A stretch of 64,000 nt of DNA, taken from NCBI RefSeq assembly GCF_017696015.1, contig NZ_JAAORL010000002.1, positions 310,001 through 374,000 of the forward strand, in the 5' to 3' direction. Position numbers and translations under genes: made by a program. Positions 1-64,000 of the stretch are shown piece by piece (within the stretch, counting starts at the first letter, position 1; each line of letters starts with the position of its first letter). This stretch comes from Prochlorococcus marinus CUG1415 (GTDB taxonomy: Bacteria; Cyanobacteriota; Cyanobacteriia; PCC-6307; Cyanobiaceae). The notes beneath the pieces are model-generated. The model was given only the letters and a program-made list of their open reading frames with translations, was not told the DNA's origin and did not search any database.

Positions 1-577
1 GATAGCTTGCTTTAGAGGAGATAATATTCCTGAAGAGGATGCGCTAAAAAGTAATTTTCCAGCTCAAGGAATAAAAATTAATGGAAATTTTTTATTTGAT
101 AATGCTAAACAAGACGACTTTAGAACCCTCTTAATTGAAAATGGGGTTAATCAAATAAAAGTTGGAGATATATGGACTATTGGCGATAGGGGAGCACAAG
201 GGATAATTGATAATTCAAATATTAAGCATCTAGATGAAAAGATTTTTTATTTAAGAGACGTAAAAGTAAAAGTTAATGTAGTAGGTATAGATGAATTACA
301 AATACCTTCTGGAAGATCAAAAAAACTTGTCAATACAGTAGAAGCTTCAACAAGATTAGATGCTATAGCTTCAGCTGGCTTTAGGGTATCACGAACCAAA
401 ATCATTGAAAGGATAGAAAATGGAATGCTCAGATTAAATGGAAGCAAAGTTAATAAGCCAACAATTAATCTAAAAATTGGCGACAAACTAGAACTTGAAA
501 ATAAAGGATTTATCGAAATTCTAAATTTAGAAATAACCAAAAGAGAACGATGGAAAGTTAAATTACTTAGAAAATGA
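1..577 (+). CDS. Photosystem II S4 domain protein (YlmH-like), 5' end outside window
   Basis: The frame is open from the first complete codon (base 2) to the TGA at 575-577, so about 191 C-terminal residues are present and the start lies upstream. The last 75 or so residues form an S4 RNA-binding domain: the stretch with RLDAIASAGFRVSR and GMLRLNGSKVNKP matches the S4 fold, and the KIGD turn follows. The part before it (IWTIGDRGAQGII) resembles the central region of the YlmH/photosystem II S4 family of cyanobacteria and chloroplasts. Family members are presumed RNA-binding proteins linked to photosystem or ribosome biology; the precise role is not known from sequence. A tRNA gene follows on the same strand. 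Confidence 0.85.
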   Translation, partial: IACFRGDNIPEEDALKSNFPAQGIKINGNFLFDNAKQDDFRTLLIENGVNQIKVGDIWTIGDRGAQGIIDNSNIKHLDEKIFYLRDVKVKVNVVGIDELQIPSGRSKKLVNTVEASTRLDAIASAGFRVSRTKIIERIENGMLRLNGSKVNKPTINLKIGDKLELENKGFIEILNLEITKRERWKVKLLRK

Positions 578-626
578 AACGCAACCTGCTATTTTCTTAT
601 AAGGGGGATTAAAAATTCCTCAATTG

Positions 627-698
627 GGGCGATTAGCTCAGTGGTAGAGCACTACCTCGACACGGTAGTGGCCACTGGTTCGAATCCAGTATCGCCCA
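627..698 (+). tRNA. tRNA-Val (GAC)
   Basis: A complete cloverleaf can be drawn: acceptor arms 627-633 and 691-697 with discriminator A698; D stem GCTC/GAGC (636-639/647-650); anticodon stem CTACC/GGTAG (652-656/664-668) with a seven-base loop whose middle triplet (659-661) is GAC; T stem ACTGG/CCAGT (674-678/686-690) with the TTCGAAT loop. The CCA end is not encoded. The GAC anticodon reads valine codons GUC and GUU. Confidence 0.97.
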
Positions 699-766
699 TT
701 AAAACTTTTGACGACCTAGGTTATATCCACAGAAAATAATTTCATTTTTTAGATTATTAAAAAAAG

Positions 767-1384
767 ATGAAACTTAATCAAATAATTAATCTCCATAAGG
801 GGCTCACTGCATTTGTAGTGATAGGTCTTATGATTTTTTTTGATAATTTTACGATCGCTCCTTACGTTTATTTAGCCCTGCATGGTACTTATGGATTACT
901 TTGGCTTCTAAAAGAAAAGATATTCCCAGATCCTTATTTTAAAGAAAAAATCAATTTTTTAACTTCAGTTACTGGTTTTATTTTCCTTGGAAGTTACTGG
1001 GTAGCTCCATACATTCTTATCTCATCTCAGAAATCTGTTCCAAATATAGTAATAGCTGCATCTGTATCTATAAATATAATTGGTGTGTTTCTACACTTTG
1101 CTAGTGATGCCCAAAAATATTTTTCTCTTAAATTAAAAAAAGATCTAATTAAAGAAGGATTTTTCAAAAATATAAGGAATACAAATTATCTAGGAGAAAT
1201 ACTAATTTATCTATCATTCGCCATACTTTCAATGAGTTTAATACCATTAGTAATTCTTGCAGTATTTTTCTCTATAGTTTTTCTACCAAGAATGATAAAA
1301 AAAGATAAATCGCTCTCAAAATATGATTCATTCGAAGAATACAAAAAGAAAAGTGGTCTTATATTGCCTAAAGTAAATGCCTGA
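767..1384 (+). CDS. DUF1295-type integral membrane protein (ICMT/PEMT-like)
   Basis: A 205-residue protein with about five hydrophobic segments. Residues 113-119 (SDAQKYF) and 137-144 (RNTNYLGE), followed by a long hydrophobic stretch, match the conserved core of DUF1295/isoprenylcysteine carboxyl methyltransferase-like proteins, where the RNPNYLGE-type motif lies near the cofactor site. Family members methylate or reduce lipid-like substrates; the substrate here is unknown. It ends in an 8-base overlap with the next gene, which suggests translational coupling. Confidence 0.75.
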   Translation: MKLNQIINLHKGLTAFVVIGLMIFFDNFTIAPYVYLALHGTYGLLWLLKEKIFPDPYFKEKINFLTSVTGFIFLGSYWVAPYILISSQKSVPNIVIAASVSINIIGVFLHFASDAQKYFSLKLKKDLIKEGFFKNIRNTNYLGEILIYLSFAILSMSLIPLVILAVFFSIVFLPRMIKKDKSLSKYDSFEEYKKKSGLILPKVNA

Positions 1385-1928
1385 TAACAACTTACCCAGT
1401 TGGAGGCAAGATTTAAAATCTTCTAGAAAAAAAGAGGGCAAATCACCCTCCAATAGATGGATACAGCTTGCAACAGTTAGCGTTAGAAATGAGCCTAGAT
1501 TAAGAACAGTTGTATTCAGAGGATGGAATAAAGATACTTCAATGATTATTTTTTCAGATAGAAGAAGTGAAAAAATTGAGCATTTAAAATCCAACCCTAA
1601 TGCAGAAATATTATGGTTTTTTTTTAAAACCAAATCACAATATAGGTTCAAAGGAAAAATAAGTGAGTTAAGTGATAATAAAAATTATTGGGATACATTA
1701 TCTGAAACATCAAAATCTTCTTGGTTCTGGGGATCTCCCGGAGAGAAAATCAACCACAAATTGCAATCTGCTTATGAGATATCATCCAATCTACCCAAGT
1801 CAGAAAATTTTATAGTTCTAAATTTTGATATCGATTCAGTAGATCTTCTTAAATTAGAAAAGCCTATTCATAAAAGATATCTATGGGAAAAGAAATATAA
1901 ATGGAAAAAAACAGAAATTAATCCATAG
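1377..1928 (+). CDS. PPOX-class FMN-binding protein
   Basis: A 183-residue protein of the pyridoxamine 5'-phosphate oxidase-like split-barrel class. The N-terminal WIQLATVSVRNEPRLRTVVF-type strand, then SDRRSEKIEHL and the Trp-rich FWGSPGEKI segment, fit the cyanobacterial FMN-dependent PPOX group. Such proteins bind FMN and act on small cofactors or tetrapyrroles; a true PdxH role cannot be assigned. The ATG at 1377 overlaps the upstream stop codon, so the two genes are probably co-transcribed. Confidence 0.75.
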   Translation: MPDNNLPSWRQDLKSSRKKEGKSPSNRWIQLATVSVRNEPRLRTVVFRGWNKDTSMIIFSDRRSEKIEHLKSNPNAEILWFFFKTKSQYRFKGKISELSDNKNYWDTLSETSKSSWFWGSPGEKINHKLQSAYEISSNLPKSENFIVLNFDIDSVDLLKLEKPIHKRYLWEKKYKWKKTEINP

Positions 1929-2003
1929 AATATTTCTAAATTGTATATTTAAGTTGAAAAAGATCTAGTGATCGGTCAGTTTAAAAAAAGACGTATTATT
2001 GAT

Positions 2004-2177
2004 ATGAATTTCTCAGAAATTCCAGATAACCTTTTTATTATTTTATCTTGGGTCACAGCTATAGGTCTTTTTATAAGTCTTACTGAAGCAACAATTAAGA
2101 TAAAACTCGAGAAAAGGAACTCATATCTTAAAAGAATAGAACTAATTAATAGTCTTTATCCTAAAAAGTTAGTTTGA
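2004..2177 (+). CDS. Small single-span membrane protein
   Basis: 57 residues from the ATG at 2004; an in-frame GTG at 1968 would add 12 basic residues. One hydrophobic segment (about residues 8-26) is followed by a charged tail ending in SLYPKKLV. A similar tail (ESLYPTNKK) ends the small membrane protein at 12,706-12,942, so the two may be distantly related. No family recognised. Its 3' end overlaps the convergent DoxX gene by 9 bases. Confidence 0.55.
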   Translation: MNFSEIPDNLFIILSWVTAIGLFISLTEATIKIKLEKRNSYLKRIELINSLYPKKLV

Positions 2178-2723
2178 AATATCTGAAAGAATATTTTCTT
2201 GAAGAAATTGCAATAAACCCACTTTATTATTTTCTTCTTTTGTTTTAGATTTCTTAGAAGAAGGTTTTACTTTTGTTGAAGATATGCTTTCTTCTGTATC
2301 TTCTGATTTAAGGATTCTAATAATAACTTCATCCAAAGAAAAATTACCAGGCCCTGACAAAGCAATTGAAGTTGCTGAAGCAAAATACAAAAGTAAAAGC
2401 TCTAGTAGGAAAATATTAAACCCTGAAGTAACAAGTGCATGATAAATGGCGACAGAAATTGTACCAACAATAGCTAAGGCTCCGAATCTTGTAGCTAAAC
2501 CGATTATTAATAACCAACTACCACCTATCTCCGAAAATGCTGCTATATATGATAAAAAAATTGGAAATGGAAGATGTAGTGGTCTCACAAATGCATCAGC
2601 AAAATTTTCTATATTTGCTAATTTTTCATAACCGTGGTGAATGAGCACAGTACCCGTAATAACTCTAAGAATTAATAAAGCTGTATCTTTGCTAAACGAC
2701 TTTGTAAGAATTGTTGAAAGCAC
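2169..2723 (-). CDS. DoxX family membrane protein
   Basis: 184 residues with four hydrophobic segments. The N-terminal half (LLILRVITGTVLIHHGYEKL, then FLSYIAAFSEIGGSWLLIIG) is the DoxX signature, including the HGxxKL motif after the first helix. The last 45 residues are a hydrophilic Ser/Lys/Glu-rich tail. DoxX proteins are inner-membrane proteins linked to redox or thiol stress in other bacteria; the role here is not established. Confidence 0.85.
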   Translation of the reverse strand: MLSTILTKSFSKDTALLILRVITGTVLIHHGYEKLANIENFADAFVRPLHLPFPIFLSYIAAFSEIGGSWLLIIGLATRFGALAIVGTISVAIYHALVTSGFNIFLLELLLLYFASATSIALSGPGNFSLDEVIIRILKSEDTEESISSTKVKPSSKKSKTKEENNKVGLLQFLQENILSDISN

Positions 2724-2859
2724 TATAAAAAAATTATCCTTAAGTAAAAATAACTATTCACAGTTTCCATCGTGGATTCAACGGCAAAAGTCATACCTAA
2801 TTAAGTATTTATACTTAGCTGCCTAAGGAATTCTTTTCCTGATTAAGAATTCCCCTAAG

Positions 2860-4014
2860 TTAAAAATTATTTTTCGAATGATTTTCAAATATTATTTGAT
2901 TGATTTTTGGAATGTTTTCTTTAAATTTGAAAAACCCTTTTTTGGCAAATTTCCACGCAATTAAATCTTCATTCCTCACAAGATTAAAAATATTTTTATT
3001 GTGTAAATTTTTAAACTTAATTATGAAATCATAATTTTCTCCCACTCCAGGATAAATAATGTCTATTTCGTCAATATTTTTAAGAGTAATTTCTAGCAAA
3101 TCAGGATCAATCTGTTCAACATTATCAAAATGCTCTACAAATTCAGAGACCAAATCTTGTTTAAATTTCAAAACAGATTCAGACAATTTAATTTGTCTTT
3201 GTTCATTCTTAAGAAGGATAATGAATACATTTTTATAGCTTGGAAGTAAATTTTCAAGGGTTGCAAGGTGCAGATCATTTTCAAACATAACTAGATTATC
3301 TGATTTAGGATCCATATTATTTTTATAAATCTCATCTTCTAATGGAATTTGATTCAATTCCTCAAGAAAAATTTGTTTATTGATTATTTTTTTTACATTA
3401 AATCTATTATTTGAAAATTTTCTGAGGTTTGAAGATGAAAAAAGATATTGCTTTCCTTTAGTGTGCAATCCTCCCACCCATCTCCAACTAAGGAGATTAG
3501 ATGCAGCATCACCATCCAAGAGATATTTAAAGAAAAACTTTGCTCCCAATTGCCATGGGAGGCCTAAATTAAATATCCAAGTACTCGCAAACCACATTCT
3601 TGTATGATTATGCAAATAGTTATACTGTTTTAATTCAAGTACCCAAGAATTAAAAAAATCTAATTCTGTATTCCCATTAATTGCATTTTCATATAGCTCA
3701 TGATCATAATCAAGATTTTTTTCTGAAATAAAATTTTGCCAAACTTTAGGTTTATTTTCCATCCACCCTTTCCAGTAAACTCTCCAAAATATTTCTTCAA
3801 CAAATTTAGTTGTATTTTTGATTTTGTACTTACTTTTAACATCATGTATTAGGTCATATTCCAATAATATTCTATGTGTGACAAAAGGTGATAATTTTGA
3901 AACTGAACTTTCGTTATTTGGCCCAAAATCAAAATTTCTTAATTTTGCATAATCATTAATTTTGTATTTCGCAAAATTGTCCCAGATATTTTGAGCTTTT
4001 AATAAAAATGACAT
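2860..4014 (-). CDS. Photolyase/cryptochrome-like FAD-binding domain protein without antenna domain
   Basis: 384 residues. The FAD-binding alpha domain of the photolyase/cryptochrome superfamily is clear: FWRVYWKGWME (77-85), the NHTRMWFASTW motif (136-146), the DGDAASNLLSWRWV motif (168-180) and the TKGKQYLFSSSNL segment (185-197). The Rossmann-like antenna domain that normally precedes it is missing; the protein starts directly at the FAD domain, and the last 150 residues resemble nothing I recognise. It may be a flavoprotein photoreceptor or a degenerate photolyase rather than a classical CPD photolyase. Transcribed away from the ligase-like gene. Confidence 0.8.
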   Translation of the reverse strand: MSFLLKAQNIWDNFAKYKINDYAKLRNFDFGPNNESSVSKLSPFVTHRILLEYDLIHDVKSKYKIKNTTKFVEEIFWRVYWKGWMENKPKVWQNFISEKNLDYDHELYENAINGNTELDFFNSWVLELKQYNYLHNHTRMWFASTWIFNLGLPWQLGAKFFFKYLLDGDAASNLLSWRWVGGLHTKGKQYLFSSSNLRKFSNNRFNVKKIINKQIFLEELNQIPLEDEIYKNNMDPKSDNLVMFENDLHLATLENLLPSYKNVFIILLKNEQRQIKLSESVLKFKQDLVSEFVEHFDNVEQIDPDLLEITLKNIDEIDIIYPGVGENYDFIIKFKNLHNKNIFNLVRNEDLIAWKFAKKGFFKFKENIPKINQIIFENHSKNNF

Positions 4015-4289
4015 TTTCTGATAACTTTAAAGAATTTTTTTGTATTGATTGAAATTTCAAAAATTAGCCTGCAAATTAAGCCTTGAAATTTTTCTATTTC
4101 ACTTTTAAGTAAATATGTTTGATTGAAGTATTTAATTTAAACTCCTAATCCTTACATTTTATACTCTTAGATCGCTCTCTGGGTAGGAGGATATTTATTT
4201 GAAAATTACTTTTAACTCTGGTTTTAATTTTAAATCTTTATTTAAATAAAAATTTTCTAGAAGATTTTTAAATATTTATCAAAATTATT

Positions 4290-5048
4290 ATGAATAATTC
4301 ATTAGTGAGAGATACTAAGTATCTTGATGAACAATATAGAATAGGTGACGGCACAATTTCCGATGATGCATTTAAGCAGCTTGAGAAGCTCTTTATACCT
4401 GCCCATCCAGAATTTGACTACTTTAATCAAAATAAAAATAGACTTTTGCCAAAATTAGCTAAAGAAAATTATAAAGATTTTTTGGGAAGTTTATTAACAA
4501 AAACAAGATTAAGCATTCAACCAAAAATTGATGGCTGCGCTATTGCAATTAGATATATAAATGGCAAGTTTAATAAGGCTATTACAAAAAAAGGATTTGA
4601 TGTCACAAGCAAAATCAAACAAATTAAAAATGTCCCCGATTGTATTCCTATCAAACGAGATTTTCAAATTAGAGGTGAACTATACGCTACAAACCAAGTT
4701 GCCGGAATTTCCCAAAGAATTGCAAGAAAATACCTCAATGATAAGAAAAGGATTGGAGACAGTCTCAGCTTTTGCTGTTTCCAAATACTTAATGGAAGAC
4801 TTAACCAATATGAAACCCTTAACTATCTTAAAAAATGTGGCTTCAATACCCCTGAGAGTTACTTCACAAATCTTACAAGCGAAATCGAAATATATAAAAA
4901 AAATTGGTTAGAGAGAAAAATATTTGCGAAATATCCAACTGATGGGATAGTTATTAAAATAAATAGTAGGAAACTACAGTTGCTTAGAGAGACAAGCTTA
5001 TCTCAAAATAACGAATGGCAGTATGCAATTGAAAATACTATTAACTAA
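4290..5048 (+). CDS. LigA-like NAD-dependent DNA ligase, adenylation domain only
   Basis: 252 residues against roughly 670 for full LigA. The nucleotidyltransferase motifs are in order: KIDG with the candidate AMP-accepting lysine K79 (motif I), IRGELY around E130 (motif III), and DGIVIK at 218-223 (motif IV). The C-terminal WQYAIENT segment sits where motif V should be, but the usual lysine appears replaced. The NAD-binding Ia domain is reduced to about 60 residues, and the OB-fold, zinc finger, HhH and BRCT regions are absent. It could be a minimal adenylyltransferase or a decaying paralogue; the frame is intact, which argues for retained function. Confidence 0.75.
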   Translation: MNNSLVRDTKYLDEQYRIGDGTISDDAFKQLEKLFIPAHPEFDYFNQNKNRLLPKLAKENYKDFLGSLLTKTRLSIQPKIDGCAIAIRYINGKFNKAITKKGFDVTSKIKQIKNVPDCIPIKRDFQIRGELYATNQVAGISQRIARKYLNDKKRIGDSLSFCCFQILNGRLNQYETLNYLKKCGFNTPESYFTNLTSEIEIYKKNWLERKIFAKYPTDGIVIKINSRKLQLLRETSLSQNNEWQYAIENTIN

Positions 5049-5146
5049 TATCTTCAAAAAGAGCTCACGATACTGGATTCCATTATTTACAGTGGAATGG
5101 TAATTAAGTTCTAGTTAAATTCGAAAGCAATTTGCAGGATTACTAA

Positions 5147-6076
5147 ATGACTGCCACTATTTCAAGACCTAAAATTCCCAACTGGGAAACATCTAATATT
5201 CCTAACCTTATGGGCAAAACAGCACTAATTACTGGTGCAAATAGTGGTCTTGGATACTACACAGCAAAGGCCTTAGCCGAAAAAAATGTTCATGTAATCA
5301 TTTCTTGTAGATCCTTTGAGAAGGCTAATCAAACTATCAAAAAGCTAAAAGCTCTTAATCCTGAAGGAATATTTACACCTTTAGAATTAGATTTATCAGA
5401 TTTAAACAATGTAGTTGAAGTTCAGTCCAAAATTTTTGATGGTTTTGAAAATCTGGATTTATTAATCAATAATGCAGGAATAATGCACCCGCCTAAAACA
5501 CTTAGTGCTCAAGGATATGAAATACAATTTGCAGTTAATCATTTAGCTCATATGCTTTTGACCCTAAAGCTTCTTCCAATTATTGAAAAAAAAGAGGAAT
5601 CGAGAATAGTTACGGTTACCTCTGGTGCACAATTTTTTGGCAAAGTAGGATGGGGAAATCTGAAAGCAGAAAACTATTACAACAAATGGGAATCTTACTC
5701 CAATAGCAAATTGGCAAATGTAATGTTCGCTTTGGAACTCAATGAGAATTTAAAACACAAAAATATACTTTCTTTAGCTGCTCACCCAGGGATAGCAAAA
5801 ACAAATCTTTTTACTGCTCAGAAACCTAAACCTAGCCCAATAGAAACATTTTCTATGGAATTATTTAGCCCTATTTTTCAATCTGCTGAGATGGGGGCTT
5901 TACCTCAACTTTTTGCAGCTACTTCCCCAGAGGCAAGAGGTGGTGATCATTATGGTCCTAAATTTAATTTCAGAGGTCATCCAAAACTATCTCCTACTTC
6001 TCCTTTTGCCGTTAATAAAAATGAAAGAAAAAATTTATGGGAAAAAAGCCTTGCAATACTGAGTAATTTCTTATAA
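5147..6076 (+). CDS. Short-chain dehydrogenase/reductase (retinol dehydrogenase/POR-like)
   Basis: 309 residues of the classical SDR fold. TGANSGLG (29-36) is the nucleotide-binding glycine motif, NNAG is at 108-111, the catalytic serine lies in TVTSGA (about 159), and YxxxK is Y184-K188. The length and a C-terminal extension after the AAHPGIAKTNL segment are typical of the protochlorophyllide-reductase/retinol-dehydrogenase-like branch. Substrate unknown. Convergent with, and overlapping by a few bases, the small gene at 6071-6337. Confidence 0.85.
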   Translation: MTATISRPKIPNWETSNIPNLMGKTALITGANSGLGYYTAKALAEKNVHVIISCRSFEKANQTIKKLKALNPEGIFTPLELDLSDLNNVVEVQSKIFDGFENLDLLINNAGIMHPPKTLSAQGYEIQFAVNHLAHMLLTLKLLPIIEKKEESRIVTVTSGAQFFGKVGWGNLKAENYYNKWESYSNSKLANVMFALELNENLKHKNILSLAAHPGIAKTNLFTAQKPKPSPIETFSMELFSPIFQSAEMGALPQLFAATSPEARGGDHYGPKFNFRGHPKLSPTSPFAVNKNERKNLWEKSLAILSNFL

Positions 6077-6337
6077 ATTTTTCATTTTTACTAACTTTAG
6101 AAAATACTTCAAGATATGTAACTCGCTCTCTGAGAGTTTCATAAATTCTGTTAAGGCATCATGATTGTTTTCATCAATTTTTTTTGATAATTTAATAAAA
6201 CTATCATGGTTTTCATTAATAAAGCGCTCAGCAATCTGAGATGGGGTTAAACCCTTTTCTATTAATTCACCTGGATCATTTTTCTCCCACTTTTCATAAA
6301 ACCAAGAGAACCAATATTTTGCAGTATCATCTTCCAT
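6071..6337 (-). CDS. Small acidic protein, paralogue of 16,907-17,212
   Basis: 88 residues, mostly helical and charged, with no membrane segment. It aligns along its length with the protein at 16,907-17,212: an aromatic WFSWFYEKW-like start, a GLTPSQIAERFINEN segment against GKNPEDVAEDFISKN, and a shared LTEFMKLSESELHI versus LDQFLKLTECELHV motif. The paralogy supports both as real genes. No function known. Confidence 0.7.
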   Translation of the reverse strand: MEDDTAKYWFSWFYEKWEKNDPGELIEKGLTPSQIAERFINENHDSFIKLSKKIDENNHDALTEFMKLSESELHILKYFLKLVKMKNL

Positions 6338-6437
6338 TAATTAACTTTTATTTGGCGAATTCTCTAAATACTAATGAATGATCTCATGATTGAATTAACC
6401 CTCAAACAGATTTAATATAAATGCAATTATAAATTTA

Positions 6438-7844
6438 ATGATAGATAATAATCATTTAAGTAAAAGAAAAAAAATTAATCTTGTAATTGGATTAGGCAAA
6501 TCTGGATTTTGGGCTGCCAAGTATTTGAGAAGCATCAATAAGAGAGTAATTGTTTGGGAAAGTAAAGATGGGGAAGAATTCGCAGAAACAAAAACAAAAT
6601 TGGAGGAACTTAATATACTAGTTTCTCTTAATAAAGAATTTGTATTTGAAGAAATTCATCCCTTTGTAAAAGAGATTGAATCTGTTGTTGTAAGTCCATC
6701 AATACCTTATGACCATGAAACTATTATTCAATTAAAAAAAAAGGGAATTAAAGTAATTGGAGAAATTAATGTTGCATGGGAAATTTTAAAAGACACAAAT
6801 TGGATAGGTATTACTGGCACTAATGGTAAGACTACTGTTACTCATTTACTAAGTCATATACTCTGCGAGAATGAATTATATGCTCCTTTTGCTGGAAATA
6901 TTGGTACACCTTTATGTAAATATGCTTACTCTAAAAAACACGAAACAATTGACTGGGTTGTAGCTGAATTAAGCAGTTATCAAATAGAAATATCTCCAGA
7001 AGTAAAACCTAACATTGGAATCTGGACAACCTTCACAGAAGATCATCTTGAAAGACATAAAACACTTGAAAACTATTTCAACATAAAAAAAAGCTTGCTA
7101 GAAAAATCAGATTTTAGAATTTATAATTATGACGATGAAAATCTAAGAAATCACTATAGTTCACTATCAAAAGGGGTTTGGATAACAACTAGTTTAGATC
7201 AATCAAATTTAATTCAATGCGATTATTGGATAGATGATCAAGCATTCATTGTTGAAAGAGGGAAGAGACTATTCAAACTAGAACATTTTTCTTTAAAAGG
7301 AATGCATAATCTTCAAAATCTTCTATTAGTAATAGCAGCAGCAAGAAAAGTTGGATTATCTGGAAAGAAGATTAAAGATTCTTTATCTAATTACAAACAA
7401 TTACCTCATAGGATGGAAACAATTTACAAAAATAATGATCTGGAAATAATTAATGATAGTAAAGCTACGAATTTTGATTCATCTATTGCAGGAATAAATT
7501 CAATTGAAGGTCAAATAATAATAATTTCTGGAGGCAGATTAAAAGGCAATGAATACAGTGAATGGATAAAAGTTTTAAAGAAAAAAGTTAAATGTGTTTT
7601 TCTTTTTGGAGAAAGCTCAAAAGTCCTAAAAATAGCGCTTATTAATGATGGATTTAAAAAAGATATTTTTGAATTTTCAGAACTGAAAGAGCTTCTAAGT
7701 TTTGTTTTTCATTATTTACAAAATAACAAGGTTGGGACATTATTATTCTCACCTTCATGCTCAAGTTTTGATCAATTTAAAAATTATGAAGAGCGAGGAG
7801 ATCATTTCAAGAAACTAATAAGTAAAAAATTAAAGGTTAATTAA
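6438..7844 (+). CDS. murD: UDP-N-acetylmuramoylalanine--D-glutamate ligase
   Basis: 468 residues, the usual MurD length. The N-terminal Rossmann-like domain ([14 protein letters not shown], 17-30) binds UDP-MurNAc-Ala. GTNGKTT at 127-133 is the ATP-binding P-loop of Mur ligases. FTEDHLERH follows in the central domain, and [14 protein letters not shown] starts the C-terminal domain, a MurD-specific motif. The enzyme adds D-glutamate to the peptidoglycan precursor in the cytoplasm. Monocistronic by spacing. Confidence 0.96.
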
Positions 7845-7960
7845 TTCAGTTTTTATTTAAAGATCATTAAATAATTTTCAGGTCGGTCATCACAACCGTC
7901 TCCCCTCTAGCAAATATTCACTTAGTTAGTTAGATTTTGACTATAAATTCATTATTAAAA

Positions 7961-8275
7961 ATGAGTGAATCTAACAATTTACCTCAAGCAATCAGTCATA
8001 AAAAATTAAGTTACTTGATGCTGAAGGCACAAAAAGATACTCATTCTTCTGATGAATTAACAGAAATAGAAAGCCCCGCAAAAAGAGAATTTGACGATTT
8101 AATAAACAATTGGGAAGCCTCAACTAAGAAATTAATTCACGAGTTATCAAAAAGAAAAGAGAATTTACTAAAAGATAAATCACCAAATTCTTTAATTGCA
8201 CTTGGTGCTATGGAAGTTCACCTTAACATGGCTTTGCAAGCCTTAAATGCATTTAATAAAGGATTTGATGAGTAA
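7961..8275 (+). CDS. Conserved-looking hypothetical protein
   Basis: 104 residues from the ATG at 7961; a TTG at 7937 would add eight residues but is less likely. Soluble, helical, with a Leu-rich C-terminal part (SLIALGAMEVHLNMALQALN). No domain recognised. The 90 bases before the start hold a small GC-richer patch (around 7882-7912) that can form a short CGGT/ACCG hairpin and may be part of a leader. Confidence 0.6.
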   Translation: MSESNNLPQAISHKKLSYLMLKAQKDTHSSDELTEIESPAKREFDDLINNWEASTKKLIHELSKRKENLLKDKSPNSLIALGAMEVHLNMALQALNAFNKGFDE

Positions 8276-8283
8276 TAGATAAA

Positions 8284-9015
8284 CTATAAGGAAGGCATTG
8301 AAAATAAAAGAAAATCTAGTTCTTTTTCAGTATCTATAGAAATATCTTTTACATTAATAACTTCAAATCCCAAGCCATCTCCAGAAGAGAGACATATATT
8401 TAAATTAGGGTCTTTACTTTTTAATAAAAGATTACCTTCTATTATTTGTATCCAATTATATTTATCGATTTTTAATGGCATTTTTTTTTCTTTAATAGGT
8501 TTGTATTTACAACGCCATAAAGAAATATCTTGATTTAGAAAAAGTTTATTATTTTGACCTTTTTTATAATCAAAAATAAGATTTTCCCACAACTTTTCAT
8601 TTAATGATATTTGTTTATAGCGAGGTTTGATATTTTCTTTTTTAGGGATTACCCAGATTTGGAACAACTTGCAGGACTCATTTTCTTCGTTCTTCTCGCT
8701 ATGAGAGATCCCAGTACCTGCAGACATAACTTGAACTTCATCTTTATTAATTTTCCCAAAGTTGTTTAACGAGTCTCTATGAGTTATTGCTCCTTTTGTT
8801 ACGACAGTAATTATTTCCATATTTGCATGAGAATGTGTATTAAATCCTGTATTAGGAGAAATAATATCTTCGTTTATAACTCTAATATTCCCAAAATTAT
8901 CCCATTTTGGATCTCTATGCTCTGCAAAAGAAAATGAATGCATCGAATTTAGCCATTCTCTATTTGATCTAAATCTTTCGTGCGATTTCCTTATTTTAAT
9001 TATTTTCAAAGACAT
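8284..9015 (-). CDS. Pirin family protein
   Basis: 243 residues. The N-terminal cupin domain shows the pirin pattern: FGNIRVINEDII, the metal-binding histidines in FNTHSHANMEI and the following ITHRD, then GTGISHSEKNE with further ligands. The segment CKLFQIWVIPKKENIKPRY is also typical. Pirins are iron-binding bicupins with quercetinase or regulatory activity in some bacteria; the role in cyanobacteria is unclear. Confidence 0.88.
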   Translation of the reverse strand: MSLKIIKIRKSHERFRSNREWLNSMHSFSFAEHRDPKWDNFGNIRVINEDIISPNTGFNTHSHANMEIITVVTKGAITHRDSLNNFGKINKDEVQVMSAGTGISHSEKNEENESCKLFQIWVIPKKENIKPRYKQISLNEKLWENLIFDYKKGQNNKLFLNQDISLWRCKYKPIKEKKMPLKIDKYNWIQIIEGNLLLKSKDPNLNICLSSGDGLGFEVINVKDISIDTEKELDFLLFSMPSL

Positions 9016-9101
9016 AAATTCCTAGAAATAAATATTGTATTTTTGGGTTAAATAAATATGTTTTAAAATTATAAATTATGAATAAGGAAAATTATTTTTA
9101 T

Positions 9102-9230
9102 TTATTTGTTAATTTTACTTTGTGCTTTATTTGCTTTATTAATTATTTTTTTTGCTTCTTCTCTTGTAGAACATTTTTCTGCCTCAACATTTAAGTTTTT
9201 TAGTTTATTTAATTGCTTTGAAACTTTCAT
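9102..9230 (-). CDS. Very small basic protein (42 aa)
   Basis: An ATG-initiated 42-residue frame rich in Lys, Asn and Glu with heptad-like leucine spacing at the start (MKVSKQLNKLKNLNVEAEKC), predicted to be helical and soluble. It fills the space between the pirin gene and the DUF1643 gene on the same strand. Composition is gene-like for this genome, but there is no homologue in the window. Confidence 0.45.
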   Translation of the reverse strand: MKVSKQLNKLKNLNVEAEKCSTREEAKKIINKANKAQSKINK

Positions 9231-9312
9231 ATAAGTTTGAATTGCCAACTAGAAGTTAACACATATTTAATGGAATAGCCAAAAATAATGGTTTGCATTT
9301 CAGCCTTATTAG

Positions 9313-9849
9313 CTAAAAATAAGATTGGAGGATGGAATTATCAGAACAGTATAGAGGATGTATTGGATTATCTTTAATTGTTTTCTTAATGAAAAGAGGT
9401 CCAAGAGGATTATCAAAATTATTTTTCCTAATTGAGTTATAATGCATTATTTTTTTTGATATTCTTTTATTTCTATTGAGAAATTTCCCTTTGTTGCCCC
9501 AACCTAACCATAAATCACAGTTTTTATTTTCAGACCAGTGTTTTAAGTTTTTATAAATATGATTATTATTTAGATAACCAACAGGGTTTTTGCGATTAAA
9601 AAGTTCTTCTGGATTGCTTGAAATAAGAGCAAATAGATTGATTAATTTTACTTTGCCATAATTATTGTTTTTCGATATTTTGATTATCTTTTTTGTTGTA
9701 TTATCCAAGAAAACTGCATCTGATAATGAAGGATTTAAACCAATAAAAATAATTTCTTTTGTAGATTTAGAAATTTTATAACTTAAGCTCCATCTATATT
9801 TTTTGCTCGTGCTTATTAAACAATTTCTTTCTAGAAATAAATTTTTCAA
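9313..9849 (-). CDS. DUF1643 domain protein
   Basis: 178 residues. The motif IIFIGLNPSLSDAVFLDNTTKK (residues 33-54) is the DUF1643 hallmark (GLNPS followed by a D-x-T), and NYGKVKLINLFALISS follows as in the family. The C-terminal LGPLFIKKTIKDNPIHPLY is also characteristic. Function unknown in all bacteria. Its ATG overlaps the DUF2214 stop by four bases, so they are translated as a unit. Confidence 0.8.
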   Translation of the reverse strand: MKNLFLERNCLISTSKKYRWSLSYKISKSTKEIIFIGLNPSLSDAVFLDNTTKKIIKISKNNNYGKVKLINLFALISSNPEELFNRKNPVGYLNNNHIYKNLKHWSENKNCDLWLGWGNKGKFLNRNKRISKKIMHYNSIRKNNFDNPLGPLFIKKTIKDNPIHPLYCSDNSILQSYF

Positions 9850-10331
9850 CCTAAACCCACACCTCTAGCCATAAGAGTTGCAAACAAAGGTATTGTTGCA
9901 AAGCCCACTAATTCGGTAGTAATGATAAGTTTAAACCTCTTAACAAGTTTCTCTGAGATTTCAGGTAATTTATTCTTACTTAATGGAATTGCCCATAGGA
10001 TATAGGTTGTTGTTGGGTATAAAGAAATTAACCCTACCAAAATGTAAAGCGAAACCTTTATCCAAAACACAGGATTACCTGTATAGAAATCGCCTCCTTG
10101 TCCAAAATACTTAACACGTAATATACCAGTAACCAATATTGCGACTCCTGCCAAACCATAAACCACATCTGCAATTATCATTGAGATAGTCTCAATTCTA
10201 TTAAGACCTACTTTGAGAGTCAATCTTTCAAACAAAAGAGCACCGAAACACAAAATAATTCCTAAATAATGAATATATGCTACCAATGCACTTTTAGCGA
10301 TTTCGCCTGTTAATAAAGTTCCTAATAACAT
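9846..10331 (-). CDS. DUF2214 family membrane protein
   Basis: 161 residues, four transmembrane helices. AYIHYLGIILCFGALLFERLTLK near the N-terminus and the GLAGVAILVTGILRVKYFGQGG segment are typical of the cyanobacterial DUF2214 family. The family is of unknown function. Upstream partner of the DUF1643 gene (four-base overlap). Confidence 0.8.
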   Translation of the reverse strand: MLLGTLLTGEIAKSALVAYIHYLGIILCFGALLFERLTLKVGLNRIETISMIIADVVYGLAGVAILVTGILRVKYFGQGGDFYTGNPVFWIKVSLYILVGLISLYPTTTYILWAIPLSKNKLPEISEKLVKRFKLIITTELVGFATIPLFATLMARGVGLG

Positions 10332-10418
10332 TTTCTAGTCAAAATTTATACAATACTAACCACCAAATAAAGAATTTGTTTAGAAATATAATAATAACTT
10401 AAAAGCAAGGTATTGAAT

Positions 10419-11168
10419 CTAAGACTCTAAATACCTTTTTTGACCATCTTCAAAAAAATCCTTTTTATTCCATACTTCGATTACATCTGGGAAATGTTTT
10501 TCCATGCATTTATCACAAACCCCATGACTGAATCTAATATCACTAATTTTCGAAAGATATTTTTCCAAATGCATCCAATCCCCCTCCTTATTTTTTACTT
10601 CTCTGCAATATGAGCATACAGATAAAATCCCTTCCTGTTTATGCAAATTAGACAATGCATCTAGCAAGTTTAATGACTTTTTTCTAAGCTCCAAAAATGA
10701 AACTATTTGCTTGGATAATAATTCCATAATATTAAATTGTTTTGTAGTTAGATTTCCTGGCTTTCTGTCTATTACACAGAGAGTTCCAAGTTTATGACCA
10801 TCACTATTTCTAAGGGGAAAGCCTGCATAAAAACGAATCTTGGGATCTCCTGTTACCAATGGATTATTTATAAATCTTTCATCTTGGAAAGCATCATTAA
10901 TAATTAATGGACTATTTTCTTTAATTGCATGGGTACAAAAAGACCAATCTCTTCTAGTTTCTTGTATTGGAAGTCCTTGTTTGGATTTAAACCATTGTCT
11001 ATCTTTATCCACCAAAGTCATTAAAGAAATAGGGACATTACATGTTTCTGAAGCAATTTTTGTAATATCGTCATAACATGATTCTGGCTTGGTTCCCAAT
11101 ATCCTGTATTCTGCTAAAGCTTTTAATCTTCTTTCCTCTTCTTCTTTTTTTGATACAAGATTCTGCAT
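10419..11168 (-). CDS. GAF domain protein with C-terminal Cys-rich module
   Basis: 249 residues. A GAF domain spans about residues 28-165 (ILGTKPE, ISLMTLVDKDRQWFKSKQGL, then FYAGFPLRNSDGHKLGTLCVID), the version seen in cyanobacterial and proteobacterial signalling proteins. After a helix, the last 65 residues carry CSYCREVKNKEGDW, an LEKYLS helix and a GVCDKCMEKHFP segment, a paired-cysteine output module often attached to histidine kinases. No kinase or cyclase domain is present, so it may be a stand-alone sensor or adaptor. Confidence 0.82.
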   Translation of the reverse strand: MQNLVSKKEEEERRLKALAEYRILGTKPESCYDDITKIASETCNVPISLMTLVDKDRQWFKSKQGLPIQETRRDWSFCTHAIKENSPLIINDAFQDERFINNPLVTGDPKIRFYAGFPLRNSDGHKLGTLCVIDRKPGNLTTKQFNIMELLSKQIVSFLELRKKSLNLLDALSNLHKQEGILSVCSYCREVKNKEGDWMHLEKYLSKISDIRFSHGVCDKCMEKHFPDVIEVWNKKDFFEDGQKRYLES

Positions 11169-11270
11169 TAATCTTCACCAATTAATTAAAACTTTAAAAT
11201 TAAATTTTATTCAAAAAACTTTTTCCGTCTAATACTTAATAAAAAAAAGATAAACTTATTGAATTGTTAC

Positions 11271-12644
11271 TTACTGATTTATTATTGATTGATTTAACTT
11301 TGAGACTGCCATCCCAGCAATCCATCCACTTGTCCAACAATGTTGAAAATTAAATCCACCAGTGATCCCATCAACATCCAAAACTTCTCCAGAAAAAAAT
11401 AACCCTGGACAAATTAAGCTCTCCATACTTTTAAAATTAACCTCATTAATTTTTACGCCTCCTGAAGTAACAAATTCCTCTCCAAATGGACCTTTGCCTG
11501 AAATTATATATTTATCCCTCATTAGAGTATTTATTATTTTTTCTCTCTCATCCGCCAGTAAATCAGCCCACTTTTTCTCATTATTAATACCTATTTTCTT
11601 TAATAAAAAAATCCATAATCTTTTTGTTAATAGTGGCACAGGTCTACTATTAATAAGATTCACCTTGCCTTTATTTAATCTTAAATGATTAACTTTTTCT
11701 TTTAACTCCTTATAACTTAAAGAAGACCATTTAATGATTAGATTAAATTTATATTTTTGGCTATAAAGTTCCCTTGCTGCAATTGATGAAAGTTTTAACA
11801 CTGCTGGCCCACTAAACCCCCAATGCGTTATTAGTAAATCGCCTCTATTTTGAAAATTCTTATTTTTTAATTTAATTTCTATATCTATGCCCTTTATCGA
11901 TACCCCACTACATTCATCCAAATTTGGTTCTTTTGTAGAAAAAGTAAAAAGCGATGGTACAGGTTTAACAATGGTGTGTCCAAGATTTTGAGCTAATTTA
12001 TATCCGCTTGGATTACCTCCAGTTGAAAGAATAATATTTTTTGCAGTTACCTTTGCTTTTTTAAGACTAAAAATATTGAATATATTATCTGGAGTTTTTG
12101 AAATTTCTTTTACATAAAATTTTTTTATTATCTCTACGTTTTTTGATAAAGCACTTTTTCTCAAACAATCAATAACATCTGAAGAAGAATTAGATACTGG
12201 GAAAACTCTTAGATCTTCCTCAATTTTTAATTTTAACCCTTTTTTCTCAAACCAATCATATACATCTCCAGCAGCAAAACGATTAAATGATTCCAAGAGC
12301 TGAATTCCACCTCTGGGGTAATTCTCAACTAGTTCATTCGGTATCCATGTTGCATTAGTGACGTTACATCTTCCCCCTCCACTAATCCTTACTTTCTCCA
12401 TAAGTTTTGAAGTGCCTTCAAGAATTATTATTTTTTTTACTCCATTTTCAGCAGCAGTTATTGCTGTCATAAAACCAGCTGCACCGCCTCCTACAACTGC
12501 TAAATCAAAAGGTTCCAAAAACTTATCATTCAATATGCTTCTATCTGATAATAGCAAGGAATTATAGAGAAAAATTATTCCAAAAACTATTAAAAAAATA
12601 AATAAAAAACTTAAAAAAATGCAAAATAGATAGCTGCAATTCAC
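11271..12644 (-). CDS. BaiN/HI0933-type FAD-dependent oxidoreductase
   Basis: 457 residues as drawn. FDLAVVGGGAAGFMTA is the dinucleotide-binding motif, KVRISGGGRCNVTNA is the family signature, and the C-terminal GGVKINEVNF, GLFFSGEVLDVDGITGGFNFQ segment closes the FAD site. The family includes putative NAD(P)/FAD flavoproteins of uncertain substrate. The first 45 residues are an unusual hydrophobic segment; an in-frame TTG just before LNDKFLEP would give the usual soluble N-terminus, so the start is uncertain. Confidence 0.85.
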   Translation of the reverse strand: MNCSYLFCIFLSFLFIFLIVFGIIFLYNSLLLSDRSILNDKFLEPFDLAVVGGGAAGFMTAITAAENGVKKIIILEGTSKLMEKVRISGGGRCNVTNATWIPNELVENYPRGGIQLLESFNRFAAGDVYDWFEKKGLKLKIEEDLRVFPVSNSSSDVIDCLRKSALSKNVEIIKKFYVKEISKTPDNIFNIFSLKKAKVTAKNIILSTGGNPSGYKLAQNLGHTIVKPVPSLFTFSTKEPNLDECSGVSIKGIDIEIKLKNKNFQNRGDLLITHWGFSGPAVLKLSSIAARELYSQKYKFNLIIKWSSLSYKELKEKVNHLRLNKGKVNLINSRPVPLLTKRLWIFLLKKIGINNEKKWADLLADEREKIINTLMRDKYIISGKGPFGEEFVTSGGVKINEVNFKSMESLICPGLFFSGEVLDVDGITGGFNFQHCWTSGWIAGMAVSKLNQSIINQ

Positions 12645-12705
12645 TAATTTTTAAATTTCTAAAAAAATCAACGCAGTCGTTATTCTTATGCTTTAACTTA
12701 ATTAA

Positions 12706-12942
12706 ATGAGTCTGATATTTTCTTACGTTAAATATTCTGAGGCCAGTTTTCCTATGACTGGTCAATATACTGCTCTTCTTTTAATTACTTCTGTTATTTG
12801 GGTTCTACTTTGGTTTGGATATAGACAAAATAAGATAAATGATGAGATCAAGAAAAAAGAAAAAGAAGAAAGAATTAATGCGAAAGTTCAAAGAAGAAAA
12901 AAGTTAGAGAGTTTATACCCTACTAATAAAAAAACTGTTTAA
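12706..12942 (+). CDS. Small single-span membrane protein
   Basis: 78 residues from ATG 12706, or 62 from the ATG at 12754 (MTGQYTALLL). One hydrophobic helix is followed by a long Lys/Glu tail ending ESLYPTNKKTV. The tail resembles that of 2004-2177. No family recognised. Confidence 0.6.
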   Translation: MSLIFSYVKYSEASFPMTGQYTALLLITSVIWVLLWFGYRQNKINDEIKKKEKEERINAKVQRRKKLESLYPTNKKTV

Positions 12943-12962
12943 AATAAATTATTTTAGAAAAT

Positions 12963-13061
12963 ATGAAAAAAAATAATTTCAAATTACTAATTCAGTACTT
13001 ACCGGGGATTTTGATTCTTATTTATGTATTCTTTTTAGCATTTACTCAATTCATAAAATAA
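12963..13061 (+). CDS. Tiny membrane protein (32 aa)
   Basis: ATG-initiated frame: a short basic N-terminus (MKKNNFK) followed by one hydrophobic helix (YLPGILILIYVFFLAFTQF). Twenty bases downstream of the previous gene and 21 upstream of the EamA gene, so it may be part of one transcript. It resembles the many single-span micropeptides of photosynthetic complexes in size and shape, but is not a known subunit. Confidence 0.45.
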   Translation: MKKNNFKLLIQYLPGILILIYVFFLAFTQFIK

Positions 13062-13082
13062 AATTTTTAAAAATTATTCGTT

Positions 13083-13955
13083 TTGATTGGAATCCTTTCT
13101 GCTTTCGGAGCTGCTACATCTTGGACATATGCCTGCTTTATTTGGCGCGCGCAAACTAAAAAATATAAACCAGTAGATATTAATTTAATAAAAAATATAA
13201 TAGCTTTTTTAATTTTCATACCTGCTTTTATCAATATAAGTTCTACAACTGCATTAAAAAACATATTTATACTACTAATTAGTGGAATAATAGGTATTGG
13301 TTTAGGTGATACTTTCTATTTAAAGTCACTACAAACAATTGGCACAAGAAAAACTTTATCTATAGAAACTCTTTCTCCGTTAATGGCAGCTTTGTCAGGG
13401 GAATTTTTTATTAATGAAAATTTAACAACTAAATCATGGGTTGGAATAATTATAGTAACGATTTCGCTATTCATAATTCTCAGAAAAGGTAACGATTTTA
13501 AAGAGGAAAACTCCTCTTTCTCAGAAAAAAATAACTTTAAGATTTTTGCTTTTCCTTTTTTATCAGTTTTATGTGCTGTTCTTGGAGGTCTTTTATCAAG
13601 GATGGTTTTCCTTCAAAGCAATTTATCTCCTTTCCTTACAACTGAAATAAGATTATTAGGTGCAATAATTTTTTTGATAAGTCTAAAAGGATTTAAGATT
13701 AATTTTTTCTTAAAAAACATAGACAAAAAACAACAAAAAAGATTTTTTATTTCAATACTTCTTGGAACAAATATAGGAATATTTCTACAACAAGTTGTGT
13801 TTAAAACCCTCCCCATAGGAGTAGGATGGGCTTTATTAAGCACATCTCCAGTAATTTCCTTATTTTTTGCTAAGAATGAGGAAAGAGAAATTACCAAAAA
13901 AATAAAAATTTTTACTTGTTTTTTATTTTTTGGCTTGACATTAATAATTCTTTAA
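13083..13955 (+). CDS. EamA/DMT superfamily transporter
   Basis: 290 residues with about ten hydrophobic segments in two halves, as in drug/metabolite transporters. LSAFGAATSWTYACFIWR and IGIGLGDTFYLKSLQTIGTRKT... SIETLSPLMAALSGEFF in the first half, and GIFLQQVVFKTLPIGVGWALLSTSPVISLFF in the second, are EamA repeats. Starts with TTG. Substrate unknown. Confidence 0.85.
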   Translation: MIGILSAFGAATSWTYACFIWRAQTKKYKPVDINLIKNIIAFLIFIPAFINISSTTALKNIFILLISGIIGIGLGDTFYLKSLQTIGTRKTLSIETLSPLMAALSGEFFINENLTTKSWVGIIIVTISLFIILRKGNDFKEENSSFSEKNNFKIFAFPFLSVLCAVLGGLLSRMVFLQSNLSPFLTTEIRLLGAIIFLISLKGFKINFFLKNIDKKQQKRFFISILLGTNIGIFLQQVVFKTLPIGVGWALLSTSPVISLFFAKNEEREITKKIKIFTCFLFFGLTLIIL

Positions 13956-14032
13956 TCTCTGAGTTAATGTAAAAAATACTCATGTTAATAAAAATCAGAT
14001 TAAATAAAATTATCCTATAAACACTCAAAACA

Positions 14033-14155
14033 ATGAAAACATTAAAGAAAAAAAGACTCGGCACATTGGAAGTTTATGTTATTTTCTTAAGCTGCATTTA
14101 TGCAGGCTTTATAGGTTATAAATCTCTATTAAATGTTTTATTTACTTGGAATTAA
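14033..14155 (+). CDS. Tiny membrane protein (40 aa)
   Basis: Basic N-terminus (MKTLKKKRLGTLE) followed by one hydrophobic segment (VYVIFLSCIYAGFIGY). Its stop codon abuts the stop of the convergent gene at 14,156-14,290. No family recognised; start and composition are gene-like. Confidence 0.5.
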   Translation: MKTLKKKRLGTLEVYVIFLSCIYAGFIGYKSLLNVLFTWN

Positions 14156-14290
14156 TTAATTAATTCTTTCTAATGATTTAATCAACTTACCTCCATCTTG
14201 GTCATCATCATCATTTGAAGCGAAAAATAAAAAAAATATTCCTAGGGAAGCTATAGATAGCGAAATTGACATTACAGAAAGCTCATCCAT
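14156..14290 (-). CDS. Small membrane protein with Asp-rich DDQDGG tail
   Basis: 44 residues: a hydrophobic helix (SISLSIASLGIFFLFF) then a cytosolic or lumenal tail with NDDDDQDGGKLI. The same tail, NNDDQDGGMLI, ends the helix of the protein at 15,370-15,552. The shared acidic motif in two otherwise different small proteins supports both as real and suggests a metal- or protein-binding function. Confidence 0.6.
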   Translation of the reverse strand: MDELSVMSISLSIASLGIFFLFFASNDDDDQDGGKLIKSLERIN

Positions 14291-14410
14291 AAATTAGAAA
14301 ATTTTTTTTATGATAAACGAAAAAAAATAAAAGACAGTAAAGAAATACACATTCTCGAAAATAAATATTTCTTTTATTTGTAAAATGAAAAAACACATCC
14401 AAACTATTTC

Positions 14411-14615
14411 GTGAAAGTTCTAATATCTTCCCCTTGTAGTGCAAGCACAATAATTCAGTATGGAATAAAAAGTTGGCCTATTTGGGAATGTGAGCCAAGC
14501 GATTATAAGTACCTAAACAGGAAATATTTATGTAATTAAACCTGGAGATCTAGTTTATTTTACAGCTGGACTTTACTGCGAGTAGGATGTAACCAAGAGT
14601 ATTAAAAAACATTAA
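14411..14615 (+). pseudogene. Decayed cupin (DUF861/EutQ-like) gene
   Basis: A GTG-initiated frame encodes SASTIIQYGIKSWPIWECEPS, the start of a small cupin. After about 40 residues the frame breaks, and the C-terminal part continues in a different frame as IKPGDLVYFTAGLYCE, an in-frame TAG where a Trp would be expected, then DVTKSIKKH. The central strand region is missing. Deletion plus frameshift plus nonsense mutation make a functional product very unlikely. Confidence 0.75.
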
Positions 14616-14722
14616 CGGTTTGATAGCTAAATGTAAGGAAAAAGGTTTTTTATTGTTTTATTATTAAGTCAATGAAGATAAAATATAGTTAATACATAAT
14701 TTTCAAAAGTAAAACTAATATT

Positions 14723-14893
14723 ATGCCTTTTACTGATCAAGAATATTTCGAAGTTATCGAGCAAAACGACACAGTAAAAGAAGCATATAAAAATATTAAG
14801 CGAATTTGCATTGATTTACAAAAACAAACAAATTGTCCTGAAGAGGATCTAAAAGATTTTCTTGAATTTATTTCTAGACAATGGAATAAGTAA
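14723..14893 (+). CDS. Small soluble protein (56 aa)
   Basis: ATG-initiated, acidic, helical: MPFTDQEYFEVIEQN, then a segment with two cysteines (RICIDLQKQTNCPEEDLKDFLEF). No family recognised; intact frame in an otherwise decayed neighbourhood. Confidence 0.55.
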   Translation: MPFTDQEYFEVIEQNDTVKEAYKNIKRICIDLQKQTNCPEEDLKDFLEFISRQWNK

Positions 14894-14959
14894 TAATAAA
14901 CAAGGCCTTTTAGAAGTACTAGATTTAAACTCGCAATTTTCTTTCTGAGTGAACAAGTT

Positions 14960-15091
14960 CTAGTCTAATTCCTTGTTTGGGTTAGTATTCATACTGGACG
15001 TCCCCTTAGCAGCAGTAACGAAGAAAAAGAAGCCTACAATTCCTGATATACCAAATATCGCAGCCAAAGGATCAAAAGTGAAAGAAAACAT
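14960..15091 (-). CDS. Tiny membrane protein (43 aa)
   Basis: MFSFTFDPLAAIFGISGIVG followed by FFFFVTAAKG: one Gly/Ala-rich hydrophobic helix with a polar tail. Similar in design to photosystem micropeptides, but not a recognised subunit. No close relative in the window. Confidence 0.5.
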   Translation of the reverse strand: MFSFTFDPLAAIFGISGIVGFFFFVTAAKGTSSMNTNPNKELD

Positions 15092-15369
15092 AGAATTTAT
15101 AAAATCAAGATAAATAATAGTTTTTCAATCAAAATTGTACAAATATTGTTAAGTATAAAAAATTACAATTGAACGATTCATTATGTCATTATTGGTTTCT
15201 TAGTAGGTAGAAGTGAATTATTATTCAAATTTATATTTACGTATAAAAATATCAATATACCTAAGATTTATTCTTATGACAGAAAAAGTTTTAAGAATAT
15301 TTATAGAAATCTTCAATACCATTTACCAAAGAATCCACAATTGTTGTTTCTTTTGATTAGTATCGATCC

Positions 15370-15552
15370 ATGACAGAATTGTATTCAGCTTCTTCTTCAA
15401 TAAGTCCTCTAACGGCAATACTTTGGTGTCTTTATCCAATTGCTATAATTGTTATCATTGAAATAATTCTTGGGGGTGGATTCGATGATGACAATAATGA
15501 CGATCAAGATGGTGGAATGTTAATACCGGCTTACTCAAGATATAACGTTTAA
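15370..15552 (+). CDS. Small membrane protein with Asp-rich DDQDGG tail
   Basis: 60 residues. A hydrophobic helix (AILWCLYPIAIIVIIEIILG) is followed by GGGFDDDNNDDQDGGMLIPAY. The acidic motif is shared with 14,156-14,290. Intact frame with ATG start. Confidence 0.6.
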   Translation: MTELYSASSSISPLTAILWCLYPIAIIVIIEIILGGGFDDDNNDDQDGGMLIPAYSRYNV

Positions 15553-15597
15553 ATTTGAATTCGAAATTTAAAATTTAACCTATAAAAATTCCTTAAA

Positions 15598-15732
15598 ATG
15601 GCAACCCAAATTGATACAACTTTTGCTTCACTAATTACACTAACTGTTTTTATTATTTCCTCTCTTTCGTGGCTAGTCTTAAGAACTATAAAAGAAGGTA
15701 GAAAAGCTCTTAAAGAAATAAATAAGGATTAA
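15598..15732 (+). CDS. Tiny membrane protein (44 aa)
   Basis: MATQIDTTFASLITLTVFII and a further short hydrophobic stretch, then RTIKEGRKALKEINKD. It lies 45 bases downstream of 15,370-15,552 on the same strand and is probably co-transcribed. Shape (short lumenal N-terminus, one helix, basic stromal tail) recalls photosystem or cytochrome micropeptides. Confidence 0.55.
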   Translation: MATQIDTTFASLITLTVFIISSLSWLVLRTIKEGRKALKEINKD

Positions 15733-15989
15733 AACAAATATCTCAAAAGAAAATAAAAAAATGTAGAATTTTGGATTAATATTATTTATATTTAGTCTTT
15801 ATAAGTTTTACTAAATTATATATATTCATAAGAAATAATTATTAAAAATTTTGGAAGTTTAGAAAAATCATAAAAAGCGTAAAGAAATATTAGAATTTAT
15901 AAGATTGCTAAATTAAACAATTCTCAATTTATAGTTATTTCTTGTTTTTCAAGAGGCTTATCCTTCAATAATTACTTTCATAAATAAAA

Positions 15990-16085
15990 ATGCATCTCAA
16001 TTCTTTACTTTATATTTGTACTATATTTTTATTCATTTATGTAATGGCACTATTTTGGAGAGACTTACCAAATCAAAAAAAGTAA
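15990..16085 (+). CDS. Tiny membrane protein (31 aa)
   Basis: MHLNSLLYICTIFLFIYVMA with a short tail FWRDLPNQKK. Single helix, size of PsbM/PetN-like subunits but no specific match. Confidence limited by length. Confidence 0.4.
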   Translation: MHLNSLLYICTIFLFIYVMALFWRDLPNQKK

Positions 16086-16166
16086 ATAAATAATTAATAT
16101 TAATTTTGTTGCCTATAAAAAAAAATTAAGTTATTAATTTAATATTGGATCTAATTTTTCTTGAAA

Positions 16167-16331
16167 ATGCTAAAAGAATCTTCAAATAACCGCAAAAAAA
16201 ATTCATACTCAGACACTACAAATATTGAAAAAGAAAACATTATTTGCAAAGACGGATTCTGCTCATTGCCGAATCAAGAAGATTTCTCAAAACAAAATAA
16301 AAATCATACAAATTTATTTGATCCTATTTAG
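16167..16331 (+). CDS. Small soluble protein with CKDGFCSLP motif
   Basis: 54 residues, hydrophilic, with one conspicuous CKDGFCSLP motif at residues 27-35 flanked by polar low-complexity sequence. The CxxxxC pair could bind metal or form a disulfide. Function unknown. Confidence 0.5.
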   Translation: MLKESSNNRKKNSYSDTTNIEKENIICKDGFCSLPNQEDFSKQNKNHTNLFDPI

Positions 16332-16368
16332 TAAATAAAAACATGTTGAGAAATTTAGGATAAAATTT

Positions 16369-16539
16369 TTGGAATCTTTGAATCTTAATTTATGTGTAGA
16401 TAAATTTAAAATGCATATTAAGATTTTTGGGTTAAATCTAGAGACTTTAAAAGATTCATATCTATCGAACTGGTTTTTTTCAATTAGCGAATCTAATAAT
16501 TTATTTGCTAACTTTCCCAATATTTATAAAAAGGTTTAG
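16369..16539 (+). CDS. Uncertain small ORF
   Basis: A TTG-initiated 56-residue frame (LCVDKFKMHIKIFGLNLETL, then NWFFSISESNN). An open frame also exists on the opposite strand over 16,314-16,520. The plus-strand reading looks more protein-like, but neither has an ATG in a good position. It may be a decayed gene. Confidence 0.25.
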   Translation: MESLNLNLCVDKFKMHIKIFGLNLETLKDSYLSNWFFSISESNNLFANFPNIYKKV

Positions 16540-16906
16540 TTTTAAAGCTTATTTAATTATTTTCATGGCTCCTCAAATATCTTTGAAAATAGGGATAATT
16601 ACAGATTTAAAAAAGATTGGATATTGCTCTATAAATTTCATAGCCTTTTTCAGATTGTTCTTTTATTTGATCTAGTTAGGATTTGCTAAGATCGGTAATG
16701 GCAAATAAGAGCTTTAAATATAAACTAATAAATTATCAAAAATAATCTAAATCTATTCTTAGCATAACTACATTTACCTTATAGAAACAATGTATTTTTT
16801 CTGGAATGTTTTGATCACTTTTTTTATTAAAAATGGGCATAAATTAAGGTGATTATTAACCATTATCTAAAAAAAATTATAGGCTAATTGAATATAAACC
16901 AACTCT
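16540..16906. other. Intergenic stretch with one weak ORF
   Basis: Between two small genes. The only open frame with an ATG is 16,565-16,675 on the plus strand (36 residues, C-terminal half hydrophobic), too weak to call. No clear hairpin or promoter stands out. Confidence 0.4.
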
Positions 16907-17212
16907 TTATTTTTTTCTTTTCTTAAAATCCACAAATCTTATCTTGTTTCTTGAAGCTATTTGCTTTTCAAGAATTCTAAACACATGCAATTCGCATTCA
17001 GTTAATTTAAGAAACTGATCGAGTGTATCTTTATCGTCTTCATCAAAGTTCTTGAAAACTTCTGAAATAGCAAACCTATTTTTAGATATAAAATCCTCTG
17101 CAACATCCTCTGGATTTTTACCTGAAGCGAAATCTTGAAAAGCTTCATAAGAATTCAGTTCTGACGTTAGCCATTTAAACCATGGTTCTTTGTTATTTAT
17201 GATTTTCTTCAT
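16907..17212 (-). CDS. Small acidic protein, paralogue of 6071-6337
   Basis: 101 residues: WFKWLTSELNSYEAFQDFAS, GKNPEDVAEDFISKN, then LDQFLKLTECELHVFRILE and a basic tail. It aligns with the 88-residue protein at 6071-6337 over the central 70 residues. No function known; the pair defines a small soluble family. Confidence 0.7.
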   Translation of the reverse strand: MKKIINNKEPWFKWLTSELNSYEAFQDFASGKNPEDVAEDFISKNRFAISEVFKNFDEDDKDTLDQFLKLTECELHVFRILEKQIASRNKIRFVDFKKRKK

Positions 17213-17309
17213 GAAAGAATCTTGACTAATTTAATCATCATTAGTTATTTATTCTTTGGCAGCTGTAAAATTACTCATTTTTTTGTTAAAAGATAACTAA
17301 AATTTAATT

Positions 17310-17575
17310 TTTATAAAAACATCTTCAATTCCATTTTATGAATTTCATTCATCTCCAATTTTAATTATTGGTGCTCTTATTATTCATTTAGCAATAGAAG
17401 TTTTTTTATCGCATATCAAAAATATTTCAATTCACCTTTGAACAAAGATCTGACGATAAACAAAAAAGCATTAAATAAGGAACAAAATGAATTAAACGAC
17501 AGATTAAGGAAATATAGAACAAGAGTTGAAAACCTTATTAAAAATTACTTAAAGATCTCGAATTCAAGACCTTAA
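17310..17575 (+). pseudogene. Frameshifted copy of the coiled-coil membrane protein at 45,149-45,376
   Basis: In one frame: IPFYEFHSSPILIIGALIIH; in the next: YQKYFNSPLNKDLTINKKAL and a charged helix. Together they match the intact protein at 45,149-45,376 (IPFYDLPSSPLLIIGAIGIV, then YQKYFNSPFNKELQTKKKAL). The break lies at a run of seven T (17,401-17,407); one extra T restores VFFIAYQKYF. No ATG, GTG or TTG exists in the first frame, so start and frame are both lost, which favours a pseudogene over a sequencing error. Confidence 0.75.
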
Positions 17576-17609
17576 TTTTTTTAACAGGAATAATGGACTA
17601 TAAGGAACT

Positions 17610-17765
17610 ATGGATAAAGATCATCTTATTGAATTAATTTCTAGTAGCATTCTCTATGAGATTAAAGACTCAGAATCAACGAAGAAGCTTTCTGATTTTA
17701 AGAATTACTTAGAGAGATTAAATCTAGATCAATTGAGAACTATGTCTAAAGAATTTATTCTTTAG
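17610..17765 (+). CDS. Small protein of the MDK[DE]HLI family, copy 1
   Basis: 51 residues: MDKDHLIELISSSILYEIKD at the start and LDQLRTMSKEFIL at the end. Nearly the same length and both ends as 53,753-53,908 (MDKEHLIDLISSSIISEIKD, LNQLRIISKEFIL), with a divergent middle. Soluble and helical. The conservation of both ends suggests a real, constrained small protein of unknown function. Confidence 0.7.
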   Translation: MDKDHLIELISSSILYEIKDSESTKKLSDFKNYLERLNLDQLRTMSKEFIL

Positions 17766-17850
17766 TGGTATATCAATAAAAAACACTTTTTTTAGTTATT
17801 AGTCAAAATATATTTTTTTTTGTTATCTTCATTTCTACAGTATAAAAAAT

Positions 17851-18957
17851 ATGAAGCAAGTAAAAAGAAGTGATTTTTTAATTAAGCCATTTCTAAAAAG
17901 AAATAATTTAAGGGCTTTTTATCAAATAATTTCTACCATAATCCCAATAATATCTCTTTGGTTAATTGTTTACCAAATAATAAATCATTCTTTTTTATTA
18001 TTAATAAAAGGCTTCTTATTGATTCCTATTCTTTGTCTGCTCACGCTACTTTCTTCTAGAACCTTCTCATTAATGCATGATTGCGGCCATAATTCTCTTT
18101 TTAAAAAACGTAATCTCAACAAATTTTTTGGATTTTTGCTTGGTTTGGTAAATGGCATTCCTCAGAAATCATGGTCCATTGACCATGCATTTCATCATAG
18201 AAATAATGGGAATTGGGAAATCTACAAGGGGCCTATAGATGTTTTAAGTATTGAAGATTATAATTCTCTATCAAAAAGAGAAAAAATATTTTATAAAATA
18301 AGTCGTAATTGGATCATGCTTTTTCCTGGTGGCTTTTATTACTTAGTTCTAAAACCTAGATTAGGATTGATTATTATTATTTTTAATTTTAGTAAAGATA
18401 TAGTAAAAGAGTTTTTTATCAAAATTAAAAACAGAGAATTTTCTGAATTTTTAGCTATCAAATCAAGAGTTAAACCACCTTTTTCTGATTACGGTGATAA
18501 TTTTAGTGAACTTTTTGAATTAGTAACGAATAACTTAATAGTAATAACAGGTTGGTTTTTTATGTCCAAATGGTTTGGGTTGGTTTTTTTCTTAACATTT
18601 TATTCAATTATATCAACCTTATCAGCAGCAATTCTAATATGTATTTTTTTCGTCCAACATAACTATAAAAATGCATATGCTAAAAATACAAAAAATTGGG
18701 ATATCATCGATGGGGCTATTCTTGGTAGTAGCAATTTAAATATACCTAATTGGCTAAATTGGTTTTTAGCAGATATATCCTTTCACAGCATTCATCATCT
18801 CTGCGAGAGAATACCAAATTACAATTTAAGAGCTTGTCATAAAGCAAATATTCATTTGCTTCATCAATCAAAGTTTTTACAATTAAGTGATTTTCCAAAC
18901 TGCTTCAAATATATTATTTGGGATAATAAAAATGAAAAATTAATCCCAATAAGTTAA
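17851..18957 (+). CDS. Membrane fatty acid desaturase-like protein
   Basis: 368 residues with several membrane spans. The three histidine boxes of the membrane desaturase/hydroxylase superfamily are present: HDCGH (about 76-80), HAFHH (about 112-116) and HSIHH near residue 314. The NNGNWEIYKGP segment after box 2 and the CERIPNYNLRACHK after box 3 distinguish it from the second desaturase at 20,579. Likely inserts a double bond or modifies a lipid or carotenoid in the membrane; regiospecificity cannot be told. Confidence 0.82.
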   Translation: MKQVKRSDFLIKPFLKRNNLRAFYQIISTIIPIISLWLIVYQIINHSFLLLIKGFLLIPILCLLTLLSSRTFSLMHDCGHNSLFKKRNLNKFFGFLLGLVNGIPQKSWSIDHAFHHRNNGNWEIYKGPIDVLSIEDYNSLSKREKIFYKISRNWIMLFPGGFYYLVLKPRLGLIIIIFNFSKDIVKEFFIKIKNREFSEFLAIKSRVKPPFSDYGDNFSELFELVTNNLIVITGWFFMSKWFGLVFFLTFYSIISTLSAAILICIFFVQHNYKNAYAKNTKNWDIIDGAILGSSNLNIPNWLNWFLADISFHSIHHLCERIPNYNLRACHKANIHLLHQSKFLQLSDFPNCFKYIIWDNKNEKLIPIS

Positions 18958-18960
18958 TAG

Positions 18961-19113
18961 CTAATTAAACTTTCTTCTGAATTTTCTTTTAAGAGGAATA
19001 CTGCTATATGCATGTGTACCAATAGATGGGGGTAAATGATTCGTTAGAGGATGCATAAAAGCGTTTGCCATACTCTCTAACATTTTCGAAAGCCAATTGA
19101 TTACTGATTTCAT
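18961..19113 (-). CDS. Small protein with HPL-x-PP-IGTH motif
   Basis: 50 residues: MKSVINWLSKMLESMANAFM, HPLTNHLPPSIGTHAYSSIP and a basic tail KRKFRRKFN. The proline/histidine-rich middle and the strongly basic end are not typical of random frames. Convergent with the desaturase gene, ending three bases after it. Function unknown. Confidence 0.6.
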   Translation of the reverse strand: MKSVINWLSKMLESMANAFMHPLTNHLPPSIGTHAYSSIPLKRKFRRKFN

Positions 19114-19400
19114 TTGAAAATCTAAAAGTGTACTTTTTTATAATCTAACTAAATTACGGAAAAGTAAATCAGTCTTTATGCTGATTTTTTGAAAGCTTGC
19201 TTTAAAAAACTCTTATTTAATAATAAAAATTGTTATTTTTCTCATTGCTTAAAAGAAGATCATTACTACCTTTCTAAAGGTAAACTAAGTGGAATTTTAA
19301 TTTAGTAAATAATACTTATTTTTTCTAATACACTTAATAAATTAAATTATTAGCCATGATTTCGTGCTATATCTCTATTTCAAATAAATCTACCAAATTC

Positions 19401-19559
19401 ATGAGTGATTCAGTTGTTTCTACTAACCAGAATACAGAAATAGATTCTATTAATTCATATTTTGAATGTATTACTGAATGCAGTATTGTGGATGGTCATC
19501 AAGAATGTATTACGCGATGTTTAGAAATTCATTTAAAAGGAGAGAATCAAAATGAATAG
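19401..19559 (+). CDS. Twin CX3C small protein, copy 1
   Basis: 52 residues from the ATG at 19,401. Two CxxxC pairs (CITEC and CITRC) are spaced by ten residues, the helix-hairpin-helix pattern of twin CX3C proteins. The protein at 32,367-32,549 has the same arrangement (CLRSC and CVEIC). The following gene overlaps it by eight bases. Likely disulfide-bonded or metal-binding. Confidence 0.65.
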   Translation: MSDSVVSTNQNTEIDSINSYFECITECSIVDGHQECITRCLEIHLKGENQNE

Positions 19560-19704
19560 CAAAAATTCTCCACAAAGGAAAACAACTTTAAAGTGGAACC
19601 ACAACGGAGAGCTCTCAGAAATTGATATGTTAAGAATTTTAGAAAAGATCTCATCTAGTGATCTTAATCAATGTGAATTGACATGCGATTCAGATCAAGT
19701 TTAA
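19552..19704 (+). CDS. Small soluble protein coupled to the CX3C gene
   Basis: 50 residues, ATG inside the end of the upstream gene (8-base overlap). KTTLKWNHNGELSEIDMLRI, then a C-terminal CELTCDSDQV with a further CxxxC pair. Translational coupling suggests joint function. Confidence 0.55.
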   Translation: MNSKNSPQRKTTLKWNHNGELSEIDMLRILEKISSSDLNQCELTCDSDQV

Positions 19705-19848
19705 AAAGCATTGAATACTAGAAGTTTGTAAGTTGATAAATTATTAATTATTCAAATAAACAATAAGTATCTCTTAATACTTTAATTAAATAAGATCTTA
19801 TTCAAAATTTATTACCTTTTCTTCAAGCTATAAGTATATGATGAATAA

Positions 19849-19989
19849 TTAATTTTTAGAACTCCTGCCTTTTTTTAAGGATTTTTTAGTAATTTCTTTT
19901 TTTGTGATTTCAATCGGTTTTACCATACCTAAATTGCCATGAGTTGGACAATAATAAGTCATTAGCATCCATGTTTTTTCTTCATTCAT
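19849..19989 (-). CDS. Small protein with YYCPTHGN motif
   Basis: 46 residues: MNEEKTWMLMTYYCPTHGNL, then a lysine-rich tail (KKEITKKSLKKGRSSKN). The CPTHG motif resembles half of a zinc knuckle. Intact frame, ATG start, no relative in the window. Confidence 0.5.
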   Translation of the reverse strand: MNEEKTWMLMTYYCPTHGNLGMVKPIEITKKEITKKSLKKGRSSKN

Positions 19990-20187
19990 GATAAAAACCT
20001 CTACTTTAAGAAAACTACTGAATAATTAAATACGATAATTTATAAGAAAATTGATATTTTTTAATCATTTTTTCTTTTTTGCTTAATAATTTATAGAAGT
20101 ATTGAAGGAATTCAATCTAAATAGATATAAATACGCATGACTTTAAAAAGAAATCCTGCTATTTATTAATAAATTCAAAATTATTTC

Positions 20188-20319
20188 ATGTCTTTAGAAT
20201 CTATATTGATGGTAGTAGCTCCAATTTGTCTTTTTACGGTAGGAGTAATTGTTTTACCAATTTTAGTAAAACCGCGTAAACAAACAGGTATACCAAAGAG
20301 GTATATACGTGGTCTTTAG
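20188..20319 (+). CDS. Tiny membrane protein (43 aa)
   Basis: MSLESILMVVAPICLFTVGV continues into a Val/Leu-rich helix and a basic tail (KPRKQTGIPKRYIRGL). One span. Shape resembles photosynthetic micropeptides, no specific match. Confidence 0.5.
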   Translation: MSLESILMVVAPICLFTVGVIVLPILVKPRKQTGIPKRYIRGL

Positions 20320-20578
20320 ATTAAATGAGCTTTAATAAAGATCAATGATAAGGATAAGCTTTGCAAAAACAAATTGCATTGATAAATTCAGAGATTCTCA
20401 TAAGATAACAAAATTAAAACTATTAGAATCAAATGAATTTGCTTGAGTATAAAAAATTTGTTTTAAAAATTTTATTGAAAAAAACAAACTATATATTATT
20501 TTCATAAAAATATACTGTGATTGATAATAGAATATATAAATTAATTTTTATTTAACTAAATTCTTACCTAACAAAAAT

Positions 20579-21754
20579 TTGAGTAATATAAAATTTTCAG
20601 GTCTTAAAGGCCAAGCGCTTGAAATAGATGACAAAGATATTCCAAGCATAAAAGAATTTAAGGGTGTTATCCCAGATCACTATTTCAAGTGCAATACCAA
20701 AACTTCTTTGAGGTATCTTTTACAAACAGTTTTGATTCAATCTTTTGTATTTGCAATAGGTTTATCTATTCCATTAACTCTAAAAATGATCCCAATTTGG
20801 ATAGTTTACTCATTGCTATCAGGTACCACTGCAATGGGATTCTGGGTAATTGCTCATGAATGTGGACATGGGGCCTTCTCTCAGAACAAGGCATTGGAAA
20901 CTATCACTGGATATTTATTACATTCATTACTACTAGTTCCTTATTTTTCTTGGCAGCGTTCTCATGCAGTTCATCATCGATTCACAAATAATGTAACCAA
21001 TGGTGAAACTCATGTTCCTTTAGTTATTGAGGGAAATGGAGTTACAGAGAAGGTTGGTGGAGAAAAAGAATTACTTTTTTCAAATTCCATAGGCAGGCAA
21101 AATTACGGAATTTTTCAACTCGTTTTACATCTAATATTTGGATGGCCTGCTTATTTACTTACAGGTAGCACAGGAGGTATTAAATATGGGACTTCCAATC
21201 ATTTTTGGCCAATAAAACCATTTTCCCAAGCATTATGGCCGTCAATATGGGCTAAGAAAGTTTGGATATCAGATATTGGAGTAGCTTTAACATTATTGAG
21301 TATTTTTTTCTTTATTTTTAAGTATGGTTTATTCCAAGTACTTGCAATGTATATTGGTCCTTTATTAGTAGTTAATAGTTGGTTAGTAGTTTATACATGG
21401 CTTCATCATACAGATTCAGATGTGCCTCATCTTTCAAATACGGAATTTTCCTTTATGAGAGGTGCATTTCTATCTATTGACAGGCCTTACGGTAAAATCC
21501 TTAATTTTCTTCACCATAATATAGGTTCGAGTCATGTCGTTCATCATGTATGTCCAACAATTCCTCATTATCATGCTAAAAAGGCTACTGTCTTAATTAA
21601 AAAAGCTTTTAAAAAAGGTTATCTTTTTAATCCTGATCCAATACCCAAAGCCCTCTGGAATATTGCTTGCAATTGTATTGCTGTTAAATCAGATATCAAT
21701 GGTCGAAGATATATCTGGCAATCTTCATACAATGAAAAAGCAGTAAAAACATAA
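20579..21754 (+). CDS. Fatty acid desaturase (delta-12/omega-type)
   Basis: 391 residues, TTG start. Histidine boxes HECGH (about 97-101), HAVHHRFT (about 127-134) and HVVHH (about 320-324) are the set of DesA/DesB-like acyl-lipid desaturases, with the WVIAHECGHGAFS context typical of the delta-12/omega-3 group. Acts on membrane lipid acyl chains using ferredoxin; exact regiospecificity not determined. No operon partner within 100 bases. Confidence 0.88.
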   Translation: MSNIKFSGLKGQALEIDDKDIPSIKEFKGVIPDHYFKCNTKTSLRYLLQTVLIQSFVFAIGLSIPLTLKMIPIWIVYSLLSGTTAMGFWVIAHECGHGAFSQNKALETITGYLLHSLLLVPYFSWQRSHAVHHRFTNNVTNGETHVPLVIEGNGVTEKVGGEKELLFSNSIGRQNYGIFQLVLHLIFGWPAYLLTGSTGGIKYGTSNHFWPIKPFSQALWPSIWAKKVWISDIGVALTLLSIFFFIFKYGLFQVLAMYIGPLLVVNSWLVVYTWLHHTDSDVPHLSNTEFSFMRGAFLSIDRPYGKILNFLHHNIGSSHVVHHVCPTIPHYHAKKATVLIKKAFKKGYLFNPDPIPKALWNIACNCIAVKSDINGRRYIWQSSYNEKAVKT

Positions 21755-21865
21755 ATATTGTTAATTTGTTTTATCACATTAATTTACGCAAATCTGAAAA
21801 AAATATAAAAGAATTAGTAATATACTTTTTCTCATTGTAAAAATTATCTAATTTCAAAATTTACT

Positions 21866-22027
21866 ATGAGTGGAGACAATTTACATGGGAAACAACCAAT
21901 TAAATTTTATTCTGAGGAAATCACTCTTACAAAAGTGGAATTATTAGAAAGACAGTTGATTTTAGGAAAAAAAATTTCAAATTTAGATGAAAAACATAAA
22001 GAATGGAGCAGAAAACTATCTGACTAA
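21866..22027 (+). CDS. Small soluble protein (53 aa)
   Basis: ATG-initiated: MSGDNLHGKQPIKFYSEEIT, then a helical segment with KVELLERQLILGKKI. Possible coiled coil. No relative recognised. Confidence 0.5.
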   Translation: MSGDNLHGKQPIKFYSEEITLTKVELLERQLILGKKISNLDEKHKEWSRKLSD

Positions 22028-22074
22028 TCAATTAATCAAATACTATTTTATACTGATTGATTTTTTCATTGAAA

Positions 22075-22298
22075 TTAATTAGACAATTTTCTATAAATTA
22101 TTGAAAAATTATTTGCCCGCATATTAATAATATCTTCTTGAAAAAGCCCTTTTTTTAACCTTCATCACTATTTTTCTCAAGATTTCTATTACCCCAAAGA
22201 TCATTATGTATTTTTAATGAATTATCAAAGAAATAATTACTTTGACTTCTGTACTTATTACCAATTTTAAATCGCCCATATAATATCAAAAACCTACC
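22075..22298 (-). pseudogene. Decayed coding remnant
   Basis: On the minus strand, a frame reading YGRFKIGNKYRSQSNYFFDN, then LKIHNDLWGNRNLEKNSDEG breaks, and the frame GLFQEDIINMRANNFSIIYR continues to a stop at 22,075. Codon choice is gene-like on both sides of the break, but there is no start. I could not identify the parent family. Confidence 0.35.
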
Positions 22299-22742
22299 TC
22301 TTTAATTAATATCTTTACTCCCTAAAGAGCTCTACCATACAACTCCAAGTGCTATATGAATCATATTTATAGACCCTACACCTTCCAAAGAAACTGCTAA
22401 ATTCATTGGAATTTTCCAAGGAATTTCTCTAAATCAATCACAAGAGGTTGGAGCATTTTCTTATTTAATTTTTCATACTCGATTCAAAAACTTATACTTT
22501 TTCTATCGAATAACTCTGGATCACTTGTTTGCCAAATTATTTAAGGAAAGGGTTTGTTTTAAAAAACTCTATGTTTACCATTAGCACTTCAAATGTCCAA
22601 TATTGAGCCTTTTTTTTTAGATTCTAGATAAAATACATCCCCAATTAAGGAACTATTTCCTATAGTATCCTTCAAGAAAAGTATGTTATCCAAAATAAAT
22701 TAAATTTGGAAATGCAAAAAAACAATTATTCTCAGATACTCT
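22299..22742. other. Apparently decayed, gene-free stretch
   Basis: Short gene-like frames occur on both strands (for example around 22,395-22,545 plus) but none has a start and a length worth calling. Probably old coding DNA in decay. Confidence 0.4.
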
Positions 22743-22907
22743 TTATTGCACTTTTCTCAATTGTGGAGTCTTAAAAAACATTATTTTAAGGCTAAAGAAT
22801 AATATTGAAACTATAAGAATAGGTAAGACATAGAGTACTAAGTCAGAAGTTATTAGAGAAGGAATTCTTGCAAAAATAAAATGCATGTAATAGGTAGAAA
22901 ATGACAT
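22743..22907 (-). CDS. Small membrane protein (54 aa)
   Basis: MSFSTYYMHFIFARIPSLIT, then SDLVLYVLPILIVSILFFSL and a basic tail FKTPQLRKVQ. One helix with positive C-terminus. Isolated within a decayed region; intact ATG-to-stop frame. Confidence 0.45.
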   Translation of the reverse strand: MSFSTYYMHFIFARIPSLITSDLVLYVLPILIVSILFFSLKIMFFKTPQLRKVQ

Positions 22908-23219
22908 TTGTCTTTAAATAACTAATTTATTAATAGCAATTATTTGAATTCTAAAAACTACTTTTTTTATAAAGTCTAATAATTCTAACTAAAAAGAGTC
23001 GGCCCGTATCTCTACTCGCTGACTATTGTGTATAAATTAATTTAAATTACCTCTAAATTAGGATTTACTCCTAAAAAGAAAACCTTCTAGCTTATATTTG
23101 TTGTTTCAAATATATAAAAATCAGAGTAAAAGCCATATCGCTTATAGAGTTTATTTCGTACCATATTTGTCGCATATCTGAGATCTTATGAGCCTAAAAA
23201 GTAATTTCTGATAATTCTC
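22908..23219. other. Gene-free stretch upstream of hli pair
   Basis: No convincing frame or hairpin seen. It precedes the promoter region of the hli genes. Confidence 0.4.
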
Positions 23220-23260
23220 TTTACATAAATGAACAAATATGTTATATTTCTTTACATATT
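23220..23260 (+). promoter_or_regulatory. Possible RpaB/HLR1-type control region of hli pair
   Basis: TTTACATAAATG and, about 30 bases on, CTTTACATATT flank the block ATGTTATATTTC. The block ATGTTATATTTCTTTAC is also found, in the same position relative to the identical hli gene, at 46,133-46,175. TTACAWW repeats are the known HLR1 signature bound by RpaB upstream of high-light genes, but the spacing here is not canonical. Confidence 0.45.
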
Positions 23261-23274
23261 TAATTTCTTTAATT

Positions 23275-23382
23275 ATGACTCCTGAAGCAGAAAGATTTAA
23301 TGGATGGGCAGCAATGCTCGGCTTCGTAGCAGCTGTTGGTTCCTACGTAACAACTGGTCAAATTATTCCAGGCTGGTTCTAA
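23275..23382 (+). CDS. hli: High-light-inducible protein, 35 aa (identical to 46,008-46,115)
   Basis: Single-helix Hli/SCP of the chlorophyll a/b-binding superfamily: ERFNGWAAMLGFVAAVG contains the chlorophyll-binding ExxNGWxAMLGF variant, followed by TTGQIIPGWF. These proteins bind chlorophyll and carotenoid and protect photosystem II assembly under stress. The protein is identical to that at 46,008-46,115. Its stop overlaps the start of the next hli gene (TAATG). Confidence 0.93.
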   Translation: MTPEAERFNGWAAMLGFVAAVGSYVTTGQIIPGWF

Positions 23383-23522
23383 TGAAAAATACTGAACCAA
23401 AAATTGTAGAAAAAGAAAAAATAGTAGCTGAAAAGCTCAATGGGAGATTCGCTATGTTAGGTTTTATAGCTCTAGTTGGAGCATATTTAACAACTGGTCA
23501 AATTATTCCAGGTTTTATATAA
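23382..23522 (+). CDS. hli: High-light-inducible protein, 46 aa
   Basis: EKLNGRFAMLGFIALVGAYL is the Hli chlorophyll-binding helix; TTGQIIPGFI ends the protein. Preceded by a Lys/Glu-rich N-terminus (MKNTEPKIVEKEKIVAEKLN). Close relative of the C-terminal part of 45,539-45,799. Starts inside the stop codon of the upstream hli gene, so translation is coupled. Followed by an AT-rich hairpin with a T run near 23,560-23,585, a likely terminator. Confidence 0.92.
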   Translation: MKNTEPKIVEKEKIVAEKLNGRFAMLGFIALVGAYLTTGQIIPGFI

Positions 23523-23745
23523 ACGAATCCTTAAAACTTATCTAAAGAATCGAATTTAAAAATAAATTTGATTCTTTTTTTTGCTTATTACAGTTTTGTT
23601 TTTTAATCGATGTTAATAGTCGAAATATATGAAGTTTAAATATTCTTATAAAAATATAAATAATTTGCTTAAAAATCAGTATAAAAACTCTACCCAAGTA
23701 ATCAAAATAGAATTATATTAATTTTATTGATTAGAGGTAAATCAC

Positions 23746-23847
23746 ATGGTTAACCTAGGTTTAGAAATAGTATTTTGGCTAATTTTACTTATTTACATTG
23801 GCGCAAGAATCACAAAAACTAAAAAAGGTTTTAAACAACAATATTAA
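23746..23847 (+). CDS. Tiny membrane protein (33 aa)
   Basis: MVNLGLEIVFWLILLIYIGA then RITKTKKGFKQQY: one helix and a basic tail. A GAGG-like Shine-Dalgarno (TTAGAGGTAAATCAC) sits upstream, which is unusual in this AT-rich stretch and supports translation. Confidence 0.55.
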   Translation: MVNLGLEIVFWLILLIYIGARITKTKKGFKQQY

Positions 23848-24000
23848 AGATTTCTCCAAATAAAGTTAAGTAAAGTGCAAAATAATTAAATTAAAGTAAA
23901 ACAATTCAGACAAAACATAAATTTCATTCTTTTTCTTCTGTAATACTTAAATTTATTTATAAAAATAATGCTATCTTAATCAAGATAAGTATTAAATTAA

Positions 24001-24129
24001 ATGAGAGTAAAGCTTGAACCCGAGACAGCATTTATTGGTAAAAAATTTGCTTATATATTTCTTGGAGTAATATTTGGTCTTAATGCAATAGCTTTTACTT
24101 GGTTTTTTTTATTCTCAAAATTAAATTAA
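24001..24129 (+). CDS. Tiny membrane protein (42 aa)
   Basis: MRVKLEPETAFIGKKFAYIF then a Gly/Leu/Phe-rich helix ending FLFSKLN. One span with cytosolic N-terminus. No family recognised. Confidence 0.5.
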   Translation: MRVKLEPETAFIGKKFAYIFLGVIFGLNAIAFTWFFLFSKLN

Positions 24130-24220
24130 ATCAAGTATAAAATTTTTATTTGGAAGTTAATAAATATATAATTTAATTATCAATTGATTAGTTGACCAGT
24201 TTAGAAACTTAGTATTTGAT

Positions 24221-24397
24221 ATGTTTTCTAAAGCATTATTTTATAAATTTAAAAAAGGTTTCCTGGCGAGCGCTTCTAGATCAATATCTGAGAATTTTGT
24301 CAAAAAAACTGGTTACTTGAATTGGTTTTCACTTCAATCGTTTCTTTTTATATGGTTTACAAATAAGCCGCGAAATAAGCATATATACTCACGGTAA
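24221..24397 (+). CDS. Small basic protein (58 aa)
   Basis: MFSKALFYKFKKGFLASASR, then KKTGYLNWFSLQSFLFIWFT and a basic end. Mixed basic/aromatic composition with one weak hydrophobic segment. Intact frame; followed directly by the RNA-like element at 24,416. Confidence 0.45.
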   Translation: MFSKALFYKFKKGFLASASRSISENFVKKTGYLNWFSLQSFLFIWFTNKPRNKHIYSR

Positions 24398-24415
24398 GTA
24401 ATTTTACTTAGTAGG

Positions 24416-24518
24416 ATAAAGAAGGCATTTAGGAAGTGCTTAGCTGGTTAGCATCAGGAAATCTGTATTTAACTAGTTCGTCATGAGCTTGCCAGTGGGA
24501 TACTTGCAAGCTCTTTTA
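24416..24518 (+). ncRNA. Candidate small RNA with terminator
   Basis: GC-richer than its surroundings. A short GCATT/AGTGC hairpin near the start is followed, at the end, by GAGCTTGC (24,485-24,492) and GCAAGCTC (24,507-24,514) around a 14-base loop and then TTTT, an intrinsic-terminator shape. There is no open frame. Could also be only the terminator region of 24,221-24,397. Confidence 0.45.
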
Positions 24519-24648
24519 ATTTTAAAAGCAAGCGAATACTATAAATAATTAGTGATACTTTTTCTTATGTAATGAAAGTCTTTGAGTTCTTTCAATAATG
24601 ACATTACTTTATTTTATTGCTAAATAAAAAATAGACTTAATTAAATGT

Positions 24649-24750
24649 ATGTCTTTAGATTTTATTCTCATTCCTTTTTGTATTTTTATTATACTTTTTC
24701 TTTTAAATCGAGAAAATAAAATCTATAGAAAGAACCAAAAAGCTAAGTAA
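24649..24750 (+). CDS. Tiny membrane protein (33 aa)
   Basis: MSLDFILIPFCIFIILFLLN then RENKIYRKNQKAK. One helix plus strongly basic tail, the same plan as 23,746-23,847. Confidence 0.5.
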   Translation: MSLDFILIPFCIFIILFLLNRENKIYRKNQKAK

Positions 24751-25146
24751 ATTAATCACTTTTAAGGAAGGTCTAAAGACAACTTCTAGTCACTTTATTG
24801 TTAATCTATTCATAATAAATTTTTAAAACTGACTAGTTAAGAATTAGTTTTAAATTTTAGAGATTTAACAAAAGGATTTAGGTTAGATTTATACTTAAAA
24901 TTAATCTGTCCCAATATAATCTTGAACTATTAACCTGCGCTAATTTTTGTTGGCAGTGTTTGCACTTACATTTTTTTAAGAAAGTTTTATTTTTCATTAG
25001 TTTATTCTTTTTTTTTTAAGAAACCAAATTTTTTGTTTTATTGCCAGTATTAATAAATTATTTTTATTTATTTTGGAAGTTGACTAAAGCAAAATTCTTC
25101 TTAAGGAGCATTTCTTTATTGGTCTCTAAATCATTGATATTTTATA
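24751..25146. other. Gene-free AT-rich stretch
   Basis: About 400 bases with poly-T runs and no credible frame. It probably contains the promoter of the LptF/G-like gene; no specific box can be singled out. Confidence 0.4.
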
Positions 25147-26385
25147 ATGCAAAAAAAACAGTACAAACTAAATAAATTCCTTTTGAAACTTTCAAATCAA
25201 TCACTAATAAAAAAAACCATTTATAAAATAATTACTCCTTGGTATTCAATACCCTTAATTGATAGATGGTTATTAGGGCAAATCATACCTCCTATGATAT
25301 TTGCAATTTCTGCTTTTACTGTTATTTCATTATCTGTTGGAGTAATGTTTGATCTGATAAGGAAAATAGTTGAATTTGGTTTGCCTTTATTTTTAGCTTT
25401 AAAAGTTCTTTTCTTTAGTTTACCTAGCTTTTTAGTTTTATCATTCCCTATGGCAGTTTTACTTTCAACATTATTAGCCTATGGAAAATTATCAAGCAAT
25501 TCTGAAATTTTGGCGTTGAAATCTTTGGGTATCAAGACTTCGCGAATTATTTCTCCAGCTATTGCTCTTTCAATATTTATGACAGGATTAACTTTTTACT
25601 TTAATGATAATTTAGTTCCTGCAAGTAATCAATTAGCGGAAAATGCTTTAAGGGGTGGGATAGGTAAATCATTTAGCACCGAAGAAGGGAAAGAAAATAT
25701 TATGTTTTCTAGGTATGGATCAAGAATTGAAAAAGATACAAATAGTCCAACAAAATTAAATAATTATTTAACTCATATCTTTTATGCAGCCTGGTTTAAA
25801 AATAAAAAAATGTATGATGTAACAGTATTAGATCTTTCGAGAATGGGGTCTCGTCAGATTTTAAAAGCAGACAATGCAATTTTTGATAAGGTAAATACGT
25901 CATGGATATTTTCTAATGGAAGTTTAGTTTCAATTGATTCCAATGGTCAGGCAGCAGTAGTTGAATTTGAAAAATATGAATATCCATTCGATGAAGGTCC
26001 CTTACAATTAGCTGAAACTCCAAAAGATGCAGCTAAGATGACACTTAAACAAGCTTTAGAAGCCGAAAAAATATATCAACAGACTGGGAACCTAAAAGAG
26101 ATAAGAAGAATTAGAGTTCGCATTCATGAAAAATTCACTTTACCTTTTGCATGTTTGGTGTTCGGCTTAATTGGGAGCAGTTTGGGATCTAAATCTAATT
26201 TGAGATCATCTAAAAGCCAAGGATTTGGATTGAGCGTAATTCTCATATTAATTTATTATGTAATGTCATTTTTATTCAGTTCATTTGGAGTAAAAGGTTT
26301 ATTAACTCCATTTATTGCCGCTTGGTCACCAATAATAATTTCTCTCAGCGGAGGATATTTTTTCCTTCAAAAATCAAGAATATAG
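25147..26385 (+). CDS. LptF/LptG (YjgP/YjgQ) family permease
   Basis: 412 residues. The N-terminal part has three membrane helices with the family pattern (DRWLLGQIIPPMIFAISAFT, then LPSFLVLSFPMAVLLSTLLAYGKLSSNSEI). A periplasmic beta-jellyroll domain follows, and the C-terminal RVRIHEKFTLPFACLVFGLIG segment starts the last helices. Subunit of the LptB2FG transporter that extracts lipopolysaccharide from the inner membrane. Cyanobacteria often carry a single LptF/G-type gene, which I infer here. Confidence 0.88.
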   Translation: MQKKQYKLNKFLLKLSNQSLIKKTIYKIITPWYSIPLIDRWLLGQIIPPMIFAISAFTVISLSVGVMFDLIRKIVEFGLPLFLALKVLFFSLPSFLVLSFPMAVLLSTLLAYGKLSSNSEILALKSLGIKTSRIISPAIALSIFMTGLTFYFNDNLVPASNQLAENALRGGIGKSFSTEEGKENIMFSRYGSRIEKDTNSPTKLNNYLTHIFYAAWFKNKKMYDVTVLDLSRMGSRQILKADNAIFDKVNTSWIFSNGSLVSIDSNGQAAVVEFEKYEYPFDEGPLQLAETPKDAAKMTLKQALEAEKIYQQTGNLKEIRRIRVRIHEKFTLPFACLVFGLIGSSLGSKSNLRSSKSQGFGLSVILILIYYVMSFLFSSFGVKGLLTPFIAAWSPIIISLSGGYFFLQKSRI

Positions 26386-26396
26386 AGATATAGTAA

Positions 26397-27569
26397 TTAC
26401 TTATTGTGAAGTTGATTTGCAATTATTTCAGCCAAAACAAAATTTCCTTTTTGATTAAAATGCATATCACCCCTAATATATAATTCATTTTGCCAAGATT
26501 TAGAATTTTTCTTATAGGTTAAAAAATCAGGAAAAGTATTTATTACTCCTGCACAAGCTATTTCAATACATAATTCTTCTACATATTGTGGCCAATCAAA
26601 CAAACTTTCATATGCAAGCTGCGCTGGCCAAGGATAAATAAGTAAATATAATTCATTATTATTTTTCGATGAAAGTTTAGAAATCTCCATTAAATTATTT
26701 TTTATTTTTTTCATCCCTTGTTCAATACCTAATGGTAAGAACTTTTCATCAATAAGTTCCCAATCTTTATGAGTGAATTTAGATCTGTCATTGTTTCTTA
26801 CTTGAATGTCATCCACAAAACTTTTTACGAATGTTTCAAGACCAAAATATATCTGATGAGTTAATTTGAAATTATATTTCGTATAAAAATTTGTAGAATT
26901 TTTATTATTAAATGATAAATTATTAGTTCTTAAGCTTTCAGTTGAGTTTTTTTTATTTAATTTCTTAACTTCTTGAATATTCGCGGGCTTTCCTTTATAT
27001 TCTGTCCATCTTGTGGCTTCATCGAAAACATCACTAATATCAAGGCCAATAACTATTTTTTGATTCTTAGAAATCAAACCTTGATCAATCATACTTTTTA
27101 ATTTGTATTTGTAAGTAGTTGGAGAATAGGAATTTACACCGGCATTTACAGCATTTATTTTGAAATCTTTATTTAATATTCCAACAAAGCTTTTTTCCCA
27201 ATCCAATCCAATTCCAAAAGTAAATGAGTCTCCAAAAAAGAAAATCTTGTCACCCAAAATGGATTGACTATTTTCTTGATTGTCTATTAAATGATTAATC
27301 CGAAATCCATTTTTATCCGTTTTAACATGAAAATATTTTTTGCCATATCTACTTTCTCCAGAGAAATCTGATTCCAAATCATACCACCCAAGATGATCTC
27401 TAATATATAAAGCTTTGCCGTTATTCAGGGTATCTCTGAGTTTGAATGGATTATAATTAGGGGTACTTTTACTGTATAAAAAATCGAATATTTGGAAAAA
27501 ACTAATTGGTAAAATTATTGATAAGAGAACCAAAAAAAGATTCGATAACTTGGTTTTTATAAATCTCAA
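26397..27569 (-). CDS. SGNH/GDSL hydrolase-like membrane-anchored protein
   Basis: 390 residues when begun at the TTG at 27,569, three bases after the stop of the DUF5989 gene; longer starts would overlap that gene by 100 bases. After an N-terminal membrane helix, FFGDSFTFGIGL (GDS at about 113-115) is the nucleophile block, NAGVNSYSP follows, and DMHFNQKGN near the end carries the catalytic Asp-x-x-His. This set matches SGNH hydrolases that edit or transfer acyl groups on cell-surface glycans. Coupled to the DUF5989 gene. Confidence 0.8.
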   Translation of the reverse strand: MRFIKTKLSNLFLVLLSIILPISFFQIFDFLYSKSTPNYNPFKLRDTLNNGKALYIRDHLGWYDLESDFSGESRYGKKYFHVKTDKNGFRINHLIDNQENSQSILGDKIFFFGDSFTFGIGLDWEKSFVGILNKDFKINAVNAGVNSYSPTTYKYKLKSMIDQGLISKNQKIVIGLDISDVFDEATRWTEYKGKPANIQEVKKLNKKNSTESLRTNNLSFNNKNSTNFYTKYNFKLTHQIYFGLETFVKSFVDDIQVRNNDRSKFTHKDWELIDEKFLPLGIEQGMKKIKNNLMEISKLSSKNNNELYLLIYPWPAQLAYESLFDWPQYVEELCIEIACAGVINTFPDFLTYKKNSKSWQNELYIRGDMHFNQKGNFVLAEIIANQLHNK

Positions 27570-27571
27570 TG

Positions 27572-27733
27572 TTAAAAAATTGAATAAATAAATGGTGTTA
27601 TTACAGAGCCTTGCGTAAATACAATTAGGGTTCCTAATAAAACAATTGTAATAATGAGTGGGGCTAACCAATACTTCTTTCTGACTTTAAGAAAATCCCA
27701 AATATCAATTAACAAATCTAAAAGAGCTTCCAC
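27572..27733 (-). CDS. DUF5989 small membrane protein
   Basis: 53 residues, GTG start (a TTG two codons earlier is possible). LLIDIWDFLKVRKKYWLAPL, a hydrophobic helix, then TQGSVITPFIYSIF is the DUF5989 pattern (WxFLxxRKKxWLxP ... GSxxxPFIY). Genes of this family are often found beside SGNH hydrolases or carbamoyltransferases in surface polysaccharide loci, as here. Confidence 0.8.
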   Translation of the reverse strand: MEALLDLLIDIWDFLKVRKKYWLAPLIITIVLLGTLIVFTQGSVITPFIYSIF

Positions 27734-27836
27734 AATCAAAAAATTCTTGTCAAATCAATAATATAACCTAACTTGTATTCTTTAAAAGAATTTTTGTTTA
27801 TTGAAATTATAAAATTATTAATGTCTAGAAAAAATT

Positions 27837-27881
27837 TGCACTCATCATGACCACTGCTTTGCTTTAGTAGATGAGAGTGCA
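27837..27881. other. Inverted repeat, candidate structured RNA or terminator
   Basis: TGCACTCATC (27,837-27,846) pairs with GATGAGAGTGCA (27,870-27,881) apart from a two-base bulge, around a 23-base loop. It lies alone in the gap between the DUF5989 gene and the ORF at 28,080, without a T run on the plus side. It could be a small RNA, an operator or a terminator read on either strand. Confidence 0.4.
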
Positions 27882-28079
27882 GCCTTATAATGGCATTAAA
27901 AAAACTTATTCGTGAAAATTATTAAATCAAACTTGTTTTTATATTCAGAATTGCTTTAGAGAACAGTTCAAATTAATGAAAAAATGTGATTTATATCATA
28001 AGTTTTATAAAGTTCATTAAGAGGTTAAATAAATAATTCATCCTCACTGAGTTTTTGCTGTAAAGAATTTTGGAATATT

Positions 28080-28163
28080 ATGTCAAAACATACTAAATAT
28101 TCTGATTTCGGAGGAAGAAAGTCAAAATTATCAATAATTCCTCAAACTAACTTGCAAAAATAA
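28080..28163 (+). CDS. Possible micropeptide (27 aa)
   Basis: MSKHTKYSDFGGRKSKLSII then PQTNLQK. Basic and soluble. Only weak support from a start codon and composition; may be spurious. Confidence 0.25.
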   Translation: MSKHTKYSDFGGRKSKLSIIPQTNLQK

Positions 28164-28323
28164 ATAAAACAATTATAAAAATTGGGTAATATAAACTCTA
28201 ATTAAATAAGGCATTGACAATTAATGATGATTTAGAAACAAAATTTATGAAATTTACCAACAAAAATAACTTCTTTTTTATTTTTTAATTTATCTTTTTT
28301 ATATACTTTTTTGTAATAGAATT

Positions 28324-28773
28324 TTGTCTTATTTTGCTAAACCTCACTTTATAATTTATGATGAATGGTTTGATGAGAATTTAGAAAAACCCAAACCAGA
28401 TATTAACCATAAAAAAATAAAAAATATTTCGAATATTCATGAATTTTTTTATGAGCAATCCAATTACAAAATTGGGGCATCTGAAAATAACATGCAGTCA
28501 GATGTAAAAGTGCATGAAAAAGAACTAATTACTAATAATTATATAAATAATAATTTAGAGCAATTTACTTCATTATCATATAAAAAATTTAGCTTCTTTG
28601 AAAAACTTACGAATAGCCAACATCAATTTAGTATCTCGAAAAAATTAATTTACTCTTTATCAATCTTGGGTTTTGTTTTTATTTTTGGATTTATCATATT
28701 TTTTATTTCGTCATCTAGAAAAAGTGAATCAAATATAACAAATACATTTTTAAATATAGAAAAAGAATTTTAA
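28324..28773 (+). CDS. Hypothetical protein with C-terminal membrane anchor
   Basis: 149 residues, TTG start. The first 110 residues are hydrophilic (HFIIYDEWFDENLEKPKPDI and similar), followed by one helix (YSLSILGFVFIFGFIIFFIS) and a short tail: a tail-anchored topology. No domain recognised. Convergent with the next gene. Confidence 0.6.
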   Translation: MSYFAKPHFIIYDEWFDENLEKPKPDINHKKIKNISNIHEFFYEQSNYKIGASENNMQSDVKVHEKELITNNYINNNLEQFTSLSYKKFSFFEKLTNSQHQFSISKKLIYSLSILGFVFIFGFIIFFISSSRKSESNITNTFLNIEKEF

Positions 28774-28776
28774 ATT

Positions 28777-29253
28777 TTAAAAGAGATCTTTAATTTCTTT
28801 TTTTATCGATTTATATTCTGAATTAACATCTTTAAGAAATTCATCGACTTCTTTTTTAATATCCTTATATTCATTAATTCTTTGTTTGCTTTTCTCATAA
28901 AAAATTGATGTAAGAGTTCCTGGCTTTACCTTCTCAACCCAGTATCCTGAAAAACAATATAATTGATTAGGCACAAAAGTTATAATAAATAATTTTTTAG
29001 TATTTTTATATTGATCAATTATCTGATTTGCCAAAGCGCCTTTAGTTTTATTGGTACCAAATAGAGTAATATCTTTTGCATAAGGCTTAACCTTCTTTGA
29101 TATATTTTTACTTTTTTCTAATGAATTTCTTGAGAGTATTTTTTCTAGAGAATAACAATAATCGAACAAATTAGTATTTTCTTTTTGTGAAGGATAAATA
29201 GTTATTAAGGCACTAAAAAGTAAAAAAGAAGTTAAAAGTAATTTATTAAACAT
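28777..29253 (-). CDS. Exported hypothetical protein
   Basis: 158 residues. An N-terminal signal-like helix (MFNKLLLTSFLLFSALITIY) is followed by a mostly helical, lysine-rich domain containing PNQLYCFSGYWVEKVKPGTL and a C-terminal charged coil. Two cysteines. No family recognised. Confidence 0.6.
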   Translation of the reverse strand: MFNKLLLTSFLLFSALITIYPSQKENTNLFDYCYSLEKILSRNSLEKSKNISKKVKPYAKDITLFGTNKTKGALANQIIDQYKNTKKLFIITFVPNQLYCFSGYWVEKVKPGTLTSIFYEKSKQRINEYKDIKKEVDEFLKDVNSEYKSIKKEIKDLF

Positions 29254-29501
29254 TGTTAATTTAGCGTAGATTTATTATTGCATAAAAATAAAAAGACACG
29301 TAAAAAAGTGCTCTTAATTCTTTAAAATATCTATATTTATTAAAAAGACTTCTTTTAATTAAGCTAAAATTCTAAAAGTTTAATGAATAATTAAGTAATT
29401 CACTTAATAATAAAGAATTTTCTTATTAAAAAATTATGCAAAATTCTATTAAAAAAAGGGTTTCAAATCTTTTTTAGATTTTTTTCAATAGTAGCAGTCT
29501 C

Positions 29502-29751
29502 CTAAGCCATACAAGGAAAAATAACTGTTTTTGAAATTACGTTTGATTTCATTTCTTCAAAAGGTATTACTAATCCAATTGCATCTATAGCATATTTATG
29601 ATTTTCACTCGCAAATAAAAAAACAAAGCCTGATTTCAAAAATAAATTAGTTATTTTTTGCTTAATAATTTGATTTTTAGGTAAAGATATAAATTTTAGA
29701 AAGACTAACACCTATATCTAAAGCTAATAAAGCAATTAGTAAATTACTCAT
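29502..29751 (-). pseudogene. Possible frameshifted small gene
   Basis: An ATG at 29,751 starts a 24-residue frame (MSNLLIALLALDIGVSLSKI), and an overlapping frame runs on as KNQIIKQKITNLFLKSGFVF and LFASENHKYAIDAIGLVIPF to 29,502, with its own GTG at 29,711. A 18-residue ORF (29,748-29,804, MQPISEELYKKIVESSKK) overlaps the ATG. Either two overlapping micro-ORFs or one gene broken by a frameshift. Confidence 0.3.
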
Positions 29752-29804
29752 TTTTTTGAACTCTCAACAATTTTTTTATAAAGTTCTTCAGAAATAGGTT
29801 GCAT

Positions 29805-30410
29805 AATGTTAGTAAAACTTGATCCCAAGTTAATGATTTTAAAATTGGTTAATGGTTATTAAATATACGAAACAATAATTTTTTTAAATAGGCAAAAACT
29901 ATTTTTAGTATAAGTTGTTCTTATAAAGTATCAACAAATACTGGGTAATCAATAACCTCAAAACAGGCCAATGATTTTCTAAGAAATAATTTATGGACTA
30001 TAGATTTATAGAGCTTTTTTAAGTTTAATTTCTTTTCTAATCAATAAAGCAATAACAAAAAAGAAAAATTCATCTGAAAGACTTCTAATGGGCATTAGTA
30101 AAAAAACTATATATTAATAGCAAGAAATTTAGTGTGCCAATTTTTAAAGAACATTAATCTTAAAATACAGTTTATTTATATTCATTCAGAGTTAATTGCT
30201 TGTCTCTTTCTCAGTTCTCGAAAATTCTTTTTTTTAAAGTATTTATACTTAGCTATCAACCCTTAAGTTAAATAAAACTTAAATTTAGAATTGAATTCTT
30301 CTCTTATAAACTCTCTAAAAAGAATAAAGAACATTTAACTACGAGTAAATCCTATACATATGGAAATAAATAATAATAAACAGAAATAGGACAATGTGGA
30401 AATCCCATTA
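29805..30410. other. Gene-free stretch
   Basis: About 600 AT-rich bases with no frame above 40 codons that looks coding and no striking hairpin. Nothing further can be supported. Confidence 0.45.
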
Positions 30411-30653
30411 TTAATTCTCCAGTATAAATTTTAATTGAGTCTCTGCACTGACAATATCAATTCTTCTCTTAAATAATTTCAAAAATTTGATTATTTTTTT
30501 CAAAATTAAAGCTTCTTTAATTATTGACAATAATATTATTCCTGGAATGAAAATATCAATGAGCAAAAATACCGAATCTATTGACATGACTAAAGTCTGT
30601 AATAATTTTATACATAAAATAGCATTAATATAGGTTAGATATTTATGTTCCAA
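30411..30653 (-). CDS. Hypothetical membrane protein (80 aa)
   Basis: ATG start; two hydrophobic stretches (YINAILCIKLLQTLVMSI and DSVFLLIDIFIPGIILLSII) followed by a basic segment KKIIKFLKLFKRR. No family recognised. It is isolated between gene-free stretches, so it may be decaying. Confidence 0.4.
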   Translation of the reverse strand: MEHKYLTYINAILCIKLLQTLVMSIDSVFLLIDIFIPGIILLSIIKEALILKKIIKFLKLFKRRIDIVSAETQLKFILEN

Positions 30654-30745
30654 TCAACTGTTAAAGGTTTATTCAAAAGCAAGAATAGTAATTTAGTGAT
30701 CTTGATCTCTTGCAGTGCCATTTTTCGTTTGCTAAAAAGATATAG

Positions 30746-30781
30746 CGGCTAAAGTCCAATACTCCAGAAGGATTTAGTCCG
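30746..30781 (+). ncRNA. Hairpin in candidate small RNA
   Basis: CGGCTAAA-G-TCC (30,746-30,757) pairs with GGA-TTTAG-TCCG (30,770-30,781) around a 12-base loop. The next bases (GACCTAAAGGT to 30,793) can pair locally. The patch is GC-richer than the surroundings and has no open frame. No known RNA family recognised. Confidence 0.4.
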
Positions 30782-31196
30782 CGACCTAAAGGTATTAATC
30801 TGACCTGGTTAATATGAATTCATACTTATTTTAATATAAATATCTTGATTGCTTGATAAATTTATTTTGTATATTGCTATTACAAAATTTTTAAGGTTAC
30901 TTAGATTAATGACTAAATCCTCGTGGAAAAAGCTTTAGTTAACTTTTTTTACTGGTTACTAATGAGATCAGCCGCATCACATTATGGCGAATCACTAGTA
31001 TCAGTAAAAGTTCAATCTAATTCGATAAGAAGTTTATATTGATATTAAAAACTTATTTCTTTTAAGCTTTTAATATTTAAATTCATAGCTTACTGAAAAT
31101 TCACCAAATTATTTAAGTTAGCTAATTATCTCTATTGCAAATAACTATGAGGTTGTTAATGTGGCATTGAAAGAAGATACTTAATTTCTTAAACTG
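30782..31196. other. Gene-free stretch
   Basis: Besides the hairpin just upstream, no credible gene is visible. It ends at the start of a small gene. Confidence 0.4.
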
Positions 31197-31406
31197 ATGC
31201 AATTTGATCATTTTACTTCCAACCAAGATAATGGCCTCATGTCAATAGAAGATTTAAGGGCTTTACGTCTTCGAAAACAGAAAATTGAAAGTGAAAAAAA
31301 AGCCAGAAAGTATATCTTGGAGATAAATCAAAGATATAGGAAAATGAGAGGCAACAAAAGTAATAACTTTTTAAAGAATATGAAACCTTTTAAAAAAGCA
31401 GCTTAA
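31197..31406 (+). CDS. Small basic coiled protein (69 aa)
   Basis: MQFDHFTSNQDNGLMSIEDL, then RALRLRKQKIESEKKARKYI and a basic tail. Highly charged helix, pI clearly basic, possibly nucleic-acid binding. A second ATG at residue 15 could be the start. Followed by the hairpins at 31,469-31,521. Confidence 0.6.
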   Translation: MQFDHFTSNQDNGLMSIEDLRALRLRKQKIESEKKARKYILEINQRYRKMRGNKSNNFLKNMKPFKKAA

Positions 31407-31468
31407 ATGTTTAATTTTGATTGTGTCAATTATTTTGAACTTGCATCTTTCAAAGTAAAATTATAAAG

Positions 31469-31521
31469 GTGCTTCTTTGGAAGAGTTTCACCAAGAGGGG
31501 CTTTTTTTTTGAGCCCCTTCT
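31469..31521 (+). terminator. Two stacked hairpins, terminator or small RNA
   Basis: First GGTG...CACC (31,469-31,492) enclosing CTTC/GAAG, then AGAGGGGC (31,494-31,501), a T-rich loop, and GCCCCTTCT (31,512-31,520). Placed 60 bases after the stop of 31,197-31,406. The T run is in the loop, so it is not a textbook terminator. Confidence 0.5.
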
Positions 31522-31539
31522 TCTCTAAAGTATTTCTTT

Positions 31540-31587
31540 GATTGACAGTCTGGCTAAAATTAGAAGTATAAAAACACTTTTGCAATG
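31540..31587 (+). promoter_or_regulatory. TTGACA-N7-TAAAAT promoter-like block
   Basis: ATTGACAGTCTGGCTAAAAT, one of about eleven related blocks in the window (see findings). It ends 22 bases before an ATG at 31,585 that opens a 19-codon leader ORF whose stop overlaps the ATG of 31,644-31,760. Confidence 0.5.
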
Positions 31588-31643
31588 AATAAAAGATTTA
31601 TAGCTGAAAAGATGATGACTCTTCTTATTTCTTTGATTAGCTA

Positions 31644-31760
31644 ATGAATATTTCACCTCACCTTTTAATTGATGCTTTAATACTTAGTGCTGCACTTGCA
31701 ATTACTTTGGTATTAAGAGCTAAAGGTAATGCTTCCAGAGAAGAAAAAGAAATTAAATGA
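31644..31760 (+). CDS. Tiny membrane protein (38 aa)
   Basis: MNISPHLLIDALILSAALAI then a helix end and a charged tail (RAKGNASREEKEIK). Its ATG overlaps the stop of a preceding 19-codon ORF (31,585-31,644), and it is followed by a hairpin plus T run at 31,780-31,803. A promoter-like block lies upstream, so this looks like a complete transcription unit. Confidence 0.6.
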   Translation: MNISPHLLIDALILSAALAITLVLRAKGNASREEKEIK

Positions 31761-31779
31761 TTAACAGTTGATCTAAGTT

Positions 31780-31803
31780 AGAGGAGCAAAGCTCTCTTTT
31801 TTT
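31780..31803 (+). terminator. Intrinsic terminator
   Basis: AGAGGAGC-AAA-GCTCTCT followed by seven T. It is preceded by GATCTAAGTTA, part of the same conserved block that elsewhere in the window precedes start codons. Confidence 0.65.
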
Positions 31804-31857
31804 GACTGCCGAAAATTTCATAAATGTTATTCATCTTAAATGAAAGTCCTATTATAT

Positions 31858-32098
31858 AGAGAAGTATTTTGGAGTTATAACACAAAGAAATATTGCTAAA
31901 AATGTAGCTCATGCTTAATGTTTTCTTTGTATTTGGGAAAGTGCAGAAGCTATCCCAGCTCTAAGAATAGTTATGATAACTCATCTTAATGAAATGAATG
32001 GAGTCATGGAAGAGTTTTTTCCTGAACCTAGAGTTGCTGATACTTTCTCTGGAAATATTGTTGATAAAGTTGGGTATCATGATATGTGGCTTACCTAA
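31858..32098 (+). pseudogene. Decayed small soluble protein gene
   Basis: One frame reads KYFGVITQRNIAKNVAHA, meets a TAA, then continues CFLCIWESAEAIPALRIVMI and EEFFPEPRVADTFSGNIVDK to the stop at 32,098. No start codon precedes the interrupted part. The composition is strongly protein-like, resembling small monooxygenase-fold stress proteins, but I cannot name the family. Confidence 0.5.
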
Positions 32099-32256
32099 AC
32101 TAATTGAACTTCTTCGGATCTCATATACATATAATTAAGTTTCTTTTATTAAATAAATCTTCTTCATTATTTAACTATATTTATAATCAGTATTTTTGCT
32201 CTTGAGAATTTCAATTATCAAATGTAGATTAGTTCCACTGATTGAGGTTTAACTTA

Positions 32257-32370
32257 ATGAGTAAATACGAAACCAAATACTTTAAAAAAACAAAAAAGAT
32301 TAACAACACTTTGTGGTTGGACAAATTAATTAATCAACTCGCAATACAAGCAAAGGGGCTTAAAGTATGA
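32257..32370 (+). CDS. Small basic protein (37 aa), partner of CX3C copy 2
   Basis: MSKYETKYFKKTKKINNTLW, then LDKLINQLAIQAKGLKV. Its stop overlaps the next ATG (ATGA), so the two are translationally coupled, as in the locus at 19,401-19,704. Confidence 0.5.
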   Translation: MSKYETKYFKKTKKINNTLWLDKLINQLAIQAKGLKV

Positions 32371-32549
32371 ATACTTTTAGAAATAAACAATTCAAAAATG
32401 AATTAGATCCCAAGTACGCATTTTACGATTGTCTTCGCAGTTGCGAACTAAAGAGTTCTTCTGAAAATTATTTAGAAGAATGCGTAGAGATTTGTGATTG
32501 GCAATCTTCATCAAAGCATTCAAATAAAAAAAATAATAAAGAGGCTTAG
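32367..32549 (+). CDS. Twin CX3C small protein, copy 2
   Basis: 60 residues. YAFYDCLRSCELKSSSENYL then EECVEICDW: two CxxxC pairs 13 residues apart, each inside a predicted helix, as in the protein at 19,401-19,559 (YFECITEC, CITRC). Low sequence identity outside the cysteines. Coupled to the upstream 37-residue gene. Confidence 0.65.
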   Translation: MNTFRNKQFKNELDPKYAFYDCLRSCELKSSSENYLEECVEICDWQSSSKHSNKKNNKEA

Positions 32550-32781
32550 CAAGCTCCAAAAAAATCAAACAAGATATTTTAAGGATGATTATCTTCAACA
32601 AAAGTTCAAAAATTGAAAGGTTAACTTAGTAATAATCTTGATTATTTCTTCACTCTATGGATTAATTACGTTAATTAAGCTTTCAGATATCCTTTATAAG
32701 ATTAATTATGGCTGATATTTCATACCTAATAAAATGGCTTTAAATATGATCCAATGAATAAAAGGCAATTAGTCCCTTTTT

Positions 32782-32985
32782 TTAATGGTTATGTTTATGC
32801 ATAGTACATGGCATCCATTTATCTCCCATTTGATGGGCTCCTTCACAACCAAATTTATAAGCTGCTTTTTCAGCCTGCTCCTTCGTATCAAATAACATTG
32901 GCATTTTCATTTCTTTTTCGACTGGTTTATTAGAACAACTTAATGAAAGAATTGTCATGAAAATAAATGGAATAAAATATTTCAA
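32782..32985 (-). CDS. DUF3721 small lipoprotein-like protein
   Basis: 67 residues. A hydrophobic signal (MKYFIPFIFMTILSLSC) ends in a cysteine that could be lipidated. The body AEKAAYKFGCEGAHQMGDKW and MPCTMHKHNH is the DUF3721 motif (GCxGAHxMGxxWMPC). The conserved Cys, His and Met residues suggest metal binding. Related domains occur at 59,222-59,479 and 59,487-59,930. Confidence 0.8.
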   Translation of the reverse strand: MKYFIPFIFMTILSLSCSNKPVEKEMKMPMLFDTKEQAEKAAYKFGCEGAHQMGDKWMPCTMHKHNH

Positions 32986-33078
32986 GGATAATTTATAAAT
33001 AAATTAATTTTAGTATGTAATATCTTTGGAAATATTTAAAAAGTTAATTTCTTTATATATTTAATATTAATTTAAATG

Positions 33079-33113
33079 CGATCTAAGTTATAGGGATAAA
33101 AATCTCTTTTTTT
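33079..33113. terminator. Terminator-like hairpin with GATCTAA block
   Basis: GCGATCTAAGTTATAGGGAT, then AAAAATCTCTTTTTTT. Similar to the conserved block at 55,327 and 61,633, but it precedes no gene on the plus strand; it lies between the converging ends of transcripts. Confidence 0.4.
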
Positions 33114-33128
33114 AAATTTTTCTTCTCG

Positions 33129-33554
33129 TTATTCTGCTTCTTCTTTAACTTCACTTTCTTTTACATCTGGCTCTTCTGCTTTTACTTCACTCTCTTTTAC
33201 CTCTGGCTCTTCTGCTTTTAGTTCACTTTCTTTGATCTTTGACTCTTCTGCTTTTACTTCACTCTCTTTTACCTCTGGCTCTTCTGCTTTTAGTTCACTT
33301 TCTTTGATCTTTGACTCTTCCGCTTTTACTTCACTTTCTTTAATCTTTGCCTCTTCCGCTTTTACATCAACTACTTTTACCTTTGGCTCTTCCGTTTTTA
33401 CTTCAACTACTTTTACCTTTGGCTCTTCCGCTTTTACATCAACTACTTTTGCTGCTATAGATTCAAACCTACCTTTAATTAAATTTATTATGAAGATTAA
33501 TATTGGAACATGGGCTAGACCACCCATAATCACTTTAGTTTCTGAATAATACAT
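33129..33554 (-). CDS. Membrane-anchored Lys/Glu repeat protein
   Basis: 141 residues from the ATG at 33,554 (longer starts are possible). A short hydrophobic stretch (HVPILIFIINLIKG) is followed by about eight and a half copies of a 12-residue unit of the form KESEVKAEESKI or KVVEVKTEEPKV. The DNA is a 36-bp tandem repeat. Highly charged, likely extended or coiled. Repeat number is probably variable between strains. No enzymatic domain. Confidence 0.6.
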   Translation of the reverse strand: MYYSETKVIMGGLAHVPILIFIINLIKGRFESIAAKVVDVKAEEPKVKVVEVKTEEPKVKVVDVKAEEAKIKESEVKAEESKIKESELKAEEPEVKESEVKAEESKIKESELKAEEPEVKESEVKAEEPDVKESEVKEEAE

Positions 33555-33774
33555 TTGTCTTTTAATGATAACTGAAATATTTAAGCATAAATTTAATTTG
33601 ATAATTACTAATATTAAGTTGATATTAGGGAAAATCATTAATAAAGATTCGATTTAAAATTAGAAGAATTGAATCCTCTTTCTTGCATGACTAAAACTTT
33701 TTTCATAAGCTCTTATGTAAGGTCAATGGACAAAAATTTATAGTAATTATTGACCGCTTAGATCTTAGTGGATA

Positions 33775-34432
33775 GATTCAGAGAATAGGTTTGCATATGT
33801 ATCCATAGTTTTACCAGAGGTATTAGTAATAAATAATGGGATAAGAATTTTTTCTGAAAAATTAGCCGCAGAAAATGTACCTGTATTTAGCATTACCTCT
33901 TTACGGCAGAACATCTCCAAACTTAGATTTGGCATTTGGCGAAGAAGATTTGAAATTAGGCAGGTTTCATAAAAATTTAACTACTTTGAAAAATATTATT
34001 GAAGATATTTCTGCAGCTATAAATTGGGTTAAAGAAAAATATCCAAGAAAGAAAATCTCTATTATTGGATTTTGTTTTGGGTTTCATGCCACACTTATTG
34101 CTTTTTTATTAAAAGGAATAGAAAGTTCATTTTGTTTTTATGAAGCAGGGGTTACAGAACCAAGAACCTATACAGATTTTTCACCTATAAATTTACTTGA
34201 AAAAGTTTTTGGAAAATTAAATTTTATTTGCGGATCTTCAGATGATTTAATTCCCTTACAAGATCGATTAAAAATTCAAAAAAGGTTTAAAGAATTAGAT
34301 CCATTAAAAGAGAGATTTAATTTTGTAGAAATTGAAGGAGCTGATCATGGTTTTATGTCCGAGGAAAGATATTCATTCGATAAAGCTACATCATTAATTG
34401 GTTGGGATTTGTTAATAAAGGAATTCAATTAA
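33775..34432 (+). pseudogene. Frameshifted dienelactone hydrolase
   Basis: The C-terminal 185 residues (from an internal ATG at 33,875) are a dienelactone hydrolase: LYGRTSPNLDLAFGEEDLKL, IIGFCFGFHATLI with the nucleophile Cys, and GADHGFMSEERY with the catalytic His. The N-terminal part is in another frame just upstream: IVLPEVLVINNGIRIFSEKL, AAENVPVFSI, with a stop before it and no start. The break is near 33,875. A truncated, probably inactive gene. Confidence 0.75.
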
Positions 34433-34465
34433 TCAATCACAAACTAACTCCACAAATATTTATTA

Positions 34466-34640
34466 AATGACAAAGAAACAAAGCAGAAAAACTACATTAA
34501 GTAGCAAGCTAAGTATCTAAGAATAGATCTTCATAAATTAAAAAGGTTTTTGTACTTATGAATATTAGTACGGGTTAACCTTTAAACCGCAAGGTTCAAT
34601 TCCTATTGAGTTCTATCCAAGCAAGCTCCAATTGATGCGT
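34466..34640 (+). repeat. Two-copy element with short ORF and tRNA-like end, copy A
   Basis: Shares with 53,441-53,600 the stretch AAAACTACATTAAGTAGCAA followed by GCTAAGT, then TTAAAAAGGTTTTTGTACT, an inverted GTACT/AGTAC pair and GGTTAACC. The end (AAGGTTCAATTCCTATTGAG) looks like a tRNA T arm. A 17-codon ORF (MTKKQSRKTTLSSKLSI) opens the copy. It may be a small RNA gene or a relic of a tRNA attachment site. Confidence 0.55.
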
Positions 34641-34739
34641 ATAAAAAGTTCCGAAAATCAAGAAGTAAGAAAGCTCAACTGGGCTAATTCAATGAAAAAT
34701 AATTAGCTAAGTAACGCATTAAAACTGATTTTATAAAAA

Positions 34740-35138
34740 TTAGTTTATAAGAATTGTTTGCGATCCATCTTTGTTATCTGTTACGGTTATTTTTTTATCT
34801 GGAAATGACTTAGATAATAAGCTTTTCAATTTTGAATCGGGAAATGATTTAGAAACTAAACTTTTCAAGTTTGAATCTTCATCAGAAATTATATTTGTCG
34901 AAACTTCTGCACTAACTTTAAAATTTTTATCAACTAATAATTCTCTATCATTATTAGTTTGGTCTTCAATTAAAGATTTCTTTTGATATTTAAGTATTAA
35001 ATTAGCCAATAATGCCTTGTTTTTTCGACTATACAAAGGGATTGATAATTTCTTTGCTTCTTGCCGTAATATTCTGACGGTTAGTTTAAGTAACTCATCT
35101 TTTTTGTTTACTTCATTATCAAGGTGATTTTTGATCAT
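34740..35138 (-). CDS. Rho_N/SAP-like domain protein
   Basis: 132 residues. LLKLTVRILRQEAKKLSIPL followed by YSRKNKALLANLIL is a Rho N-terminal/SAP-like helix-extended-helix motif, usually a nucleic-acid-binding or protein-docking module. The second half is polar with two SFPD repeats and ends in KITVTDNKDGSQTILIN. Function unknown. Confidence 0.65.
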   Translation of the reverse strand: MIKNHLDNEVNKKDELLKLTVRILRQEAKKLSIPLYSRKNKALLANLILKYQKKSLIEDQTNNDRELLVDKNFKVSAEVSTNIISDEDSNLKSLVSKSFPDSKLKSLLSKSFPDKKITVTDNKDGSQTILIN

Positions 35139-35254
35139 TATATTGAAAGCTTCTAAAGAAGATAGTATGAAAGTTCTGGATAATGCAATGTATTAATTAC
35201 TTATTAATAATTAACAGCCTCTATATTCTTACTAAACCACACAAATATAGTTTT

Positions 35255-35389
35255 CTATTTTAGAGCTATCAAAAGTACACCAAAAATAAGTGTTGATGAT
35301 AAAAAGCCAACTCCTAATAAAGTAGCAATTATGCTTGTATTTAAATAAACCTTTACGGTTGCAAGTTCATTACCTTCTTTTTTAGCCAT
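35255..35389 (-). CDS. Tiny membrane protein (44 aa)
   Basis: MAKKEGNELATVKVYLNTSI, then a hydrophobic helix with GVGFLSSTLIFGVLLIALK. One span with a soluble N-terminus. ATG start. No family recognised. Confidence 0.55.
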   Translation of the reverse strand: MAKKEGNELATVKVYLNTSIIATLLGVGFLSSTLIFGVLLIALK

Positions 35390-35464
35390 AATAAATTTTA
35401 TTTAAATAATGATCTTTTAAAATATCAAATCCTACAAATAAGTTTAAGTCTCTGATACAAATAT

Positions 35465-36076
35465 TTATTTAGGAAATGAATTCTTTAAATAGTTAAATAA
35501 AAAACCAGTTTTCTCATAAATATGAATTTTTTTTCTTCTTAATTCAATCCCATAAGGATTTGTAAATATCGCCAATAAAATTCTTAGAAATCTAAGTAAA
35601 TTACTTTTTGTTTCTGATTTCAGATCAATTGGCTTGTTAAGTTTTGCAAAACAATCTTGATTAATAATTTTATTTACAAGTAAGTCCTTTAAAACTTTTT
35701 TTCTCACTTCAACAGAAAGACTACTTAAAAGAACCTGTAAGCCTTTCATTGAAGATAAATCTCCGTTTAATATTTCTCTTATAATGCTTTGAAATAATAT
35801 CTCCCACTTATAAGGTTCTTTCTCAAAAAGATATAAAGCTGGACTATCTTTATTAGCAATTAATAACCTATTGCTTTCATCCAAATCATTTTGGTCTGAA
35901 TGCCAATAAGAATATAATGGTGAAAGCTTTTTAAGCTTAGATAAATCAACCAAATACTTAAACAAGAATTTCATTAATATTATAAGTAAATAAAGAAACA
36001 TCATCATTAATAAATAAATGAAAGATTCAGATTTTAAGTTCTTATAAATTGGGTATTTCTTGCAGGTAGTAAACAT
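35465..36076 (-). CDS. Hypothetical protein with N-terminal membrane helix
   Basis: 203 residues as drawn; the in-frame MMM codons near residue 24 are an alternative start. A hydrophobic helix (FLYLLIILMKFLFKYLVDL) leads into a helical soluble domain. GIELRRKKIHIYEKTGFLFN is near the C-terminus. No family recognised. Divergent from the next gene. Confidence 0.55.
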   Translation of the reverse strand: MFTTCKKYPIYKNLKSESFIYLLMMMFLYLLIILMKFLFKYLVDLSKLKKLSPLYSYWHSDQNDLDESNRLLIANKDSPALYLFEKEPYKWEILFQSIIREILNGDLSSMKGLQVLLSSLSVEVRKKVLKDLLVNKIINQDCFAKLNKPIDLKSETKSNLLRFLRILLAIFTNPYGIELRRKKIHIYEKTGFLFNYLKNSFPK

Positions 36077-36129
36077 TATCTTATTTTGTGAAAATAGAGG
36101 TATATAAAAATCTAATCTTTATAAAAATT

Positions 36130-36348
36130 ATGCTTTCTATAATTATGTTTGGAACTAGTAATTGGGTGCCTTCAGATTACCTTCTATATCTTGTTTTGAT
36201 TATGGGGGCACTAATAACAGCTGGCGTAGCTATGTCTGTTTTTTCATTTTACGAAGATCACTATTGGGGAGATAGGAATTTTAGAAATCAACTTAGATTT
36301 CATCCTTCTCATAAGAATTTATCCAATCATAATCCTAGAGAAATCTAA
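36130..36348 (+). CDS. Small two-span membrane protein
   Basis: 72 residues from the ATG at 36,130; a GTG at 36,088 would add 14. One hydrophobic segment (YLLYLVLIMGALITAGVAMS) and a polar C-terminal tail with HYWGDRNFRNQLRFHPSHKN. Followed at 36,365-36,388 by a GGTTG/CAACC hairpin that may be its terminator. Confidence 0.55.
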   Translation: MLSIIMFGTSNWVPSDYLLYLVLIMGALITAGVAMSVFSFYEDHYWGDRNFRNQLRFHPSHKNLSNHNPREI

Positions 36349-36492
36349 ATAAAATTAATTTCAAAAAAGGTTGCTTATCTAAAAACAACCTCTTCTTCCA
36401 ATGTAATAATTTATTTTTCATGACAATACATTTTATCTTTTTTAAAAGATGATTTTCTAAATTAATAAAAATTGAGCTTTAACATCAAATTC

Positions 36493-36536
36493 AAGGAGTC
36501 TGCCGTCCAGCTACAAAAACAAAAGCCCGCATCCAA
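36493..36536 (-). repeat. GGATGCGG/GGACGGCAG motif, copy 1
   Basis: On the minus strand TTGGATGCGGGCTTTT, 10 bases, then GCTGGACGGCAGACTCCTT. A related copy is at 62,464-62,501 on the plus strand. The two conserved blocks and their spacing are kept. Each lies close to a copy of the larger repeat and of the cupin gene. Confidence 0.45.
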
Positions 36537-36640
36537 CCCCTACTCGTAACTTAATCATATTTTAAATTTTGACAAAGATTTCTAAAGATTCTTGATTATT
36601 CATTACCGCCACTGATTCAACCCAATTCCATCCTTAACTT

Positions 36641-36856
36641 TCTTTCCTAAATAGGAACTTTTAAGGATAATTAATCTAAATTACAAAGTTATCCAAAATT
36701 TACTCAAACCATATATTTTCGCCAAAACCGATGGGAAAAAGTCTCCTAACTACTGACTAATTAACCATGTACCTTTATTTATTGCAAGCGTTCTTAAAAA
36801 TCAAAAAAACTAATCCATAACTCGTCAACATTTTTTATTGATTGAAATAACATAAA
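36641..36856 (+). repeat. Dispersed modular repeat R1 (degenerate)
   Basis: Begins CTTTCCTAAATAGGAACTTT, as in all later copies. An 11-bp-phased pair (TCCAAAA 36,692; CTCAAAC 36,703) and a block ACTACTGACTAATTAACCATG matching the conserved hairpin loop follow, then TTGATTGAAATAACAT. The following 80 bases up to the cupin start are also shared with the second cupin copy. Stem complementarity is poor here, so this copy is decayed. Confidence 0.7.
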
Positions 36857-36944
36857 AAAAACACTTAAAAGTTAAATTCGGTACTGAAAAATATTGTAAA
36901 AATAAATATTATAAGCCTAAATAATTTTCTAGGAATCGAAATTC

Positions 36945-37373
36945 ATGATTAAGAATTTTTGCATAGTAATAGCCTTTGCTTTAATGCTCATCAACCCAAG
37001 TATTTCTATAGCTGCAAAATCTCCTGTTGATGTACAAGAAGTCTTTGTGGGCTCTGAGACTATGGATGGAGATGCTCTTAAATATCCAAAAGGTAAAGCT
37101 GAAATAAGATTACAAAGAATCGAGTTAGCCGAGGGAGGGATAGTCCCACTCCACTCTCATCCAATTCCATTATTAGGAAATGTTGAGCAAGGTTCGATCG
37201 TTGTTAAAAGACAAGGAATGGAAGATCTTACATATACTGCAGGGGATACTTTTATAGTTGGTCCAAAGACACCAAAACATACAATGGGTAATGCAAAAAC
37301 TGATAATGCAATAGTTTGGTTCGCAGCAATAGGAGCAAAAGATATCCCAATCCTAATTCCCGCCGAAGGATAA
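36945..37373 (+). CDS. Exported cupin domain protein, copy 1
   Basis: 142 residues. A signal peptide (CIVIAFALMLINPSISIAA) precedes a single cupin domain: AEGGIVPLHSHPIPLLGNVE carries the two metal-binding histidines, and GPKTPKHTMGNAKTDNAIVW the later His. Probably a small periplasmic metal-dependent enzyme or binding protein. 134 of 142 residues match the copy at 61,176-61,604, and about 90 upstream bases are shared. Confidence 0.82.
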   Translation: MIKNFCIVIAFALMLINPSISIAAKSPVDVQEVFVGSETMDGDALKYPKGKAEIRLQRIELAEGGIVPLHSHPIPLLGNVEQGSIVVKRQGMEDLTYTAGDTFIVGPKTPKHTMGNAKTDNAIVWFAAIGAKDIPILIPAEG

Positions 37374-37401
37374 TTTTTAACTTTAAATCAATTTTTTTTG
37401 A

Positions 37402-37440
37402 TTGACAGGCAAACTAAAATAAGGAGCAATTAGCTCTTTT
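37402..37440 (+). promoter_or_regulatory. TTGACA-N7-TAAAAT block before DUF3764 gene
   Basis: TTGACAGGCAAACTAAAATA and then a small GAGC/GCTC hairpin with a T run, ending three bases before the ATG at 37,444. It also follows the cupin stop, so it may terminate the cupin transcript and start the next one. Confidence 0.5.
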
Positions 37441-37443
37441 TGT

Positions 37444-37728
37444 ATGACTATTGAAACTACTGTGTTCACCTTTAAACTTTCAAATACATTTGAGGAGTGG
37501 GTAAAAATGTTTGATAGTCCTGAGATAGTTGCATTTCATAAATCCGTAGGTCTAACTCCACTCTATCGAGGCAAAAGTTTAATTAATCCTAAAGAAGTTA
37601 TTGTTATTCATCAAGCTAAAGAAGGAATAGCTAAGCATGTATTCTCAGATCCAGAAACCATAAAGAATATAGAGGCTGGAGGTCACATATATAGCACAAC
37701 AAAAATTACAAGTTGGGTTTCAGATTAG
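37444..37728 (+). CDS. DUF3764 family protein
   Basis: 94 residues. TTVFTFKLSNTFEEWVKMFD and FHKSVGLTPLYRGKSLINPK followed by EVIVIHQAKEG match the cyanobacterial DUF3764 family (a small alpha/beta fold, possibly a dimeric barrel). Function unknown. Preceded by the promoter-like block. Confidence 0.72.
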   Translation: MTIETTVFTFKLSNTFEEWVKMFDSPEIVAFHKSVGLTPLYRGKSLINPKEVIVIHQAKEGIAKHVFSDPETIKNIEAGGHIYSTTKITSWVSD

Positions 37729-37759
37729 TTAAAACACTTACTTTTGGAACTCTAAAAAT

Positions 37760-37930
37760 TTAATATAGATTATTTTCAAATTCAGGTCTCATTTTAATTA
37801 GTTTTAAAATTTCTAATTCAAGTTCCTCTTCGTAATTAAAACCTAAAACATTGAGTGAGCTAAACCTAATGAAGTTTATTTTTTTTAAGTTATTTCCATT
37901 TTTGTAAATTAATAACTTAATAATTGATTT
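37760..37930 (-). pseudogene. ORF remnant without start codon
   Basis: Open minus-strand frame ending FNYEEELELEILKLIKMRPE FENNLY at 37,760, clearly protein-like, but no ATG, GTG or TTG lies between the preceding stop (37,931) and this segment. Probably the 3' end of a decayed gene. Confidence 0.35.
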
Positions 37931-37988
37931 TTATGATTTAAAGAAAATGCTTAGTTTTTGATTCAATACCTTAAAAACCTTTAAAGAA

Positions 37989-38027
37989 TTGACAGTAAAT
38001 ATAAAATGAATTAGCTCCTTATTTTGT
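37989..38027 (+). promoter_or_regulatory. TTGACA-N7-TAAAAT block
   Basis: TTGACAGTAAATATAAAATG followed by AATTAGCTCCTTATTTTGT and the ATG at 38,028. Same spacing as the other blocks, with a weak hairpin. Confidence 0.45.
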
Positions 38028-38423
38028 ATGAAGTTAAAAAATATTTTAAAAACTACTGGGATTCTTCATATTCTATTGGGATTATTAATTATTTTCCTAC
38101 TAATTTTTTCTGTAGAGACTATTGCTGGAAATGCATCTAATGAAACATTGCTTCTTGTTAGAGGTACTGCGGATGTTGTAGCAGCTAGTAATTTAGGTAT
38201 AGGTTTTTTATTGATTATTGGCAGCTCTATCAAAGATAAAAAATCTATAAAAAAAGTTTTATCAGGTGAACTAGCTTTAATGGCCTGTTTGTTAGCAGTA
38301 GCTTTATTCAATACTTTTAATGCTGGAACAATTGTTGATGGAGGTCCTCCACCTCCTTTTTGGTTTGTTTTGATAGTCAACCCTATATTATGTATTTATG
38401 GATTAGTTAAAAGGAAAAAATGA
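38028..38423 (+). CDS. Hypothetical four-span membrane protein
   Basis: 131 residues, about four helices (LHILLGLLIIFLLIFSV; LGIGFLLIIGSSI; GELALMACLLAVALFNTF; FWFVLIVNPILCIYGLV). The short GGPPPPFW loop before the last helix is distinctive. No family recognised. Preceded by the TTGACA block. Confidence 0.6.
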   Translation: MKLKNILKTTGILHILLGLLIIFLLIFSVETIAGNASNETLLLVRGTADVVAASNLGIGFLLIIGSSIKDKKSIKKVLSGELALMACLLAVALFNTFNAGTIVDGGPPPPFWFVLIVNPILCIYGLVKRKK

Positions 38424-38500
38424 AACGCTTAATTTTATTTATATCTTATTATGGCTTTATGGAATTAGAAGAATTATTTTTAATTTCATCCTCATTTTCT

Positions 38501-39006
38501 TTACCAAAAACTTTTGCTAATAGGCTTTGAGGTATATAAATTATTTGATAAATTTTTCGCACATTTATCATTAGTAAATATGATATTTTTTTTAGTTTTT
38601 TGCCATTTTTGATTTAGAAGTTTTAATCCTTCAATATCATTTTCTAATAGAGCTAACTTTGTACCCTTAGTCTTTATTTCTTCAAGTAATGGAATCATTT
38701 GATTATGATTCTTACACCAATTAGCAGAATAGAATTCGTACCCTTTTCTTTTACTCTCATCCATAAGCAAGCTTAATGAATTACTGGCTTTTCTAATGTC
38801 TGCTTTTAATTGAATTTTTTTTGATGCTTCTCCTTTTGGAAGTTGCTCAAATTTATTAAAATAAATACATCTTTTGTATATAAAGACGTAATAAATCACA
38901 ATTGTAGTGATTGAAACACCTGCTATTAATAAAAAAATTAAAATCCATTTAATAAATTTATTTAATTTAAATTTTTTATCTTTTTCTCCTATATTTTTTT
39001 ATTCAT
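38501..39006 (-). pseudogene. Membrane-anchored thioredoxin-like gene with frameshift near its start
   Basis: From 38,990 down to 38,501 a frame encodes an N-terminal helix (FIKWILIFLLIAGVSITTIV) and a soluble part with GYEFYSANWCKNHNQMIPLL, reminiscent of a thioredoxin-type WCxxx motif. The only good start, ATG at 39,006, is out of frame by one base at a run of seven A (38,994-39,000 on the plus strand as T). One extra base gives MNKKNIGEKDKKFKLNKF. Could be a pseudogene, a phase-variable gene, slippage or a sequencing error. Confidence 0.55.
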
Positions 39007-39118
39007 GAATAAAATTAATTTTTATTATTTTTTTTAAAATTATATCTACTATTAAATTTAGAAATCTTTTTAAGTGATCATTGACATACATTTACAGAGA
39101 TGAACAAATCTCACTTAG

Positions 39119-39254
39119 CACTTTCATTAAAAGTGACTTTAATGGATAATAAATTGATATTCAAAAAAGTTACCCAAACTTTAATCAAATCCTATATTTT
39201 TGCCTAGAATCCATGTTAATAAAGAGACCTAATTACTTGCTAATGAAGGTTGAA
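39119..39254 (+). repeat. Dispersed modular repeat R2 (truncated)
   Basis: ACTTTAATGGATAATAAATT matches the core. The 11-bp-phased pair CCAAAC (39,174) and TCAAAT (39,185) follows, then a decayed version of the hairpin with TACTTGCTAATGAA. The right part with the second pair and the promoter block is missing. It lies 40 bases upstream of the TPR-CHAT gene. Confidence 0.6.
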
Positions 39255-39294
39255 CCAAAGAAGAAAAACTCATAGGCATACTCTGAAAAATTAA

Positions 39295-42200
39295 TTGAAA
39301 AATTTATTCTTATCAAGAAAAATGTTTTATATTCTAATACTACTTATTAGTTATGTAGCATTACCCTTAAAAGTAATTTCTGATAACACCAATTTAAAAT
39401 CATCAAATAATAAAACTGAAAATATCTTTTCCATCATAAATAAAAGTAATTACTTCTTTGATCAAGGAGTAAAGAAAATGAATAAGAGTGAATATAAAGA
39501 AGCTTTAGAAGATTTTAATAAAGCGATAGAAATTAATCCTAGTTTTACAAATGCGATTTTTAATAGAGCATTCATGAAAGATAAACTTGGTGATTTTTCT
39601 GGTGCTATAGATGATTACTCAAAAGTGATTGAACTTGATCCAAAAGATATTGATGCTTACTTTAATCGTGCACTTTTAAAGTCAAATAATAATAATCCTC
39701 AAGGCGCAATTGCTGATTACTCAAAAGTGATTGAACTTGATCCAAAAGATATTGATGCTTACTTTAATCGTGCACTTTTAAAGTCAAATAATAATAATCC
39801 TCAAGGCGCAATTGCTGATTACTCAAAAGTGATTGAACTTGATCCAAAAGATATTGATGCTTACTTTAATCGTGCACTTTTAAAGTCAAATAATAATAAT
39901 CCTCAAGGCGCAATTGCTGATTACTCAAAAGTGATTGAATTAGACTCTAAATCTAAGAAAGCATTATTATTTAGAGGCACTGCGAAATATCAAATTAAAG
40001 ATTATAGTGGCGCAATATTAGATTTTTCGGTAGTTCTAAAACTGGAACCTAAAGATGAAGAAGCATTATTATTTAGAGGCTTGGCAAAGACACGTTTAAG
40101 TAACCAAAGAGGGGCGATAGAAGATTATTCCCAAATAATTACTATTAATCCAGAAAACGTTGCTGCTTTGGAATCAAGAGGCATAGGTAGGGTGATTTTA
40201 AAAGATTACAAAAATGCGATTAATGACTTTAATAGGATTCTAGAATTAGAACCTAAAAACTATGTAGCTTTTGCTTGGAGGGGTAATGCTAAAGGTGAAT
40301 TAAAGGATTTTGAAAATGCTCTAAAAGATTTTAAACAAGCTTTAAAAATCAATAAGGACTATAAAGATGCATTAGATTTCAAATCATCTCTTGAAAAAAA
40401 AATAGCCTTAACAAACAAGATTGAGGGATTGGATCAAATTTGGAGTCTTCAGAATCAAATTCAAGAATATAAAACTAAAAAAGAATACAAAAAAGTTATT
40501 GAAAGTTATAAAAAGATTTTTGAAATAGAATCTAGAATTAATCGTCAAACTTCATTTCCTCTAAGTTCAATAGCTTATCATTATGAAAAGTTGGGAGAAT
40601 ACGAGAATGCTCTCAATTATCAATGGAGAGCAATAAAACTTGAAGAATCTATTTCTGGTAAAGATTCTATAAAAGTAGCTAATCTTTTAAGCGATTTAGC
40701 ATTCCTTTATCAAGGAGGAAAATATTATCTTCCAAAAGAAAAATTTGAAGAAGTTTTTAAAATTTATAATAGAGTTTTAAAAATAAAAGAAAATGAATAT
40801 GGGATTAATAGTATTCAAGTTGCTGCAACTTATCAAAATATAGCTTCACTTTATTCAGCTAAAGCAAATTGGGAAAAAGCCATTGAATTAAGGGAAAAAG
40901 CAATAGATATTTTATCTAAGGTAAAAGATCCAAAAGATTTTTATACATCGGTTTTAGACTATAAAGGCTTTTTATTCTCTCAAATTTCATACGATCTTGT
41001 AAACGCAGGTAACCTAATAGGAGCTAAAAGTTATGCCCAAAAAAGTCTGGGAATCAAAACAAAACTTTATCCTAAAGATCATGAAGAAATTGCAGGTGCA
41101 TATGAATCTCTTGGATCTATTTTTTATTACTTGGGAGACTTTGCAAAATCGCAAAGCTATATAAATAGCGCTTTAAAAATTTATAAAAAGGATAATAAAA
41201 AATATAAACTTGAATTAGATTCTTTACAAAAACTTGATCAAATAATTACATATTTAATTGCAGCAAAGGAGGGTAAAAAAACAACATTTAAAAATAGTAT
41301 TTTACTTTCATCAAATATGAATGAGGATGACCCTGAAGCATCTTTAAAACTCACTATTGATTCTGTTTATCTCACTTTGAGAGGATCTTTTGATAAAGCA
41401 ATAAACTTATTAGAAAAAAAATTAAAATTAATAGAAAAAAATAGAGGAATTGATAACTTTGATTTTTTGAGAACATTAAGTTCTATTGGAGAAATATATA
41501 TTTTTAACGGGGATATTATTAAGGCAGAGGAGTACTTAGAAAGAGCCTTAGAAAATTACAATTTGTACTTTAATACTAATATCATTAACAATGAAATTTT
41601 AGAACTTTATCAAAGAGTTGCCACACTTTATATCTTAAAAAAGGATTCTAAAGAGGCAGAAAAATTCATTGAGAAAACAATAGAATCGTCTATAATTTTC
41701 GCTAAAGAACAATCCCAATATTTAGCTGAAAGTGATCGCAAAAATTTTGCTAGTTTAATTTTATCGCCATATGAAACTCTATTCACAGTAATTGATGAAC
41801 TTCCGAATGGTAAACAATTAGCCCTTAAGGCAAGAATTAACAGGCAAGGTTTATTAGAAGACATTGAAAGATATCAATCAAGTTTCTCAAATTTGAAGAA
41901 TGAAGAAAAAGAAATAGCTTATGAAATAAAACAATTAAATATTAAATTATCAGATGTATTACTAAATAAGGAAGACTCTCAAAAATTAAGTAGAAAGAAA
42001 AAAAAACTTGAAGAAAAACTATACTCTAAATTACCTTCACTAAAACCAAGAATTATAGAAATTCAAGAGATTAAAGATCTACTTCCAGAAAATTCTGCAT
42101 TGATTGAATTTCAAAAATATCGCTCCTTAGAAATTAATAAAAGAAAAAATTCCTCCTCTAACAATCTTGGTGATTACAAATATATAGCTTTAATACTAAA

Positions 42201-43245
42201 ATCAGATGGTGAAATTCTAAAAATTAATCTTGGACAAGCAGAAGAGATAGAAAACAAAATCAACGAAGTTTTAATAAGTATTGAAAACATTAATCCTAAT
42301 TCACAAGATCTTTTAGAAGAACTTGGAAATTTGATAATAAAACCATTAGAAAAAGCTATAAAAAATACAAATACAATTTTCATTGCTCCTGATGCCGAGC
42401 TAAATAGGATACCTTTTGCAGCTATTGGTTCTTATGAAACAAATAAACTATTGGGAGAATTAAAAGAAGTAAGATTATTAACTACTGGAAGAGAATTAAT
42501 AGAGTTAGCAAGAAACAAATTAACTAGTAAGAAAAATTCTTTGGTTGTAGCAAATCCTAAGTTTGATTTAACAAAAAAATCATTGATTATAAATATTGAA
42601 GATAATAATTCCCCTCAGAAAAGATCAGGTATCCTTGATAATCGTAATTGGCAAGAATTAAAAGGAACAATTGAAGAGGGAGAGATAATTGCAAGTCTTC
42701 TAAATGGAAAACTACTAATGCAAGAGGAAGCTACCTCTATTGCTATTCAAGAAACTCAGTCCCCAAAAGTTATCCACATAGCAAGCCATTCATACTTTGT
42801 TGATAACAAAGATGAAAAAAATCCTTTACTTAGGAGCGGGATAGTACTTGCAGGAGCTAATAATCCTAAATTATTTCCTAATGATGATGGTTATCTAACT
42901 GGACTAGAGATTACTAGACTTAATTGGCAAGGTACTGAATTGGTTGTTATTTCTGGTTGCGAATCTGGTAAAGGGGATAGTGAATCTGGAGAAGGGCTAT
43001 TTGGACTTAAAAGAGCAATTTCTGTTGCAGGAGGCAGATCAAGTATTCTGTCTTTATGGGAAGTGGACGATGGGGCTACTGCATCTTTTATGAAAAGCTT
43101 CTACAAAAAATTAATTAATGGAGATGATAAGGCAACTGCTTTAAAGAAAACACAAAATGAATTTAAAAAACATCCGATACCTGGATTTAGGCACCCATAT
43201 TTCTGGTCAGCATTTCAATTAAGTGGAGATTGGAATAAAATCTAA
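39295..43245 (+). CDS. Exported TPR-CHAT (caspase-like) protein
   Basis: 1316 residues, TTG start (ATG at 39,322 possible). KNLFLSRKMFYILILLISYV forms a signal peptide. About 12 TPR units fill residues 50-370 (IDAYFNRALLKSNNNNPQGA and similar), more TPRs follow to about 800, and the C-terminal 350 residues are a CHAT domain: HIASHSYFV with the catalytic His (about 1165), then VVISGCESGKGD with the catalytic Cys (about 1222) and LKRAISVAGGRSSILSLW. CHAT proteins are caspase/separase-like proteases or scaffolds. Here the protein should be extracytoplasmic. Three perfect 102-bp repeats lie in the TPR region. Paired with a metallopeptidase. Confidence 0.85.
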   Translation: MKNLFLSRKMFYILILLISYVALPLKVISDNTNLKSSNNKTENIFSIINKSNYFFDQGVKKMNKSEYKEALEDFNKAIEINPSFTNAIFNRAFMKDKLGDFSGAIDDYSKVIELDPKDIDAYFNRALLKSNNNNPQGAIADYSKVIELDPKDIDAYFNRALLKSNNNNPQGAIADYSKVIELDPKDIDAYFNRALLKSNNNNPQGAIADYSKVIELDSKSKKALLFRGTAKYQIKDYSGAILDFSVVLKLEPKDEEALLFRGLAKTRLSNQRGAIEDYSQIITINPENVAALESRGIGRVILKDYKNAINDFNRILELEPKNYVAFAWRGNAKGELKDFENALKDFKQALKINKDYKDALDFKSSLEKKIALTNKIEGLDQIWSLQNQIQEYKTKKEYKKVIESYKKIFEIESRINRQTSFPLSSIAYHYEKLGEYENALNYQWRAIKLEESISGKDSIKVANLLSDLAFLYQGGKYYLPKEKFEEVFKIYNRVLKIKENEYGINSIQVAATYQNIASLYSAKANWEKAIELREKAIDILSKVKDPKDFYTSVLDYKGFLFSQISYDLVNAGNLIGAKSYAQKSLGIKTKLYPKDHEEIAGAYESLGSIFYYLGDFAKSQSYINSALKIYKKDNKKYKLELDSLQKLDQIITYLIAAKEGKKTTFKNSILLSSNMNEDDPEASLKLTIDSVYLTLRGSFDKAINLLEKKLKLIEKNRGIDNFDFLRTLSSIGEIYIFNGDIIKAEEYLERALENYNLYFNTNIINNEILELYQRVATLYILKKDSKEAEKFIEKTIESSIIFAKEQSQYLAESDRKNFASLILSPYETLFTVIDELPNGKQLALKARINRQGLLEDIERYQSSFSNLKNEEKEIAYEIKQLNIKLSDVLLNKEDSQKLSRKKKKLEEKLYSKLPSLKPRIIEIQEIKDLLPENSALIEFQKYRSLEINKRKNSSSNNLGDYKYIALILKSDGEILKINLGQAEEIENKINEVLISIENINPNSQDLLEELGNLIIKPLEKAIKNTNTIFIAPDAELNRIPFAAIGSYETNKLLGELKEVRLLTTGRELIELARNKLTSKKNSLVVANPKFDLTKKSLIINIEDNNSPQKRSGILDNRNWQELKGTIEEGEIIASLLNGKLLMQEEATSIAIQETQSPKVIHIASHSYFVDNKDEKNPLLRSGIVLAGANNPKLFPNDDGYLTGLEITRLNWQGTELVVISGCESGKGDSESGEGLFGLKRAISVAGGRSSILSLWEVDDGATASFMKSFYKKLINGDDKATALKKTQNEFKKHPIPGFRHPYFWSAFQLSGDWNKI
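39613..39938 (+). repeat. Perfect 102-bp tandem repeat inside the TPR-CHAT gene
   Basis: Units begin at 39,613, 39,715 and 39,817 and are identical over 102 bases; a fourth starts at 39,919 and diverges after about 20 bases. Each unit encodes one 34-residue TPR. Identity at third codon positions indicates recent duplication or gene conversion. Confidence 0.9.
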
Positions 43246-43302
43246 TAAAAAATAATTGTTAAACAATAAGATTAGTCTATAATTAAATAAAATTTTGAAA
43301 TC

Positions 43303-44067
43303 TTGAAAAAATTTTTTTCATTTATCTTATTTTCCTTTATTTTTGCTGAGGGTAGTTACGCAAATATTTTTGATAACTTAAGGAATGAAGGATCAAAGAA
43401 AACTGATATTTTCACCTACATAGATAAAACAACTAAGTTCTTAAACACTGAGTGGGATAAAGATGAGGATTTAAAAAACGCATTAAGACCACCACAAATT
43501 TTACCAATAGCTGCTGATTCAAAAGTATATGGTGGATGCGGTGAGTATTCAATTGGGGCAGAAGTAGGTGGGAGTGCTTATTGTCCAAGGACACATACTA
43601 TTTTTTTGGTTCCAGAACAGCTTCAATATTTTGCGGATGAATTTGGACCATCTGCAGTAGCTTTTGTTGTTGCTCACGAATACGCTCATGCAGTGCAGTT
43701 AGCTTTTGGTATTTTAGGAACTTTAAAAGATCCAGCTTTAGAACTCCAAGCAGATTGCATAGCTGGAGCATTTATAAAAGATGGGAGTTCAGAGATAGGA
43801 ATAACAAGACAAGATACTCTTGACATGGCTAATTTAGCTTATGCAATAGGAGACCCGACTCATGGTAGTGGAGCTCAAAGAAAATATGCTCTCTCAGCAG
43901 GCATGGGAATAATTGATTATGGATGTACTAATAAAGAAATGGAAAATTTGGGTAATAACAAAGTAGATACTTCTATTGTGTCTACAAAAAGATCTATTGA
44001 TTCAAAATTAAATTTAAATATAACTCCTTATCCAAAAACTATCGTAGGTTCTTTTAAAGTTAATTAA
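43303..44067 (+). CDS. Exported neutral zinc metallopeptidase (YpfJ-like)
   Basis: 254 residues, TTG start. Signal peptide MKKFFSFILFSFIFAEGSYA, then VYGGCGEYSIGAEVGGSAYC and AFVVAHEYAHAVQLAFG with the zinc motif HExxH (from about residue 126) and ELQADCIAGAF with the third ligand. Matches the putative neutral zinc metallopeptidase family (YpfJ type), at typical length. It starts 57 bases after the TPR-CHAT stop and is likely co-transcribed with it. Confidence 0.82.
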   Translation: MKKFFSFILFSFIFAEGSYANIFDNLRNEGSKKTDIFTYIDKTTKFLNTEWDKDEDLKNALRPPQILPIAADSKVYGGCGEYSIGAEVGGSAYCPRTHTIFLVPEQLQYFADEFGPSAVAFVVAHEYAHAVQLAFGILGTLKDPALELQADCIAGAFIKDGSSEIGITRQDTLDMANLAYAIGDPTHGSGAQRKYALSAGMGIIDYGCTNKEMENLGNNKVDTSIVSTKRSIDSKLNLNITPYPKTIVGSFKVN

Positions 44068-44462
44068 TCAATTTTATATATATAGTTTTTGCTGCCCTTA
44101 TTATTTTTTAATCCTGAAAAACCTTTAGGTTGAGAATTAATTCTTTCTGTCAGTTCTGCTGCAATTGCACTACAACCTCCTTTTGACTTTATATAAGCTG
44201 AAGAATCTGCAAAAAATCCCTTTCTTTGAATAATGTTATAAACCTGCCAAGGCTCCATATTAAATTCGTCTTTCATAAATTGATTTACATTTTCATATGC
44301 TTCATCATCTCTAAATATCCCATATTCTCTAGCACAAAAATTAATCCCAAATGAAATGTAAGCATAGATATATGGATCTTTTAAAGCATTTACTGGCGCA
44401 ATAATAAAGCTAGAAGTAAATCCAATGATTATTCCGGATAAAGATAAAAATTTCTTAATCAT
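44064..44462 (-). CDS. Exported hypothetical protein
   Basis: 132 residues. Signal peptide (MIKKFLSLSGIIIGFTSSFI, cleavage near NALKD), then a helical domain with NFCAREYGIFRDDEAYENVN and GGCSAIAAELTERINSQPKG. Two cysteines could form a disulfide. No family recognised. It overlaps the 3' end of the metallopeptidase gene on the other strand. Confidence 0.6.
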   Translation of the reverse strand: MIKKFLSLSGIIIGFTSSFIIAPVNALKDPYIYAYISFGINFCAREYGIFRDDEAYENVNQFMKDEFNMEPWQVYNIIQRKGFFADSSAYIKSKGGCSAIAAELTERINSQPKGFSGLKNNKGSKNYIYKID

Positions 44463-44587
44463 ACATATTACAAATTTATAAAAATCCTACTTTCTTTGAA
44501 ATAGTTTGCAATTAAATACTTGTCGCCCTTAATAAAAATTAATTAACAATCAAAATTAATTATTTCTTTTAAGGCATATAAAAAGTT

Positions 44588-44781
44588 TCACTTTCCTAAA
44601 TAGAAACTTTGATGGATAATAAATTTATAAGGATAACACGTCCTCCAAGCCTTAAAAATCGCCGAGATCCCTTTATATAAATGAAAAAAAAGTTTAGCTA
44701 AGGAAAAGTACATCCTAAAAACTATTACAGGAATCTTAAGGATTAGATATTTTTTATTCAAACTTTAATCAAACTTTTAGA
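44588..44781 (+). repeat. Dispersed modular repeat R3
   Basis: CACTTTCCTAAATAGAAACT and GATGGATAATAAATTTATAA, then GCCGAGATCCC and a loop with TTAGCTAAGGAAAAGTA; the right arm is worn (TTACAGGAATCTTAAGG). The second pair is TCAAAC at 44,758 and 44,769 (11-bp period). No promoter block follows; the next plus-strand gene is far downstream. Confidence 0.7.
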
Positions 44782-44866
44782 AGAAATTACACACTCTTGC
44801 AAACAGAAAAAAAGCCTGCCTATATCCCTAAAAGCAAGCTCTCATGACGATTTAATTTTTAAATAT

Positions 44867-45046
44867 TTATACTGGCAATCTACAATCAAGTTCTATTATT
44901 CCTTCATCCATTAATCGACCAATTTTTAAAACTATTGCCATATCTAACCTTGAAAATTGTGATTGATGATTTGTAATCCAATCCAATTCAGATAAAGTTA
45001 TTACTCCAGTTGTATTAACTTTGAGAAAGAGAATTCCTAAATTCAT
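44867..45046 (-). CDS. Small soluble protein (59 aa)
   Basis: MNLGILFLKVNTTGVITLSE, then LDWITNHQSQFSRLDMAIVL and an acidic end. Amphipathic, helix-rich, resembling small helix-turn-helix or assembly factors, but no specific match. ATG start; ordinary frame. Confidence 0.55.
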   Translation of the reverse strand: MNLGILFLKVNTTGVITLSELDWITNHQSQFSRLDMAIVLKIGRLMDEGIIELDCRLPV

Positions 45047-45148
45047 TTATTTAATTAGTTGCTTTTTTCCTTTAGATATCATTACCACTGGCACTAATAG
45101 ATATATAAAGAAGGAGATTAAGAAAATATCTATGGTTCATTGTTTTAT

Positions 45149-45376
45149 CTATAAATTTTTTAAATCCTGCTCTATTTTCTCTAATTTTTGATTAATTTCT
45201 TTTTGCTCCCTCAATAGAGCCTTTTTCTTTGTTTGAAGTTCTTTGTTAAAGGGGGAATTAAAGTATTTTTGATAAGCAAGGATAAAAACAGCCAGTGCCA
45301 CCACAATACCTATCGCACCAATTATTAGTAAGGGAGAAGATGGCAAATCGTAAAAAGGTATAGAAAGTAGAAGCAT
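45149..45376 (-). CDS. Single-span coiled-coil membrane protein (intact copy)
   Basis: 75 residues from the ATG at 45,376. LLLSIPFYDLPSSPLLIIGA, a helix, then YQKYFNSPFNKELQTKKKAL and a Lys/Glu coiled coil. It is one base downstream of the hli gene at 45,378-45,506, so part of the hli operon. A frameshifted relative lies at 17,310-17,575. Unknown role, perhaps a chaperone or scaffold for Hli or photosystem proteins (inference from context). Confidence 0.65.
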   Translation of the reverse strand: MLLLSIPFYDLPSSPLLIIGAIGIVVALAVFILAYQKYFNSPFNKELQTKKKALLREQKEINQKLEKIEQDLKNL

Positions 45377-45377
45377 T

Positions 45378-45506
45378 TTAAAAAATACCTGGAATGATCC
45401 AGCCAAAAAGACCGTAGTTTACTACTAATGCCAAGAATCCCATCATTGCCATTCTTCCATTAGTTATTTCAGCATTTTGCCAATAATTAGGTTGTGATTT
45501 TTCCAT
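45378..45506 (-). CDS. hli: Hli-type protein, 42 aa
   Basis: NAEITNGRMAMMGFLALVVN is a single Lhc-type helix with the NGRxAMMGF core; the end GLFGWIIPGIF differs from the TTGQIIPG ending of the other Hli proteins here. Member of the operon 46,115-45,149. Probably a pigment-binding stress protein. Confidence 0.85.
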   Translation of the reverse strand: MEKSQPNYWQNAEITNGRMAMMGFLALVVNYGLFGWIIPGIF

Positions 45507-45538
45507 TTTATTTGTAGTTAATTGTTTTAAGTTTTTGG

Positions 45539-45799
45539 TTAAACGAAACCTGGAATAATTTGTCCGGTAGTTAGATATGCACCAATAGCAGCCATAAGAC
45601 CAAGCATTGCAAATCTACCGTTAATAGTTTCTGCAACTACTTTTTCCTTTTCAATTGTTTGTGTTTTTGTTTTTGAATTTTTCATTTGATTGTTGTTTAA
45701 ATAGATTAAATTTTCTTCTTGAAATTGTTTAGTTAAATAAGCGAGGACTAAAGCAGTTAATGAGACCATGAAAATCAAAAAAATTGATAATGTGCTCAT
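45539..45799 (-). CDS. hli: Hli protein with extra N-terminal membrane helix
   Basis: 86 residues from the ATG at 45,799, which overlaps the stop of the upstream hli gene. Residues 1-22 are a hydrophobic helix (MSTLSIFLIFMVSLTALVLA), followed by a linker and the Hli domain (TINGRFAMLGLMAAIGAYL, TTGQIIPGFV). An ATG at 45,685 would give a 48-residue Hli like the one at 23,382-23,522. The overlap with the upstream gene and the open frame support the longer two-helix form, but both may be made. Confidence 0.75.
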   Translation of the reverse strand: MSTLSIFLIFMVSLTALVLAYLTKQFQEENLIYLNNNQMKNSKTKTQTIEKEKVVAETINGRFAMLGLMAAIGAYLTTGQIIPGFV

Positions 45800-46008
45800 T
45801 AAAAAATGCCTGGAATAATTTGACCAGTTGTTACGTATGCACCTAGCAATGCAACGAATCCAATCATTGCCCAACGACCATTAACTTTTTCAGCATTTTG
45901 AGGGTATCCCTCATATGCAACAGATTCATCTATATATGGAAGAGTTTCTGAAGGAAACATATTTTGTCTTCCATCAGATTCAGTTGTTATGTATGAAGAA
46001 TTTATCAT
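45799..46008 (-). CDS. hli: Hli protein, 69 aa
   Basis: A 40-residue polar N-terminus (YITTESDGRQNMFPSETLPY) precedes the helix KVNGRWAMIGFVALLGAYV and TTGQIIPGIF. Start and stop codons overlap those of its neighbours by one base on both sides (TAATG), so the cluster is tightly coupled. Confidence 0.9.
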   Translation of the reverse strand: MINSSYITTESDGRQNMFPSETLPYIDESVAYEGYPQNAEKVNGRWAMIGFVALLGAYVTTGQIIPGIF

Positions 46009-46115
46009 TAGAACCAACCTGGAATAATTTGACCAGTTGTTACGTAGGAACCAACAGCAGCTACGAAGCCTAGCATTGCTGCCCATCCATTAAATCTTTC
46101 TGCTTCAGGAGTCAT
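46008..46115 (-). CDS. hli: High-light-inducible protein, 35 aa (identical to 23,275-23,382)
   Basis: Same 35 residues as the hli gene at 23,275-23,382 (ERFNGWAAMLGFVAAVG, TTGQIIPGWF). First gene of the cluster. Shared upstream bases include ATGTTATATTTCTTTAC. Confidence 0.93.
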   Translation of the reverse strand: MTPEAERFNGWAAMLGFVAAVGSYVTTGQIIPGWF

Positions 46116-46132
46116 AATTTTAAAAAAAATAT

Positions 46133-46175
46133 TACGTAAAGAAATATAACATAAATATTAACAGATGTAAAGAAA
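46133..46175 (-). promoter_or_regulatory. hli operon promoter region with HLR1-like boxes
   Basis: Read on the minus strand: CTTTACATCTGTTAATATTT, then ATGTTATATTTCTTTACGTA. TTTACATC and GTTAATAT resemble a pair of HLR1 half-sites (RpaB). The second block is shared with 23,220-23,260. Inference from sequence only. Confidence 0.5.
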
Positions 46176-46324
46176 CTTATCTATAAGTTTATATATATAG
46201 CGATAATTACACGGATCTGTCACAGTAGCGTACAGTTTTTGGTTTATTTACAGCAACTATTAGACATCCAAGCAGTAACTCAATGAATGACATAATAATT
46301 TTCTTACATCTCTAGGAGAAAAAA

Positions 46325-46370
46325 GGAGCGACAGGGTACGAACTTGCGACCTAGCGTTCCTAAAGCATAC
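46325..46370 (-). other. tRNA-Pro 3'-half remnant A
   Basis: On the minus strand: ATGCTTTAGGAACGCTAGG, TCGCAAGTTCGTACCC, TGTCGCTCC. It aligns with the anticodon-loop-to-acceptor part of the tRNA-Pro-like remnant at 47,639-47,720. T loop and T stem are degenerate, and there is no 5' half. This is the usual form of an attachment-site remnant. Confidence 0.6.
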
Positions 46371-46429
46371 TCACGATCGAGAAGAAAATGCTTTACATTT
46401 TGTAACAGCAATGTAATTTTTCTTAACAA

Positions 46430-47509
46430 TTGAGTGTATCTCCACGGGTTGATCTTTCTCACAGCGATTTATCTAGTTATGAGGAACTTAATCAAAAAAA
46501 CTCTAGGCCTGTTATTGCAGTGACAATGGCCTCCAGTCGACAGGGGTCTTCAGTCGTAAGGCATTTGTCGCAAAGTGGTGTTTTTCAGATTAGAGCAATT
46601 ACTCGTTCTCCCTATAGTAAGAGGGCTAAGGTTTTAGCTAACTTGCCAAATGTCGAAATTGTTCAAGGAGATCTCCTTGAACCAGAAAGCTTAAAAAGAG
46701 TTTTTTCAGGGGTTTACGGAATATTTGGCAATACGACGCCCACAAAAGGGTGGAAATTGGGCCGTGGAAGCATGGTTCGTGAATATGAAATAGAGCAAGG
46801 GAGAAACTTAGTAGACGTTGTAAAGCAACTGGCTGGATTAGGTACATTAAAGCACTTTGTTTTTAGTTCAGTTTGCAAACCCAAGGACCCTCTAAAGAAT
46901 GAGCCAGCACCAGGACATTTTACAAGCAAGTGGAATATTGAGGAATACATACTAATTAATGGGTTGAAAAAACTTTCAACAATTCTTCGACCTGTTAGCT
47001 ACTTCGAGAATTTCGATAGTGATCTTCCTGGTGTGCAGATTTCCGAATCAATTTTCCCGGGAGTTGTCCACAAAGACAAAGTTTGGCAAACCATCGCAGT
47101 TGATGATGTTGGACTATGGACGAGGGCTGTTTTTGAACATCCCAAAAGGTTTTGGGGAGAATCAATGAATATTGCTGGAGAAGAGATGACAGGGCAAGAA
47201 ATGGCGGCCCTATGGCAAAAAATAAATCCCAATGCATCTCCTTCAGTTCGCTATTCAATGATCCCACGAAATCTTATGAATTTCATTGAGCACGATATTG
47301 CGCTAATGGCTAGTTGGATAGAAAGAGCAGGATATGGAGCAGATTTGAAAGCGCTCAAAGTCCTAGCGAACGAGCTAGACATAACTATGACCCCTCTATC
47401 TTCCTGGCTTAAGGGAAAGGCATCAGGCAAAACAAAAAAAAGATTGCCTAACATTGATTTACAAAGAAGATTTGCTCCTTTACCTAGTCTTCCCAAACAG
47501 GGGAATTGA
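46430..47509 (+). CDS. NmrA-like NAD(P)-binding protein
   Basis: 359 residues, TTG start. An NmrA/atypical SDR Rossmann fold: VIAVTMASSRQGSSVVRHLS (glycine/serine version of the cofactor motif), QIRAITRSPYSKRAKVLANL, GDLLEPESLKRVFSGVYGIF and HFVFSSVCKP. Likely a redox sensor or reductase. G and C are visibly more frequent than in neighbours, and it sits between two tRNA-Pro remnants, so it was probably imported. Confidence 0.8.
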   Translation: MSVSPRVDLSHSDLSSYEELNQKNSRPVIAVTMASSRQGSSVVRHLSQSGVFQIRAITRSPYSKRAKVLANLPNVEIVQGDLLEPESLKRVFSGVYGIFGNTTPTKGWKLGRGSMVREYEIEQGRNLVDVVKQLAGLGTLKHFVFSSVCKPKDPLKNEPAPGHFTSKWNIEEYILINGLKKLSTILRPVSYFENFDSDLPGVQISESIFPGVVHKDKVWQTIAVDDVGLWTRAVFEHPKRFWGESMNIAGEEMTGQEMAALWQKINPNASPSVRYSMIPRNLMNFIEHDIALMASWIERAGYGADLKALKVLANELDITMTPLSSWLKGKASGKTKKRLPNIDLQRRFAPLPSLPKQGN

Positions 47510-47638
47510 TCAAGCTATAACTAGCATCTCACGTAAAGCAAAGGATCTAGGGACAAGCTTCAGGAGTGTTCGCAAAGATACGTCTATGTTTTGTGTAGAT
47601 TTTGTGTAGATAGAAATTTGCTTTTACTGAGATTCTAG

Positions 47639-47720
47639 TCGGGGTGATAGGATTCGAACCTGCTACCTAGTGCTCCCAAAGCACTTAACAAGCCCAGTTG
47701 TGCACTATATCTACAGACCA
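47639..47720 (-). other. tRNA-Pro (UGG)-like remnant B
   Basis: On the minus strand the 3' half is well preserved: AGTGCTTTGGGAGCACT (anticodon UGG), GCAGGTTCGAATCC and CACCCCGA. The 5' half (GGTCTGTAGATATAGTGCAC) does not pair with the acceptor 3' strand, so it is not a complete tRNA. An intact 3' half with a foreign 5' part is typical of an integration site of a tRNA-targeting element. Confidence 0.7.
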
Positions 47721-47849
47721 TGACTAAATAGTTGCGGGGTATTGCAGGATTTGACATTACAAATTAAGAGTTATTTGTCGGTGATTAGTTTTTTAAGAAA
47801 CTTGATGAAAATAATTCTTAAACAAACTAAATTAATAGAAATTTGTTTT

Positions 47850-48362
47850 ATGAAAAAAATAATTATTTTTAACTTTATTTTTTTACTAATTACGACTTCA
47901 AGTTTGTTTGCTAAGTCCAAAGATATCTTTATTGCTCATGGCGGAAGACTTAATTCTGAAGACTGTCACAATGACATAAAAAACAACAGTTATCACTGCC
48001 ATAACAAAAATAGTCAAAGAGATAAGCTCGAATCGAACAAAAAAAATGCAATTATTGAGAGTTGTTATGATGGGGATACTTGTACAACTAGTGAAGGCGA
48101 GAAGATAAGGCTGGCTTGTATTGATACTCCTGAATTAAGAGGACCAAAAGCTCAACCTCTCAAAGCCGAGGCTGCAAAGGATTATCTAAATAATCTAATA
48201 GCTGGGAAAAAAGTTTTTATTAAAAGAATTACTAAAGATAGATATGGCAGGACAGTTGCTGAGTTATCAATAAATGGGAAAAATATTCAACAAATTATGT
48301 TTAATAGTGGTTATGCAAAAATATATTCAAAATATGCATATCAATGTGCTTGGTCAAGATAG
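47850..48362 (+). CDS. Exported SNase-like nuclease with YHCH motif
   Basis: 170 residues from the ATG at 47,850. Signal peptide (MKKIIIFNFIFLLITTSSLF), then a small AHGGRLNSEDCHNDIKNNSY HCHN motif of a type often found with secreted nucleases, then a staphylococcal-nuclease domain: CYDGDTCTTSEGEKIRLACI, DTPELRGP, and DRYGRTVAELSINGKN. Catalytic Arg/Glu/Arg positions appear present. Secreted thermonuclease-type DNase/RNase. Its stop is immediately followed by the ATG of the next gene. Confidence 0.85.
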   Translation: MKKIIIFNFIFLLITTSSLFAKSKDIFIAHGGRLNSEDCHNDIKNNSYHCHNKNSQRDKLESNKKNAIIESCYDGDTCTTSEGEKIRLACIDTPELRGPKAQPLKAEAAKDYLNNLIAGKKVFIKRITKDRYGRTVAELSINGKNIQQIMFNSGYAKIYSKYAYQCAWSR

Positions 48363-48959
48363 ATGGCATTAAACGAAAAAAAGAACGAAAATAATGGATT
48401 CACACTAATCGAACTTGTTGTTGTGATTGGAATCTTATCAATACTGAGTAGTATTAGTTTGTTCTATTTTAATGGCGTTAATAGAAAAGCTAGAGAGGTC
48501 GCAGCTCAAAACGCTCTGTTAACGATTAAGAAGGAATGCGAAACGAATTATGCGTATTCCTTACCCCTATTTTATCAGGATAAAAGGCTCCAAAAATATG
48601 CAATCTTATCTAACGGACAAAATAGTTGCTATGGAAATTCAATAACTGGTCTGGTGAGTGCAGTGCCAGAAGAAAAAGATTTAAGCCCTTACTATTACTA
48701 CAATTTTAACGATGGAGAATTAAGTTGTGCTTACAAAAATGGAGAAAAATTACCAATTTCAGAATGTAATAGCAATAATTTAGATAAATCCAAACATAGT
48801 AGTAATAACGATAGTGATCAAGATAACGATGAACCTCCCAAAAAATATAAATGTGCAGATATAGTTGACTGGAATTTAGCTCAAAAACTTCTTAGTCAAG
48901 GGCACTCATATTTAGATCGGGACAAAGATGGCGAGGCTTGCGAAGTTCTAGCTGATTAA
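48363..48959 (+). CDS. Type IV pilin-like protein fused to an excalibur domain
   Basis: 198 residues. GFTLIELVVVIGILSILSSI is a class of prepilin signal with the glycine cleavage site. A globular region with cysteines and a low-complexity Asp/Ser/Asn linker follow. The last 35 residues (YKCADIVDWNLAQKLLSQGH, DRDKDGEACE) are an excalibur calcium-binding domain. Such a fusion suggests a surface pilin-like fibre tip. Directly follows the nuclease gene, and excalibur domains are often linked to SNase-type nucleases. Confidence 0.8.
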   Translation: MALNEKKNENNGFTLIELVVVIGILSILSSISLFYFNGVNRKAREVAAQNALLTIKKECETNYAYSLPLFYQDKRLQKYAILSNGQNSCYGNSITGLVSAVPEEKDLSPYYYYNFNDGELSCAYKNGEKLPISECNSNNLDKSKHSSNNDSDQDNDEPPKKYKCADIVDWNLAQKLLSQGHSYLDRDKDGEACEVLAD

Positions 48960-49063
48960 TATCAAAGACTAATTACATAAAAATATATGAGAACTTCTAC
49001 TCAGATCTAGGAAAAGGATCTTTAGAAAAGTCTTGTAAGGTTGTTGAAACTATAAGTAATAAG

Positions 49064-49470
49064 GTGAAAATAGATTTTGACGAAATATTCAAAGAATTTA
49101 GAAGGTTTTGCGTTACCGCTTCGGATAAAAAATGGAATAAATCCTATGTCCCTGTGCTCCGTAAATGCCAAGAGCTATTAGAAAGATCGAAAGGTGAACC
49201 ATCTGACGGTGAAGAATTAATGATATCTTGCCTTGAAAAATGGGAAGAAGGTAGTAGCTCGAGACAAATTGCAAAAAGAGTAATTTATAAATTTCTTGAG
49301 TGGGCAGTTCTTAGGGCAAAGATTTCTAATATGTATGCATCTGTAACAATACAAGAAAGAAAGTAAAAAGGGTTGGTTATGCCTTAGAAGATGAACAAAT
49401 TCTCCAATTAATAGCTGCAGAGAAGAGTCTTTTGAGCATAGATGGAATAAAGCAAGAGCTCTCCTTTTGA
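49064..49470 (+). pseudogene. Truncated, frameshifted tyrosine recombinase
   Basis: GTG start. The first 100 residues (NKSYVPVLRKCQELLERSKG, EEGSSSRQIAKRVIYKFLEW, AVLRAKISNMYA) match the N-terminal core-binding domain of a phage-type integrase. The frame stops after QERK, and a second frame carries on as KRVGYALEDEQILQLIAAEK, then ends at 49,470. The catalytic C-terminal domain with the R-H-R-Y tetrad is absent. A dead integrase, consistent with an island of mobile origin. Confidence 0.75.
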
Positions 49471-49542
49471 AGAGTAAATAAAGTTGTTGACTCTTACCCT
49501 TATCAGCTGCTATAAATATTAGTACAGTTGTACTATATAGTT

Positions 49543-49770
49543 ATGGAGGATTGGCAGGAATGGGATTATCTAGAGGACGAAATATTAGTAAGAAAACGAC
49601 GGAAGATTTGTATTACTTGCAATCACTTCAGGTACAGCACGACAAGTTCTTGTGTCACCATCCTTACTTGTCCGTTTCATCAAAAGCTTATTCCTCAAGG
49701 TGACCATCTAGTTAAGGGATGTAGATACTGGAGAGAGAACGGTAGAATTTTTGCTCCAGAAGCAGCTTGA
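49543..49770 (+). CDS. Small Cys-rich putative zinc-binding protein
   Basis: 75 residues from the ATG at 49,543. ICITCNHFRYSTTSSCVTIL, then LTCPFHQKLIPQGDHLVKGC and RYW. The Cys and His spacing suggests one or two zinc sites. I recognise the shape from small marine cyanobacterial and phage proteins, but not a named family. An AT-rich TATATAG lies just upstream. Confidence 0.6.
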   Translation: MEDWQEWDYLEDEILVRKRRKICITCNHFRYSTTSSCVTILTCPFHQKLIPQGDHLVKGCRYWRENGRIFAPEAA

Positions 49771-49967
49771 GCATTAAGTACTTGGTTCTTTAGAGAGAGC
49801 ATTCAACCTAGTCTATGACTGAGTTTTACATACCTAGCTGGTATAGATATGGGAATCTGCTGGCATAAAAGACTCTCTCATTCCCTGAAAAGCATTGTAA
49901 ATAATAGGTTTATTAATTTCAGAAAAAGGTTACTTCAAGCGATCTGTTTCTATATTTTTCTAAACTT

Positions 49968-50226
49968 TCTTCGAACAATTATCTTCGATAAACTTAATAA
50001 AATGCTTTGGACTTGGCTGAATAATGAAAAAGTTAACAAATGCCATACCAGCACCATACCAGCAGCCCTATTTCTCGCAAATTATAGACTATGACTGAAC
50101 CCAATTACTGGCTAATGAAAAAAGAGCGAGATGCATTTTGCTAGTCATAGCAGGGGTTTTATTTTTTACAAAAAATTCCATTCGAACCTCATTCGAACTT
50201 TTTATTGATTGACATAAGAAATATAA
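49968..50226 (+). repeat. Dispersed modular repeat R4
   Basis: First pair: CCATACCAGCA repeated at 50,043 and 50,054. Hairpin arms CTATGACT (50,089-50,096) and AGTCATAG (50,143-50,150), loop containing ACTGGCTAATGAAA. Second pair TTCGAAC at 50,181 and 50,192. Then TTTTTATTGATTGACATAAG and TATAAT. The left module (TTCGATAAACTTAATAAAAT) is shared with R10 instead of the usual CTTTCCTAAATAG. It ends 20 bases before the gene at 50,249. The open frame 49,849-50,094 overlapping it is not credible. Confidence 0.8.
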
Positions 50227-50248
50227 TCTAATTAATGAATTAAATTAA

Positions 50249-50872
50249 ATGGATAAAGATAATTTAAGTCCAATTTTCAAATGGATTGATACTCTACCTA
50301 AAATTTTTAAAAGAATAATCTATGCAATTATTTGGATTTCACCTTTTGAATTGTTTGTAATTTTAACTTATTCCTCAACTTCAACTTTATATTCAATTGA
50401 CCCAAATAGAAATGCAAGTCTCCCAAAATTAGCAAATTATTTACAAGGATTTCCTTTAAATCAATTAGAGAATAGTAGTGAACTTTCCAGACTACTTCTA
50501 GATAGGACTAAAGAACTAGAAATTATGGCAGCTCCTTTTTATTTACTATCTATCATTGCTCTTGTTAGTCTACTGAGTTGGCACTTTAAAGGTGCGCCAG
50601 GCAACAAAAATCGTTTAATACGTATTTTATTAAATCCTCTTTTATCCGTAATACCTCTACTTTTAATTCAAATACAATCTGTTTTTGGGAGTAATACCGT
50701 TAAACAAATAAATTCACTCGTTAATATTGACTTAGAATTAAGCAAGTTTATTGGACTAACAACCTATATATATTCAAATATTTATTCAACCACTATTATT
50801 TCTTGTTTTTATTTTATATTTGTTTGTTTGATTGTGATTATGGGGAATAAAAAAGCCAGAAACTTAATTTAA
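50249..50872 (+). CDS. Hypothetical membrane protein (207 aa)
   Basis: Four or so hydrophobic segments: IIYAIIWISPFELFVILTY, APFYLLSIIALVSLLSW, LNPLLSVIPLLLIQI, and TTIISCFYFIFVCLIVIM. The soluble loop between the first two is long and polar. No domain recognised. It directly follows R4, whose promoter block would drive it. Confidence 0.6.
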   Translation: MDKDNLSPIFKWIDTLPKIFKRIIYAIIWISPFELFVILTYSSTSTLYSIDPNRNASLPKLANYLQGFPLNQLENSSELSRLLLDRTKELEIMAAPFYLLSIIALVSLLSWHFKGAPGNKNRLIRILLNPLLSVIPLLLIQIQSVFGSNTVKQINSLVNIDLELSKFIGLTTYIYSNIYSTTIISCFYFIFVCLIVIMGNKKARNLI

Positions 50873-50940
50873 AAGATAATTATTATCAATTACAAATAAA
50901 CTTTCCTGAGAATTTCCGATCAAATAACCCTATAGCAACC

Positions 50941-51124
50941 CTCACTTTCCTAAATAGATTATTTTAATGGATAATAAATTTATATCTGGATAGATATTCT
51001 AACTTAATTCGAACTAAATAATTTCGCCGAGATCCCATGCCTCAACAGGAACCTAGCTACTGGCTAATGAAAAATGCCCATGACTAGCTATTACTTGGAT
51101 CTCAAGGAATCATAATTTTTTATA
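50941..51124 (+). repeat. Dispersed modular repeat R5
   Basis: CTCACTTTCCTAAATAGATT and ATGGATAATAAATTTATA, first pair TTCTAAC (50,997) and TTCGAAC (51,008), then CGCCGAGATCC and GGATCTCAAGG as hairpin arms around a loop with CTACTGGCTAATGAAA. The second pair and the promoter block are missing: the element ends at AATTTTTTATAG against the 3' end of the convergent macro-domain gene. Confidence 0.75.
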
Positions 51125-51127
51125 GTT

Positions 51128-51604
51128 TTAACCTGATTTAATTTTTTTATATAAAACTAAAATTACTTTACCCGTGAAGTTACTTTTAGATATTTCTTCG
51201 CTCATAAATTTAATAACTAATTCTTTTCTTATACCTCCAGTACCTGCTCCAATTAATGGGAAAGCAACTGAATTAATTTTTTTATTTAAGCAAATTCTTA
51301 AAGCATTTTTTGTAGATTCTCTTATTGATTTTTCTGTAGCAACCCAGAAAATATTTAGCCCAGCTACATGAATAATACCTTTGAAATCTAATTTGCCCGC
51401 TGAAGTAAAGACAGCAGATCCTGTTTTCATTAATCCTTTTTTTCTTATCTCCTTAAAGGGTTCAAACCCACCTTCTTTTTTTATTTGCCCAGATACACCC
51501 TGAGGTAAAAGTAACCACCATGGAATAAAATTCTTATTCCATGAATTTACTATTACTTCAACTGATTGCTTTAACAGATCCCCTTCTACAATTTCAAGAC
51601 TCAT
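51128..51604 (-). CDS. Macro domain protein (ADP-ribose binding)
   Basis: 158 residues forming one macro domain: LEIVEGDLLKQSVEVIVNSW, the LLLPQGVSGQIKKEGG loop, GSAVFTSAGKLDFKGIIHVA and NSVAFPLIGAGTGG, which bind the distal ribose and diphosphate of ADP-ribose. Macro domains read or remove ADP-ribose marks. It lies 260 bases from a plus-strand ADP-ribosylglycohydrolase, suggesting a shared ADP-ribose pathway. Confidence 0.85.
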   Translation of the reverse strand: MSLEIVEGDLLKQSVEVIVNSWNKNFIPWWLLLPQGVSGQIKKEGGFEPFKEIRKKGLMKTGSAVFTSAGKLDFKGIIHVAGLNIFWVATEKSIRESTKNALRICLNKKINSVAFPLIGAGTGGIRKELVIKFMSEEISKSNFTGKVILVLYKKIKSG

Positions 51605-51656
51605 ATTTGTTTAGACTTTTGATATCTGGTATAACAAATCAATTAAATAAATACCA

Positions 51657-51842
51657 ATGCCTAATGGACATGAAGATCACCCAACTATAGCTGAATCAGT
51701 AGTTTTCTTTTTAGTCTATCTAGGACTTGGGTTTACAGCATTTACAATATTGGGCAACTTATCAGCGGGCATTTGGATATTGATAATTTTAGTTAGTTTG
51801 TTAATTGTCTTCTTACAGAATTTGCATAAATTTAAAAAATAA
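51657..51842 (+). CDS. Small two-span membrane protein
   Basis: 61 residues: MPNGHEDHPTIAESVVFFLV, then YLGLGFTAFTILGNLSAGIW and further hydrophobic sequence with a short basic end. ATG start. Upstream of the glycohydrolase gene in the same orientation. Confidence 0.6.
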   Translation: MPNGHEDHPTIAESVVFFLVYLGLGFTAFTILGNLSAGIWILIILVSLLIVFLQNLHKFKK

Positions 51843-51867
51843 AAATTATCTAATTTTTTTAAAAAAA

Positions 51868-52809
51868 ATGAAATTATCAAATGTTTTAGAAGATAAATTT
51901 ATTGGTTCTTTCATTGGCTTATCTTTAGGAGATGCATTAGGAGCTCCTTATGAAGGTGGTTTGATTGAAAGATTTTTATGGAAATTTTTTTCAAAAACAC
52001 CTACAGGAAAAATGAGGTGGACAGATGATACACAAATGTCTATAGATATAGCTGAAACCTTAATTGAAAAAAAGAAAATAGATGTGAATTTTCTTGCCCA
52101 AAAATTTGCATCAAGTTATAAATGGAGCCGAGGATACGGACCAGCAGCAGGAAAAGTTCTTAAGTCCATAAGGAAGGGAACTCAATGGGAGATTGCAAGT
52201 CGGGAAACATATCCAGAAGGTTCTCTTGGCAATGGCGGTGCTATGAGATCACCATTAATTGGTCTAATGTACTTTGATAATGAAGCCCTACTTATAAAAG
52301 AAATTAGTAAAGCCACTAAAATTACACACGGACATCCTTTAGCAATTGAGGGGGCAGTTTTAATTGGTCGAGCTATTTCTTTAGCTTTAAATAAAAATAA
52401 TTCTATTGATATAATCAAAATAATTATTGAGCATTCTAAAGACAATATTTTTAGAGAAAGATCCCTTTTATCACTAGAGTGGTTAAAAAACAATTCAAAT
52501 ATTTCTCCAAAAGAAATTTCTAAAAACTTAGGAAATGGTATTAGGGCTACTGATTCTTGTATAACATCGATTTATCTGGCATTAAGATTTAATTCCTCTA
52601 CATTCTTGGAGATGATTAAATTTGCAAGGAGATGTGGAGGAGATGTTGATACTTTATGTTCTATGTCAGGTTCGATTTGGGGAGCTTTTAATGGTTTTAA
52701 AAATATTCCAAAAGAATTATTTTATGATTTAGAGGATGGCAATAGGATTAAATCTTTGGCGTGTAATTTATATAAAACTAAAAGGCAATTATCGGAGAAA
52801 ATAAATTGA
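51868..52809 (+). CDS. ADP-ribosylglycohydrolase family protein
   Basis: 313 residues from the ATG at 51,868. GLSLGDALGAPYEGG, MRWTDDTQMSIDI (metal-binding TDDT), GNGGAMRSPLIGL, THGHPLAIEGAVLIGR and RCGGDVDTLCSMSG (second metal site) are the ARH/DraG signature. The enzyme uses two Mg ions to remove ADP-ribose from proteins or small molecules. Its stop overlaps the TTG start of the next gene. Confidence 0.9.
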   Translation: MKLSNVLEDKFIGSFIGLSLGDALGAPYEGGLIERFLWKFFSKTPTGKMRWTDDTQMSIDIAETLIEKKKIDVNFLAQKFASSYKWSRGYGPAAGKVLKSIRKGTQWEIASRETYPEGSLGNGGAMRSPLIGLMYFDNEALLIKEISKATKITHGHPLAIEGAVLIGRAISLALNKNNSIDIIKIIIEHSKDNIFRERSLLSLEWLKNNSNISPKEISKNLGNGIRATDSCITSIYLALRFNSSTFLEMIKFARRCGGDVDTLCSMSGSIWGAFNGFKNIPKELFYDLEDGNRIKSLACNLYKTKRQLSEKIN

Positions 52810-53096
52810 CTGAAGAAAAGAAAAAGGAGTTAAAACCGCCATGGGGAGAGCCACCCCACTTTTGTTCAGTTTGTGGGAAACCAGGGCATTGGAGTGGATG
52901 GGAACTACATGGTCCTCAAGCTTTATGTTGGTGGCACGACTTACTACAATTTACAGATACAATCACATATCTTTTCTTAGCATTTGTTCTCACAATAGTA
53001 TTAATAATTGTTCCTTTTATAAGTTTTTGGATAAAAGTTTCTTTAATAGTTTTACTTTTTCTAGGTTGGAAAAATCCATGGAGATTTTTAAAATAA
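52806..53096 (+). CDS. Zinc-ribbon-like membrane protein
   Basis: 96 residues, TTG start overlapping the previous stop. An N-terminal GEPPHFCSVCGKPGHWSGWE with LHGPQALCWWHDLLQ: a CxxC and a CWWH that could ligate zinc. Then two hydrophobic segments (YLFLAFVLTIVLIIVPFISF; VSLIVLLFLGW). Coupled to the ADP-ribosylglycohydrolase, so possibly its membrane partner (inference). Confidence 0.65.
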   Translation: MTEEKKKELKPPWGEPPHFCSVCGKPGHWSGWELHGPQALCWWHDLLQFTDTITYLFLAFVLTIVLIIVPFISFWIKVSLIVLLFLGWKNPWRFLK

Positions 53097-53139
53097 ATTT
53101 ATCAAGATTAATCAAGTTTAAGTTGATATCAAAAAACCC

Positions 53140-53352
53140 ATACCACCCATCACTTTCCTAAATAGGGACTTTGATGGATAATAAATTTATACACAAAAAA
53201 GTTTGGATAACATGTCCTCCAAGTCTTAAAAATCGCCGAGATCCCTTGATATGACTGAAGAAAAGTTTTAGTTAATGAAAAGTGAGCGCGTCTAGCTATT
53301 ACTGGGATCTCAGGCAATCGTAATTTTTTACTCAAACTCTACTCAAACTTCT
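53140..53352 (+). repeat. Dispersed modular repeat R6
   Basis: TACCACCCATCACTTTCCTA opens it. Hairpin arms GAGATCCC (53,238-53,245) and GGGATCTC (53,304-53,311) are perfect inverted repeats around a loop with TTAGTTAATGAAAAG. Second pair CTCAAAC at 53,331 and 53,342. No TTGACA block follows. Confidence 0.8.
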
Positions 53353-53440
53353 ACAGACTAAAAAACTAACCGATAATTGAGTTCGGTTCGAAGTAAGAAA
53401 ACCCTGAAACTATTAATCTCTTTTGATGAATAGTCTTCAA

Positions 53441-53600
53441 ATGATAAAGACACAAAGCACAAAAACTACATTAAGTAGCAAGCTAAGTGTCTTGGAAGTA
53501 ATCTGCATTAATTAAAAAGGTTTTTGTACTCGTGTGTAGGAGTGCGGGGTTAACCTTGAAACCGCTAGGCTCAAGTCCTTACGAAAAGGAAAAGTCCTTA
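53441..53600 (+). repeat. Two-copy element with short ORF and tRNA-like end, copy B
   Basis: Counterpart of 34,466-34,640. Shared core AAAACTACATTAAGTAGCAA with GCTAAGTGTC, then TTAAAAAGGTTTTTGTACTC, GGGGTTAACC and a T-arm-like AGGCTCAAGTCCTTA. The opening ORF MIKTQSTKTTLSSKLSV continues eight codons further here than in copy A. Confidence 0.55.
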
Positions 53601-53752
53601 GTCCACTTATACCGATAAAATACATTTATTACAAGTTTAGGTAACTTGATTTAGCAAACCTATAAGTTTGCTATATATCTAAGTACTTTTACTTATATGT
53701 TGAGTTGAAGACTTTAAATAATAAATGTTTGTTTTGGATCTATATATTAATT

Positions 53753-53908
53753 ATGGACAAAGAACATTTAATTGATTTAATATCTAGCAGCATTATTTCT
53801 GAGATTAAAGATCTCGAAATTAATGAGGAAAAATTTATTGAAAATAATTATTTAAATAATCTGAATTTAAATCAGCTTAGAATAATTTCTAAAGAATTTA
53901 TTTTGTAA
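53753..53908 (+). CDS. Small protein of the MDK[DE]HLI family, copy 2
   Basis: 51 residues from the ATG at 53,753; a longer start at 53,705 is unlikely. MDKEHLIDLISSSIISEIKD and LNQLRIISKEFIL match 17,610-17,765 at both ends. Same length. It follows the two-copy element. Confidence 0.7.
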   Translation: MDKEHLIDLISSSIISEIKDLEINEEKFIENNYLNNLNLNQLRIISKEFIL

Positions 53909-53987
53909 TTTTAATTGAATATTGATTTAAATAAATGAGATTATCTTTACGATCATTTGAATTTTACTAAGTTAATACCTTTTTTAT

Positions 53988-54173
53988 ATGAATGATTCAG
54001 AAGAATTTAAACCTAGCCTTAAACAAATAAATGAGGATATCAGACCTACATGGGAAGATATCAAAAAACAATCAGAAGTATTAGTTAACAAACTTGGTTG
54101 TCCTAGATCATTTGTAGGAGGGATGCTTCATGCAATAGCAAGCGACTTCTCTGATAAGAAAACTTGGGAATAA
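53988..54173 (+). CDS. Small soluble protein (61 aa)
   Basis: SEEFKPSLKQINEDIRPTWE, then NKLGCPRSFVGGMLHAIASD. Helical, charged, with one cysteine. The stop is immediately followed by the ATG of the next gene. No family recognised. Confidence 0.6.
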   Translation: MNDSEEFKPSLKQINEDIRPTWEDIKKQSEVLVNKLGCPRSFVGGMLHAIASDFSDKKTWE

Positions 54174-54323
54174 ATGAAAAACTTTTTACTTGCACCACTT
54201 TTCAAACTATTCAACAAAAGCACTTTCCTCTCATCACTAAATCAAAACTCGTGCCCTGTTTTAGATGCTGAAGACATAAAAAAGCAAGAACAGAAAGAAG
54301 CTATTGAAAGGTTGTACCCATAA
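54174..54323 (+). CDS. Small protein (49 aa)
   Basis: MKNFLLAPLFKLFNKSTFLS, then CPVLDAEDIKKQEQKEAIER. Its start directly abuts the stop of the upstream gene, so the pair is probably an operon. The N-terminus is amphipathic rather than a clear membrane helix. Confidence 0.5.
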   Translation: MKNFLLAPLFKLFNKSTFLSSLNQNSCPVLDAEDIKKQEQKEAIERLYP

Positions 54324-54380
54324 ACTTTTAACAGAAATTTATCAGATCATATATACGATGTAGCACGGTCACATTGACCC

Positions 54381-54625
54381 CGTACCACCCATCACTTTCC
54401 TAATTAGAGACTTTGATGGATAATGAATTTATACCCAAAAAAGTTTGAGTAAGCCTTATTTCAAGCTTTAAAATTCACTGAGATCCCTTGATATAACTGA
54501 AAAAAGTTTTGGCTAATGAAAAGTACATCCGTCTAGCTATTACTGGGATCTCAAGGAATCATAATTTTTTATCCAAACTTTATCCAAACTTTTTAGCGAT
54601 TGACAGTCTATCTAACATGGAGGGA
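54381..54625 (+). repeat. Dispersed modular repeat R7 with promoter block
   Basis: TACCACCCATCACTTTCCTA, GATGGATAATGAATTTATA, hairpin arms GAGATCCC and GGGATCTC with a loop holding TTTTGGCTAATGAAAAG. Second pair TCCAAAC at 54,572 and 54,583. Then TTTTTAGCGATTGACAGTC, TATC and TAACAT, and GGAGGGATAAAACC. Drives the PyrE gene by position. Confidence 0.85.
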
Positions 54626-54753
54626 TAAAACCATCTTTATATATTATTTATATTGAGAAAAAAAGAAATACAAACTTTAAGAAGTCGACTCTGAAGGAAA
54701 ATTTATTTTGAGATTACTGGTAAATTATCAAAAGCAACTTAACAACTAATTCT

Positions 54754-55296
54754 TTGACTGAAATTCATAGAAAGACATTACTAAATCTTATAAAAGAAAG
54801 AGCATACAAGAAAGGTAAATTTACCTTATCTTCTGGTAAAGAATCAGAGCATTACATTAACTGTAAACCTGTTAGTTTATCCTGTGAGGGAAATGCACTT
54901 ATATCCCATTTGATGCTTGAACATATAGAAGATAAATCTGCAGCAGTTGGTGGACTTACACTAGGTGCTGATCCTTTAGTTTGTGGTATCGCACAGAAAG
55001 CATACTACTCAAATAAACATATTGATGCTTTGATCATAAGAAAGAATCCGAAAGGATATGGAACAAAAGAAATTATTGAAGGTAATAAGCCACCTAAAGG
55101 ATCTATCGTTACAGTATTAGAAGATGTAACTACAACAGGTAGTAGTGCCATCAAAGCCGTAAATGTTTTGCGTGATGCAGGTTACATTGTGAATCGTGTT
55201 GTTGCAATCGTTGATAGAATAGAGGATCAAATTGTATGGAAAAATAACAAGATAGAATTTATTTCTCTATACAAATTAGAGGATATTATTGAATGA
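54754..55296 (+). CDS. pyrE: Orotate phosphoribosyltransferase
   Basis: 180 residues, TTG start. FTLSSGKESEHYINCKPVSL is the PyrE N-terminal motif, VGGLTLGADPLVCGIA a substrate loop, IRKNPKGYGTKEIIEG the mobile catalytic loop, and VTVLEDVTTTGSSAIKAV the PRPP-binding motif. It makes orotidine monophosphate in pyrimidine synthesis. It could be an extra island copy or the main gene; that cannot be decided from this window. Confidence 0.92.
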   Translation: MTEIHRKTLLNLIKERAYKKGKFTLSSGKESEHYINCKPVSLSCEGNALISHLMLEHIEDKSAAVGGLTLGADPLVCGIAQKAYYSNKHIDALIIRKNPKGYGTKEIIEGNKPPKGSIVTVLEDVTTTGSSAIKAVNVLRDAGYIVNRVVAIVDRIEDQIVWKNNKIEFISLYKLEDIIE

Positions 55297-55326
55297 ACTT
55301 TTGGCAATTTACACCTCTAATAATTA

Positions 55327-55368
55327 TTGACAGTCGATCTAACATAGAGGGATAAAACCCTCTTTTTT
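55327..55368 (+). promoter_or_regulatory. TTGACA block plus hairpin, promoter and possible terminator
   Basis: TTGACAGTCGATCTAACATA, then GAGGG-ATAAAAC-CCTC and six T, followed directly by AATGG: the start codon at 55,370 is two bases after the T run. The block also lies 30 bases after the pyrE stop, so it can end one transcript and start the next. Confidence 0.6.
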
Positions 55369-55369
55369 A

Positions 55370-55552
55370 ATGGAATTATTTATAGCTTTAGGATTGCCAA
55401 TATTTCTATTAGTTGGATTAACACTCCTTTTCATGTCAGATGGTATTCCAAGTTGGGTTCAACAATTCAATAGAAATAGTTCAACTTTATGGAACTTCGG
55501 TATTGTTGCAATGGGAACTATGACGGTAATAATTTATCTAGCTAGAAGATAA
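55370..55552 (+). CDS. Small two-span membrane protein (60 aa)
   Basis: MELFIALGLPIFLLVGLTLL and a second segment FGIVAMGTMTVIIYLARR separated by a polar loop. The shape resembles cyanobacterial small thylakoid proteins. Only four bases separate it from the next gene. Confidence 0.6.
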   Translation: MELFIALGLPIFLLVGLTLLFMSDGIPSWVQQFNRNSSTLWNFGIVAMGTMTVIIYLARR

Positions 55553-55555
55553 GAA

Positions 55556-56824
55556 GTGATCTGGAATAAATCAAATACAGAAGAATTTATAAAAAAAGGA
55601 AAGGCTAAATTTGGGCTGAAATATAACTACAGCAAAGTGAAATACATCAATGACAGAACCGAAGTGATCATTGGTTGCCCTGTTCATGGTTTTATACCTA
55701 TGAAGCCATTTAATCATTTGCGAAATAGAGAAAGTAATACTGGGTGCAGATTTTGCGGTGAAGAGAGATCAAGACAAGCAACTATTCAGAGAAATATTGC
55801 AGGGACAAAAAAACAAGAGGTATTAATTAAACAGTTCAATGATTTCTGGGGGGTAGGTAAGTTTGATTATTCAAAGGTTAAATACATAAAAGATGAATCA
55901 AAAATAACAGTTATTTGTCCTAAGGAGGGGCATGGAGAATTTTTGATAAAAGCAAGTGATCATTTAAGAGGTACAGGCTGTAAAGCTTGTCAAATAGATA
56001 ATATGAGGAACGACCTTAAAGATAAGAAAATCGGGAAAATACATATTCTTAGAACAGTAACCAAAGAAGAAAAAAGGGAAAAAGGGAAAAAGGGAAAAGA
56101 CCTTTATTGGTGGGTTAAATGTTCCTGTGGTAGTGATGAATTTATGATTGCAACAACAAATATTGTTCAGGGTGGAGTTACTTCTTGCATAGTCTGCTCA
56201 ATTAGAGATAAGCAATTAAGAGTGAAGAAGAGGAACTGGGAGAAGATAAAAGGTAAAAAATTCGGAAGACTATTAATTCATAGACAATGGGGAAGTGATA
56301 AAAAATCAAGAAGTCGAGTTTTATGTCTATGTGATTGTGGCTCAACTCATATTGCTGAAGAATATGCCGTCAAAACTGGAGGTACTACAAGTTGTGGCTG
56401 TGTACCGAAAGGAGAGGACTCCTATGATTACTTCTTAAAAAATGATGAATACGCAAAAGGTGATTGTTATTTTTATATCGCTGACTTGGATGATAATTAT
56501 CTAAAGGCTGGTATATCTAATGAATTACCAGTCAGAAAATCAACTCTTAAATACCGCTCTTATGATTTTGAATCCCCAAGTCTTTGTAGGTGTGAAGCTT
56601 GGGCAATAGAGCAGATCATTTTATTTGAAACCCAAAACGCTGCTCCAAAAGCAACACCTAAGAAATTTGCATGGTGGGGAGGAGGACAAACAGAAATCAG
56701 ATTAAGAAAAGTGCATGATTCATTTTTTTATAAAACACGTTTCTATGAACTATTAGAAGAAATGCACATAATTGGTTGGGAAAAGCTTTATCTTGAGAAA
56801 TTTGGCTCAAAAAAAGAATGCTAG
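55556..56824 (+). CDS. GIY-YIG-like endonuclease-like protein with zinc ribbons
   Basis: 422 residues, GTG start. Two N-terminal repeats, each of about 70 residues, carry YNYSKVKYINDRTEVIIGCP...HG and FDYSKVKYIKDESKITVICP...HG with paired CxxC motifs (CRFCGEE, CKACQ), a zinc-finger module common in phage and homing endonucleases. Further Cys pairs (CSCGSD, CIVCS, CDCGS). The C-terminal third (CYFYIADLDDNYLKAGISNE, then ESPSLCRCEAWAIEQIILFE) resembles a degenerate GIY-YIG nuclease (YI ... KAGIS ... R). Likely a DNA-binding or cutting protein of phage or mobile origin. Confidence 0.65.
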   Translation: MIWNKSNTEEFIKKGKAKFGLKYNYSKVKYINDRTEVIIGCPVHGFIPMKPFNHLRNRESNTGCRFCGEERSRQATIQRNIAGTKKQEVLIKQFNDFWGVGKFDYSKVKYIKDESKITVICPKEGHGEFLIKASDHLRGTGCKACQIDNMRNDLKDKKIGKIHILRTVTKEEKREKGKKGKDLYWWVKCSCGSDEFMIATTNIVQGGVTSCIVCSIRDKQLRVKKRNWEKIKGKKFGRLLIHRQWGSDKKSRSRVLCLCDCGSTHIAEEYAVKTGGTTSCGCVPKGEDSYDYFLKNDEYAKGDCYFYIADLDDNYLKAGISNELPVRKSTLKYRSYDFESPSLCRCEAWAIEQIILFETQNAAPKATPKKFAWWGGGQTEIRLRKVHDSFFYKTRFYELLEEMHIIGWEKLYLEKFGSKKEC

Positions 56825-56920
56825 GGTCTACGAAATCCTCGCCTATCAAATGAGTCATCTCTTAATTTTGAGAGAAATTTTTAAGTTTACATATAAAATT
56901 AATGGAAGTACGACAACCCC

Positions 56921-57170
56921 CTACCACCCATCACTTTCCTAAATAGAAACTTTGATGGATAATAAATTTATACCCAAAAAAGTTTGGATAACACCTCATC
57001 CAAGACTCAAAAATCTTCGAGATCCCTTGATATGACTGAAGAAAAGTTTTGGCTAATGAACAAAGAGCGAGATGCATTTTCCTTGTCATAGCAAGGGTTT
57101 GATTTTTTACAAAAAATTCTATTCGAACCTCATTCGAACTTTCTAGTGATTGAAACTCAACCTAATATCG
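56921..57170 (+). repeat. Dispersed modular repeat R8
   Basis: TACCACCCATCACTTTCCTA start. Hairpin: CCCTTG (57,024-57,029) and TATGAC (57,031-57,036) pair with GTCATA (57,085-57,090) and CAAGGG (57,092-57,097), with one mismatched pair between. Loop TTTTGGCTAATGAACAAAG. Second pair TTCGAAC at 57,122 and 57,133, then CTAGTGATTGAAACTCAACC and TAATAT. The right half is nearly the same as R4, the left half like R6. Confidence 0.85.
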
Positions 57171-57238
57171 CTATTAGTCATTACTAGATAAATATCTAAC
57201 TTCAAAGTCAATAAAGTATGTATTTAAAGAGAACTATC

Positions 57239-57856
57239 CTAAATCTCTATATCACTAATCAACTCAGATCCTTTTGCACGGATAATTTGCTCTGAAGGAA
57301 AATTACTATTAGAACAAGAACATTTTCCTTTTTCTGAATTGTTAATCCAATTAATTATTCCAGTTCTTAGAGGAGAAGGGCACATTTGACTTTCCTTAAG
57401 AGAATTCATTTCATCACAATCAAGTGAATCTCCTTGATCGATAAAAAGAATCTCTTTTAATCTAAGTGAACATCTTTCATTCCATTTATCAAAGCAATTC
57501 AAATGACTAATAAGGTCATCACATGCATCTTTAGTTGAATTATATTTTTTTTTCTTAACTTGTTTTTCGAAAATAGCTTTAACAAAATCATTAAAGTTAG
57601 CTGCTTCTTGAGGCGTAAAATCTGACAACTTCTTCTTTTGTTTTATAGCTAAACCAATATTTTCTTCAATCAATTTCAATCTATTCTCATGATTATTTAA
57701 TCTTATTTCTACATCATCTGAAGCATCGTTATTAAGATGTTTTTTGAAAAAATCATTTACGTACTCAACTAAAGATTTCCCTTCTTTTCTTGCAATAGTT
57801 TTTATTTCTTTTAAAAGATTTGGATCAATATTAATATTAAGTTGAGTCCTTTTCAT
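57239..57856 (-). CDS. Ribbon-helix-helix domain regulator-like protein
   Basis: 205 residues. MKRTQLNINIDPNLLKEIKT and RKEGKSLVEYVNDFFKKHL form an Arc/CopG-like ribbon-helix-helix DNA-binding domain. The rest is helical with several cysteines near the end (CSLRLKEI, CDEMNSL, CPSPLRTG, CSCSNSN). Possibly a transcriptional repressor with a metal-sensing tail; that is inference from the Cys content. Confidence 0.65.
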   Translation of the reverse strand: MKRTQLNINIDPNLLKEIKTIARKEGKSLVEYVNDFFKKHLNNDASDDVEIRLNNHENRLKLIEENIGLAIKQKKKLSDFTPQEAANFNDFVKAIFEKQVKKKKYNSTKDACDDLISHLNCFDKWNERCSLRLKEILFIDQGDSLDCDEMNSLKESQMCPSPLRTGIINWINNSEKGKCSCSNSNFPSEQIIRAKGSELISDIEI

Positions 57857-57992
57857 CGAAAAATCAACTAATAAATGAATAACTAATCATTCATATAATA
57901 ACCAAATTTTTCATTATTAATGACTGTCAAAATATAATCATTTTATACACTTCTAAACTTGCCAAAATATTCTGAATATATTGACTTCTTGT

Positions 57993-59147
57993 TTAGAATT
58001 TAAAGCTAGTTTTAACTAAAACTCCTGTTACATCATCAGCTCCATCCTTCTGAACCGAAAAGATTGAGGGCGTAATTGAAATACTATCATTGATTTGCAT
58101 CTGATAAAAAGTCTCCCAGGCTAAAGGGTTATCATAACCATCATCATCCCTATGAGTTTCCGCTGTTCCAATAGCAAATCCTAGGTTATTTCCTTCTTGA
58201 ATTACATCGTTCCAAAACATCCCAATTGTCCATGTATTACCATCCTCAACAGAATTTGCTGCTGTATCTGGATTATCATCGTTATCTGGATTCTTCCATC
58301 CAAAACCAGCACTTATGGAAGAAGGTAAAGCATCTGACTGATTAAAGAAATTGTAAGTACCATTTATTCCATACGAAGAATAATCATTAGCATCAGCACT
58401 ATTATCTGTATTTCCACCATCAGAATATGTATAAGCAAAGGCTAGAGTATATGAATCATCTACCCATGCAAGCTGTGTAGTAATAATGTCACTTCCTTCA
58501 TTTGTTAAAATACCGTTAGTAGAAGAGGCATTCTCTGAAACGAGCACCGTACTTGCTATCAAATTATCTTTAGAATAAGTAACTCCTGCTCCTGCACCCA
58601 TTTTTTTTGAATAGGTATCATTAGCACCTGCTTGATTTAAAACAAATAAAATGCCATCATCACCTGGATAAGAAGTTGGCTTAACACCAAGTAAATCATC
58701 TTGACGAAGTTTAGGACCAAAAGTGACTTTGAAATTATCTCCTAAAGGAAACTTATAAAAGAGCTTGTGAACCTCAAGATTATCAGTACTGTTAAATGCT
58801 GTATCTAGCCTAGATGCTCCCATCATTCCAAAGGGAGCCATCATATTGAAATTTCCAGCTCGAATAGCGGTCATCAACATGTCTTCTCCTGTGAAGCTAG
58901 TCATTCCCATTAACTTTAAGTCGTAATTAAAAGTCACAGCCTCTCTACCTGTTACACCATCAACACCTCCCAAAACAAACGTACTCTTTCCCATAAACAT
59001 CGTTGATGGAAACGAATCATTCATATTCATATGAGAATCATCATGCATATGATGATCATGATGATTCATTCCTCCTGCATGAATAGCAAGAGGCATAATT
59101 GTTCCAACCAAAGCAGGTGCAAATAATTTCTGAGTAGAAAGTTTCAT
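57993..59147 (-). CDS. Outer-membrane porin-like protein with His-rich N-terminus
   Basis: 384 residues. Signal peptide (MKLSTQKLFAPALVGTIMPL), then GGMNHHDHHMHDDSHMNMND, a metal-binding-like segment, then repeated amphipathic strands (TYSKDNLIASTVLVS, YTLAFAYTYSDGG, SISITPSIFSVQKDG) ending in aromatic FKF, the C-terminal signature of outer-membrane barrels. Resembles cyanobacterial carbohydrate-selective (OprB-type) porins without the N-terminal SLH domain. The His cluster and adjoining DUF3721 genes suggest transition-metal uptake or tolerance. Confidence 0.75.
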   Translation of the reverse strand: MKLSTQKLFAPALVGTIMPLAIHAGGMNHHDHHMHDDSHMNMNDSFPSTMFMGKSTFVLGGVDGVTGREAVTFNYDLKLMGMTSFTGEDMLMTAIRAGNFNMMAPFGMMGASRLDTAFNSTDNLEVHKLFYKFPLGDNFKVTFGPKLRQDDLLGVKPTSYPGDDGILFVLNQAGANDTYSKKMGAGAGVTYSKDNLIASTVLVSENASSTNGILTNEGSDIITTQLAWVDDSYTLAFAYTYSDGGNTDNSADANDYSSYGINGTYNFFNQSDALPSSISAGFGWKNPDNDDNPDTAANSVEDGNTWTIGMFWNDVIQEGNNLGFAIGTAETHRDDDGYDNPLAWETFYQMQINDSISITPSIFSVQKDGADDVTGVLVKTSFKF

Positions 59148-59221
59148 TAAAAATAATTTCTAGGCAATCTAGATTAACTAGTAATTTCATATTAAGATTG
59201 GTATAAATTTTTACAATTCCT

Positions 59222-59479
59222 TTGAAACAAACATTGATCCTTTCTCCAATTTTCTTAATAAGCATCCTATTTAGTCTTGGCTGCACTTCAAAAGTTGAAG
59301 AAACAAAAACCCCTGCACTTTTTGAAACCAGAAAAGAGGCTGAAAAAGCTGCTAAAAGTTTTAATTGCACTGGAGCTCATAAAATGGGGAATAAGTGGAT
59401 GCCTTGCGCAACTCATGAAGCTCATGAAAGTTCTCATGACAAGGACAAAAAGCATCACAATCACCACCATCATCATTAA
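59222..59479 (+). CDS. DUF3721 lipoprotein-like protein with His-rich tail
   Basis: 85 residues, TTG start. A signal segment (LSPIFLISILFSLGC) ends in a likely lipid-modified Cys. AEKAAKSFNCTGAHKMGNKW MPCATHEAHE is the DUF3721 motif, and the protein ends KHHNHHHHH. Divergent from the porin gene and only 75 bases from it, so both may be controlled together. Likely a periplasmic metal-binding protein. Confidence 0.8.
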   Translation: MKQTLILSPIFLISILFSLGCTSKVEETKTPALFETRKEAEKAAKSFNCTGAHKMGNKWMPCATHEAHESSHDKDKKHHNHHHHH

Positions 59480-59486
59480 GTCTTAA

Positions 59487-59930
59487 ATGAAGGATTCAGA
59501 AAATACTAATCAGCATAAAACTGACGGTCCTGCACATTGCGGAAGTAAGCCAAAAAAGATTGCAATTGGAATAGCTCCGCTTGGATATATATCAATTGGA
59601 ATAGTCCCCATGGGCATTGTCACTATTGGAATTGTGCCAATGGGAGTAGTTTCTCTTGGTGTAGTAGCAATGGGAGTAATAAATGCCTCTATTGTTGGGA
59701 TGGGTGTTTTCTCTGCTGGAGTGACAACTATGGGATTAAAAGTTTGGACTCCTATAGGACCTAAGATTGAACAAAGCACTAAAAAAACTAACTCTTCAGA
59801 TTCAATAAATATTTATGCCTATCCCACGAAAGCCAAAGCTATTGAAGAAGCCAAAAAACTTGGATGCAAAGGAATTCATAAAATGGGTGATTTATGGATG
59901 CCATGCGCAACTCACGGGTTAGGTAAATAA
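59487..59930 (+). CDS. Gly-rich hydrophobic repeat protein with C-terminal DUF3721 domain
   Basis: 147 residues. Residues 27-80 repeat an IGIVPMG-like unit (SIGIVPMGIVTIGIVPMGVV), eight residues per turn, likely a membrane or beta-solenoid-like structure. The last 30 residues (AIEEAKKLGCKGIHKMGDLW MPCATHG) are DUF3721. It starts seven bases after the previous gene. The repeat part is shared with 60,201-60,407. Confidence 0.72.
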   Translation: MKDSENTNQHKTDGPAHCGSKPKKIAIGIAPLGYISIGIVPMGIVTIGIVPMGVVSLGVVAMGVINASIVGMGVFSAGVTTMGLKVWTPIGPKIEQSTKKTNSSDSINIYAYPTKAKAIEEAKKLGCKGIHKMGDLWMPCATHGLGK

Positions 59931-59942
59931 GTCCATAACGAC

Positions 59943-60195
59943 CTTCCCTTTCCTAAATAGATACTTTGATGGATAATAAATTTATACCCAAAAAAGTTTG
60001 GATAACACGTCCTCCAAGCCTTAAAAATCGCCGAGATACCTTGATATAACTGAAGAAAAGTTTTGGCTAATGAAAAGTACACCCGTCTAGCTATTACTGG
60101 GATCTCAAGGATTCGTAATTTTTTATCCAAACTTTATCCAAACTTTTAGCGATTGACAGTCGATCTAACATGGAGGGATACAACTCTCTTTTTTT
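59943..60195 (+). repeat. Dispersed modular repeat R9 with promoter block
   Basis: CCCTTTCCTAAATAGATACT, GATGGATAATAAATTTATAC, left arm GAGATACC (one mismatch) with right arm GGGATCTC, loop TTTTGGCTAATGAAAAGTAC. Second pair TCCAAAC at 60,126 and 60,137. Then TTGACAGTCGATCTAACATG and GGAGGGATACAACTCTC and seven T. It ends near the gene at 60,201. Confidence 0.85.
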
Positions 60196-60200
60196 GTGCA

Positions 60201-60407
60201 ATGAATGATAGTTTTAAAAAGTTTGTATCCATAGGGATAGCTCCTAGAGGAGTGATTGCTATTGGACTCGTTCCAATGGGCTTTATTGCTATAGGAGGAG
60301 TATCAATGGGAATCATCACAGTAGGTGCTGTTGGAATGGGTTTGATTAACGCTTGCTTAGTTGGCTGTGGTTTGATCGTATATGGGATAAAGGTAATGGG
60401 GCTTTAA
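60201..60407 (+). CDS. Gly-rich hydrophobic repeat protein
   Basis: 68 residues from the ATG at 60,201 (a longer reading from 60,153 runs into the repeat element). SIGIAPRGVIAIGLVPMGFI and IGGVSMGIITVGAVGMGLI repeat the unit seen in 59,487-59,930, without the DUF3721 part. Probably membrane-associated. The promoter block of R9 lies directly upstream. Confidence 0.65.
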   Translation: MNDSFKKFVSIGIAPRGVIAIGLVPMGFIAIGGVSMGIITVGAVGMGLINACLVGCGLIVYGIKVMGL

Positions 60408-60420
60408 TCTTTGTTGAATA

Positions 60421-60459
60421 GATGAAACGCTTACTACTAGGACTTAATCTACTTGAAAA
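60421..60459 (+). pseudogene. Truncated relic of the 61,886 gene family
   Basis: ATGAAACGCTTACTACTAGG then a stop: the signal-peptide start of the genes at 61,676 and 61,886 (MKRLLLPLLAALALPTAVNA) with only the first seven residues kept. The following 340 bases hold one weak ORF (60,641-60,751, MLWNSSRVSIPIIKIPIGVF). Confidence 0.4.
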
Positions 60460-60640
60460 TTAAATAGGTTTTTATTTTCAACTGAGGATTATTAGCAGTT
60501 AAAAGAGAGGGAAGACCTTAAACCTACAGAAATTTGGAACGGATTCTGTATAGTTACTATACACTTATGCCCTATTCCTTCTGCTAAATGTATCATTATG
60601 AACATATTATTTCTTTTTGAATATCAATCTTTTATTTTAC

Positions 60641-60751
60641 ATGCTTTGGAATAGTAGCAGGGTCAGCATCCCAATAATCAAAATCCCTATTGGAGTTTTT
60701 ATTACTGTTGGGTTACCTGTCGCAATGATTAAGTTCGGCAGAAAGTGCTGA
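60641..60751 (+). CDS. Possible tiny membrane protein (36 aa)
   Basis: ATG-initiated frame with one hydrophobic stretch (VSIPIIKIPIGVFITVGL) and an end KFGRKC. Isolated and short; the neighbourhood has a gene relic, so this may be decayed too. Confidence 0.3.
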   Translation: MLWNSSRVSIPIIKIPIGVFITVGLPVAMIKFGRKC

Positions 60752-60807
60752 ATTAGGAAATAGATGTCTGAAAAGGTTTACATAGGTGAACAGCCACTGA
60801 GCTGACC

Positions 60808-61080
60808 CCCTACCACCCACTACTTTCCTAAATAGAAACTTTCTTCGACTAATATTGTTAGATAAACTAAATAAAATGCTTTGGATTTGACTGACTTACG
60901 AAAAAGTTAACAAAATGCCATACCAGCACCATACCAGCAGCCTTATTTCCCGCAAATCATAGACTATGACTGAACCTAACTACTGGCTAATGAACCATGT
61001 ACCAGTTGTCATAGCAATGGATCTCAAAAATCAGATAAATTCCGTCCACACGTCGTCCACACTTTTAGTTGATTAAAATT
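60808..61080 (+). repeat. Dispersed modular repeat R10
   Basis: CCCTACCACCCACTACTTTC start, then the R4-type module (AAACTAAATAAAATGCTTTG). First pair CCATACCAGCA at 60,918 and 60,929. Hairpin arms CTATGAC (60,964-60,970) and GTCATAG (61,008-61,014), loop TACTGGCTAATGAACCATGT. Second pair GTCCACAC at 61,044 and 61,055. Then TTTTAGTTGATTAAAATTCC. The following 100 bases are shared with the region upstream of the first cupin gene. Confidence 0.85.
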
Positions 61081-61175
61081 CCATCAAGAAAAGCCTAAAA
61101 AGTTAAATCTGGTACTGACAAATATTTTAAAAATAAATACTATATGCCTAAATAATTATCTAGGAATTTAAATTC

Positions 61176-61604
61176 ATGATTAAGAATTTATTCATAGCAA
61201 TCGCTTTTGCTTTGATGCTCATCAACCCAAATATTTCTATAGCTGCCGAATCGCCTGTAGATGTACAAGAAGTCTTTGTAGGTTCTGAAACTATGGATGG
61301 TGATGCTCTTAAATATCCAAAAGGAAAAGCAGAAATAAGATTACAAAGAGTCGAATTAGCTGAGGGAGGGATAGTCCCGCTTCACTCTCATCCAATTCCA
61401 TTATTAGGTAATGTTGAGCAAGGTACAATTGTTGTCAAAAGACAAGGTATGGAAGATCTTACCTATACAGCGGGGGATACATTTATAGTTGGTCCAAAGA
61501 CACCAAAACATACAATGGGTAATGCAAAAACCGATAATGCAATAGTTTGGTTCGCAGCAATTGGAGCAAAAGATGTTCCAATTCTAATTCCTGCAGAAGG
61601 ATAA
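61176..61604 (+). CDS. Exported cupin domain protein, copy 2
   Basis: 142 residues, 134 identical to 36,945-37,373. Signal peptide, then the cupin motif GGIVPLHSHPIPLLGNVEQG and PKTPKHTMGN. The few differences cluster in the signal peptide (LFIAIAFALML) and are otherwise conservative (I/V, S/T). The upstream 90 bases and the repeat R10 match the first copy's upstream region, so the whole block was duplicated. Confidence 0.82.
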   Translation: MIKNLFIAIAFALMLINPNISIAAESPVDVQEVFVGSETMDGDALKYPKGKAEIRLQRVELAEGGIVPLHSHPIPLLGNVEQGTIVVKRQGMEDLTYTAGDTFIVGPKTPKHTMGNAKTDNAIVWFAAIGAKDVPILIPAEG

Positions 61605-61632
61605 ATTTATCTATAAATCAATTTTTTTTTAA

Positions 61633-61675
61633 TTGACATTCGATCTAAACTGGAGGGATAAAACCCTCTTTTTTA
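61633..61675 (+). promoter_or_regulatory. TTGACA block plus hairpin before 61,676
   Basis: TTGACATTCGATCTAAACTG, GAGGG-ATAAAAC-CCTC, six T, then AATG at 61,676. Same architecture as 55,327-55,368. It follows the cupin stop by 30 bases. Confidence 0.6.
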
Positions 61676-61885
61676 ATGCGTAAATTATTAATACCTTTAT
61701 TAGCTGCCTTTGCCTTACCTACTGCTGTTAATGCTGAAAGTTATTGGCTCCTTTTAAAAGTAGGTGTAAGTAGAGGAGCATTTGAAAAAATTGAGATGGG
61801 AAGTATGGAACAATGCGAAGAACAGGGAGAGAACTTTAAAAGCAAAAACAAATACCATAGATATTATTGCTTGATTGGTAAATAA
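61676..61885 (+). CDS. Small exported protein (69 aa)
   Basis: Signal peptide (MRKLLIPLLAAFALPTAVNA) almost identical to that of the next gene, then a short mature part ESYWLLLKVGVSRGAFEKIE with CEEQGENFKSKNKYHRYYC, one likely disulfide. ATG-TAA, one base before the next start. Member of a small exported family in this genome. Confidence 0.65.
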   Translation: MRKLLIPLLAAFALPTAVNAESYWLLLKVGVSRGAFEKIEMGSMEQCEEQGENFKSKNKYHRYYCLIGK

Positions 61886-62409
61886 ATGAAACGCTTACTG
61901 CTCCCACTACTAGCTGCACTCGCTTTACCTACTGCTGTTAATGCAAATATTGTTAATTATAAAGCGGAATGCAATAATCCCAGTAATCTTGTTTTAAAAA
62001 CAGCCTTCGCAAGGAGTGGTTTCTTTAGTTGGCTAACTGAAGAGGATTACAGAGAATCAATTAAATCTTATACAGAGTATTTAGTTTGCTACAAAAACGA
62101 TGAAACTGCGATCCAAATGGCTGCCACAATAAGAGGTTAGCTTTTGTAGAAATTGGTAGAGATAGAGCTGCATGTGTTGATTGGGCAAAAGGGAAGGGAA
62201 CCCCTTTATGGTGGTCTACCTTTAAGAAAAAATATAAGGTTTTAATTCAAAGAGGATACGATCATGAAAGTGCTTTTAATGAGGCACAAAACCACACCAC
62301 TTCAAAAGAAGAAGAGTATGCATATAAAAAGAAAATATGCAGTCCTTATCTTTCAAAAAAGCAATCAATCAAACCATCTATGGGTAAAGAATTTTATCCT
62401 CTCCCTTGA
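61886..62409 (+). pseudogene. Exported protein gene with frameshift
   Basis: Frame 1 (61,886-62,140): signal peptide MKRLLLPLLAALALPTAVNA, then NIVNYKAECNNPSNLVLKTA to AAATIRG. A second frame carries on with no gap: NKRLAFVEIGRDRAACVDWA, KKYKVLIQRGYDHESAFNEA to PSMGKEFYPLP (stop at 62,407-62,409). Codon composition stays gene-like after the break near 62,125. Probably an ancestral protein of about 170 residues broken by an indel. Confidence 0.55.
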
Positions 62410-62463
62410 GTATTAAAGTTGATTATATTGAAAGCTGATTTATCTTAGAAAAAGATTAGGAGA

Positions 62464-62501
62464 TGGATGCGGATTCTTAGAAGAATTGGACGGCAGTCTC
62501 C
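62464..62501 (+). repeat. GGATGCGG/GGACGGCAG motif, copy 2
   Basis: GGATGCGGATTCTTAGAAG, then TTGGACGGCAGTCTCCT. Related to 36,493-36,536 on the other strand. It lies between the second cupin block and R11. Confidence 0.45.
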
Positions 62502-62586
62502 TCCTAATTACCACTTTGCATTTCTTACCAACTTATATTTCTACAGGAATTTGTGAGGTCGAATATATACTTATATCCAAAGTCGA

Positions 62587-62830
62587 TTAACCCCATACCT
62601 GTATCACTTTCCTAAATAGGTACTTTGATGGATAATAAACATATAAAAAATTCTGATTCTAGCAAAATTCTAGCAGATAAATTCCTCGAGATCCCTTGAT
62701 ATGACTGAAGAAAATTTTTGGCTAATGAACAATGTACCAGTAGTTATTGCAAGGGTTTTCAAAAACCAAATGAATTTCAGTCACGATTCATTCACGATTT
62801 TTACAGCTAAAATTGATTGAAAAAATTTGA
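62587..62830 (+). repeat. Dispersed modular repeat R11
   Basis: GTATCACTTTCCTAAATAGG, GATGGATAATAAACATATAA. First pair TTCTAGC at 62,657 and 62,668. Hairpin with CCCTTG ... CAAGGG, loop TTTTTGGCTAATGAACAATG. Second pair TCACGATT at 62,781 and 62,792. Then TTGATTGAAAAAATTTGATA, ending six bases before the ATG at 62,836. Confidence 0.8.
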
Positions 62831-62835
62831 TAATA

Positions 62836-62982
62836 ATGGCAATTTCACACTATAGAAAGCAAAGGATAATGCTTTTAGCAAGACTCAATCTTGGTTTAGC
62901 TAGTGAAGATAAAGAAGAAATTGATCTATATAATCACTATCAGAAAAATATTTATTCAGAACAACATCAACAGCAGCAATAA
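62836..62982 (+). CDS. Small soluble protein (48 aa)
   Basis: MAISHYRKQRIMLLARLNLG, then LASEDKEEIDLYNHYQKNIY and a Gln-rich end (EQHQQQQ). Helical, basic at the N-terminus. It follows R11 directly. Confidence 0.5.
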   Translation: MAISHYRKQRIMLLARLNLGLASEDKEEIDLYNHYQKNIYSEQHQQQQ

Positions 62983-63058
62983 AATTAATCTTTGGTAAAT
63001 TTTGATGCTGAAAATCTTATCTATATAGCTAATATATTTTCAGTACATTAATGAATAA

Positions 63059-63214
63059 ATGAATTTCGCATTTGCAAAAGTCTCAAATTTGAAAGTTAAC
63101 AGGTCTTCTAAAATAGCTATTACGCTCGCATCATCAACTTTCTTTTTATACGCATTAGGTCAAGCACCTATTTTCAAAAATATTCTTGCAGGTGCCTTTT
63201 CTTGTTCTGGCTAA
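63059..63214 (+). CDS. Small membrane protein (51 aa)
   Basis: MNFAFAKVSNLKVNRSSKIA, then ITLASSTFFLYALGQAPIFK and NILAGAFSCSG. One or two weak hydrophobic segments. ATG start; tandem ATGs at 63,051 and 63,059 with the first giving a three-codon ORF. Confidence 0.45.
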   Translation: MNFAFAKVSNLKVNRSSKIAITLASSTFFLYALGQAPIFKNILAGAFSCSG

Positions 63215-63263
63215 ATACAAAACTTGTTTACAAGATAAATTGACAATCTAGAATATCCATTGA

Positions 63264-63304
63264 TTGACAGTCGATTGCTAAGAGGGGCAAATGCTCCTCT
63301 TTTT
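63264..63304 (+). promoter_or_regulatory. TTGACA block plus strong hairpin
   Basis: TTGACAGTCGATTGCTAAGA, then GAGGGGC-AAAT-GCTCCTC and six T. The next gene on the plus strand is outside the window and the next feature is a convergent minus-strand gene, so here the hairpin is most likely a terminator. A second TTGACAATCTAGAATAT lies at 63,239. Confidence 0.5.
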
Positions 63305-63368
63305 TATTTTCTTTTTTGCATTACTTCAAACATACTTAAATATTGAAGTGGGTACTTGATGCTAAAAA

Positions 63369-64000
63369 CTAAAGCCTTCCAAATCCCTTAGTTCTTTTTT
63401 CTGATTTATATCCTGCTTGTACGAATTGAGTATTATCAGTCCCTACATCATAAAGAGTATAATTTTTTCCTGCCCCAATACCAATAACAGCTTTTTGCGG
63501 AACTTTCTGCTCTTTCTTACGATTTCCATTTAAATCTTCTACTTCAGAATTAACAATTCCCTCTGTCAATTCCAAATGAAACTGTTGTTTGCTCCTTGCA
63601 GTAAATAATCTGTTTACCTGAAGACGTGTAAGTCTATCAAGGAGTGTCAGTGGCGGCGTATCTAGTGTTAAATTTTCGCCAATATCTTTTGAGCTTCCGT
63701 GAATTAAACCACAATCAAGTTCAACAAATCCAAATTGAAGTGCTGCTATCCAATCAAGAAATGATTTGTCTACAGCATTCGTAAGAGACTTAACTACTTC
63801 TTCACCCTTATTTATTCTCAAAGCTTCAGCTCTTTGATCCCCACGGTAACCACTTTCCAAGAGGATTTGTTCTTCCCACCAACCGTATATACACCATGGT
63901 TGTAAATCATTACTTTTTGGATTAATTAACCTATGGAGAAGCCTATTACAGTTTTTTTCAGGACCTATCATATCCCCCAAAACAAAAAGAGTTATATTAC
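63369..64000 (-). CDS. Metallophosphoesterase-like protein, 5' end outside window
   Basis: At least 210 residues; the frame stays open to the window edge. LFVLGDMIGPEKNCNRLLHR contains a GD-type metallophosphoesterase motif, PWCIYGWWEEQILLESGYRG replaces the usual GNH(D/E) with WWEEQ, and GLIHGSSKDIG holds a GxxHG-like motif. The C-terminal part (VIGIGAGKNYTLYDVGTDNT) closes the fold. Likely a member of the calcineurin-like phosphoesterase superfamily with changed metal-site residues. Substrate unknown. Confidence 0.6.
   Translation of the reverse strand, partial: NITLFVLGDMIGPEKNCNRLLHRLINPKSNDLQPWCIYGWWEEQILLESGYRGDQRAEALRINKGEEVVKSLTNAVDKSFLDWIAALQFGFVELDCGLIHGSSKDIGENLTLDTPPLTLLDRLTRLQVNRLFTARSKQQFHLELTEGIVNSEVEDLNGNRKKEQKVPQKAVIGIGAGKNYTLYDVGTDNTQFVQAGYKSEKRTKGFGRL

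What the first reader, a model, noticed from the sequence alone, without database searches (positions are those of the whole stretch)
39295..44067. Exported TPR-CHAT protein paired with an exported metallopeptidase
Both genes encode signal peptides and lie head to tail, following repeat R2. CHAT domains are caspase-like proteases and TPRs recognise targets; export places this outside the cytoplasm, unlike the better known intracellular TPR-CHAT defence proteins. The metallopeptidase may be its target or a second effector.
Basis: partly seen in the sequence, partly recalled or inferred. Interest (0 to 1): 0.7.

Follow-up and report, generated by a model that had tools for sequence, protein, structure and literature searches.

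The report
Exported two-protease gene pair, Prochlorococcus
A Prochlorococcus genome carries two neighbouring genes for proteins predicted to be exported, one a caspase-like protease with a repeat-built binding part and the other a zinc peptidase, and the two genes are found side by side in many related cyanobacteria, which suggests that they work together outside the cytoplasm.

Summary
Confirmed: 39295-43245 encodes a signal-peptide-like N-terminus, TPRs and an intact CHAT domain (His1165, Cys1222); 43303-44067 encodes a predicted-exported PF04228-type zinc metallopeptidase (MP). The genus is Prochlorococcus. Of 17 strong MP loci among 266 genus genomes, 13 touch a TPR-CHAT gene, one touches a contig-cut TPR gene, 3 do not. 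In other genera of the family 4 of the 6 strongest MPs touch a CHAT, one has a 96-aa ORF between, one is three genes away. Gene order differs between loci. His and Cys survive in 31 of 31 related CHATs, HExxH in 23 of 24 MPs. Best reading: an exported two-protease module with a changeable TPR-CHAT sensor-protease and a metallopeptidase partner. Many relatives add c2 (sigma-70-like) and c1 (one hydrophobic segment, Ig-like C domain), suggesting proteolysis controlling a sigma factor across the membrane; the window's genome lacks both, so that cannot be the pair's only job. 'Secreted CHAT' proteins of marine Synechococcus islands are in print; the MP pairing was not found in the papers searched. 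Activity, localisation and substrate are untested.

The parts
39295..43245 (+). TPR-CHAT protein, predicted exported, 1316 aa, TTG start
39295..39384 (+). Predicted signal peptide of the TPR-CHAT protein (end approximate)
   Evidence: hydrophobic stretch; no signal-peptide predictor run
39612..39939 (+). 3.2 identical tandem copies of a 102-bp TPR unit inside the gene
42304..43230 (+). CHAT domain, aa 1004-1312
42787..42789 (+). Predicted catalytic His1165 (HIASH)
   Evidence: kept in 31 of 31
42958..42960 (+). Predicted catalytic Cys1222 (ISGCESG)
   Evidence: kept in 31 of 31
43303..44067 (+). Zinc metallopeptidase (MP), predicted exported, 254 aa, TTG start, PF04228, gluzincin-like in the model
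43675..43689 (+). HEYAH zinc-binding motif
   Evidence: H125, E126, H129 invariant in 16 of 16
43741..43743 (+). Glu147, likely third zinc ligand (ELQAD)
   Evidence: E147 and D151 invariant in 16 of 16; role recalled from gluzincins
44064..44462 (-). Small protein, 132 aa (sp132), hydrophobic N-terminus, convergent with MP and overlapping its stop; same position in G002, G421 and G549
   Evidence: 2 of 266 genus genomes have it, both with the pair
39090..39270 (+).
44557..44779 (+). Next direct copy of the same repeat, downstream of sp132

Best explanation
The two genes are one exported two-protease module of Prochlorococcus and related genera of its family. The TPR-CHAT protein is a sensor-protease in the periplasm or envelope: its TPR array, which can grow by tandem duplication, binds some extracytoplasmic ligand, and its CHAT domain (His/Cys) cuts protein. 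The metallopeptidase is its partner, most likely acting next to it in one proteolytic cascade (one maturing or activating the other, or both cutting the same envelope protein). Shown by sequence: domains, catalytic residues, export-like N-termini, conserved adjacency in different orders, patchy distribution. Inferred: that both are active, that they meet outside the cytoplasm, the order of the cascade, the ligand, and the purpose (regulated proteolysis or envelope defence).
For: Adjacency: of 17 strong MP loci in 266 genus genomes (E <= 9.3e-29) 13 have a CHAT gene as direct neighbour on the same strand (3 CHAT-MP, 10 MP-CHAT), 1 (G205) a TPR ORF cut by the contig end, 3 (G105, G188, G216) no CHAT neighbour. 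Co-occurrence: 14 of 22 strong CHAT genomes against 3 of 244 others, Fisher 2.8e-15, relatedness and incompleteness not corrected. Other genera: of the six strongest MPs outside the genus in 300 family genomes G421, G549, G386 and G517 touch a CHAT, G637 has a 96-aa ORF between, G415 is three genes away; the weaker G572 also touches one. CHAT tree of 38: the MP-adjacent label needs 8 changes, at least 4 forced by starred branches, against 12.9 in shuffles, 1 of 500 as low: MP was gained by, or lost from, several CHAT lineages. His/Cys 31 of 31. Export-like N-terminus: CHAT 28 of 30, MP 23 of 24, other ORFs 47 of 172, c1 0 of 17, c2 0 of 16. HExxH in 23 of 24 MPs. Identity MP/CHAT/TPR part 87/65/44 for G000-G002 and 97/95/73 for G136-G029. 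Near-identical tandem TPR copies in 4 of 37 CHAT genes. MP model resembles gluzincins (neprilysin 6suk Z 8.5, rmsd 3.7 over 161).
Against: No activity or localisation data. In 8 of 22 strong CHAT genomes no strong MP was found. G572's MP lost HExxH although it sits next to a CHAT. Fast TPR change is seen in 4 of 11 close pairs (MP >= 87%), from two lineages; the other 7 have TPR parts at 90-99%. The 8 changes on the CHAT tree may include losses of MP, so re-pairing is not proved. Foldseek found nothing below E 4.6 for the MP model, and Z 8.5 is at the edge of what is informative. Of 15 MP-like loci fetched outside the genus, 8 (weaker matches) have no CHAT in the stretch; 37 of the 54 family matches were not inspected.
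Confidence: 0.55

Rival explanations
1. Transmembrane sigma-factor control: in full loci the exported CHAT/MP proteases cut the outer domain of c1, a single-pass membrane protein that holds the sigma-70-like protein c2, and so switch on genes; the window carries a reduced version that lost or never had c1/c2.
For: c1 is found in 17 of 22 strong CHAT genomes and 6 of 244 others. c2 lies next to c1 in 16 loci, within a few genes of a CHAT. c2 aligns by profile with the ORF upstream of DUF1822 in other cyanobacteria (hhalign 97.8%, 7.8e-13, 301 columns); 4 of 5 of those scanned pass the Sigma70_r4 cut-off. c1: one hydrophobic segment near residue 190 in 13 of 13 and two invariant Cys, both after it; model with an N domain, a low-confidence linker and an Ig/FN3-like C domain. 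CHAT lies in at least 8 of 20 wider DUF1822 stretches.
Against: G000, G002 and G261 have the pair but neither c1 nor c2. c1 as DUF1822 is weak (E 0.0014, probability 17.9). The hydrophobic segment scores only 1.4-2.05 and both flanks are net positive, so membrane insertion and orientation are not settled. c2 itself matches no sigma Pfam model. Of the six c1 genomes without a strong CHAT, five were fetched and show no CHAT match in the stretch.
Confidence: 0.22
2. Envelope defence or self/non-self conflict: TPR variation tracks phage, predator or competitor molecules, and the proteases kill or block at the surface.
For: Patchy (22 of 266), several loci with two or three CHAT genes, differing flanks, in-gene TPR duplication; 4 CHAT loci carry a gene pair whose L055 members match AAA and DUF2201/VWA-like models, which recalls ternary conflict systems (recalled).
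Against: PADLOC scan of the two proteins gave only a TPR match at 7.6e-4; the CHAT half has no match in 50,697 phage records, which neither supports nor excludes defence; no defence test.
Confidence: 0.2
3. The metallopeptidase is a substrate, zymogen or effector that CHAT activates or destroys, with sp132 as its inhibitor.
For: MP is small, export-like and next to CHAT; sp132 is convergent with MP in 4 genomes of three genus codes.
Against: sp132 has no match in the other 264 genus genomes, including those with the pair; no cleavage-site evidence.
Confidence: 0.12
4. Neighbours by chance: two unrelated envelope proteases carried in the same variable regions.
For: Some genomes have one without the other; losses of MP could explain the scattered label on the CHAT tree.
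Against: Direct contact in 13 of 17 genus loci and in other genera, in three gene arrangements.
Confidence: 0.08

Closest known systems
Secreted CHAT domain proteins of marine Synechococcus genomic islands (Syn_GI122, PMC7522525, one passage read)
   Same: Exported CHAT proteins on variable islands of marine picocyanobacteria; probably related (inferred, sequences not compared)
   Different: The passage mentions no metallopeptidase partner and no sigma-like genes
Csx29 / CASP type III-E TPR-CHAT protease (PMC10028731, passages read)
   Same: TPR-CHAT protease; a linked sigma factor in the fuller loci here; protease relieving a sigma inhibitor there
   Different: There RNA-activated with Cas7-11 and cytoplasmic (the latter recalled); here export-like, and in the window's genome no c1 or c2
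HetF of Anabaena (PMC8406250, passages read)
   Same: Cyanobacterial CHAT and TPR protein held at the envelope
   Different: CHAT at the N-terminus (aa 1-555), with one TM segment and TPRs; here signal peptide, TPRs, CHAT at the C-terminus, plus MP
KPN_02809/YpfJ neutral zinc metallopeptidase (PF04228, NF050010)
   Same: HExxH and E-x-QADC-type motif; PF04228 over its cut-off
   Different: 52.9 bits against an equivalog cut-off of 250, profile matched only from position 84; HEYAH instead of HExGHH
ECF54 sigma factors with CHAT neighbours (PMC8999054) and ECF/DUF1822/EACC2-caspase loci (PMC8195603), passages read
   Same: Sigma factor next to a CHAT or caspase-like protease; DUF1822 next to sigma
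   Different: No exported metallopeptidase mentioned; c1 only weakly like DUF1822

Membership tests
CHAT (PF12770) | CHAT domain over the curated cut-off | tested here: met
   221.3 bits against 24
CHAT (PF12770) | His/Cys dyad in the window protein and relatives | tested here: met
   31 of 31 relatives of the window's CHAT with blastp > 150 bits
CHAT (PF12770) | Proteolytic activity | not testable with these tools
   needs purified protein
Zn_peptidase (PF04228) | Match over cut-off and HExxH | tested here: met
   38.9 against 23.2 bits; HEYAH
KPN_02809/YpfJ equivalog (NF050010) | Equivalog cut-off of 250 bits | tested here: not met
   52.9 bits
Known TPR-CHAT defence system (PADLOC) | Match of the two proteins to a CHAT-type defence model | tested here: not met
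   only a TPR model at 7.6e-4 for the CHAT protein, none for MP
Type III-E CASP (Csx29) | Cas7-11 in the locus | not tested
   no Cas7-11 model was run
Gluzincin fold (MP) | Fold like neprilysin/M48-type peptidases | tested here: inconclusive
   Z 8.5 to 6suk, but no Foldseek match below E 4.6
Sigma-70 family (neighbour c2, not in the window) | Sigma regions 2 and 4 | tested here: inconclusive
   no direct sigma Pfam match; profile match to sigma-like ORFs 97.8%
DUF1822 (neighbour c1, not in the window) | PF08852 match | tested here: inconclusive
   no PF08852 match; hhalign E 0.0014, probability 17.9

The most novel reading that the evidence does not exclude
A periplasmic counterpart of the CRISPR-linked TPR-CHAT/sigma circuit: an exported, re-tooled TPR-CHAT receptor-protease and its zinc peptidase read signals outside the inner membrane of picocyanobacteria and, where c1 and c2 are present, cut c1's outer domain to free a sigma-70-like factor; the window holds the minimal, signal-to-proteolysis form.
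Probability: 0.18. Interest if true: 0.8.

Novelty: new variant of a known kind. Interest (0 to 1): 0.5.

Why it matters
Prochlorococcus genomes are very streamlined, yet some keep 4-5 kb, and some relatives about 17 kb (L064), for CHAT proteases with export signals and their neighbours. If the pair is a functional unit, it is a lead to how picocyanobacteria sense or fight at their surface, and it would extend TPR-CHAT proteases to a paired periplasmic role. The c1/c2 neighbours make a specific, testable link between exported proteolysis and transcription.

Tried and rejected
Phage origin: the CHAT C-terminal half has no match in 50,697 phage records and no relative in viral contigs (single-protein query that finds close relatives only); the MP alignment gave one weak viral-contig match, not followed. 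Structured RNA in 36000-46500: none over gathering score. Promoter-like sites: 23 against 30.5 in shuffles; terminator-like 3 against 1.8, uninformative. PDB by sequence: none for the CHAT half, one at E 0.45 for MP. Foldseek with the MP model: nothing below E 4.6; VIA-align, limited to Foldseek's own 181 candidates, gave the gluzincin-like matches. c1's N domain resembles PD-(D/E)XK nucleases (2w8m Z 8.3); borderline, not used. Context: the downstream epimerase-like gene found no close counterpart in 13 other genomes (one weak match, 1.1e-4), so no empty site was shown. ORF calls in relatives are mechanical.

Literature: searches ('CHAT domain' with Prochlorococcus, 2 papers; DUF1822, 2; CHAT domain/cyanobacteria/caspase/periplasm, 1; HetF/CHAT/PatU3, 0; CHAT/caspase/anti-sigma/TPR, 3; neutral zinc metallopeptidase with cyanobacteria, 5, listing only; HetF/heterocyst/caspase, 5; secreted CHAT, 2; CHAT domain with metallopeptidase, 1, a Nostoc extract proteome seen as listing only), 97 (marine Synechococcus, 1). 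Of these I read passages of six: PMC7522525, PMC8195603, PMC8999054, PMC8406250, PMC10028731, PMC10907252; the others were seen as listings. None seen reports the CHAT-metallopeptidase pair; the library holds only open-licence papers.

Mended on checking: the notebook (entries 3 and 4) says that all six family MPs are next to CHAT and that MP was re-paired; the report gives 4, 1 and 1, and leaves gain or loss open. Because c1's flanks are both net positive, I lowered the sigma model from 0.25 to 0.22 and the novel case from 0.20 to 0.18. Export control added.

Full report
Observation. The two genes exist as described. The first encodes 1316 aa: hydrophobic N-terminus, TPRs, and a CHAT domain at 1004-1312 (221.3 bits, cut-off 24). 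The second, 57 bp downstream on the same strand, encodes 254 aa with a hydrophobic N-terminus, HEYAH and ELQAD (PF04228 38.9 bits, cut-off 23.2; NF050010 52.9 bits, cut-off 250). Both start with TTG. The CHAT gene contains 3.2 identical copies of a 102-bp TPR unit.

Organism. The window is G000:C2:310001-374000 of a 1.73-Mb genome.

Distribution in the genus. Of 266 genomes, 32 match the CHAT C-terminal half at E <= 0.001, 22 of them strongly (E <= 2.3e-59); 23 match the metallopeptidase (MP), 17 strongly (E <= 9.3e-29). 14 of the 22 strong CHAT genomes have a strong MP, against 3 of the other 244 (many genomes are incomplete, and relatedness is not corrected for).

Adjacency. I fetched stretches for all 22 strong CHAT genomes and all 17 strong MP genomes (the window for G000) and called ORFs mechanically. 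In 13 of 17 MP loci the direct neighbour is a TPR-CHAT gene on the same strand: CHAT then MP in G000, G002 and G184; MP then CHAT in G095, G261, G017, G029, G136, G145, G203, G040, G123 and G200. In G205 the neighbour is a TPR ORF cut by the contig end. G105 (DUF481 neighbour, then contig end), G188 (Mrr-type nuclease neighbour) and G216 (CHAT on another contig) do not show it.

Other genera. In 300 genomes of the family 54 have an MP match. I fetched 15 of the 52 outside the genus. The six strongest: CHAT directly adjacent in G421, G549, G386 (divergent) and G517; a 96-aa ORF between in G637 (divergent); three genes away in G415. The weaker G572 is adjacent too. The other eight fetched, with weaker matches, have no CHAT in the stretch (some stretches are short). 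37 were not inspected.

Is the link more than one inherited arrangement? In a tree of 38 CHAT domains (G415 left out as too short) the 19 MP-adjacent ones need 8 changes of label, at least 4 forced by starred branches, against 12.9 in shuffles, 1 of 500 as low. The label is clustered, yet scattered over several CHAT lineages by gains, losses or both. In the MP tree G000 and G002 group with G421 and G549 (94/91, just under a starred branch), and these four share sp132, a small protein convergent with MP; but the CHATs of G000 and G002 group with those of G125 and G216 (95/85, starred). That mismatch fits exchange of CHAT beside a more constant MP and sp132, without proving it. sp132 is in 2 of 266 genus genomes, both with the pair.

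Residues and export. Of 31 CHAT proteins related to the window's (blastp > 150 bits in the fetched stretches; weaker CHATs not included) all keep His and Cys. A hydropathy rule (12 residues without D, E, K or R within the first 56, mean 1.75 or more) passes 28 of 30 testable CHATs (the other two, in G123 and G200, look export-like by eye; one more is truncated), 23 of 24 MPs, 0 of 17 c1, 0 of 16 c2 and 47 of 172 other ORFs of 150 aa or more. HExxH is present in 23 of 24 MPs; G572's lacks it. Four cysteines are invariant or nearly so in the MP alignment (C79, C94, C152, C208), which fits a disulphide-forming compartment (inference).

Rates. MP/CHAT/TPR-part identities: G000-G002 87/65/44; G136 with G029, G145 and G203 96-97/92-95/72-73. 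The other seven of eleven close pairs (MP >= 87%) have TPR parts at 90-99%. Near-identical tandem TPR units occur in 4 of 37 CHAT genes. The TPR array can change, but fast change is shown in two lineages only.

Neighbours in larger loci. c2 (about 436 aa) and c1 (about 396 aa) lie head to tail within a few genes of a CHAT in 16 loci; c1 is in 23 of 266 genomes, 17 of them strong CHAT genomes. c2 has a C-terminal helix-turn-helix-like stretch (weak Pfam matches) and aligns by profile with the ORF upstream of DUF1822 in other cyanobacteria (97.8%, 7.8e-13), of which 4 of 5 scanned pass the Sigma70_r4 cut-off. c1 has one moderate hydrophobic segment near residue 190 in 13 of 13, with net positive charge on both sides, and two invariant cysteines after it; its model has an N domain, a low-confidence linker and an Ig/FN3-like C domain. 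Its kinship to DUF1822 is weak by profile (E 0.0014, probability 17.9) and rests mainly on gene order. CHAT domains lie in at least 8 of 20 wider DUF1822 stretches. Sigma plus DUF1822 plus caspase-like loci are in print (PMC8195603), as are CHAT neighbours of ECF54 (PMC8999054). The window's genome, G002 and G261 have neither c1 nor c2, and five fetched c1 loci without a strong CHAT in the genome show no CHAT match nearby.

Mechanism. Most likely the pair is an exported proteolytic unit whose TPR array senses and whose CHAT and zinc domains cut. Shown: anatomy, linkage, residues. Inferred: activity, location, cascade order, ligand. The sigma-release model is attractive for the full loci, by analogy with Csx29/Csx30/CASP-sigma (PMC10028731, passages read), but cannot be the whole story for the window. 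Defence is possible and untested.

Novelty. CHAT, TPR-CHAT, secreted CHAT in marine Synechococcus islands (PMC7522525) and PF04228 peptidases are known. The conserved pairing was not found in the searches listed under Tried and rejected. I rate it a new variant of a known kind.

Noticed in passing
window 36642-62729 (copies at 36642, 39090, 44557, 50922, 53131, 54379, 56915, 59926, 60807, 62589): A dispersed intergenic repeat of up to ~220 nt, all ten copies on one strand, 1-6 kb apart; two successive copies bracket the CHAT-MP-sp132 stretch. Found in 7 of 7 Prochlorococcus genomes tested, mostly clustered in one region each, not tied to CHAT loci in G029, G030 and G095.
   Followed up: partly
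window 33137-33441: 8.5 copies of a 36-bp repeat inside a 169-aa ORF on the minus strand.
   Followed up: no
window 36814-37113 and 61045-61344: A 300-nt duplication, 86% identical, covering the starts of two related 142-aa ORFs, the first with a Cupin_2 match.
   Followed up: no
L054, L058, L059, L067, L069, L070, L071, L079: A small export-like protein family (DVYVxGxxRS...GxYVxxHYRSxP) beside CHAT or MP in 8 loci.
   Followed up: no
L055, L056, L057, L060: A gene pair near TPR-CHAT and c1/c2; the L055 members match AAA and DUF2201/VWA-like models, the others by clustering only.
   Followed up: no
L063, L064, L065, L067, L068, L070, L071, L072: A DnaB-C-like ATPase family (c4; only the L064 member scanned) in or near CHAT clusters.
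   Followed up: no
G583, G454, G496, G408, G387, G434 (family scan): Shorter MP relatives (ORFs of about 204-218 aa) without CHAT nearby; their matches run across one or two stop codons, not explained.
   Followed up: no
L257 8663-9523: A metallopeptidase relative that lost HExxH but still sits next to a TPR-CHAT gene, a possible pseudoenzyme.
   Followed up: no
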